From an uncultured Rubritalea sp. (lineage in GTDB: Bacteria; Verrucomicrobiota; Verrucomicrobiia; Verrucomicrobiales; Akkermansiaceae), in the NCBI GenBank assembly GCA_937981665.1, contig CALJOJ010000089.1, positions 1 through 35,520 on the forward strand: a stretch of 35,520 nt of DNA, given 5' to 3'. Below are positions 1-35,520 of the stretch, one piece after another (position 1 is the first letter of the stretch; every line of letters starts with the position of its first letter). The notes under the pieces were generated by a model. The model had not been told where the DNA came from, did no database searches, and worked only from the letters and a program-made list of their open reading frames with translations. A program made the translations under genes and the position numbers.

Positions 1-2
1 GG

Positions 3-113
3 CCATCAAAGCTTTTACGCATATCGACAGGAGGAAGGATGACTCGGATTTTTAATGCGGATGAAGATAAATTAATCATAGACCGCAAAGCCTATTCTGA
101 TTTCAGAATCTGA
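3..113 (+). CDS. C-terminal end of an unidentified protein (partial at window start)
   Basis: Frame 3 of the plus strand is open from the window edge to a TGA at 111-113, giving 36 residues that end in RKAYSDFRI. The composition is ordinary for a cytoplasmic protein and a terminator-like hairpin follows about 75 bases later, as expected for the end of a gene. Frame 2 also stays open for 17 codons, so the frame choice rests on the longer open stretch. No family is recognisable from so short a tail. Confidence 0.4.
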   Translation, partial: PSKLLRISTGGRMTRIFNADEDKLIIDRKAYSDFRI

Positions 114-187
114 CTAGACGGCCAATTTTAAGACGCTTACATTACAGTGATGTGAGCTCGAATAATATCTGTTAACGGAGGGCATAA

Positions 188-223
188 AAAAACGTAACGC
201 CGTTTGATGAGCATTACGTTTTT
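188..223. terminator. Bidirectional terminator between convergent genes
   Basis: AAAAACGTAA (188-197) and TTACGTTTTT (214-223) are perfect 10-bp inverted arms around a 16-base loop. The A-run on one side and T-run on the other make it usable from both strands. It lies between the plus-strand gene ending at 113 and the minus-strand autotransporter ending at 264. Confidence 0.7.
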
Positions 224-263
224 GAAAGTCACTCTTTCTATAAGAGTTTAGATATCTATATTA

Positions 264-3248
264 CTACCAAATATAGTTGAAGCTAAGGCTTCCACCTAAA
301 GCTGAGTCTAAGTCATCACCTACACTAGTGAAGCCTGATAGGTTCACTGTCGATCTTCTGTTGATGTTATAGAATATTCCTAGGTTTGCCTCATAGCTAG
401 TATTAGAAAAGCCTGGTGAGCTAACTGTAAATGGTGTCGTTGCTCCTGAGAAGCTAGACATAATCTCAGTAGCATCATCTCCGATGTTAAAGATAGCGCT
501 AGCGCTTCCCTGTATTCCCCAAGGAGAGCCATCAGGAGAAATAACAGCTTCCATTCCGAACTCAACGTAAGTCTGGTTCTTTTGGAATTCATTAACAGCT
601 AGGTTATTTAAAAGGCCATTTTCACTGAATGAATCAGTGGTGGACTGGATATGGTTCACTCCAACAAATGAAGCAACATGGCCATTTCTGTTGGTGTAAA
701 GTTGAGCTTTGTAGTTAATGCCAGCATGGATTACCTGATTATTAATATCATCAGCTGTATTTACTAGTCCTTGTGCTGATCTAGTACCATTGAGGTCGAA
801 GTTAGCAAAACCGAGGCTAGCTCTGAGTGCTCCAGGCTTAGGTCCATCATTAAATGGAATTGGAAGGAATGTCTCCACATAAACAGATCCCATGACTCCT
901 TCTCCATCAAGAGAGAGACGATCTCCAGAAATATCTGAGCTTTCTGCACCTAGCATAAATCCCCATTTAGTGAACTTGCTAATTGAGTTCTCAATACCGA
1001 AGTATCCGCCTGTACCTTGAAGAGTAAAGTCTGCATCATCTATTGAGCTAGCTGATTCAATCGAGAACCCATTAAGACCACCAAAGATTTTACTATCTTT
1101 AGTAATGAGTGCGTTTCTTTTGTTCACTGGGATATCGAGAAATCTACGGAATGACTGAATGCCATATTCAGTGACTGATCCGTAGATTTCTGGTGATAGT
1201 TCTTGTAGCTCAGTGTCGATAGTCACATCTGCGAATTGGGCTTGTCTTTGTGTTGCTAGGGCGATGACGTCTAGAGTCCCGTCAGTGAGTTGTACGTTAG
1301 CAAAATTTGAATTAGTTTCGAGTGAACTGCCAAAGATACTAGTAGCTACATTGATTCCGTTTGGCGTAGAACCATTGGATGTTGATTCATTCGAAATGAT
1401 GTAGAGAATACCTGTGTTCGTGTCAAATAGACCGGCAACGTCGCTACCGAGGGCAGTTGTATCAAATGATGCAAAGCCATTCGTGATTGCTGATGCATTG
1501 TTGATAAGAGGGAATGCAGTTAGGCTCGAAAGAACAGACGTGTCAGTAACATTGAAAAACAGTGTAGAAGTAGTACCTAGGTTCACAATTCCACCATTAG
1601 CATTTACTGTGAAGTTCAGTACACCAGCTGCAGAGGCAGTAGTGCCGATGGATCCACCATTGAATGAAGTGACACTGAGTTCACCATTTCCTTGAACAGT
1701 ACCACCAGTTATTCCTGAATAGTCATCTACAGTAAGGTTACCATTAATAACAAGATCTCCAGAGTTATTTACAGAAGGAGCAGCTGTTAGAATGTCACCG
1801 TTCGTGGCGAGTGTTGCTCCGCTTGAAATCACTACTGTATCAACTGCAGTATTTGCAGCTAACTCGATATCGCCAGAAATTGCATTGAGAGTACCGCTAC
1901 CAGTTTCGCTGAGAAGCTGAGCGCCGTTGCTTAGATTGTAATTAGTTGCTGTTAATAAACCAGCTCCCTGAAGTGTTCCACCATCAGAATTGTAGTTAGA
2001 AATGATGCTGTCACCAGTGAGGGTGACTGTTCCGTCGTTGTCTAGCTCAATGCTACTATCTAGTGTGCCAGCGCCAGTTTCTAGGCTAGCTCCAGTGCTG
2101 ACCTCTAAGTCGGTTTCAATAAGTCCAGTATTCAAGAGTGTTCCTGCACCATCAATAATGAGTGAACCTGTACCAGACACGGTTGTGTCTAGTGTGGCAA
2201 TATCACCTGGGTTAGTCACTGTGATGGTAGAGTTAAATTCTGTAACGTCATAAGTTCCACCTGTGATAGTAAAGCCGGTGTCGTTAAAGATAGTTTCGTA
2301 TGGATTTACAGTACCGTCGATAGTAATAACTGATCCTGTGCCTTCAAAGTGAACCGCAGATCTAGAAATGAATGCTGAATTGATGTCTCCGTTCTCGATG
2401 GTGAAGTTAGTTGTGCCGCTTGTAGCACTCCAGACTCCTGTTCCAGAGTCAATCGTGCCATTTGCTACAGTATTGACTCCATCCCAGAAGAGTTCGCGGC
2501 CGATCTCGTAATTTACAATGTAGCCGGTGTCTTGGAAACTTCCAAGAGTATAGTCACTGACATAACCGCTGCCTGTAAGGAAAGGAGTCATGAGCTCGTC
2601 ATCGAGAGTTTCGCCAAAGTAAGAAGCTTCTTGGTTAGTGATGAAGAGCTCCACAACTGTACCTTCATCCCAGTGTGCGTCATCTGACCCGGGAGCATTG
2701 TTATTAGCAAAGACAGGTATGAAGGTAGCATCTGGATCTACATCTCTTTGGTATGCTGCAAGAGCTGCTTCACCTGTGTATTGGCCTGATCCATTTACGT
2801 AGACATTATTATTTGTCCACAAGACACCTAGACCAAGCACGTGGCCCATTTCATGTTCTACTACGCGATCAAATTCGTCATCTGAAAGATTAGCAATATC
2901 ATCTATATCAAACTGAGCAAAACCTGTTTCTACCACAGTGAAGTTTCCTGTTTGTACAGAGGTGGATACGTTTGCTTGCCCTAAGGTGCCACCTGTACCG
3001 TCAATAGTTACAGCAGAAAAATCTATAGTTATAGCGTTTGGAGAGTTAGTGTCATCAATATAATCAATGAGGCGTTCTTCCCAGCGGCTGGCGAGATTCA
3101 AAATTCTAGTTTCTTCAGCATCAGTATATCCTGATCCTCCAGCTCCATCAACATCTAAGAAATTGATATCGATCACTACTTGAGCAGCTGCGGTATGGTA
3201 TAAGCACAGACCTAGCGACATTGTTGTTAATACATTCTTAATCATCAT
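264..3248 (-). CDS. Autotransporter with leishmanolysin-like metalloprotease domain
   Basis: This 994-residue protein is predicted to be exported and displayed at the cell surface. A signal peptide covers about residues 1-22 (cleavage near AAA-Q). Residues 25-250 contain the zinc motif HEMGHVLGLGVLW (His132, Glu133, His136), a downstream HWDEG (His192) and an ELMT stretch (218-221). That spacing and the HW/ELMT signature match bacterial leishmanolysin-like (M8) peptidases. Residues 250-650 are Gly/Thr/Asn-rich short repeats typical of a beta-helix passenger. From about 700 to the end there is an outer-membrane autotransporter barrel with alternating strands and a terminal aromatic residue (FNYIW). 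The start is a tandem ATG-ATG with no Shine-Dalgarno sequence. The stop is TAG. Substrate is unknown, and release of the passenger by self-cleavage is possible but not shown. Confidence 0.85.
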   Translation of the reverse strand: MMIKNVLTTMSLGLCLYHTAAAQVVIDINFLDVDGAGGSGYTDAEETRILNLASRWEERLIDYIDDTNSPNAITIDFSAVTIDGTGGTLGQANVSTSVQTGNFTVVETGFAQFDIDDIANLSDDEFDRVVEHEMGHVLGLGVLWTNNNVYVNGSGQYTGEAALAAYQRDVDPDATFIPVFANNNAPGSDDAHWDEGTVVELFITNQEASYFGETLDDELMTPFLTGSGYVSDYTLGSFQDTGYIVNYEIGRELFWDGVNTVANGTIDSGTGVWSATSGTTNFTIENGDINSAFISRSAVHFEGTGSVITIDGTVNPYETIFNDTGFTITGGTYDVTEFNSTITVTNPGDIATLDTTVSGTGSLIIDGAGTLLNTGLIETDLEVSTGASLETGAGTLDSSIELDNDGTVTLTGDSIISNYNSDGGTLQGAGLLTATNYNLSNGAQLLSETGSGTLNAISGDIELAANTAVDTVVISSGATLATNGDILTAAPSVNNSGDLVINGNLTVDDYSGITGGTVQGNGELSVTSFNGGSIGTTASAAGVLNFTVNANGGIVNLGTTSTLFFNVTDTSVLSSLTAFPLINNASAITNGFASFDTTALGSDVAGLFDTNTGILYIISNESTSNGSTPNGINVATSIFGSSLETNSNFANVQLTDGTLDVIALATQRQAQFADVTIDTELQELSPEIYGSVTEYGIQSFRRFLDIPVNKRNALITKDSKIFGGLNGFSIESASSIDDADFTLQGTGGYFGIENSISKFTKWGFMLGAESSDISGDRLSLDGEGVMGSVYVETFLPIPFNDGPKPGALRASLGFANFDLNGTRSAQGLVNTADDINNQVIHAGINYKAQLYTNRNGHVASFVGVNHIQSTTDSFSENGLLNNLAVNEFQKNQTYVEFGMEAVISPDGSPWGIQGSASAIFNIGDDATEIMSSFSGATTPFTVSSPGFSNTSYEANLGIFYNINRRSTVNLSGFTSVGDDLDSALGGSLSFNYIW

Positions 3249-3300
3249 ATTAACTAATGAAAATATGCACTAGATGAATGAAGTCAAACTCAAAATATAT

Positions 3301-3340
3301 AGTGTTATCAATTAGTTATAATGTGTTACATTTTAACACT
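3301..3340. promoter_or_regulatory. Three GTGTTA half-sites upstream of the autotransporter
   Basis: AGTGTTA at 3301-3307, TGTGTTA at 3322-3328 and TAACACT at 3334-3340 form a direct repeat plus an inverted repeat; the inner pair is a perfect GTGTTA/TAACAC palindrome with a 5-base spacer. They lie 50-90 bases upstream of the autotransporter start, in a 115-base AT-rich gap where its promoter should be. This arrangement is operator-like, but no regulator is identified. Confidence 0.3.
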
Positions 3341-3359
3341 TTGCGACGATGGGTTGTTT

Positions 3360-3383
3360 TACTTCATCTAGAAAGATGAAGTA
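3360..3383 (-). terminator. Hairpin spanning the stop codon of the 601-residue GTPase gene
   Basis: TACTTCATCT and AGATGAAGTA are perfect 10-bp arms with a 4-base loop, and the gene's TGA (3366-3364) lies inside one arm. On the minus transcript the hairpin is followed by A and C residues rather than a U-run, so it is not a textbook intrinsic terminator. It could terminate weakly or protect the 3' end of the mRNA. Confidence 0.4.
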
Positions 3384-5169
3384 ATGTCTTAGCTGCATCT
3401 AGCTTTGAGTTCTTGATCACAAGCCTGATTTTATCAGAATCAATCCTATTTTTAATACTAGTAGCTAACTTTATTTCGATGCTTTTAGAGGTCTTACTCA
3501 CTCTACCATGGCGGCAGGTAAGGTACATGATGAACATGGATATGATACCTGCGGGAATGAGAGAAAGCATGAAGCTAGTGATCCATAGTGAAGCGGGCGG
3601 AGTTGGGAAAGTTTTCCATCCTCCAGCTTCGGTGAATGAGTTCACAGCTTCGCTGAGTGAACTGAAGTAGTCTGCGTAGAGAGTAATCGCAGGACCTAAT
3701 AGCATGCCCCAGAAAATGAGAAAGGCTAGCAGGCCACCTGTGTAGAGGAAGAAGTTAGAGATTTTGTGCTTGTTGACTGTTTCGGCAATGATTTCTTGTG
3801 CTTCTATTTCTAATCCTGTGAGTCCTTGGATCTTTATTACATCTTGATTCTGGTTGAGCGTGGTGTCTCCACCAGGTCCGGTTTCGTTCGTTACTGCGGT
3901 GAGGGCTTGAGAGAAATTCTTGATGTCATCACGGTAGGCGTCATTGATGAGTGAGTTAAGCCGCTGTCTGGACTGCTCTCGGAGGGTTTTCTCGAAGTCC
4001 TTTGTCTTGCTCCAAGATTTGACTGAATGGAATGCGGTCATAACTAGTGACGGGACACTACCAAGTGTGGTGAAAATAAGTCTATCCCAAGCTCCATGAG
4101 TCAGGCCTAATATGCCCATAAGAGAACGGAAGGGGAAGAGTAGGGGAGGTGTGCGCTCGATAGCGTCTGCACGGAAACGTGAGCGAATACCAATGTAGAG
4201 TTGTTTGGTATCACCGATGACTTCTTTCTGTACTATCTCAGGAAGGGTAGCTGAGAGCTGGTCTAGCTTCTCTACGGGTGTGCCGATACGTTGGCGGAAT
4301 TCTGCCAAGGCATCAGAGAGGTGTAAGCGGGTGAGTTGTATGCGCTGGTGGAGTTGGCTTTCCTTGTGTTTACTGAGCGTGCTTGGGTCTGCGATGAGTG
4401 GCGTCAGGACAGCAGATAGCTGCTGGCGAGCTATCTGGCGGGTCTCAGCTTCACCAGCAATACCCGCATCAGGTACGAAGATAGCAGGTAGTATGCTGGC
4501 ATTGGGCGCGTGGCTGATCCATTGTTGCATTTCAGTAAGACAATCACTTTTAACAGAGTCACTTGGTATCAGTGCGCCATCTTCTGGTCTGAATCTAACA
4601 ATCGGGATAATCAGCGAGCCATCCATAGAGCCAACGAATGCGGCGAGCGATGAGTCTCTGATGTGTGCGGTCGAGGTTGCTAATAATTTAATGTTAGATG
4701 AGGCCAGAGCCACGCTAGAGAGCGCTTCTAAAGTAGGGTTATGATCTGAGTAGCCAGGGGAGTCTGAGAGTATATAAGGAGCACCTAGGTCTAGCATGCT
4801 TTGCGGTGAAACTTTGATAAATCTCTCGCCTTCGCCCAGAGTCGTGAATGGATGCTGGCTACCTAACCATGTTAACTCCATGCTTCGCTCATCGGCATTT
4901 TGGCCAGACTGCACGAGATTATTTGCGGGGTCATTTTCTGCTAGAAATGTACGCGTGAGCCAGCTCTTACCTTCGCCGACACGACCGACAAGGGAGAGTG
5001 TGACGGGGCCAGCAGATTGGCCAGAGCGTATGCGCTGGATGTCACGGCGAAGATTATCTGTGATCTCAGATACAGCATGAGTGAGTGGGGCATCATGACC
5101 GAAAAGTTGGCGCACTGAGCTGTCTGCTCTGTCAGCTAGGTCGACGGTGATAGTAGGTGAATTCTTCAT
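3364..5169 (-). CDS. Membrane-anchored P-loop GTPase-like protein (second of a pair)
   Basis: A 601-residue protein with an N-terminal nucleotide-binding domain: Walker A GRVGEGKS at residues 62-69 and a G3-like DSPG at 136-139. No clear N/TKxD G4 motif is visible. A helical middle region leads to two hydrophobic segments near 470-500 and 527-550, so it should sit in the inner membrane with the GTPase domain in the cytoplasm. The layout recalls YcjX/dynamin-type or Era-like membrane GTPases, but no exact family can be named. Its gene starts 9 bases after the stop of a second P-loop GTPase gene (5179-7263), so the two are almost certainly cotranscribed and may form a heteromer. The role is unknown. 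Confidence 0.75.
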   Translation of the reverse strand: MKNSPTITVDLADRADSSVRQLFGHDAPLTHAVSEITDNLRRDIQRIRSGQSAGPVTLSLVGRVGEGKSWLTRTFLAENDPANNLVQSGQNADERSMELTWLGSQHPFTTLGEGERFIKVSPQSMLDLGAPYILSDSPGYSDHNPTLEALSSVALASSNIKLLATSTAHIRDSSLAAFVGSMDGSLIIPIVRFRPEDGALIPSDSVKSDCLTEMQQWISHAPNASILPAIFVPDAGIAGEAETRQIARQQLSAVLTPLIADPSTLSKHKESQLHQRIQLTRLHLSDALAEFRQRIGTPVEKLDQLSATLPEIVQKEVIGDTKQLYIGIRSRFRADAIERTPPLLFPFRSLMGILGLTHGAWDRLIFTTLGSVPSLVMTAFHSVKSWSKTKDFEKTLREQSRQRLNSLINDAYRDDIKNFSQALTAVTNETGPGGDTTLNQNQDVIKIQGLTGLEIEAQEIIAETVNKHKISNFFLYTGGLLAFLIFWGMLLGPAITLYADYFSSLSEAVNSFTEAGGWKTFPTPPASLWITSFMLSLIPAGIISMFIMYLTCRHGRVSKTSKSIEIKLATSIKNRIDSDKIRLVIKNSKLDAAKTLLHLSR

Positions 5170-5178
5170 GGATGAATG

Positions 5179-7263
5179 TTAGATTGGATCAGTTGTGGAA
5201 TCTTCTGTTTGAACGGTATCCCATAGGCGCTTGTCTGTGAGTGAGGTGACAGCAGGGAATGTAGCAAGCTCAGGTGATGAACTGAGCTTGTAGTTTGAGT
5301 CACTTCCGTTCGCGTTTTTGAATTGGACTTCAGTGACCTTATTACGGACTGCTCGCGGTATCCTGAACATATCACAAGTGATAGAGAATAGACGTGAGAG
5401 GTAAGGTAGAGTGTTGTCTTTGAGCAGGGAGTCCTGGAATCCCATCATGGCTGTGGCTGAGCCACCGGCTGTGATGACAGCTGCTATACTACCATTGATA
5501 GCATGAGAGACAGATGTGGCAGCGAATAGTGTCGCGCCTCCATCGACAGCAAGAGTGGCTATTCCACAGACAGCAGCTAGTCCACCGATGGTTCCTAACA
5601 AGGCTTTTCCTCCTATGGTAAACTTCTGAGTAAGGCTAAATCCATCCCAGCGTTCTTGAGCTGATCTATCTAACATTTCCTGATCGAAGCTCTCGATAGG
5701 GTGTTTGTTAAATGTATCAAAAACTTGGTTCCAAGCCTTTTCAATGTCCACGACCTGGACATCTGCGGGACACCAGCGCTGACTCTGCATTCGGCGAGCG
5801 AGGGCATCGCTACTAGCGATCTTGATAGATCCTAGTTTTAGGTGCTGCTTGAGTTCTCCTTCGAGGTCTTTTATCTTGTCGGTAGCGAGAGCTTTGATGT
5901 TCAGTTTATTGATGATTTTTTTCGCGTTACTGAAAGCTCTATCAAATGGATTAGCCATTTTTAATGGGATTTTTAGAGCGACGGGAGCGGTGCGAACTAG
6001 GCTTATATGTAGAGCTTTGGCAAACTCTTGTGACATGATCTGTAACGGTTCTCCTGTTTTTTCATCCGTCATCATCCGATGGCAGGTAGCGAGTAATCCT
6101 TGATGAATGTTAGAGATTTCTTCTTCAGAATCACCCATCCATTTATTGACCGAGATGCTGGCCTGATGAAGGAGGTTAGATAGCTCTGACTCGTGGTCTA
6201 GGATCTTAGTGCGCTGTATTTCTGCTACATCGAGGCTTTTGGTGAGACTGTGCAGATCTGTCTTAGAGTTTGCGCCTTCTGCTAGTGGGTAAAATTGTGG
6301 TGCTTCCGCTTGGTCAAATTTCTGTACTAAGCCAGTCGGAGTATAATGCCTCCAACCTTTTCTGTCCCCACGGTCTTCGATAGCGAAGTCAAACGCTCCA
6401 TACACATGGTCTTCTCCGATGCCGAATTGTTCTAACAGTCTAGTGACATCACGGTCCTCAATAGTACGCTGAGGCTGACCCTCCTCTGGGCGGATCATGT
6501 TGATCAATAGATAGAGGGGAGCAGATGCCATGCGCTGACGGAGTGCCCCCAGCATGATCTCAATAAGTCTGTCACGGATAGCTGAGCGGTTCCACACTAC
6601 GAGAAATGCTGAGCAGACACGCGCAGCATTAGATAAGAAGTCCAAGCGTGGGTTTTCATCTGCTGTGACTTCTTCATGCTCAGTAGCGTAGTCATGAGTC
6701 TGGATGTCTGGGCAGTCTAATAAGCCAGCACCAAGTTTATCTAAAAAGGGATCGCCAGCTATGAGTGGGATAGCGAGTGTTTCTAACTTATCTCTGCCAC
6801 TACGGTACTGCTCGGCAGCTATGACAGGGTCGTCATTGAGAAATTCTATGCCATCTGGATGAGCCGTTGCGATAAGATCTAGTAGTAACTCACGGAAGGA
6901 AAGATCATCCATCCAGCTCTGTGGCACCCAGTAGACGAAACGGTGAGTCCCAGTAGCGCTAGATGATCCGCGCGGTACACGCTCTCTGCCAGCAGGGCTG
7001 AGGAAGCTTGCCACGACACTTGATTTACCAGAGTTGAGCTGGCCTGTGACGGCTAAGATGGGGTGCTGGCTGAGTAGTTTTGCAGTTTCTAAACTCCGCT
7101 GAATGGCTGTGAGGTTTTCTGAGATCTCCCCACGGTTAGCAGACTCAAGCGCTTGCGAAAGATCAAGCGCTGAGCCGTCTGCCGGCCATTGTGATGTCCA
7201 TTCGGAATGTAGTGAGACAACGTGATTCATGAGCCGATGGTAATAGGGAATATGTGATTTCAC
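5179..7263 (-). CDS. P-loop GTPase-like protein (first of a pair)
   Basis: A 694-residue protein with Walker A GQLNSGKSS at residues 74-82 and a G3-like DCPD at 183-186. A conserved-looking LLINMIRPEE follows where a G4 motif would be expected, without the canonical NKxD. A hydrophobic, Gly/Ala-rich stretch near 560-615 may be one or two membrane hairpins. The frame begins with GTG at 7263; an ATG at codon 12 (7230) is the alternative start, and neither has a ribosome-binding sequence. It lies immediately upstream of the other GTPase gene, which it resembles in plan but not closely in sequence. Dynamin-like membrane remodelling or a defence role is possible, but neither is shown. Confidence 0.72.
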   Translation of the reverse strand: MKSHIPYYHRLMNHVVSLHSEWTSQWPADGSALDLSQALESANRGEISENLTAIQRSLETAKLLSQHPILAVTGQLNSGKSSVVASFLSPAGRERVPRGSSSATGTHRFVYWVPQSWMDDLSFRELLLDLIATAHPDGIEFLNDDPVIAAEQYRSGRDKLETLAIPLIAGDPFLDKLGAGLLDCPDIQTHDYATEHEEVTADENPRLDFLSNAARVCSAFLVVWNRSAIRDRLIEIMLGALRQRMASAPLYLLINMIRPEEGQPQRTIEDRDVTRLLEQFGIGEDHVYGAFDFAIEDRGDRKGWRHYTPTGLVQKFDQAEAPQFYPLAEGANSKTDLHSLTKSLDVAEIQRTKILDHESELSNLLHQASISVNKWMGDSEEEISNIHQGLLATCHRMMTDEKTGEPLQIMSQEFAKALHISLVRTAPVALKIPLKMANPFDRAFSNAKKIINKLNIKALATDKIKDLEGELKQHLKLGSIKIASSDALARRMQSQRWCPADVQVVDIEKAWNQVFDTFNKHPIESFDQEMLDRSAQERWDGFSLTQKFTIGGKALLGTIGGLAAVCGIATLAVDGGATLFAATSVSHAINGSIAAVITAGGSATAMMGFQDSLLKDNTLPYLSRLFSITCDMFRIPRAVRNKVTEVQFKNANGSDSNYKLSSSPELATFPAVTSLTDKRLWDTVQTEDSTTDPI

Positions 7264-7351
7264 AAGGAGAGTTTATGTAGCTAAATGATCTCTCAATCTA
7301 AAGCGAGGATACGGCTCAAAAAACAGCTCAAGAATGCTTTGTCTGCACACA

Positions 7352-7383
7352 ATAAAGGCTCAGAGGTTAGTCTGAGCCTTTAT
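7352..7383 (-). terminator. Intrinsic terminator of ssrA
   Basis: Twelve-base arms (7352-7363 and 7372-7383) pair perfectly around an 8-base loop, with the core AAAGGCTCAG/CTGAGCCTTT. The hairpin starts 5 bases beyond the CCA end of tmRNA and its arm ends in U-rich sequence on the minus strand. Confidence 0.8.
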
Positions 7384-7387
7384 AAAT

Positions 7388-7744
7388 TGGTGGAGGCGGC
7401 GGGAGTTGAACCCGCGTCCTGAATGCCTTCTAAGTAAGTTTCTACATGTTTAGTTAACAACTTTTGTTTTGAGGAGAGGGCGCTTGTTAACAACTAGCTC
7501 TCGCTCGATTTTCCTGTTTAGTCTTACTAATCACTCCGGAAACCCGAGATCATAGCCAGTCCACTAGTTTTGCGCGGCGACCCTACGTGGACGATCAGGC
7601 GGCGGCGTTACTGTCAATTAAGCAGCAAGTGCGAGCTCATTAGAGTCTGCAATTATTTTTGTGAACGGCTTTTTAAGAGGCCAACCGATCAACCTCTACA
7701 TGCTACCTATCCCTCCAACATCCAGTCGAAACCAAAACGCCCCC
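7388..7744 (-). ncRNA. ssrA: tmRNA (transfer-messenger RNA)
   Basis: This 357-nucleotide RNA rescues stalled ribosomes with SmpB. The 5' end GGGGGCG (7744-7738) pairs with CGCCUCC just before the encoded ACCA 3' end at 7388, forming the alanine-type acceptor stem. The classic 5' GUUUUGGUUUCGACUGG and 3' GGACGCGGGUUCAACUCCC elements are both present. The internal tag frame (7650-7618) reads ADSNELALAA then TAA, ending in the expected ALAA degron. It is a one-piece, not permuted, tmRNA. Its 3' end is a common integration target and faces the GTPase/autotransporter genes, but I saw no second copy of the 3' end in the window. Confidence 0.97.
7618..7650 (-). other. ssrA: tmRNA tag-peptide reading frame
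   Basis: The resume codon is GCA at 7650-7648. Translation gives ADSNELALAA followed by TAA (7620-7618). The AxxNELALAA pattern marks tagged proteins for ClpXP-type proteolysis. Confidence 0.9.
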
Positions 7745-7874
7745 ATATAAATGGGTAAGTATTTCTTTCCCGACTATCCTTTTTACGAATAGTGTGTGGG
7801 GAATAGTTAACACAGAATGAGGTGAAATCAACTTTTTTGTGGATTGAAGTGAGAGCTCATTGCTTACGCATTAT

Positions 7875-8393
7875 CTATTTATCTTTGATTTCCATTTCTA
7901 CGAAGTCATCACCATCCGCTTTACGGCGGTATATATTGTAGCTGGTGAGTAAGATGAAGCCTATGAAGAAGAAGCTTAGTTCCATGACTACTGGTGAGCT
8001 CATGAGTCCTCCTAGCTTGGCAGCTGTTTCTTGAATGATACCGGTAGAATAGTGAGCGGTCATTCCAACAGCGGCTAGGACGAAGAAGAATCCCATCATG
8101 ATGGTACAGCCAACGGTGAGGGTCTTGACCCATGTTCTTTCCCATTGAGGTGATTTTTTTGCAATATTTTTCAGTAGCAGAAGCCAGCCGATGATGAAGG
8201 CGACGATGCAGCCGATGACGATGGCGCGGCGAGAAGGGTCGAATAGGAACGCGTCTATAGAGCGTGACTTATCTACGAGCGGACTTTCACCCCATGATGC
8301 GTTTTGTCCTAGTGAGATGACTTTGAGCGCTATTACAGCGATGAGTCCTAGTAATAGGATGGCGTAGCCAGCGATAAATGTGATGCGGAGCAT
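7875..8393 (-). CDS. Small four-helix inner-membrane protein, unknown function
   Basis: A 172-residue protein with hydrophobic segments at about 5-27, 57-75, 90-112 and 133-153 and a charged C-terminal tail rich in Asp, Glu and Lys. No catalytic motif or family is recognised. It lies 45 bases downstream of ispD on the same strand and is probably cotranscribed with it. The start is ATG, with CUAAC 12 bases upstream and no Shine-Dalgarno sequence. Confidence 0.7.
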   Translation of the reverse strand: MLRITFIAGYAILLLGLIAVIALKVISLGQNASWGESPLVDKSRSIDAFLFDPSRRAIVIGCIVAFIIGWLLLLKNIAKKSPQWERTWVKTLTVGCTIMMGFFFVLAAVGMTAHYSTGIIQETAAKLGGLMSSPVVMELSFFFIGFILLTSYNIYRRKADGDDFVEMEIKDK

Positions 8394-8438
8394 GTTGTAA
8401 TTAGAGTTAGGATGAGGATGAAATAAACAATGAGCGGT

Positions 8439-9068
8439 CTATACTAGATGATGGGGAAAGGTGATCTTAGTATTAGAGCTGTGGTTTTCCACTAGATAAG
8501 TGGGGGTTCCAATGAGCTCCAAGGCTGAGACTTCATCGGTTACGAGTGATCCAGTTTCCTCGAGATGTTGATAGGCTTTCTTGAGCAACTGAGTATTGAA
8601 AATTTGTGGAGTTTCCATTGCCCAGAGGTTCACACGGCAGATGGACTCTGAGGCGAAGTTTTCTGAGCTGGAGCGCTTGACTGTATCTGTGATACGAGTA
8701 GCTGAGGCTGCTGCTTGGTGTAGCTTGGCAGCTTCTAAGGTACGAGAGATTTGTTCCTGAGTGATATAGGGACGAGCTCCATCATGGACAGCGATGTACT
8801 GAGAGTCTGGTGATACAGCAGCTATTCCATTAGCTACAGAGTTATGTCTATCAGTTCCGCCTGCTGTAAGCTTTAGCTTTGGCGAGTCTACCGTGATGGT
8901 CTCTAGTCTATCAGGAGTAGAAACAAGAATGACTTCAGAGACTTCTGGTGACTTAAGAAATGTTTCTACAGAATGTGCTAGGACAGGTCTGCCATTGAGC
9001 ATCGCGGTGAGTTTATCAAAGCCCATACGGCTACTATTACCTGCTGCTACAATGATGACGGAGAGCAT
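8439..9068 (-). CDS. ispD: 2-C-methyl-D-erythritol 4-phosphate cytidylyltransferase
   Basis: IspD transfers CMP from CTP to methylerythritol 4-phosphate, the third step of the non-mevalonate isoprenoid pathway, in the cytoplasm. At 209 residues it is slightly short for the family (about 225-235). Visible motifs are the CTP-binding AAGNSSRMG (8-16) with Lys19, VHDGARP (94-99), ITDTVKR (126-132), LWAMETPQ (148-155, usually QTPQ) and TDEVSALE (177-184). The start ATG directly precedes the nucleotide-binding strand LSVIIVAAG, so no earlier start is needed. The gene begins 15 bases after the stop of the oxidoreductase gene, suggesting readthrough or coupling. Confidence 0.95.
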   Translation of the reverse strand: MLSVIIVAAGNSSRMGFDKLTAMLNGRPVLAHSVETFLKSPEVSEVILVSTPDRLETITVDSPKLKLTAGGTDRHNSVANGIAAVSPDSQYIAVHDGARPYITQEQISRTLEAAKLHQAAASATRITDTVKRSSSENFASESICRVNLWAMETPQIFNTQLLKKAYQHLEETGSLVTDEVSALELIGTPTYLVENHSSNTKITFPHHLV

Positions 9069-9083
9069 TTTTGATTAGATCTG

Positions 9084-11357
9084 TTAGAGTCCAGTTAGTG
9101 AGATTTCAACGCCCTTAGAAGTAGGGGTGTTAGAAATATCTGCGGTGCTGCCTATAGGAACGAGAACGTTTGCTTCTGGGTAGTATGCAGCTGCGGCACC
9201 TTTTGGTATATCATATGGAATCGCTTTAAATCCCTCTGCATGGCGCTCACCATCTTCCCAGTGACTGGTGATTCTGAGCTCTTGAAGTGGCCTGATGTCA
9301 CGGTTCTTCATATCGATAGGATTCAGAAAAATGATCATGCGATTATTAGAGATACCACGGTAGCGATCATCGAGTCCATAGATGGTAGTATTGTACTGAT
9401 CATGACTACGGAGCGTCTGCAGGATGAGTCTGTCTTTGGCTGGTGTGAGGCTGATGAGTTCAGCTCCGTGGAAGTTTGCTTTATTGTTAGCAGTGTTCCA
9501 TTGTCGCTCTTTTGGACCGTTAGGTAGGTAGAAGCCACCAGGTGTCCTGACACGAACGTTAAAGTTTTCGAATCCAGGGACGACAGCTTCGATGTGGTCT
9601 CGGATAAGATCGTAATCATTTGCGAGTGATAGCCATTTCACTGTATCTGAGTCGCCTATAGTGGCTTCAGCCATGCGCGCGATGATCATTGGCTCAGACA
9701 TCATGAGAGCTGAGTTAGGAGTGAGCTTTCCACGTGAGCTATGGACTATTCCCATAGAGTTTTCACAGGTGATGAACTGATCACCTGTTTCCTGGGTATC
9801 ACGGTCTGAGCGTCCGAGGCATGGGAGGATGAGACCTATTTTGCCGGTCACTAGATGGGAGCGGTTAAGCTTGGTAGCAATGTGGCAGGTGAGATTAGTT
9901 TTCTGGAGAGCTTCTTTCGTGTACTCCGTGTCTGGTGCTGCTTGTAGGAAATTTCCACCTAGAGCAATGAATGCTTTGAGGTCACCTTTTTGCATCGCGA
10001 CGATAGCTTCTACGACATCATAGCCGTGTTTGCGTGGAGACTTAAATTTAAAATGTTTTTCAAGCGATTGATGGAACCATTCAGGTAATTTTTCAAAGAT
10101 TCCCATGGTGCGATCGCCCTGAACATTAGAGTGTCCGCGCACTGGGCAGAGACCAGCGCCAGGTCTACCAATAGCTCCGAGAAGTAGATGGAGACTGACT
10201 ATTTCTCTGATGGTCACAACGCCATTCTTCTGTTGAGTGATTCCCATTGCCCAGCAGGTGATGAGCTTTTTGTCACGGTCTAGAACAGTGTCAGTTAGCT
10301 GTTCAATAGCATCACGTGTTAGCCCAGACATGGTGAGGATTTCTTCCCAGCTAGTAGAGTCGACAGCGGCTTTATACTCATCTAGCCCAGCAGTATGCTT
10401 AGCGATGAATGCGTGGTCGATGACTGTGTCTGGATTCGCAGCTTCACGTTCAAATATAGATTTAGAAATACCGCGGAAGAGAGCCATGTCACCATTCACC
10501 TTTACTTGGAGGTACTGCGAGGTGAGAGAAGTGGCACGGTTTAGCATGCCGGAAACTTTCTGTGGATGAGCAAATGCTAGGAGCCCAGCTTCGATTAGTG
10601 GATTGATCGCAACAATTTTACCGCCTTGCTCAACACATTTTTCCAATGATGCGAGCATACGAGGGTGATTGGTTCCAGGGTTCTGGCCGGCGATAATGAT
10701 GGTGTCTGCCTCGTGCAAGTCATCGAGTGATACTGTTCCTTTTCCTATTCCAATAGAAGGCTCTAGTCCAGAGCCACTGGACTCGTGGCACATGTTAGAG
10801 CAGTCAGGAAGATTATTAGTACCATATTGGCGAACGAAGAGCTGATAGAGGAAAGCCGCTTCATTCGAGGCTCTTCCTGAGGTGTAGAAAGCCGCTTGAT
10901 CTGGGCTGTCGAGGCTGTTGAGCTCTTCTGCTACGAGCTCGAATGCACCTTTCCATGAGATAGGTTCATAGTGTGTGGCTCCATCTGCGGCACGGAGGAT
11001 CATCGGGCTAGTGAGTCTACCTTGCTGGTCATGCCAGTAGTCGCTTTCTTGACTTAACTGCTCGATAGAGTGGGTTCTAAAAAAGCGCTCATCGACTATC
11101 TTAGAGGTAGCTTCTGAGGCTACTGCTTTCGCTCCATTTTCACAAAATTCTGATGCAGCACGGTGATCGTCAGGGTCTGGCCAAGCACAGCTAGGGCAAT
11201 CAAAGCCATCAGTTTGGTTCAGCTCTAGAAGTGCCTTGGTGCCACGGATTGGCCCTGCGGTGCTTAGGACTTGCTTGAGTGAGGAAACCACGGCAGGTCT
11301 ACCTGCTGCCCATTTTTTTGGCTTACTTACTTTGATTGGCTTATTCTCATCCTGCAT
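9084..11357 (-). CDS. FdhF/YdeP-family molybdopterin oxidoreductase
   Basis: A formate-dehydrogenase-alpha-like protein of about 757 residues, matching E. coli YdeP in length and in its hallmark DGFDCPSCAWPDPD with two cysteines near the N-terminus. Other molybdopterin-oxidoreductase signatures are MCHESSGSGL, IIAGQNPGTNHPRM and CPVRGHSNVQGDRTMG. YdeP itself is linked to acid resistance in E. coli and true formate dehydrogenase activity is doubtful; the physiological substrate here is unknown. There is no Tat signal, so it should act in the cytoplasm. The frame can be extended to a TTG at 11372, but ATG at 11357 is the better start. It lies 69 bases after the last exported paralog and just upstream of ispD. 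Confidence 0.88.
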   Translation of the reverse strand: MQDENKPIKVSKPKKWAAGRPAVVSSLKQVLSTAGPIRGTKALLELNQTDGFDCPSCAWPDPDDHRAASEFCENGAKAVASEATSKIVDERFFRTHSIEQLSQESDYWHDQQGRLTSPMILRAADGATHYEPISWKGAFELVAEELNSLDSPDQAAFYTSGRASNEAAFLYQLFVRQYGTNNLPDCSNMCHESSGSGLEPSIGIGKGTVSLDDLHEADTIIIAGQNPGTNHPRMLASLEKCVEQGGKIVAINPLIEAGLLAFAHPQKVSGMLNRATSLTSQYLQVKVNGDMALFRGISKSIFEREAANPDTVIDHAFIAKHTAGLDEYKAAVDSTSWEEILTMSGLTRDAIEQLTDTVLDRDKKLITCWAMGITQQKNGVVTIREIVSLHLLLGAIGRPGAGLCPVRGHSNVQGDRTMGIFEKLPEWFHQSLEKHFKFKSPRKHGYDVVEAIVAMQKGDLKAFIALGGNFLQAAPDTEYTKEALQKTNLTCHIATKLNRSHLVTGKIGLILPCLGRSDRDTQETGDQFITCENSMGIVHSSRGKLTPNSALMMSEPMIIARMAEATIGDSDTVKWLSLANDYDLIRDHIEAVVPGFENFNVRVRTPGGFYLPNGPKERQWNTANNKANFHGAELISLTPAKDRLILQTLRSHDQYNTTIYGLDDRYRGISNNRMIIFLNPIDMKNRDIRPLQELRITSHWEDGERHAEGFKAIPYDIPKGAAAAYYPEANVLVPIGSTADISNTPTSKGVEISLTGL

Positions 11358-11408
11358 ACCTGTAAGGTGCAATGGTAAGGTGCAAATGTGAAGTGAATTT
11401 TACAGGTA
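11357..11408 (-). promoter_or_regulatory. Leader of the YdeP-like gene: tandem repeat inside an inverted repeat
   Basis: GTAAGGTGCAA occurs twice with a 13-base period (11362-11372 and 11375-11385). The pair is enclosed by 9-bp inverted arms TACCTGTAA (11357-11365) and TTACAGGTA (11400-11408). One arm includes the first base of the start codon, so an RNA hairpin could hide the start. A CATAAT box (about 11414-11419) lies just upstream and might be a -10 element. Confidence 0.35.
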
Positions 11409-11426
11409 AATTATGCCCTAAAACAC

Positions 11427-12959
11427 TTACCAGTTGTCTGGACTATTCGGTGATTCAACATCTATTTCGTAGATGTTTAGGTCAATTCTTTTAAAGGCAT
11501 TGAGGTCAAATTCATTTTCTCCAATCGCTTGATGGAAGGCTGTGAGCTTGTTGCCATTATACGAGATAGGCTTGAGGATGATCCATCCCTCATCTTTGAA
11601 CCAGCATTTGATGTCAGCAGCGTACATGAGAGGTTGTTCTTTTTCTTTCTCAGAGGTGAGGTCGATAGATCGCATTCGGATGATCGGTATTTTGATTGGC
11701 GTATAGAGAGTTTCTATCTCCATTATTCCGTCTTTCATGTTGCCCATTTTGCCGAGAAGGATGTCACCATTTTTGAGGAGGATACGTTCACCGTCACCTT
11801 TGAGGTCCGCAAAGGTTTTTTCGTCAATTTCACTGGGTAGATGGCCGCTCCATTTAGCGAGTGTCAGCTTTTTAACCCTAATCTCTGTATTGTTAGAGCT
11901 GATCAGGTGGATTGCTGAGCCAAAGCTTTCTGGCTTAGGTTTCGAATCTGCGAAATAGTCTAGTTTTTCACCATTTCTGAAAATGTGAAATTCACCCTTG
12001 GCTTTATTCATGTAGATGTCATAGTGCGCATTAAATATAGTATTGGGTCTCTTCAGGTCTTTATTCCTAATTCGCCACAGATTTCTATTTATTGGCATTT
12101 TGGTCATCATGTCGCTACGCTTAATTCCAGCGAGGTACTTGTGAAAAGAAACTCGTTTGTTGCCCTCTAGATTGAGCTTGTAGTAGTCATCTGGTTTAGC
12201 CTGAGATGGGTCAGATGAATAGAAGTAGAGACTGAGACGCTCATCTTTTTTCCAAGAGAGATCAAAGCTTATCACAGCAGTTTCGGGTATTTTAATGTCC
12301 TTTGCTATGTTTCCAGCGGTGCTTTTACTGATAAGTGATTGGTTCAGGTATTGCCATGATGGGACGATGTTGTTATGTTCCCATTTATCTGAGCCCTTAG
12401 GTCCCATATAGAGATAGCTTGTTTTGGAGTCTATTTCCATTTTAGTGATGAACTTTTTAAGGACTTTAACCTTACCCGCGTAGTTGGTATTTAATGTGAT
12501 ATGGGTGTTATCGATGTTACTAAATCCGCCTTTGATTACTCCATGGAGTCCTTTTTGCTTGTTGCGGTGTTGAATGTTGAGTGTGGTTAGATCCGTAAAC
12601 TCCTCTGATTGCTGAGTGAGATTCTTCTCATCGAGTTGAATGTTGAGAACATGCTCGTTGGAGAAGATGATTGGCTCAAGCATGTCTGGGCTAGTCAGAG
12701 TCATAGACTCAAGACTCCAGTCTGAGATCTGACCACTAATAGAATCTCCATTTAGAAAGTATATGGTAGCTGACATCGCCTCAGTCTGTGGGTTATTATG
12801 CTTCACAGTTAGCTGAGCAGGCTTTTCATCTTGGTCAGGCTTCGGTGCAGGCTGCTCTTGATCAGCTAGTGCCTTATCTTCCCTCTGCGCATTTACTTTT
12901 ACGAAGCTACTTAGTAAGCCGATGGTTAGCAGAGTGAGGGGTGTTTTAAATGAAGTCAT
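11427..12959 (-). CDS. Exported protein with central sugar-binding-like domain (paralog C)
   Basis: A 510-residue protein with a signal peptide (about residues 1-24, VNA-Q). It is the last of three tandem paralogs sharing one plan: short beta repeats (NGDSISGQI...) at the N-terminus, a YLYMGPKGSDKW junction, a central jelly-roll-like region of the LamG/DUF1080 type, a closing LAKWSGHLP, then further NGDILLGKM-type beta repeats. The linker after the signal is rich in Glu, Lys, Pro and Gln. There are no catalytic residues I can identify. It is probably periplasmic or surface-exposed. The ATG lies 28 bases after the previous paralog's stop. Confidence 0.72.
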   Translation of the reverse strand: MTSFKTPLTLLTIGLLSSFVKVNAQREDKALADQEQPAPKPDQDEKPAQLTVKHNNPQTEAMSATIYFLNGDSISGQISDWSLESMTLTSPDMLEPIIFSNEHVLNIQLDEKNLTQQSEEFTDLTTLNIQHRNKQKGLHGVIKGGFSNIDNTHITLNTNYAGKVKVLKKFITKMEIDSKTSYLYMGPKGSDKWEHNNIVPSWQYLNQSLISKSTAGNIAKDIKIPETAVISFDLSWKKDERLSLYFYSSDPSQAKPDDYYKLNLEGNKRVSFHKYLAGIKRSDMMTKMPINRNLWRIRNKDLKRPNTIFNAHYDIYMNKAKGEFHIFRNGEKLDYFADSKPKPESFGSAIHLISSNNTEIRVKKLTLAKWSGHLPSEIDEKTFADLKGDGERILLKNGDILLGKMGNMKDGIMEIETLYTPIKIPIIRMRSIDLTSEKEKEQPLMYAADIKCWFKDEGWIILKPISYNGNKLTAFHQAIGENEFDLNAFKRIDLNIYEIDVESPNSPDNW

Positions 12960-12987
12960 TTGATTATTGTTAGATGAGTTAAGGTTT

Positions 12988-14331
12988 CTACTGTGCTTCT
13001 TTTACCTTATCTACAGGAGCTTTTTTAGGAGTTGCGATGATTGATGAGAGACTGAACTTTGGAATGGAAATTGATCCCAGTATAGGGTGGTCGAGTTGCA
13101 TTTTTGAATCAAGGAATTGTGAAATCGAGTAGCTGATTGTAGCTCCATTCGTGAGTTTGATTGAGAAATTTGACATCTCTAGGTCATGGACTTTAGCGGA
13201 ATGCTTGAACTCTAGTGTTTGGAGTGATGCTATAGGGATATCTGAGTTTTCCTTAGTAAATGGAGCTTTAAAAATTAGAGCAGAGTTTTTTTTATCAGCG
13301 AAATTGATGATGTTGGCAGTAATGATATTTCCTGAGCTGTCAGTGATGAGGTCGTGCTTCGAGAGTGATTTATGAGCTTCTTCTGATAGCTCATTTACTT
13401 TACCATTCCAGCTATGAATGTTGATGTCGCTAATAGTCGTTGATGTGCCTTCACGTTGAAGGTTTTTGATGACGAGGATATTTCCCTTAGGAGCTGGTAT
13501 CGCTTCAGATATTGTTTTGATCAGCTTGTTGTTAATGAAGAATGCTAGCTTTTGGTGCTTTCTGTCTACATGCACCGTGACATTTATCTGCGGGGCATTG
13601 AAGAGTTGGTCGTTGGAGAGGATGTTTGCTAGTGAATTAGTCTTGGCATTTTTACTTCGATAGAGGGCGACGCCGTGAGAATTAAAATCAATGTAGTAGT
13701 GATCGCTTTTACGGTCTGCTTTAGGATTACTACATCCGAAGCATAAGCTAAAATGAGGTGCGAGCTGATTTTTTCTTGTTGAAAATTTCAAGATGAAGTT
13801 TTCAGGTAGGTCTTTAATTGTCTGACTAGCTTCTGAGCGTTTTGATACACTGAGCACACCGTCTTTTAAATCCCAGTCTTCTGATGTAGTGCTCCATGCG
13901 CTGAGGTCATCGCCAGGACCAATATAAATAGGTTTACTTACTTCTGTGTTAAAGTTGATCCTGGAGACCATGTCACGGTCAACAACGAGTGCGCCAGTCA
14001 CGTTGGACTTAAATGAGACATTATTATCCGTAATACTGGTGATATCACATGGAAAGTGGTCACCATTGATGAGGTGTATCTGTTCCTTATGTTCAGATGT
14101 CGTATTCGAGTTTTCAAAGAAGATATTCCTGATAGCTTCTTCTTTTATCTTGATAGGGGATTTAGTGAATGGCTGATTGAGATGAACTACAGACTTGGTA
14201 TCACTAGCTAAAATATTACCAGAGAGGGTATTACCATTCCTTAGTTGGACTACTTCACCAGCTAGTGCGATGGAGCTAATCGCAGTAAGTGAGGTGGTAG
14301 GGATGATGGATTTGAGTAGGCACTTGAGCAT
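12988..14331 (-). CDS. Exported protein with central sugar-binding-like domain (paralog B)
   Basis: The open frame reaches 14436, which would overlap the previous gene, but the ATG at 14331 is chosen because it opens directly into a signal peptide (MLKCLLKSIIPTTSL..., cleavage near ALA-G). The result is 447 residues. The plan matches its neighbours: LRNGNTLSGNI beta repeat, PIYIGPGDDLSAW junction, a central LamG/DUF1080-like sandwich, IHSWNGKVN closing motif, and C-terminal beta repeats ending in a Lys-rich tail. Function is unknown; carbohydrate or polymer binding is a family-based guess. Confidence 0.72.
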   Translation of the reverse strand: MLKCLLKSIIPTTSLTAISSIALAGEVVQLRNGNTLSGNILASDTKSVVHLNQPFTKSPIKIKEEAIRNIFFENSNTTSEHKEQIHLINGDHFPCDITSITDNNVSFKSNVTGALVVDRDMVSRINFNTEVSKPIYIGPGDDLSAWSTTSEDWDLKDGVLSVSKRSEASQTIKDLPENFILKFSTRKNQLAPHFSLCFGCSNPKADRKSDHYYIDFNSHGVALYRSKNAKTNSLANILSNDQLFNAPQINVTVHVDRKHQKLAFFINNKLIKTISEAIPAPKGNILVIKNLQREGTSTTISDINIHSWNGKVNELSEEAHKSLSKHDLITDSSGNIITANIINFADKKNSALIFKAPFTKENSDIPIASLQTLEFKHSAKVHDLEMSNFSIKLTNGATISYSISQFLDSKMQLDHPILGSISIPKFSLSSIIATPKKAPVDKVKEAQ

Positions 14332-14392
14332 AATGAATGAAGAGTTAGAATGAAGTATGGAGCTTATTAGAAGTTTAGTAAGTATGAGCTGG

Positions 14393-15880
14393 CTAGTTAT
14401 GGGGCTCGTATGCGTCATCCATGTTAATAAATTCATAGGATGAGATGAACTCTTTGGCTACTTTGATAGAACCAAGTGTTTTAGAGTCGATCTTGATATA
14501 TCCTTTATCTGCCTTAGAGACCTTTCCTGTAAGCTTACCGGTGCCGTAGAATTTAATGGTAACATCGTCTTTTTGACGTGCTGGCGGAGCGGTTACTTTA
14601 TCTGAAGCAAAAGTAACTGAGCTGACTTGATCATGCGGTATGGACAGCTCGGCATAGTTGCTCTTAAGTTGAACTGAATCTTGGGTGATAGAGGTGACTT
14701 TACCTGAGTACCTGTCTGTACCATTATCTAGCATGACGATGTCTCGCTCATTATTTTCTAGTGAGATAGCAGAGTCTTGCACGCCATTCCATTTACTGAT
14801 GACGATATCGCTGAGAGTTGTTTTGTTTTCTGTCGGGTTGGAGTAAGGGTTCATGTTAAAACCAATATGTTGGCCTTTAAATTTGTCTTTGAACTTGTCA
14901 ATTCTCCACTGGCCAATGTGCTTTTTATCCTGATAGAGCATGATGAGACCAGTTGTCGTATCCACTCTGATATCGTAAAATGTCTTGTTATTGATGAAGC
15001 TTTTAGATGATGTTTTTAGCGTGTTACTGATTATATTTTGATTGATCGAGCCATCATCTGAGAAGCTGAAATGAGAAAGCTGCCCAGATGAGGATGGTCT
15101 CAGTAAGAGGCATGTGCCGAGCTGGCCAGCTACTGTGGAGTTATAGCGGGTTCTGTTACGTGTGACTGTACTATTCTCTTCATCAATCTCAGGCACGCTA
15201 AGATCCGCTAAGAGTATAATAGAAGGGGATGATCTATTGAAGTAGCTATTGTAAGTGATACGGAACTTGTCTGGAAGATTGTGTTCCTTAACGAAGGAGC
15301 TTGGGTTTCCTTGGTGCTGGAGGCTGAAGTTTTTTAGAGTCCATGAAGCTGGTTTTTTATCTTTATCAGCGACATCTTTTTTAGGTTTGTATCTCTCTGG
15401 ATAGGAGATCTTCCAGCCATCTTCTTCAGAGAATGGGCCACGGTAAATGATATGGCTACCGATTGGGTTAAATTCTATATTAGAAACGAGGTTCTTGGGG
15501 ATAGTAAATGTATCAGAATAATCCGTTTCTATGGTAAGATTCTCATCTGACATAGAGGTGATTTTACCTGGGATTACATCGGTTGTTTTTAGCTTAACAA
15601 AGCTGGTGTGGCTAAAGGGTTTAGTGAGTTTACCTTTGTTCGCAACTATTTTACGTACTTCAGCTCTAGAGAATGCGATGTTGCCTTCTGCTGAGAGGTG
15701 GTTCCAGATGATTTTCCCAGAAGTGGTGAATCCTTGGAATTTACCGTGGAGTAAGTCATCGTTTTTGAAATTAATGAGGTCCACCCCTTTTTTATCAGCT
15801 ACTTCTTGAGCTACTACTGGGAAAGTAACTAGAGATGCACAAACGAGAGCAGTTAGCGGTTTAGTTAGTGAGGGTATCAT
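14393..15880 (-). CDS. Exported protein with central sugar-binding-like domain (paralog A)
   Basis: A 495-residue protein with a signal peptide ending near VVA-Q (residue 25). N-terminal beta repeats (NDDLLHGKFQG, TTDVIPGKITS) lead into IIYRGPFSEEDGW, a central jelly-roll-like domain, the shared ISKWNGVQ motif, and C-terminal beta repeats (NGTDRYSGKVTS, TGKLTGKVSK). Its ATG overlaps the stop of the squalene-cyclase-fold gene by one base (TAATG), so translation is probably coupled. It is first of the three paralogs in transcription order. Confidence 0.75.
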   Translation of the reverse strand: MIPSLTKPLTALVCASLVTFPVVAQEVADKKGVDLINFKNDDLLHGKFQGFTTSGKIIWNHLSAEGNIAFSRAEVRKIVANKGKLTKPFSHTSFVKLKTTDVIPGKITSMSDENLTIETDYSDTFTIPKNLVSNIEFNPIGSHIIYRGPFSEEDGWKISYPERYKPKKDVADKDKKPASWTLKNFSLQHQGNPSSFVKEHNLPDKFRITYNSYFNRSSPSIILLADLSVPEIDEENSTVTRNRTRYNSTVAGQLGTCLLLRPSSSGQLSHFSFSDDGSINQNIISNTLKTSSKSFINNKTFYDIRVDTTTGLIMLYQDKKHIGQWRIDKFKDKFKGQHIGFNMNPYSNPTENKTTLSDIVISKWNGVQDSAISLENNERDIVMLDNGTDRYSGKVTSITQDSVQLKSNYAELSIPHDQVSSVTFASDKVTAPPARQKDDVTIKFYGTGKLTGKVSKADKGYIKIDSKTLGSIKVAKEFISSYEFINMDDAYEPHN

Positions 15881-16941
15881 TATTTTTCGTAAATTGGTAA
15901 GAAACGGTAGTTAAGAGCCATGGAGAGCAGGGCAAAGCCAGTTGCTCCTGATCTACCGAGTCGATTGTCACTCCATCCACCATCACCGAGTTGGGATGCA
16001 GTCATGACTTTGGTATTCTTTTCATTCCATTTTTTCCACTCTTCTTCATCAGCATGAAATAGAGCCTGAGCCATGTAGTACTCATGGTAGTATATGTAGT
16101 GGTGGCTGCTGCCAGCAGGAGTGGTGATAAGGTAGTTCGTTATAGTATCAAAAGATGGATCATCTTTATTTTTAGCGAGTGACAAGCATAGTGAACCGAT
16201 CGCGGTAAGGGTACTTTTAGTTCCAGTTTTAGTGGTGTATCCGTAACCTCCTCTTGTTGCTCGGCAGCTTGCCATGTACTCGAGTGCTTTATCAATGTTC
16301 TTATCGGGAACTGGGATGCCTGCATTTCTAGCTGCCAGGAGAGCGACAATCTGACAGCCCGCTACCGTGGTATCTGCTCTTACGTCATCTGGATTATAAC
16401 GCCATGCTCCTTTAGGGTTCTTATCCTGTGAGGAGGTGAGTAGAGCTACTGATTTTTTGAGTGATCCCGCTAGTTTGCCGTTATCATCGTTGACCATGCC
16501 ATAGGCTTCAGCGAGGGCGAGAGTAGCGAAGCCATGATTATACATGCTGCTGCCGATGTAGCCATTGTCGGCTTGTTGCATAAGGATGAAATTAATACCC
16601 TTTTTGATATTATCCGCGTATGGACCGTACTCAGCATCTTCTCCGTGAGCAAGAAAAGCTAGCACACAGATGCCAGTGATTCCCGGCTGGGTGCTGTAGC
16701 CATTTCCGTCTTTACTAAATGAACCGTTTGCAGCTTGTTGTGCTGCGAGAAACTTGAGTCCTTTTGTGTAGGCTATCTCAACGTCAGCTGGGACGATGTC
16801 TACTTTTCTGCGACCTGGAGCCTGAGCGTTGGATATATCAGTATGGGTTAGTAAAAGTACGATCGGCAGCACTAGGCTTAGCCTTATATTGAGGGTTCTG
16901 AGAATAGTTACTTTAACAGCGGATGTAATGGATGAGATCAT
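15880..16941 (-). CDS. Exported squalene-cyclase/prenyltransferase-repeat protein
   Basis: A 353-residue protein with an N-terminal signal or anchor (about residues 17-40, SNA-Q) followed by five alpha/alpha-toroid repeats of the prenyltransferase/squalene-oxidase type: QQAANGSF, QQADNGYI, SQDKNPKGAWRY, RATRGGYGY and QLGDGGWSD, each followed by a hydrophobic helix. The DxDD catalytic motif of squalene-hopene cyclases is absent, so it is unlikely to be a cyclase. Exported proteins of this fold without a known activity occur with DUF4175-like genes in Planctomycetota/Verrucomicrobiota; that association is from general knowledge. It follows the 218-residue gene by 9 bases. Confidence 0.8.
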   Translation of the reverse strand: MISSITSAVKVTILRTLNIRLSLVLPIVLLLTHTDISNAQAPGRRKVDIVPADVEIAYTKGLKFLAAQQAANGSFSKDGNGYSTQPGITGICVLAFLAHGEDAEYGPYADNIKKGINFILMQQADNGYIGSSMYNHGFATLALAEAYGMVNDDNGKLAGSLKKSVALLTSSQDKNPKGAWRYNPDDVRADTTVAGCQIVALLAARNAGIPVPDKNIDKALEYMASCRATRGGYGYTTKTGTKSTLTAIGSLCLSLAKNKDDPSFDTITNYLITTPAGSSHHYIYYHEYYMAQALFHADEEEWKKWNEKNTKVMTASQLGDGGWSDNRLGRSGATGFALLSMALNYRFLPIYEK

Positions 16942-16950
16942 ATGGTTAAG

Positions 16951-17607
16951 TTATTTATTATAAGCATCAAGCGCGCGCTGCTCTTCAAGAGGTAGGCTTA
17001 TGCTGGGAGTGGATGTATTTTTAGGTACACGTCGCTCTTCCTTAGTATTGTTGGCTATGCCAGATGTTGACTTGCTTGCTGTATCTGATGAGCCTTCATT
17101 TCCTTCGCCTCCTTTGGAACCTTCTCCTTTATCTTTACCTTCGCCTTCCTTTTTATCTTTCCCTTCTGCCTGCTGATCCATCATGCCATCCATCATATCC
17201 ATCATCGGGCTTCCTTTACCTTTGCCACCTTGTTTTTGCTTTGCCGCTTCGTAAATTTTCTCAATGATCTCTGTTTGGATAGCGATAGTGGTCGGACCTG
17301 TGTTTTTCTCTTCGAGTAGTTTGGTGGCTTCACCCATGAGTGATTCAGCATCATCTAGAAGTTCGACTACTTTTTGGTTTGTCTGTTCTTGAATGAGGTC
17401 CTGTACATCGGCTGATAACTCGTCCTGTCCAGCTGCTGTGTTCCCACTAGACTTAGCGTGTATTTTCAAAGCTTCTTCAGGCTTGAGCTTAGGTTTTACT
17501 TCCTCGGCTAGGTTGTTTTTCTTGAGGTCATCTTTGAACGCTGTGCTCGCTAATAGTGGCGAGAGCGATATTGCGCTGATTACGCTGATGATGGATAAAT
17601 TTTTCAT
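16951..17607 (-). CDS. Small exported Lys/Glu/Gly-rich protein, unknown function
   Basis: A 218-residue protein with a short signal peptide (cleavage near LAS-TAF). The middle is predicted helical (residues about 60-125) and the remainder is low-complexity: methionine-rich MMDMMDGMMD, then Lys/Glu/Gly repeats such as EGEGKDKGEG. Such a tail is likely disordered. No enzyme motif is visible. It lies between the DUF4175-like gene (27 bases upstream) and the repeat protein, and probably works with them. Confidence 0.65.
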   Translation of the reverse strand: MKNLSIISVISAISLSPLLASTAFKDDLKKNNLAEEVKPKLKPEEALKIHAKSSGNTAAGQDELSADVQDLIQEQTNQKVVELLDDAESLMGEATKLLEEKNTGPTTIAIQTEIIEKIYEAAKQKQGGKGKGSPMMDMMDGMMDQQAEGKDKKEGEGKDKGEGSKGGEGNEGSSDTASKSTSGIANNTKEERRVPKNTSTPSISLPLEEQRALDAYNK

Positions 17608-17634
17608 GATACTAGATAGTCAGAAATAGAGAGA

Positions 17635-20382
17635 TTACGGATTTACAATGGGTGTGATTTTCTTAGCTGGTTCCTTCGCTGCTTTAGGATTAGCTTGAGT
17701 ATCTGGGGCGGCTTTGGAACTAGGTAACTTGATATCACGCTTAGTCTGCTCTAGAGAACGTGTTTTAGCTCTGATACGCTGTTCTTCTTGGATCATTTTC
17801 ATGACCTTAAGCATGAATTCAAAGTCTTCGTCTTCTTGATTGGCTCCGCCACCACCACCGCCACCACCACCGGCTTGATCTTGAGCTCCTTCTAGCTCCT
17901 TAGCCCAGTCACGGAGGAGCGTAGCACTTTCTTTAGTGAGGCGTAAGGCGGCGTATGATTGTTGGTTTTCGATGTCCTTTTCGATACCGCTGAGAGTCTC
18001 ACTGATGTTAGCTTGCTGCATCTTGTCGAGGATGTTTTCATGCTCAGGCTTCTGAGTACGAGCGTGAAAGAATGTGAGGTCTTCTTGTATCCATCGCACA
18101 TCGGATGTTGCCTGTCCTTGCTGGAGGTAGAGAGACTGGACAAGTCTCTTTAAACTTGGATCCAGTTCATTGTAGTGAAGGCCAGCTAGATTGTTGATGT
18201 TGCTTATGAAGCTTTGCGCAATGTTATCTTCTTCAGATGCCGCTTGTTTGAGTCTATTCACAAAGGTGCTAGACTCTAGTTTCTCTTTGGCTTTTTCACC
18301 TTTATCAGCAGTCTCTTGCATTTTTTTGATGAGCTTTTCTTGCTTTTCGATAGCCTTGGCTAGGTCTTGTTTTGTTTTCTCTTCTGAATTCTTTTTTTCT
18401 TGAGCTTCATTGAGTTTATCAGCGATCTCAGGCATATCTTTCTTAGCCATTTCCTGCATATCGGCAGTGGTGTCTGCCATTTCCTTGAGTGTCTTGCTGT
18501 CGATAGACTTATTCTTAGCAGCTTCTTTGAATGTTTCTTTGAGTTCGTCAGCTAGCTTTTTGGTTTCCTCGGTATTGTCGAGTTCCTTGTTCTGTTGTTC
18601 AGCTATTTTTTCTTTTGCTTCAGCCGCAGCACTTGGATCTTTTAACATTTCTTGAAGACGCTTGTTTTCGTCGAGGTTATCCTGCTCGGCACGTATAACA
18701 TCTTCTAGCTTTGAGAGGGTGTCATTGATGCTTTCTTTGATGTAGTTTGCATGTTCATCTTCACTGAGGACGAAGACTTCGATTGGCTCAGAGTGGACTC
18801 GGCCTGTTTTAGGATTATAGTCTTCAGCCCATGTAGTGATGGTAAGTTTTTGTGGTTTGATACCCAGCTTCTCAAAGTCGATGATAACTGAGGATCTGTC
18901 AGAAGTCTTATAGGGGGCACCTTGGATTAGAATGGTCTCACCATAAGCTGGAGTCTCTGGAGAGGGAGTACTGAACTCACCTTGCCACTCGACTCCTGCA
19001 GACTGTATGCCGAAGTTGTCTTCTGCTGACATTTCAAACTCTAGAATCTGATTATAGAGCATGATGCGCTGTTTCTCAACGCCTTCATTGTAAACGGATG
19101 GCGTAGTATCTGCTTGAGATGTGATGTTAACTTCAGCAGGAGCGATGCCTGCGATGCCGTGCTTATCTATCCAAGTGATGGGGAAAGTGATGGTTCCTTT
19201 GTTGATTTCAATAGGCTCAGTGATGATTTTATTACTAGTGACGGTGTGCTTGATGTTGAGTAATGTAGACTCAGGTTTTTGATCGATATCAATACCTTTT
19301 ATCTCAGCTTGTTCGCGATCAAGTTCTTCCATTTGAGGAAGGAATGATGTAGTGCTCATGTTTGCTGACTTTAGATCACGATCAGTCCTTGTGATAAGAA
19401 TGATCTGACTGCCTTCAAGAGCTTCAGCTTGGGTAGAGCCGAGTTCACGCTTGTGCGGTTGACGCTGGAGGTAATCAGGGAAGATTGTTTCTAGCTGGAA
19501 TGAGCTGACCTTTGGACGGTGGATAGGTCTGACATCGAGCTGATGATTCGCGTCACCTACTTTGATGTCGACTTCACCATTCTTACGCTTACCTGGAAAT
19601 TTTAGTACATACTTATTCTCATCGTAGCTGAATTGTTTCCACTGTGAGTTACCATACCTTGCAGTGGTAAAAGCCGGCTGATCAGCTGAGTCATTACTGA
19701 GCGGAAGCGCAATGTCGAATTTCTCGCCAATAGGAATATAGAGAGGCTGGGGGATCTGAGAGAGGTCAGCTTTAGTGAATGTGTAACGCTCTGTATCTGA
19801 CAACGGCATGAGCCAGCGAGTAAGAGCATTTTTACCAGCATCTGGGAAGAGGGCGAATGCTCCGACAGCAAGAAGCGCGATCCCACCAAGCCCTAATGTG
19901 AGCTTACGAGTCCAGCTAGTGGAGAGAGCTTTATCGAGGTCTCGTTTTTCAGCATCATGCGCCACTGCTATCATGGCGGCTTCACGGAGTTCTGGTGAGA
20001 GGGCAGTTTGGCTTTCATCTTGATCCTGTAGTTCTACCACACCGAGTAGGCGGTCACCGAGATGGGGATAATGAGTAGAGATGAGGCGAGCTAGCTGGTT
20101 TTCCTTACGGTGTTTAAAGACCCAGCGGTTGATCCAGAAGGGGGCAAATATAGCAAAGAGCGAAATGCCCGCAATAAGGATGATCAGACGCACGAGTGGT
20201 GGAATTTCCCATACACGGTCTAGAGCAAATACTAGCGAGAAAGAGATAATGAGGCCAAGTAGTCCAGCAAGAACGGCTTCCGTGATCTTGATGCGCCAGA
20301 GATGTTTCTTAAATTCTTCTAACTGCTTCCTTAGTGACTCGGGAAGTGGTGCTAGTTTTGTTTGATCTGGAAGTTTTGACAT
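17635..20382 (-). CDS. DUF4175-like large membrane protein
   Basis: A 915-residue protein with hydrophobic segments at about 33-57, 64-89 and 161-183, a large extracytoplasmic beta-rich region (about 190-560), a long charged coiled coil (about 570-760) and a C-terminal region containing nine consecutive glycines (838-846) followed by a Lys/Pro-rich tail. The topology and the helical Glu/Lys-rich half resemble DUF4175/TIGR02302-type proteins, which are often encoded near MoxR/DUF58 gene clusters; no moxR gene is seen here because the next gene is divergent. It is first in an apparent six-gene operon of exported proteins and may be their membrane scaffold. The function is unknown. Confidence 0.72.
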   Translation of the reverse strand: MSKLPDQTKLAPLPESLRKQLEEFKKHLWRIKITEAVLAGLLGLIISFSLVFALDRVWEIPPLVRLIILIAGISLFAIFAPFWINRWVFKHRKENQLARLISTHYPHLGDRLLGVVELQDQDESQTALSPELREAAMIAVAHDAEKRDLDKALSTSWTRKLTLGLGGIALLAVGAFALFPDAGKNALTRWLMPLSDTERYTFTKADLSQIPQPLYIPIGEKFDIALPLSNDSADQPAFTTARYGNSQWKQFSYDENKYVLKFPGKRKNGEVDIKVGDANHQLDVRPIHRPKVSSFQLETIFPDYLQRQPHKRELGSTQAEALEGSQIILITRTDRDLKSANMSTTSFLPQMEELDREQAEIKGIDIDQKPESTLLNIKHTVTSNKIITEPIEINKGTITFPITWIDKHGIAGIAPAEVNITSQADTTPSVYNEGVEKQRIMLYNQILEFEMSAEDNFGIQSAGVEWQGEFSTPSPETPAYGETILIQGAPYKTSDRSSVIIDFEKLGIKPQKLTITTWAEDYNPKTGRVHSEPIEVFVLSEDEHANYIKESINDTLSKLEDVIRAEQDNLDENKRLQEMLKDPSAAAEAKEKIAEQQNKELDNTEETKKLADELKETFKEAAKNKSIDSKTLKEMADTTADMQEMAKKDMPEIADKLNEAQEKKNSEEKTKQDLAKAIEKQEKLIKKMQETADKGEKAKEKLESSTFVNRLKQAASEEDNIAQSFISNINNLAGLHYNELDPSLKRLVQSLYLQQGQATSDVRWIQEDLTFFHARTQKPEHENILDKMQQANISETLSGIEKDIENQQSYAALRLTKESATLLRDWAKELEGAQDQAGGGGGGGGGANQEDEDFEFMLKVMKMIQEEQRIRAKTRSLEQTKRDIKLPSSKAAPDTQANPKAAKEPAKKITPIVNP

Positions 20383-20640
20383 ATTGATTCGCTGAGCAGG
20401 TAAATAATGGAAATATGATGAGCAACTTTTTGGCAGTGCTACTTTAGCATGAAACTTGTTTTATGTGGCTGGTAATATATTACTTTCACAATGAAATAAA
20501 ACCATTAAATTTTTGCTCCGCCAACAATTAAGCGATGAATAGAAGGGTGTTTATCTAAATACAGAGATAAAATATTAGCTTTTTGCTTGAGATGAGGACT
20601 GTAGTGCTGTCAGTCTCTTAATATCAAACATACCACATCT
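20383..20640. promoter_or_regulatory. Divergent intergenic region with a 7-bp inverted repeat
   Basis: These 258 bases separate the divergent DUF4175-like and AGCS symporter genes and must hold both promoters. TTTATCT (20550-20556) and AGATAAA (20565-20571) form a perfect inverted repeat with an 8-base spacer about 70 bases before the symporter ATG. A weak promoter reading overlaps it (TTTATC, 17 bases, TATTAG). No RNA gene or short coding frame is evident. Confidence 0.3.
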
Positions 20641-22245
20641 ATGACTAATATCTACTTAACCAGCTGTACAAAGCTGAAATATATCCTACTCAGCCTTCTG
20701 AGTATTACCCTCTTTAGCGGTCAACTACATGCACAGGAATCAGCTCCAGAAGCGCCGAAAGTGGAGAAAAGCTTCGATGAGACGGTGAATGAGGTGTTTT
20801 TGCCTGTGGGGGAGTGGGCTGATAAAATAGTATTTTATTCAGTGCCTGTACCTGGAGCTGTGAACGATAAAGGCGAGACTGTGAAAATTCCAATTGTTCT
20901 TATCCTGCTAGCTTTCAGTGCTCTCTTTCTTACTATTGTTTTTAAATTTGTAAATATTCGCGGAATAGGTACGTCGATACGAACCATTAAAGGTAGGTAT
21001 AGTAAATCAGATGACCCAGGTGAGATTACCCATTTTCAGGCGCTTTCAGCGGCTCTATCCGCTACAGTTGGACTGGGCAATATTGCGGGTGTTGCTATAG
21101 CTATAACAATCGGCGGACCAGGAGCTACTTTTTGGATGATCGTTTGTGGTTTACTCGGAATGACTACGAAATTTTGTGAGTGCACGTTAGGTGTGAAATA
21201 TCGTGAAATTGATGAAAATGGCAAGGTTTATGGAGGCGGAATGTACTATTTAAGTAAAGGTTTTGCTGAGCTGGGAGCAGCTGGATTTGGTAAGGTTATA
21301 GCAGTGATTTTTGCTGTCTTCTGTGTATTTGGTTCATTCGGAGCAGGGAATATGTTCCAGGGTAATCAAGCTTTTGAACAGATGCTGTATATCTCAGGTG
21401 GGGAAGACAGCTGGTTTGTGGGTAAGGGTTGGTTGTTCGGTCTTGGTCTTGCTGTACTCGTTGGTCTCGTCATCATTGGAGGTATTAAGAGTATCGGTAA
21501 AGTTACTGCAATATTGGTTCCCTTTATGTGTGGTACTTACGTGCTTTGTGCTCTTTATATTATACTTTCACACGTTGGTGATATACCAGGGGCCTTCAGC
21601 TCTATCTTGAACGGTGCGTTTACTTCTGATGCGGCATTAGGTGGAATTATAGGTGTTATGATTCAAGGGATGAAGCGTGCGGCATTCTCTAATGAAGCAG
21701 GATTTGGTTCAGCTCCTATTGCCCACGCGGCAGTGAAAACACGTAATCCAGCTAGTGAAGGTTACGTTGCTTTATTAGAGCCGTTTATCGATACAGTGGT
21801 TGTTTGTACTATGACAGCGTTAGTCATCATCATTACAGGTGCGCAGACAGTTGGTTCAGGAACAGCACAAGCTATAACAGTTACCTCTGGAGCTTTTGGT
21901 AGTGTTTTGAGTTGGTTCCCATATGTACTCTTTGCTGCGGTCGTACTCTTCGCATTCTCAACCATGATTTCTTGGTCCTACTACGGACAGACGGCTTGGG
22001 CATATCTTTTTGGAAGAAGCAAAATGGTAGAGTTACTATATAAGGCTATCTTCTGTGGAGTTATTGTTATTGGAGCTTCAGTAAACCTTGGCAGTGTAGT
22101 GTTATTCTCAGACGCCATGGTGTTCGCGATGTGTTTCCCTAACTTCATCGGTCTCTATTTTCTTCTTCCTAAGGTGAAAGAGGAAGTGAGAATCTATGAT
22201 GAACACATGAAGGATGTCGATAATCAGACATTACTTAGGAAATAA
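20641..22245 (+). CDS. Sodium:alanine (AGCS family) symporter
   Basis: A 534-residue inner-membrane transporter that should take up alanine, glycine or a related amino acid with sodium. Family signatures are clear: [71 protein letters not shown] and [18 protein letters not shown]. About ten hydrophobic segments are visible. An N-terminal signal-like segment (residues about 12-31, HAQ-E) precedes a short extracytoplasmic stretch before the first core helix. It is the only complete plus-strand protein gene in the window and seems monocistronic. There is no Shine-Dalgarno sequence upstream. The exact amino acid cannot be told from sequence. Confidence 0.92.
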
Positions 22246-22348
22246 TACGATTTATAAAGCACGGTATCCCTTTGTTTTTAATTGATTCATAACAGGTAAT
22301 AGAGAGTCATTAATCCAAGCTGAAAAAACTATTCAATTTAAACAAAGA

Positions 22349-22377
22349 TTGTCTTGCCATTAGCCAGAAAATTACTA
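22349..22377 (+). promoter_or_regulatory. Possible promoter of tRNA-Leu
   Basis: TTGTCT (22349-22354) and TTACTA (22372-22377) are separated by 17 bases, and the tRNA begins 35 bases further on, leaving room for a short 5' leader. The -10 box is a poor match, so this is only a candidate. Confidence 0.22.
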
Positions 22378-22412
22378 GTGTTGCGACGCAGTCAATCACG
22401 ACTCACCACTAA

Positions 22413-22500
22413 GCTCGGGTGGCGGAATTGGTAGACGCGCCAGACTAAGGATCTGGTGTCCGTTAAGGACGTGGGGGTTCGACTCCCCCCTCGAGCACCA
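22413..22500 (+). tRNA. tRNA-Leu, anticodon AAG
   Basis: An 88-nucleotide class II tRNA with encoded CCA. The acceptor stem GCTCGGG pairs with CTCGAGC (one G-U), the anticodon stem is CCAGA/TCTGG, and a long variable arm and GGGGG/CCCCC T-stem follow. The 7-base anticodon loop CTAAGGA (22445-22451) places AAG at 22447-22449. The A73 discriminator and long arm fit leucine. A34 is uncommon in bacterial tRNA-Leu and would need editing to inosine to read codons other than CUU. Confidence 0.95.
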
Positions 22501-22509
22501 TTATAATTA

Positions 22510-22540
22510 GGCCCAGCATTTAGCTGGGTCTCTTTGTTTT
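22510..22540 (+). terminator. Terminator after tRNA-Leu
   Basis: GGCCCAGC (22510-22517) pairs with GCTGGGTC (22523-22530) around a 5-base loop and is followed by a T-rich tract, 10 bases after the tRNA 3' end. Confidence 0.75.
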
Positions 22541-22560
22541 AAAGGGGTACACAGCTTTTA

Positions 22561-22713
22561 TGAATCTTGAAAATCTTGCTCATCTAAAGTCACATGAGAT
22601 CCTAGATGTATTTTCCAGCTTTTACCACCTTCATCATGAGGTTTGAGGTACTCATCAGCACTTCTGGGGTTAAGGCTGTGATAGACAGAAAATATATCTA
22701 TCCTGCCACTTGA
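22561..22713 (-). other. Open stretch without start codon between hsdR and tRNA-Leu
   Basis: Between in-frame TAA codons, 51 minus-strand codons are open and read like protein, including YHSLNPRSADEYL and GGKSWKIHLGSH. No ATG, GTG or TTG start is present, and the 5' part overlaps the end of hsdR in another frame. It may be the tail of a gene lost when the island inserted, or chance. The rest of the gap between 22541 and 22697 holds nothing else I can identify. Confidence 0.25.
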
Positions 22714-25700
22714 TTAAGTTCACCTATTTTAGCAAATATACCATCAAGGATGAGCTCGTTGGGGAAGAGGGCTTCTGGTCCTCCGGCATTGATGTTAGTG
22801 AATGGAGCGTTGTAGAGAGCTTCTGTGGTAATTATTCCATTCGCAGTGAGATGAGAGATGATGAGCTCGATAAAACGAATCTGTGCGGATGACATCTCCT
22901 TATTGTTGAGAAACTCAGCGAAGCAGGCTTGGGTGCTTTTTCGGTCCATGCCAACACAGCTACGGATGAATAGAGCTAGGTTTGGCGATTGATTTCGCTC
23001 TAGAAGGTTTTCCAGGAGTTTTTTGCCCTGGTTGTCTGCTATGGCGATAAGCATAAACTCAAGCTCCTTGAGGTCTTGCTGTGTTAGGGCTTTGCCTTCA
23101 CGTAGTTTTTTGATTTCTAGACGACCGAGGTTCTGAGCCAGAGCTGCCTGGACTTTTATCTCATACTGTTGCCCGGTCATCACTGGAGTTTTGATTACGG
23201 AAACTTCTCGCACAGACATCACTTCATCTTTGAAGTTCGTATAGACTGGTGGCTGGTAGCCTTTTTCGATGAGGTGGACGAGGCTACGTAACTTTAAGCG
23301 GATATCCTCTAGTGAATCGAGTGTGATGTCTTCCCAGAATTCAGGTTGTTGGATAGCCTGAATGAGCACGAGCTCGATCTTTACCGCAGGGATATTAGAG
23401 CGTTCTTCTAGCTTGCTAGCTACTTCTAGAATACTATTGCGGAAGGTGCTAAAGCGTCCATTGTCTCCGGTGACAAGAGCTAGCTGAAGCGTTAAAAGAG
23501 TGGCGTCGAACTGCCGCGCTTCTATCTCATCTGGTGGAAGCGTATTAGGGAGGAGGGCGATTTGTTCTGTGAGTGTGGAAATATCTCTGTCTGATAGAGT
23601 TTGGTTCTCCCAGAAAGAGCTTGCCTGCATGGGTTCCAGTTGCTCGCGCTTCATGCGTACTTGGAAATTGTCCATGTTCATGGATTGCACTTCGTCTTGC
23701 AGACATTGTTTAATGCCAGCGAAGGTTCTGGCATCACCATCCTTGGTTTTTCCTTGCAGTGCTGACATTATAGCAACTCGGTTGCGGAAAATACGAGTGC
23801 TTAGAGAGATGCCACCACTTCCAGAAATGCCATCTGGTTTTTCTTCAAAGAAATCGAAGTTTCCACAGAAGTCGAATACTCTGAAGTCCTCCTTGTGTTG
23901 ACCGGGAGCAAAGAGGTTAGGGCAGAGACGAGTTCCTCGTCCGATCATCTGCCAGAATTTAATCTTGGAATAGATCGGTTTGAAGAAGACTAAATTACAG
24001 ACCTCAGGAATATCGATGCCTGTATCGAGCATATCAACGGAGATCGCAATATGTGGCTCTTTGTTAGCGTCGGAGAAATCATCGATCAACGATTGTGGGT
24101 ATTTTTGGTAGTTGTCAATGATACGAGCGAACGTTCCCTTTTTCTCAGGGAAGTGATGGTTGAAGCGTTCTTCGATAAATTCCGCATGAGCGTGATTACG
24201 GGCGAAGATGATGGTCTTTGCTAGGCGGTCTCCACCGTCGACCTTATGTCCATCGGTCATCAGAGTTTGTAGCACGGTGTCCGCTGTGTCTTTGTTGAAA
24301 AGCCACTTATTGACAGCTACTGCATTTACCTTGCGGGGCAAGCCTTCTTCTCTAGCCTTGTCCCCCCAGTCGAGCGATTCCCACTCTTCTTTTTCGTCAT
24401 CAGAAAGCTCGTCATAGGTGATCCCATTACGAGGGAATTTCATGTCGGTAATTTTCCCTGTAGGAGGAACGATGAAGCCATCAGAAACAGCGAGCTCAAG
24501 CTCGTAAGCATCAGTCGGTACCCCAGGTTCTAAGTCGAAGAGTTCGTACGTGTTCTTATCTACTTCTTCACTTGGAGTCGCGGTGAGGCCGACTAGCAGG
24601 GAATCGAAGTATTCGAAAATAGCTCCATACTTTTGGTAAACGGAACGGTGCGCTTCATCGATGATGATGAGGTCAAAGTGACCAGCTGAGAAGCGTGCTT
24701 CTCCATTTTTCACAGAATCGATAAGCCCCATCATGGTGGGGTAGGTGGAGGTGTAGACTCTCCCTTCCTTATCTTTCTCAGTCACGAGGTTGACTGGGCT
24801 GCATTCTGGGAGGTGTGCTTTGAAGGCTCCTGTGGCTTGGTTAACGAGAGAGACACGGTCAGCGAGAAATAGCACATTCTTTGCCCAGTTACATTTTTGT
24901 AGCAGATCTACTAATGCGATAGAGGTTCTGGTTTTGCCTGTGCCAGTGGCCATCACGAGGAGAGATTTACGGCGTTTGGATTTGAAGACCTCACAGATAC
25001 TTGAAATCACCCGTATCTGGTAGTAACGCCCAGCAATATCTTGGTTGAGCTGCTTAGTAGTGAGTTCTTGATGAGAAGACCTACGGTTGATGATGCGTTC
25101 TAATTCATGTTGCTTGTAGAAGCCAGAGACCTTTCGTGCTGGATAGGATAGATCATCCCATAGCCAGGTAGTGTAGCCATTACTATAGAAAATGATAGGG
25201 CGCTGGCCAGTCATGTTCTCTAGGCAGTCTGCGTAGAGTTTGGCTTGCTGTTGACCTACCTTGGCGTCAACGGTTGTGGGTTTGGCTTCTACGACAGCGA
25301 GTGGCTTGCCATCTTGTCCCCATAACACATAGTCCACATCGCCTCGACCTGTTTTGTTAGGCATGCCCTGCACTTCATATTCGGCTACGTTTTCACCCTC
25401 TGGGTCCCATCCCGCTCGTCTTAGTTCCAGATCGATGATGTATTTACGCGTGTCATCCTCTGAGTATTCGTGTGTGTCTGGTATCTGCTCGTTAGCTGCC
25501 TTGGCTGCGGTAAGCTGTTCACGTAGTTGAAGTAGTTCTTTATCGAGCTCCTCGATGTCTTTATCTCGTTTACTTAGCTCTTTGGCAGACTTATCCAGTT
25601 CAGACTCTTGTTCCTTGAGCTTCGCTTTATCTGCAGGACTCGCTTTTGACTGTAGAAAGGGGACTACTTTAGGGTCAAAGCTGATGCCGTTTAGAGAGGA

Positions 25701-26093
25701 TGCGCCTTCCTGGGTATAGGTGCGTGCTGTCCAGTAGAGAAGGTGGTGTAGCTCTTCCACCATTTGCAAGGCTGTGATTTGATAGACAGGGCGGTTACCG
25801 TGAACGGCTTCATTACCATTACGTTGGATCAGTTTGGCTTTTTGAAAAATATTTTCTGGGAGATGATTCTGAAATGTTGGCTCGTGAAGTAGTGCACCTA
25901 GTGTGTGCTCGTAGGGTTCATTCAGTGTTCGTTCGACTCGGTAGAGCTAGCGGACAATTAGCTCTAATGTTCGCCTGCAATGAAAGCAGGCTGCATGAGG
26001 GTCTGCGTAAACGGCACGTTCTGCCAGCTTGGCTGCGTTACCAAAATCAGGGAATTCAGAATTAAGAAAGTCGAAGTTGGAAGGAGTAGCCAT
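22698..26093 (-). pseudogene. hsdR: Type I restriction enzyme R subunit, interrupted by one amber codon
   Basis: HsdR is the ATP-dependent translocase and endonuclease of type I systems. From ATG at 26093 the frame runs 1131 residues with a single internal stop, TAG at codon 49 (25949-25947), in LELIVR-stop-LYRVE. Residues 1-110 match the DUF4145 domain found at the start of many HsdR proteins (MATPSNFDFL..., RNGNEAVHGNR), where tryptophan is usual at the stop position. Full-length numbering then gives the nuclease (GDVD 252-254, VEAK 268-271), Walker A ATGTGKT (382-388), DEAH (479-482), GLTATP and GRGTRLCP helicase motifs, and a helical C-terminus. Re-initiation at TTG 25769 or ATG 25763 would keep all catalytic motifs but lose the N-terminal domain. 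It is last in the operon, 69 bases after the 131-residue gene. It may be inactive, attenuated or a sequencing error. Confidence 0.9.
25947..25949 (-). other. hsdR: In-frame amber stop in hsdR
   Basis: The plus-strand CTA gives TAG at codon 49. The frame is intact for 48 codons before it and about 1082 after it, so one base change (TGG to TAG, or CAG to TAG) explains it. TAG is also the natural stop of hsdR, of the DUF4325 gene and of the autotransporter gene, so genome-wide TAG recoding is unlikely. Confidence 0.92.
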
Positions 26094-26162
26094 AGAGAAG
26101 TATATTTATCTAACAGAGATTAACGAAAGCCAGAGGGGCTTGGCGAGAAAAGAATGAGACCT

Positions 26163-26558
26163 TTAGGCCAGAATCTCGCGAATCGTTAATAATAATGGTG
26201 CTGGAATATGGTCTTCACTAAAGCGGTAGGCTCCATTAGTAATGTCCGTTCCTTGAAGAGCGGAGAATGCGACTCTCTGCGAGTCATGGATACTTACTGA
26301 AGCTATTTTACGGTAACCACCATACCATTCTAGTGAAATAGCTCCGTCTTTAGGCTCCGGAGCGAACTCAGGATCTGAAATGTCACTAGGTAGAGCCGAT
26401 AAAAACGCTTTCACAGTAGCGATAGTTTGCTCCGATATGGCAGGAGCAGAATCTCCGTCCCAGGCATCTTGAGATACTTCTTTATACAATTCTACAAGAG
26501 CGGCTATAGCATCAAAGCGATTTGAATTTAGAGATATAGCCTTGCTTGGAGTAGGCAC
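26163..26558 (-). CDS. 131-residue protein of the hsd operon, unknown function
   Basis: The frame begins at GTG (26558), 11 bases after the DUF4325 gene's stop, and no ATG lies near. The protein has a helical N-terminus (AALVELYKEVSQDAWDGDSA), a helix before LSALPSDIS, then beta strands AISLEWYGGYRKIASVSI, and a C-terminal helix. There is no signal peptide, membrane segment or catalytic motif. I cannot name a family; small proteins with a WDG...LP...EW pattern occur scattered in accessory regions. Position between the STAS-like gene and hsdR suggests a role in the same switch or an immunity/antitoxin-type function, which is inference. Confidence 0.65.
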   Translation of the reverse strand: MPTPSKAISLNSNRFDAIAALVELYKEVSQDAWDGDSAPAISEQTIATVKAFLSALPSDISDPEFAPEPKDGAISLEWYGGYRKIASVSIHDSQRVAFSALQGTDITNGAYRFSEDHIPAPLLLTIREILA

Positions 26559-26569
26559 GAATGAATGGA

Positions 26570-26884
26570 CTATGAAGGTTGTCTATTGGCTTCGTATTTA
26601 GAAACACCTAGGTCAATAGCAGCTTCTACCATGATCTTCACGATGCCTCGGCAGCCTTTGAACTGTAGCTTTTTAAGTGCTAGTGGGGTATCATGCTCAA
26701 AGAAAAATGCTAGTAATGCATTCATGAATGAGCTGTTAGAGATACGCACTCTAGAGAAATCTAGCACGAGCAGATCACACATATTAAAATAGCCTTCTAG
26801 TGTTTGAACACGAAATTGATAAGCCTCTGATCCATCCGCTAAGCGAGAGCCAAATTCTTCAAAAATATCGATTTCGTGTTTCAT
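26570..26884 (-). CDS. DUF4325-type STAS-like protein
   Basis: A 104-residue protein with the DUF4325 signature: strand LLVLDFSRVRISNSSFMNAL (38-57) followed by alternating helices and strands, as in anti-sigma-factor antagonists. Ser51/Ser52 sit where such proteins are phosphorylated, although phosphorylation here is not shown. The gene overlaps the ATPase gene by four bases (ATGA), so the two are translated together and probably interact as a partner-switching pair. The stop is TAG. The protein is short enough to be a single domain. Confidence 0.8.
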   Translation of the reverse strand: MKHEIDIFEEFGSRLADGSEAYQFRVQTLEGYFNMCDLLVLDFSRVRISNSSFMNALLAFFFEHDTPLALKKLQFKGCRGIVKIMVEAAIDLGVSKYEANRQPS

Positions 26885-27825
26885 GGTGTAAAATTAGCAG
26901 AGTTAGGTGAATTATGCAAGAGTAGTTCTAATTCCTTGGCTTTCATCAAGTAGTGGTCGAAATTCTGGGCGCTGGACTTCTTGAACACTAGGGTTACGAG
27001 AGTTCCTGGTAATCTTTCCTCTGTAGAGCAATGCACAACGCTAGGTTCTCCATTACTATTAGTAGTTACTATTCCGCCTCCACTTGCTATAAGAATACGA
27101 CCTCCCATTAGAGAGGTAATGCGTGAGCTTAATGTGAGGCCTACGCCTTCGTTAGCGGGTTGACCTTTGGAGGATATTTTAGCACCTAATGCTTTGATGA
27201 TACATTGAGAATCTGTACCAGTATTAGCCCATCGGTGTCCTCCGTCAGCGAGACTTTGTTTAATTCCTATTCCACTATCTGCTAGAGCTATTCTTACTAA
27301 GCCGTCTTTAATCGTAGACTGAGCCGAGATATATCCTCCTCGTTGGCTATGCTGTCGAACATTATTGGCTAGTTCTGTAATAAGATACCATGCTGCATCC
27401 CAAAGCCCCGCATTAGGGTGACCATATTCATCACCACCAGGAGCTATGATGTCCGCTATTTTTACTCCTAAAGATTCTGTATCAACAGGGATCGGGCAGA
27501 GAGGGATGAAGCGACCTTTTTCCGAGCGCCGAGTGAAGCCTTCATCATCAGTCTCTATACCACAACATGTCAGCAGATCCATACGTTGGAGATAGGTGAT
27601 TATCGGGCAATCACTGATGCTAGAAACATCAGTGAAGTAGTTTTTTGATTTACGATAGTTGATCCAAGCTGTGATAGCTACTAATCCTGCTGGTGTGATT
27701 CTACGTAATAGACTGAAATCTACATTTACATTCTCGGAGTCACTTACTGAAGCAAGCAGCGGAATGAGATCCATTAGTCCATTGGCATTCACGTGTTGAG
27801 GAATAGTTATTGTCTCCAGCTTCAT
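26881..27825 (-). CDS. STAS-like domain fused to GHKL (HATPase) domain
   Basis: A 314-residue cytoplasmic protein. Residues about 1-90 look STAS-like (VNVDFSLLRRITPAGLVAIT). Residues 140-290 hold a GHKL ATPase: N box ITELANNVRQHS (149-160), G1 box LADSGIGI (181-188) and G2 box NEGVGLTLSS (225-234). No histidine phospho-acceptor (H-box) domain precedes it, so it is more like an anti-sigma-type serine kinase or ATP switch than a sensor kinase. It overlaps the DUF4325 gene by four bases and follows hsdS by 31. Association of such a pair with a restriction locus suggests control of the hsd genes or proteins. Confidence 0.82.
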   Translation of the reverse strand: MKLETITIPQHVNANGLMDLIPLLASVSDSENVNVDFSLLRRITPAGLVAITAWINYRKSKNYFTDVSSISDCPIITYLQRMDLLTCCGIETDDEGFTRRSEKGRFIPLCPIPVDTESLGVKIADIIAPGGDEYGHPNAGLWDAAWYLITELANNVRQHSQRGGYISAQSTIKDGLVRIALADSGIGIKQSLADGGHRWANTGTDSQCIIKALGAKISSKGQPANEGVGLTLSSRITSLMGGRILIASGGGIVTTNSNGEPSVVHCSTEERLPGTLVTLVFKKSSAQNFDHYLMKAKELELLLHNSPNSANFTP

Positions 27826-27856
27826 TCAGTTTTTTTAGAGTAGTTGGTTGAATGAC

Positions 27857-28987
27857 TTATAGTTCTCCTTTAAAGGCTCTGGATTGTAGGGAGGCGAAGA
27901 GGTTGTCTAGCTCATCGAGCTGGGCTTGGCAGCGGGCTTTCTGGACTTCGATTTTTTCGACGATTTTGGCGAATTGTTGTTGGAGTTCGAGAGGGGGGAC
28001 GATGACCAGGAAACTGTTTAAATCTTTAGGTGAAATGTGAGGTATAGTAGTCTCTGTAGGAGCACAATGCCTAACAAAAGCAGGGTGTTGTATCAGTGAA
28101 TATAAGAGTTCTTGATTATAATTAGAATTAGAGCGTATACGAGCTACACGCTGAACAAGAAGAGGTTGTTTTCTTAACTCAGGGACACGTGCTACTTTGA
28201 GACCACCGTTAATCCATGGACGATCCATTGCTAAAGCGATATCACCTTTTTGTAGACGATAACGTTGAAGCTTTGGGTTGCTTTCATCTAGCCAATCAGC
28301 TTGCTCTTTCCAATTGATTCTGCCCAAACCTACATTTATACCGCGAAGTAGTGGAATGCCCTCACCATTAGGTAAATATTGTGCACTCTTAAATGCAAAA
28401 CCTGTTAATATGTTGGCTATAGAAGACATTCTAGTCTCCTCCCAGCCCTTTGGGTTGGTGACAGGGTCGCCGAAGATGTCTAGGAAGGTGGATTGGATGA
28501 GGGAGTCGAGTGCGATGAGGGATTGGCGACGCTTCGCCCGGAGCGCTTCCGCTGCATCCAAGATCGCCGCAATCCGCTTCTGCTCTGCGAGGGGTGGGAG
28601 GGGAATTTCAGCATCAGTAAGATTCCCTAGTTTAATATATTTGATTATTCCTCCAATACTTTGCTCTCGTAATTTGCCTACATAAGTCTCCATAAAATGA
28701 TAAACATAACGTAAATCTAGATGCTCAGATTTTTCTGGTTTAGTTTCAATAATGTAGGTTCGTTGGTAAGCATCAAATTTTCCAGTGTAATATTTAACAT
28801 TTAGATCTCCATTGCCTGCAATGAGAACACATTCACAATCAAAGCTGTAGTTATCTATTTGCAAAGGCTTTCTAGCACATGTAAAAAAAGGATATCTCCC
28901 ATCAGCTGAGCTAGCATTAGCGTCAAGCTTCCCCGTACGAATATTAGTTAGGCTACCTAAATTTACAGAATTTATTATTGAATTCAT
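27857..28987 (-). CDS. hsdS: Type I restriction-modification specificity subunit
   Basis: HsdS recognises the bipartite DNA target and bridges HsdM and HsdR. At 376 residues it has two target-recognition domains (about 1-130 and 186-331), each followed by a conserved helical spacer: PLPPLAEQKRIAAILDAAEA (129-148) with a long helix to 165, and VPPLELQQQFAKIVEKIE (330-347) to the end. The first TRD carries the common YPFFTCARKP pattern. The spacer DNA is GC-rich while both TRD stretches are AT-rich, a mosaic expected from domain exchange. The start ATG overlaps the stop of the YhcG-like gene by four bases (ATGA). Confidence 0.93.
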   Translation of the reverse strand: MNSIINSVNLGSLTNIRTGKLDANASSADGRYPFFTCARKPLQIDNYSFDCECVLIAGNGDLNVKYYTGKFDAYQRTYIIETKPEKSEHLDLRYVYHFMETYVGKLREQSIGGIIKYIKLGNLTDAEIPLPPLAEQKRIAAILDAAEALRAKRRQSLIALDSLIQSTFLDIFGDPVTNPKGWEETRMSSIANILTGFAFKSAQYLPNGEGIPLLRGINVGLGRINWKEQADWLDESNPKLQRYRLQKGDIALAMDRPWINGGLKVARVPELRKQPLLVQRVARIRSNSNYNQELLYSLIQHPAFVRHCAPTETTIPHISPKDLNSFLVIVPPLELQQQFAKIVEKIEVQKARCQAQLDELDNLFASLQSRAFKGEL

Positions 28988-30075
28988 TCCGCATCACCTC
29001 CCAATATTCTCATTTCTTTCTCTAACTCCTCAGCCAGCTCCTGTTCTGTGGGGAGGATGGTTTGGTATTTTGAGGCGAAGAGGTGTTGGTGGTCTTGGAG
29101 GATGGAGTAGCGGGCGATGGCTTCGTTTTTCTCTGAGCAGAGGATGAGTCCGATGGTGGGATTATCATCATTGGCACGGTGGAGATCCTCGTAGATGCGG
29201 ACGTAGCTGTCTAGCTGGCCTACGTCTTGGTGGGTGAGTTTGCCTAGCTTGAGGTCGATGATGACAAAGCATTTGAGGAGGTAGTTATAGAAGACGAGGT
29301 CGATGAAGAAGTGCTCTCCATCTAGCGTGATGCGCTTCTGCCGTGCTACGAAGGAGAAGCCCTTGTCTAGCTCTAGGAGGAAGTTCTGGAGCTGATCGAT
29401 GAGTGAGGTTTCTAGCTCTGCTTCTGTGTAGCTAGCTTTGCTCTCTAGCTGGAGAAACTCTAGCACATAGGGGTCACGTAAGATGTCTTGGGGGCGGAGC
29501 TGGGCTGTCTGTTCTGCGGCTTCTTTTATGAGTGGTTCAGTTTTTTTACTAGAGAGGAGTCTTTCATAATGCAGGGAGTTGATCTGCCTCTCCAGTGCCC
29601 GGGTGGACCAGTGCTCGTCTGCTGCTTCATTCATGTACCAAAGCCGCGCTTTTTCGTCTTTGACCTTGAGCAGATGCCGGTAGTGTGTCCAGCTTAGCTC
29701 TGGGCGAAGTTGAGGAGTTTTGAATTCGTCACTCAGTGGGTGACGAATTGGGGTGTTGTTTTTGAATTCTCCACTCACTGCGTGGAGAATTGGGAATAAT
29801 TGATAGAATTGTCTGAAATACTTCAGGTTGGTCTCACCAAATCCTTTGCCGAAATCAGCTGTTAGACGCTGAGCGAGTTGCTCTAATAGCATTTTCCCGT
29901 AATCTGCTTTTTCTTTACCTCGCTGTTCTTCTTCTACGATGAGGCGCCCTATTTGCCAGTAGGTCTGCACCATGGCGGTGTTGACTGCGGTGCGGATAGT
30001 GGCTCTGGAATCAGAAACCAGGGTGTTGATTTCTGAGTAGAGGTTATCTGGAAGGCTGAGTTCGTGATTTGACAT
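28984..30075 (-). CDS. YhcG/DUF1016-family PD-(D/E)XK nuclease
   Basis: A 363-residue protein. The N-terminal DUF1016 domain (about 10-170) contains YWQIGRLIVEEE and GKGFGETNLKYFRQFYQLFP. The C-terminal nuclease-like domain has FFIDLVFYNYLLKCFVIIDL (256-275), giving Asp259, Asp274 and Lys276 as the likely PD-(D/E)XK residues. Family members are widespread, often within restriction or defence loci, with uncertain biochemical role. Residues about 97-121 are a two-copy 14-residue repeat (SGEFKNNTP / SDEFKTPQ) encoded by tandem palindromes. The gene lies between hsdM (16 bases upstream) and hsdS (overlap). Confidence 0.88.
   Translation of the reverse strand: MSNHELSLPDNLYSEINTLVSDSRATIRTAVNTAMVQTYWQIGRLIVEEEQRGKEKADYGKMLLEQLAQRLTADFGKGFGETNLKYFRQFYQLFPILHAVSGEFKNNTPIRHPLSDEFKTPQLRPELSWTHYRHLLKVKDEKARLWYMNEAADEHWSTRALERQINSLHYERLLSSKKTEPLIKEAAEQTAQLRPQDILRDPYVLEFLQLESKASYTEAELETSLIDQLQNFLLELDKGFSFVARQKRITLDGEHFFIDLVFYNYLLKCFVIIDLKLGKLTHQDVGQLDSYVRIYEDLHRANDDNPTIGLILCSEKNEAIARYSILQDHQHLFASKYQTILPTEQELAEELEKEMRILGGDAE
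29722..29792. repeat. Two tandem palindromes inserted in frame in the YhcG-like gene
   Basis: AATTCGTCAC/GTGACGAATT (arms 29723-29732 and 29740-29749) and AATTCTCCAC/GTGGAGAATT (arms 29765-29774 and 29782-29791) are perfect 10-bp inverted repeats, each with a 7-base loop. The copies are 42 bases apart, exactly 14 codons. The two stems differ at matching positions in both arms, which points to selection for pairing or to expansion of a structured element. Confidence 0.9.
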
Positions 30076-30091
30076 AGGAAATATGAAAACT

Positions 30092-31579
30092 TTATTTAAG
30101 AGTGGATAACATTTTTTTAAGCTCTTGTGAACCTTGTAGGATTTCCTGATCTAGATTTTCAATGTTCTTTAGAATTTCAGCAGGGGCTTCATATACTGTT
30201 TCTTCATAGATGATTTCCTTGTAGCGGTTGATGGAGAGGTCGTAGTCGTTGGCTGCGATGTCTGCCTTGGGGACGAGGAAGCTCTGGTCGGTGCGTTTGC
30301 GGTCGGCTTCTGCATCGAGGTTATTCCAGCGCTGGAGGAGGTCTGGGAGATCGCTGGTTTCTAGCTCGTTGCGTTTGTCATCGAGGCTGTAGCCATCTGA
30401 CTGCATGTCGTAGAACCAGACGTTATCGGTGCCGCCTGAATTGGTCTTGGTGAAGAAGAGGATGGCGGTGGATACGCCTGCGTAGGGCTTGAAGACACCG
30501 CTCGGCATGGAGACGATGCCATCTAGCTTCTGGTCTTCGACAAGCATTCTGCGGAGTTCCTTGTGAGCCTTAGAGGAGCCGAAGAGCACCCCGTCTGGGA
30601 CGATGACTGCGGCTCTGCCACCTGGCTTGAGCAAGCGGAGGAATAGGGCTAGGAAGAGGAGTTCTGTCTTCTTGGTCTTGACCACCTTGAGCAAGTCCTT
30701 GGCGGTGGACTCGTAGTCGAGACTGCCTGCGAATGGTGGGTTCGCTAAAATGAGGGAGTATTTCTCCTCGTCAGCAGCATTGGCTTCTTCTAGTGAGTCC
30801 TTGTAGCGGATGTCAGGGTTTTCAATCCCGTGGAGTAGCATGTTCATGCTGCCGATACGGAGCATGGTGGTATCGAAGTCATAGCCAAAGAAGGTTTCTT
30901 CAGAGAAGCGTTTGATCGCGTTCTTATCTCTTGCGATGTCTGTGCCGTGGTGTTGCTGGAGATACTCAGCTGCTGAGACGAGGAAGCCACAGGTGCCACA
31001 AGCTGGGTCACAGATGGCATCCTTAGGGGTGGGAGCAGTCATATCGACCATTAACTTAATGATGTGGCGAGGTGTGCGGAACTGCCCGTTCTTGCCTGCG
31101 GAGGCGATCTTACCGAGCATGTATTCGTAGAGGTCACCCTTGGTGTCCTGGTCTGCCATGTCGATGCCATCTAGCTGATCGACTACATTGGCAAGTAATG
31201 ATGCTTTAGGGAACATGAACATGGCGTCTTTCATGTGATGAGCGTAGGTAGAATCTTCAATCCCAGGCTCAGCTGAGGCTCCGAGGTTCTTGATGAACGT
31301 GAATGCTTTATCACGGATCAGCTCGAACATTGGCTCAGGTGCGAGGTCACGGAAGCGGGACCAGCGGAGTTCTTGCTGATTCTCAGAGAATACAGGGTTT
31401 TCTAGAGGCTTCTTAAGACGGTTGGCCTTGTTCTCTGCGAGGGTGTGGAGCTCATCAAGCCGCTTGATGAAGAGCAGGTAAGTAAGCTGCTCGATAACGG
31501 TCAGCGGATTCGCAATCCCACCCGTCCACATCGCTTCCCAGATGCGGTCAATATTTGATTTAAGTTCTCCTGTGATCAT
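30092..31579 (-). CDS. hsdM: Type I N6-adenine DNA methyltransferase subunit
   Basis: HsdM transfers a methyl group from S-adenosylmethionine to adenine in the HsdS target. The 495-residue length is typical. It has the N-terminal helical HsdM domain (about 1-150), the SAM motif I DPACGTCGFL (191-200) and the catalytic motif IV NPPF (280-283), then VPDGVLFGSS and LDGIVSMPSGVFKPY. All key motifs look intact, so methylation should be functional with HsdS. The start ATG is 11 bases after the response-regulator gene and the YhcG-like gene follows after 16 bases. Confidence 0.95.
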   Translation of the reverse strand: MITGELKSNIDRIWEAMWTGGIANPLTVIEQLTYLLFIKRLDELHTLAENKANRLKKPLENPVFSENQQELRWSRFRDLAPEPMFELIRDKAFTFIKNLGASAEPGIEDSTYAHHMKDAMFMFPKASLLANVVDQLDGIDMADQDTKGDLYEYMLGKIASAGKNGQFRTPRHIIKLMVDMTAPTPKDAICDPACGTCGFLVSAAEYLQQHHGTDIARDKNAIKRFSEETFFGYDFDTTMLRIGSMNMLLHGIENPDIRYKDSLEEANAADEEKYSLILANPPFAGSLDYESTAKDLLKVVKTKKTELLFLALFLRLLKPGGRAAVIVPDGVLFGSSKAHKELRRMLVEDQKLDGIVSMPSGVFKPYAGVSTAILFFTKTNSGGTDNVWFYDMQSDGYSLDDKRNELETSDLPDLLQRWNNLDAEADRKRTDQSFLVPKADIAANDYDLSINRYKEIIYEETVYEAPAEILKNIENLDQEILQGSQELKKMLSTLK

Positions 31580-31590
31580 CGGTGTGATGT

Positions 31591-32796
31591 TTATAGCTTG
31601 GTTATCGGCTCGATTGCGACTGTTAAATCAGTTCTTTTGTTGTGAGGTTTTGTAAGTGTTTCAATGTTATCATTCTTACTGATTTTATATTTTTCTACCA
31701 TATCTTTATAGATTATAACATGTTGGAATTTACCGTTTACTAGGTCATGATTAAAATGAGCATTTCCATAATCATCAATGTTTTCAATCAGACCATTCAT
31801 TACGAGATTTTCATCATCTTTAAGCTCTTCAATCTCAATATCTGCATCTGTGTTTCTTATCCAATTAGAGAAGTATTCTAGAACAACTAGAAGATTCTGA
31901 GTTGTTGATTCTACAAGACTTTTGTGTGATGTATACTTGGTGGCTTCTGAAATTGAAAAGCCCCAGTCCTCTAGGCCAGTGTTGTGCCCATCATTAGATC
32001 CTAAGCCGTAAATAGAGCGCATTAGGTAGGAAATAGTTGAAGCAATACGCTTTCCATTCCTGAGCTTTATAGAACGACCACTACGGTCAGTGATGATTTC
32101 TCCAGAGATGAGTCTTTGGCAATTTTGTGAAATGGCAGCCTTCTTAATAGAATTGTAGATTATAGGTTCAGATCGATCTAAAATATTCTTCCTAAATAAT
32201 TCTTCCAAAATACCGTCTAATATCACTCTCATGGACAAGAATGGCTCATTCTGAACAAGAATATTTTGATCAATTTCTTTAAGAATTCTAAGTAGATTCT
32301 TAGAGTCATCGCTATTGAATCCTTTTGAACTCAGAAATGAAAACTGTGGTTCATATCTTTTCTTGATTTGAGTTTCCTTACGCTTGCTAATCTCTTTGAG
32401 GAGATATTCAAAACACTCATCTTGTTGTTTAGCTTTAAGTTTACTAAATACCTCCATTCCGGGAATAGGCTGTTTAAATGCAGCTAGACCTTCTGATGAA
32501 GTAATGCTCGGCATAGCTGTAAAAACAGCACAAGGAAGACCTAGATCATGGAGTTGGATGATCCTATCTCTAACCATATAAAATCCATCTGCAGTGTCAG
32601 CCTCAGTAGATGATTCAATAACACCTCTAACATCTAATAAAATGGCATCATAACTTGATATCCTATCACTGTTTAGTTCACGGAGAACAGAATAAGCTTT
32701 ATCAAAATTAACTAGCTCACACTGGTGAGTTTCCAGAGCTTCTTCTATAAGGTCATCATCAGGCTCATTTTCGAGCCATAGTATTTTATAATTCAT
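31591..32796 (-). CDS. Response regulator with HsdR-N-terminus-like output region
   Basis: A 401-residue protein. Residues 1-130 are a receiver domain: acidic pocket LENEPDDD (8-15), phospho-acceptor Asp55 in ILLDVRG, Thr93 in AVFTAMP and Lys119 in EVFSKLK. No DNA-binding domain follows. Instead residues about 180-315 are helical and show the same order of motifs as the DUF4145 domain of HsdR: MRVILDGILEELF, then YLMRSIYGLGSNDGHNTG, then a LVESTTQNLLVVLEYF helix. A HEPN-like fold is possible (Arg260, His271), which is inference. A C-terminal segment (330-401) is a separate beta-rich piece. It lies 3 bases after the kinase gene and is surely its partner. Confidence 0.82.
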   Translation of the reverse strand: MNYKILWLENEPDDDLIEEALETHQCELVNFDKAYSVLRELNSDRISSYDAILLDVRGVIESSTEADTADGFYMVRDRIIQLHDLGLPCAVFTAMPSITSSEGLAAFKQPIPGMEVFSKLKAKQQDECFEYLLKEISKRKETQIKKRYEPQFSFLSSKGFNSDDSKNLLRILKEIDQNILVQNEPFLSMRVILDGILEELFRKNILDRSEPIIYNSIKKAAISQNCQRLISGEIITDRSGRSIKLRNGKRIASTISYLMRSIYGLGSNDGHNTGLEDWGFSISEATKYTSHKSLVESTTQNLLVVLEYFSNWIRNTDADIEIEELKDDENLVMNGLIENIDDYGNAHFNHDLVNGKFQHVIIYKDMVEKYKISKNDNIETLTKPHNKRTDLTVAIEPITKL

Positions 32797-32799
32797 AAT

Positions 32800-35265
32800 T
32801 TAATCTGCTAAAGGTAAGAAAATATCAATAGAAAAAGGAAATTGATCAGTTCCATTTGTTTCCACTTTAATGAAGCCTCCTGCATCTCGAACTGCTGAAC
32901 AAACGTCAGCACCTCCCATGCCAGTGTTGGCGGTTTTCCCTGCGGAAAGTGACTTAGCACAATAGAATTCAGTATCTACACCTTTAGGTAAAGGAGCTCC
33001 GTCATTTTCAAAAATTAAATGACAATATGCTCTTCCATCAATTTCAGTATTTACTACTGTGATTCTAAACTCATACTTTTTTCCATCATCTTTAAATCCA
33101 TGTCTGACGGCATTGCTGAAAATGTTTTCTATAATCTTATGTTCTAAATCTGAGACGCATATTTCTATGTTCACCATGGAGTCTTGCTCTTTATCAGCTA
33201 GTGCTAGATAACGAGAGACGATATCATCAATATTGATAAATATATTCGAGTAATCCTGCCTAGCTGCCCAATGTTCTAGAAATTCGACTATGTCAATAAC
33301 CTCTACAGGCTCTTTGTCTGTTACTAGTTTACCAAGGTTCTCTATCATTGTTTCGTTGGAGAGAACTGATTGATAGAGTTTTTGGCTGCGCTCCTTTGCT
33401 TTTTCAATGCGTGATGTTTCATCGGAGTTGAGGTCTGCTATCAATCGCTTGACTGTATTTCTCATCTTTAAAAGTGAATTACCTAATGTATGAAGCTGCG
33501 AGTTTGTATCGTTGATGAATTGTTGCTTTAAAGCTTTTATTTCATCTTGAAGACCCTGTTCTCTAATAATAGACTGAAAACGTAACTGTTTTGCCTCACG
33601 AATTGCATTTTCCTGAATTTCTTCGATTATGCTTTGTGATACAGCAAGAGAAGGAATGGTAATATGGAGTCTTAAAAAACTTCTCAGATTAAATCTAGGA
33701 AGAGCTGCTCCGACTATTGAAGAACCTAATTGATTTAGAATACGTTGATCTCCAAGTCTCAGCATTAAATACTCTGGTTTCACTCTCACAGTATTAACTT
33801 TGAGTATTAAAATATCACGAGTGACGACGATTTGCTGATTATCTGTAGGGTGATAATAGGCTAGCTTCAGCTCCTTGTTCAGGATTGAAGACACCAGCAA
33901 ACAGGGCTCACAGACTGTCTGAAAATTTCTGAGCCTGTCAATATTGGATGCAGGATCAAAATTTTCACAGTGATTAAAATCCTGATGTTCTAATCTTGAT
34001 CCACCTTCAAAGTCTTTAGCTGACACTTTTAGGTAGCTTTGTCCCATGATGGGGATTTGAGGACGGATACGTTGGATTATTGAAGATAGCGAAATGGACT
34101 CATGGTTAAGAGGTATAGGGTCATCAAATTGAAGGCTATACTCTGCGCCAAATAAGCTGAATTCATTTTCATAAATCACTTCCTGTGGCGTATTGATAGC
34201 AGTGTGATCTTTAGAAGATTCACCATCAGAGAGCTCCGTTAAAGCACGAACAATAGCATCTAAATCGATAATTTTTTTTCTAGATGATAAATTAACGTAG
34301 TGGTCCCGGCTATCTATAAAAGCAACATGGTTACTATTATTTTTCTCAATAAATACTAAGCTAGTAGCTATTCCCGAATTACTAAAGATGCCTGCGGGTA
34401 AATTAATTACAGTGTGAACTAGATTATTCTTAATCAAATACTGACGGATTAATCTATAGCTTCTGCTGCTGCTGGTTAGAAAACCATTAGGGACTAGAAA
34501 TACAGCCCTGGATCCTTCTTGATAGTCTTCTAAAAATTCTAGCATTTCCAGCTGAAGAGCATCTCGCGGAGTAATAGTATCAAAGAATAATCTAGTTTGA
34601 TCTTCGTTGACTCTCAACCCAAATGGAGGAAATGAAATCAGATCTTTAGCGCGTTGAGGTTCCTTACTATCAAAGTTGACATTAAGGTCAAAAATTAGAG
34701 AAAGCAGCTCGATAAGAAAATTTATTTGAGGATTAATTGATTGAAAAATAACAGGTGTTGAAAAGCTCTTTAAATCATCGATATCAGGCATTAAACCGCT
34801 ATTGATAATTGTGACCTGACTATTCGAATTACTCCATATTGAGTCTATTAAGTGCAGTAGATTCTGAGGGCATGGGATAGCGGAACTAGCCATACCAGAT
34901 CTGCCGGTCATTATTAGATGCCGATATAATTCTTTGTAGAATTCTTTAAATTCATAGTAGGTAGAAAAGTTATAGTCATCTAAAATACTTATAATCTTTG
35001 GATACAATACTTCTGTATTTGAATTGAAAAAATATTTAGGGTTAGTAACTAATTCACCCCTACACAAATGTGTATCAATAAGCTGAAAGAGTTTACTATA
35101 ATCTGAACTAGGTTTTGCTCCTGACTCCTTCAGAAGCCCAATTACTCCCACAATAGAAACAAGTTCGATTTCGTTACGAAAAATATGAGATTCTTTGCGT
35201 AGATTCTCTAAAAAATCACGAACTAAGTTATATGGGCTGAAAGTTTTGGAATTTTGCATAGTCAT
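32800..35265 (-). CDS. Hybrid histidine kinase with degenerate HsdM and HsdS-like input domains
   Basis: An 821-residue protein. Residues about 80-345 align by motif order with HsdM: CPQNLLHLID, then LISFPPFGLRV in place of NPPF (211-216), and FLVPNGFLTSSSRSYRLIRQ plus LPAGIFSNSGIATSLVF. The SAM motif DPACG is missing and the catalytic Asn is Phe, so methylation is unlikely. Residues 390-555 resemble an HsdS target-recognition domain (SLSSIIQRIR, YLKVSAKDFEGG, VRVKPEYLMLRL, IPSLAVSQSIIEEI). A coiled coil leads to a dimerisation helix with the likely phospho-acceptor His592 (LHTLGNSL). The HATPase domain has N box IIENIFSNAVRHG (711-723), FENDGAP (752-757) and NTGMGGADV (780-788). There is no signal peptide or membrane segment, so it is cytoplasmic. 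It is first in the operon and AT-richer than hsdM. Confidence 0.85.
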   Translation of the reverse strand: MTMQNSKTFSPYNLVRDFLENLRKESHIFRNEIELVSIVGVIGLLKESGAKPSSDYSKLFQLIDTHLCRGELVTNPKYFFNSNTEVLYPKIISILDDYNFSTYYEFKEFYKELYRHLIMTGRSGMASSAIPCPQNLLHLIDSIWSNSNSQVTIINSGLMPDIDDLKSFSTPVIFQSINPQINFLIELLSLIFDLNVNFDSKEPQRAKDLISFPPFGLRVNEDQTRLFFDTITPRDALQLEMLEFLEDYQEGSRAVFLVPNGFLTSSSRSYRLIRQYLIKNNLVHTVINLPAGIFSNSGIATSLVFIEKNNSNHVAFIDSRDHYVNLSSRKKIIDLDAIVRALTELSDGESSKDHTAINTPQEVIYENEFSLFGAEYSLQFDDPIPLNHESISLSSIIQRIRPQIPIMGQSYLKVSAKDFEGGSRLEHQDFNHCENFDPASNIDRLRNFQTVCEPCLLVSSILNKELKLAYYHPTDNQQIVVTRDILILKVNTVRVKPEYLMLRLGDQRILNQLGSSIVGAALPRFNLRSFLRLHITIPSLAVSQSIIEEIQENAIREAKQLRFQSIIREQGLQDEIKALKQQFINDTNSQLHTLGNSLLKMRNTVKRLIADLNSDETSRIEKAKERSQKLYQSVLSNETMIENLGKLVTDKEPVEVIDIVEFLEHWAARQDYSNIFINIDDIVSRYLALADKEQDSMVNIEICVSDLEHKIIENIFSNAVRHGFKDDGKKYEFRITVVNTEIDGRAYCHLIFENDGAPLPKGVDTEFYCAKSLSAGKTANTGMGGADVCSAVRDAGGFIKVETNGTDQFPFSIDIFLPLAD

Positions 35266-35362
35266 TTATTTTTATTTTTCTTCCTTAGCTTCTCTGGTTG
35301 TTTGTGTGGTTAAGATGTTTTGAAGTATTCACGATTATGCTTCACATGCAATATCTTTCGAG

Positions 35363-35377
35363 GTAAACAGAGTTTAC
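35363..35377. promoter_or_regulatory. Palindromic operator-like site between kinase and regulator genes
   Basis: GTAAAC-AGA-GTTTAC is a perfect 6-bp inverted repeat with a 3-base spacer. It lies in the 123-base gap between the hsd operon and the divergent regulator gene, 11 bases before that gene's ATG. It is well placed for autoregulation and for control of the operon. The rest of the gap is AT-rich; no clear -35/-10 pair is convincing on either strand. Confidence 0.4.
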
Positions 35378-35388
35378 TGAATAGTAAT

Positions 35389-35520
35389 ATGGATTCGATT
35401 CTACAGAAAAATGGTGTTTCAACTGATAGGCTATTATCGCTCTGCTCTATTGATGAGCTTGGAGGTATCTCGAAGGCTGCTGAGAAGAGTGGGAAGAGTC
35501 AGAGTCTTTTGAGCAGACAA
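35389..35520 (+). CDS. N-terminus of a helix-turn-helix transcriptional regulator (partial)
   Basis: Forty-four codons from ATG run off the window end. The sequence LLSLCSIDELGGISKAAEKS followed by GKSQSLLSRQ has the spacing of a LysR-type winged helix-turn-helix (LxxLxxxxxxGSxxxAAxxLxxSQSxxSRQ). The gene is divergent from the nine-gene hsd operon and shares a 123-base promoter gap with it. A regulator of the operon is a reasonable guess, but the gene may belong to the next locus. Its effector-binding domain lies outside the window. Confidence 0.6.
   Translation, partial: MDSILQKNGVSTDRLLSLCSIDELGGISKAAEKSGKSQSLLSRQ

Follow-up and report, generated by a model that had tools for sequence, protein, structure and literature searches.

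Gene content of the locus

The window, that is, the whole stretch of 35,520 nucleotides analysed here from an uncultured Rubritalea sp. (contig CALJOJ010000089.1, assembly GCA_937981665.1), holds a type I restriction-modification (R-M) operon that is headed by a kinase–regulator gene pair (Table 1). The kinase gene is one unbroken open reading frame (ORF), and its product is, judged by sequence, a type I methylase-specificity fusion joined to a histidine kinase. Five relatives of this protein were found, in the Myroides odoratimimus plasmid pFM-G13, the human-gut record MT835483 (labelled phage), Lentisphaera marina, a Lentisphaeria MAG contig and genome G1133 of the window's family, so that the kinase family comprises six proteins with that of the window. 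The regulator gene starts three bases after the kinase gene. The hsdR reading frame of the operon carries an in-frame stop, and restriction may therefore be off in this genome. A preliminary description of the locus had recognised the fusion architecture, which stands, but had overlooked the adjacent partner response regulator.

Table 1. Features of the kinase–regulator pair and the R-M operon, with positions in the window.
Feature	Positions	Strand	Evidence
Pseudo-HsdM / HsdS-like / histidine kinase fusion, 821 aa	32800..35265	minus	ORF and profile searches
HsdM (N6_Mtase) core, SAM motif lost, residues 109-384	34114..34941	minus	Pfam and profile-profile alignment
FPPF replacing catalytic NPP[FY], residues 212-215	34621..34632	minus	
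Variable part, target-recognition-like domain, residues 385-478	33832..34113	minus	Least conserved region among six family members
Distal HsdS-like part and its helix, residues 479-556	33598..33831	minus	PADLOC, profile-profile, family alignment
Putative DHp region with H-box, residues 586-660	33286..33510	minus	Family alignment; no HisKA Pfam match
His592, putative phosphoacceptor	33490..33492	minus	His in 6/6 family members
HATPase_c domain, residues 661-821 (N718, N754, G756, G782, G784)	32803..33285	minus	
Response regulator, 401 aa: receiver (D55, T93, K119; acidic pocket E9-N10-E11) and C-terminal part	31591..32796	minus	
hsdM, intact motifs (DPACGTCGF, NPPF)	30092..31579	minus	
DUF1016/YhcG PDDEXK nuclease-family protein	28984..30075	minus	
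hsdS, two Methylase_S stretches	27857..28987	minus	
GHKL protein, STAS-like N-terminus (by reading), CapK/VapK-like by composition	26881..27825	minus	
STAS-like protein, 104 aa (DUF4325, below cut-off)	26570..26884	minus	
131-aa protein, no Pfam family	26163..26558	minus	
hsdR reading frame, in-frame TAG stop 25947-25949 near 5' end	22698..26093	minus	

Domain architecture of the kinase

The methylase part of the kinase is recognised by the Pfam N6_Mtase family (residues 204-375, E 1.5e-17) and by the PADLOC methyltransferase profiles (207-372, 8.4e-18), and when HsdM proteins of this locus and of related ones are compared with it by profile-profile alignment, the similarity extends over residues 109-384 (probability 99.4, E 1.6e-21). 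The specificity part is matched by PADLOC type I specificity profiles at about residues 450-560 (best 8.9e-8), by HsdS proteins of those loci at residues 480-548 (profile-profile, probability 91, E 1e-6) and weakly by Pfam Methylase_S at residues 491-556 (E 0.035, under the curated cut-off). It comprises a single HsdS-like recognition unit, the target-recognition domain (TRD) core of which is too divergent to match HsdS. The Pfam match of the HATPase_c domain in the window kinase (residues 709-807, E 1.6e-4) likewise lies under the curated cut-off; the domain scores above it in four of the five relatives and is not listed for the Lentisphaeria MAG protein. Among solved structures, a five-row profile of the kinase family matched EcoR124II HsdM (1.4e-24), the HsdS structures 5ybb_D and 3okg_A (about 1e-10) and the histidine kinase 3a0r_A (2.8e-9). 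Since the profile searches of the segments returned HsdM, HsdS and histidine-kinase homology and the ATP-binding residues are conserved across the family, the HsdS-like domain and the overall architecture given in the preliminary description are both supported.

At the position of His592, named there as the likely H-box residue, every one of the six family members has a His, and no HisKA-type Pfam match is listed for the window kinase or its relatives. The ATPase, described as intact, fits that description, as the five HATPase_c residues given in Table 1 are identical in all six; the first Asn of the N box is Gln in the L. marina kinase, and the G1 box opens with Asn throughout. Neither PAS nor GAF Pfam matches are listed for the kinases of the family. 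The window kinase has no membrane-like stretch, with a maximum 19-residue hydropathy of 1.32 (1.65 in the Myroides kinase and 1.68 in that of G1133, against 2.86 in a neighbouring symporter used as control). An AlphaFold2 model of the kinase from a three-row alignment was unusable (mean pLDDT 33.4), and the long helix that it places at residues 540-612 is of too low confidence to count.

Pairwise identity among the six kinases is 13.5% in the TRD-like core, 15.1% at the end of the M part, 17.1% in the SAM half, 17.7% in the DHp region and 23.6% in the distal TRD. The TRD-like core is thus the least conserved region, as expected of a TRD, and the contrast is modest. We also considered that the kinase might share the target of its cognate HsdS. 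In local scores against five HsdS proteins, however, the TRD-like part matched the cognate one best at none of the five loci, so that reading of cognate HsdS sites is not indicated, and the idea is weakened without being refuted.

Loss of the catalytic motifs

The SAM motif I and the catalytic NPP[FYW] of active HsdM are both missing from the window kinase. In the profile alignment, INSGLMPDI of the kinase stands opposite DPACGTCGF of the window's own HsdM at motif I, and FPPF stands opposite NPPF at motif IV, which bears out the preliminary description of an HsdM-like core without the SAM motif and the catalytic Asn. The wider distribution of motif IV was counted on the family profile, where 149 aligned matches were reduced to 88 distinct proteins by removing duplicates, contained copies and rows gapped at the motif; the proteins had been sampled for their similarity to the kinase family, with near-identical HsdM left uncollapsed. 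Twelve of the 88 are M-S fusions, six with a kinase and six without, and the Asn is absent from 11 of the 12. It is gone from five of the six kinase fusions (FPPF, CPPF, IPPF, VPPF and MPPF), the exception being NPPL in Myroides, and the fusions that have no kinase carry FPPF (twice), YPPF, HPPW, IPPF and FPTW. The other 76 M-domain proteins have NPPF or NPPY in 75 cases and NMPF in one. Among these 76, six long M proteins whose NPPF is intact (765-948 aa as scanned) were checked for hidden fusions and have no Methylase_S or HATPase_c listed; this check covered those six, and an intact M-S fusion elsewhere in the sample is possible.

Some relatives retain traces of the active enzyme. The Myroides kinase keeps, besides its Asn, the motif-I-like NPFAGIASF, and the two Lentisphaeria kinases keep NPASGLASF and NPACGISSF at motif I, so that SAM binding is possible in these relatives. 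As 5/6 members have lost the motif IV Asn, whereas the H-box His and the N-box and G-box residues of Table 1 persist in 6/6, the sequences speak for a kinase that is under constraint beside a decayed enzyme.

The partner response regulator

The protein encoded at 31591-32796 is, from its sequence, a receiver-domain protein and the likely cognate partner of the kinase. Pfam gave no good match for the window regulator, but a single comparison showed homology to the product of the gene that follows the Myroides kinase (E 4e-11), and a five-row regulator profile weakly matched the receiver structures 3a0r_B (0.0017) and 1ys6_A (0.0018). In a six-row alignment, all six regulators retain the phospho-accepting Asp (D55), a Thr or Ser (T93 in the window) and the Lys (K119). 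Five of them have Asp-Asp or Glu-Asp as acidic pocket, and that of the window has Glu-Asn-Glu, with Asn at the second position. The same kind of regulator lies next to the kinase at all six loci, at one of which it is cut by the contig end. No recognised fold was found for the C-terminal half. A DUF4145/HEPN-like output domain, as in the HsdR N-terminus, was rejected (profile-profile probability 0.2%), and an OB-fold-like C-terminus, suspected from reading the sequence, gained no support from any tool. The AlphaFold2 model of the regulator (three-row alignment, mean pLDDT 38.3) was unusable.

Relatives and linkage to type I restriction-modification

The gene order around the relatives is as follows: WYL regulator, kinase, regulator, hsdM, hsdS, a 537-aa protein, a PLD-domain protein and hsdR on the Myroides plasmid; WYL, kinase, regulator, hsdM, hsdS and hsdR in MT835483; hsdR, hsdM, hsdS, kinase and regulator in L. 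marina; and hsdR, one ORF, hsdM, hsdS, at least two small ORFs, a 1681-aa protein with the kinase at its end, and the regulator in G1133. The Lentisphaeria MAG contig (3391 bases) holds the kinase and the start of the regulator only. All five loci with enough flank thus have hsdR, hsdM and hsdS, the window with its interrupted hsdR frame included, and the question raised earlier of whether homologues neighbour hsd genes can be answered in the affirmative for these loci. HsdR is of the EcoEI_R_C kind at four loci and HindI-like in Myroides, which associates the pair with more than one kind of type I system. The kinases themselves are divergent, with 20-24% identity to the Myroides kinase and 33% between the two Lentisphaeria kinases. 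The 1681-aa protein of G1133 has a second, more degenerate M-like stretch upstream, which an HsdM profile matched at residues 281-358 (3.7e-8, one-protein search) and Pfam N6_Mtase at 0.02, with a value of only 0.29 in BLAST between the protein halves; on these sequence similarities, the protein probably carries two dead M-S units, one after the other.

Overlapping draws of 97, 387, 6, 384, 197, 345 and 288 genomes from the window's GTDB phylum yielded at least three full kinase relatives besides the window. Because the large alignment draws scored two to five candidates per genome, the count of relatives is a lower bound, and absence from a genome is weak evidence. No relative was found with the window protein among genome contigs, with four queries among viral contigs, or with two regulators as queries among plasmids; the C-terminal parts of two kinases retrieved only Myroides and ordinary kinases from plasmids.

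The window HsdM shares 42-47% identity with its counterparts in the gut record, L. marina and G1133, and 26% with that of Myroides; sampled HsdM outside the subfamily formed by the window, gut, L. marina and G1133 proteins reach at most 33%. HsdM of the window's own subfamily (71-81%) are also present at other loci. The flanks of four loci with such close hsdM genes (L078, L079, L080 and L083) gave no full-length kinase match among the best 71 matches listed for the family profile and no regulator match in the complete list for its family profile. Since these four loci do without the pair, it is not needed for R-M function. The kinase–regulator pair is an optional accessory of type I R-M loci.

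Dead methylase-specificity fusions without a kinase

The six M-S fusions without a kinase (L022/L074, L030/L075, L050/L076, L077, L084 and L087) are proteins of about 562-594 aa that have both M and S parts and no catalytic Asn. They align with the kinase family over profile positions 105-554 (profile-profile, probability 99.9, E 7e-35). An hsdM gene adjoins the fusion or lies one small ORF away in five of the six cases, and is about 4.7 kb away in one; the L087 fusion overlaps hsdM by 4 bases. The existence of such dead M-S fusions near hsdM suggests that the kinase probably acquired its sensor from an existing dead M-S subunit. In a quick tree of the M domain (59 rows, the HsdM among them selected for carrying NPP[FY]), the long branches of the kinase fusions and of the M-S fusions meet, for which reason a common origin of the two is unreadable from the tree, and it served solely to show how ordinary HsdM group.

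Proposed mechanism and alternative readings

On balance, the sequence evidence makes it probable that the pair forms a cytoplasmic two-component system with a dead type I M'S input, acting as an optional R-M accessory that would report on type I substrates or complexes. The kinase would take its input from one half of a type I methyltransferase that has lost catalysis and consists of M' fused to a single target-recognition unit. Histidine kinases function as dimers, and because the closing helix of the HsdS-like unit appears to lead towards the dimerisation and phosphotransfer region, the kinase dimer would carry two M'S units and, on this reasoning, resemble a complete M2S2 methyltransferase. 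The helices of HsdS are described as a dimerisation element in the available text of PMC3874165. The ligand might be a bipartite DNA target that is in a particular state of modification, an active HsdM, or an antirestriction protein of a virus or plasmid. Its binding would alter the coiled coil and thereby switch the autophosphorylation of His592, from which the phosphate would pass to Asp55 of the adjacent regulator, and the regulator would in turn adjust the R-M and cargo genes nearby, or their proteins.

The kinase could instead be a sensor of DNA modification, the M'S dimer sitting on its own bipartite target and the state of the kinase reporting how far the site is modified (not at all, hemi- or fully), as a signal for restriction alleviation or alarm. 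Retention of both M and S parts and the low conservation of the TRD-like core are in keeping with such a role, and type I systems are known to need a means of alleviating restriction where sites of the host are unmodified, according to the available text of PMC11109961. The lack of a best match to the cognate HsdS at any of the five loci and the decay of the SAM and catalytic motifs speak against it, however, and we regard such a role, with its putative DNA binding, as somewhat unlikely. That catalysis is lost with the overall M-S layout kept, in an optional accessory within a defence locus, would also fit if the dead M-S part were an integrated decoy, mimicking the type I core gripped by Ocr or ArdA and firing the kinase when these bind. 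Ocr and ArdA are DNA-mimic antirestriction proteins that bind the M2S core, and Ocr is sensed by other defence systems. We nevertheless judge this account, which presumes a DNA-binding surface for the mimic, unlikely.

Just as unlikely, in our view, is a sensor of assembly or titration, in which M'S would pair with active HsdM in place of HsdS, report free HsdM or the intact complex, and adjust the expression of R-M genes. The dead M-S fusions near hsdM, with the 4-base overlap in L087, would suit it, as would the HsdM encoded in the gut record, L. marina and G1133, which resemble that of the window more closely than any HsdM sampled outside the subfamily. Yet Myroides combines a distant HsdM (26%) with another kind of HsdR, and a fixed HsdM partner is therefore not required. 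The low identity of the kinases (20-24% to that of Myroides) and the stop in hsdR of this genome might even suggest a relic of gene fusion, a decaying pseudo-subunit without any signalling function, but six divergent, uninterrupted ORFs have all kept the His, the ATP-binding boxes and an adjacent regulator, which decay would not have kept, and this makes a relic highly improbable. For the two-component reading, a specific form that we offer as a tentative possibility is a decoy sensor, in which the kinase dimer would rebuild a dead M2S2, signal on unmodified target DNA or on an antirestriction protein, and through the phosphorelay choose between restriction, alleviation and alarm.

Relation to known systems and significance

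The window kinase has the M domain and the HsdS-like distal TRD and helix in common with the type I methyltransferases of HsdM and HsdS (EcoR124II, EcoKI), but differs from them in lacking the SAM motif and catalytic Asn, in having a single recognition unit, in joining M and S in one chain and in carrying an attached kinase. With sensor histidine kinases and response regulators such as 3a0r (chains A and B) it shares the N and G boxes of HATPase, the putative H-box His and an adjacent receiver with Asp, Thr and Lys, whereas its putative input is a dead restriction enzyme, with no PAS or GAF match and no membrane-like stretch; the Asn that opens the G1 box and the lack of a recognised fold in the output half of the regulator are further differences. 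Detocs, a defensive two-component system with a characteristic sensor, buffer protein and effector, uses a histidine kinase and a receiver in phage defence; its sensor is not known to be a methylase.

The nearest work that we found among open-access papers is, as far as its available text goes, PMC8011034, which describes two-component-like pairs of HEF_HK (PF19191) and Response_reg_2 (PF19192) linked mainly to type II R-M and C5 methylases. These are likewise soluble kinase–regulator pairs linked to R-M genes, but unlike the window kinase they have no dead methylase input described in that text. Neither PF19191 nor PF19192 was listed in Pfam scans of the window and the relatives (PF19191 being assumed to be part of the Pfam set), and PF19192 had no match in the whole genome. 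CapK/CapS and VapKSC, in the available text of PMC13373217, also represent GHKL kinase signalling within defence loci, with 88 of 443 capKS pairs lying immediately downstream of a predicted R-M system; they work by Ser phosphorylation of a STAS protein and ssDNA sensing and have no methylase parts in that description, and the window kinase has no STAS match in Pfam. It is the separate pair at 26881 and 26570 of the window that resembles CapK/CapS and VapKSC, and it may be such a system. A DefensePredictor figure legend, the part of that source considered here, mentions HATPase and REC domains among predicted systems, and overlap with the window pair is possible. PMC7641849 and PMC3710099 contain, in their available portions, nothing on a dead M-S-kinase architecture. 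The preliminary description had known of no characterised system of this kind, and none is described in the open-access literature among the matches listed.

The usual view of R-M systems is of enzymes that act on their own, under simple regulators. The locus suggests that a cell may use a dead defence enzyme as a sensor. If this is true, cells would read DNA modification, or the sabotage of it, as a signal; bacterial immunity would gain a decoy-type sensor and two-component systems a novel type of input domain, and the control of type I restriction upon entry into a new host or upon methylation failure would become directly testable.

Genes accompanying the kinase and its relatives

The GHKL and STAS-like genes of the window make up a pair similar to the CapK/CapS or VapK/VapS pairs described in PMC13373217. 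The third gene of the group encodes a product without a Pfam family, and therefore no PIN toxin was recognised in it by the Pfam search. An in-frame TAG (window 25947-25949) lies close to the 5' end of the hsdR frame, which starts at 26093; because of this codon, HsdR may be interrupted in the window genome, or the TAG itself may be a sequence error. Upstream of the kinase, the divergent LysR-type gene is truncated by the contig end and is separated from the kinase start by 123 bp.

Coordinates of the accompanying genes
Product	Location	Remark
GHKL protein, STAS-like N-terminus	window 26881-27825	between hsdS and hsdR
STAS-like protein, 104 aa	window 26570-26884	between hsdS and hsdR
Third gene of the group, 131 aa	window 26163-26558	
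LysR-type HTH, 5' part, divergent	window 35389-35520	HTH_1 match 3.4e-4, below cut-off
537-aa protein	L051:9653-11266	after Lentisphaera marina regulator

Loci of kinase relatives and of fusions without kinase

A family of dead HsdM-HsdS fusions (~562-594 aa) without kinase was seen near hsdM in L022/L074, L030/L075, L050/L076, L077, L084 and L087, followed in three of four inspected loci by a 174-176-aa ORF, whose sequences are alike as judged by eye. Among the loci with kinase relatives, the 537-aa product of L. marina matched no Pfam family, even with hits admitted to E 1; by eye, its sequence looks like a P-loop plus a metallo-beta-lactamase fold. The human-gut record MT835483 (L021) is named Bacteriophage sp., a label that may be wrong because, on sequence reading, its genes resemble conjugation genes of a Bacteroidales element. 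In genome G1133, of the window's family, the 1681-aa product (L100:6664-11709) probably carries two degenerate methylase-specificity units in tandem ahead of the kinase.
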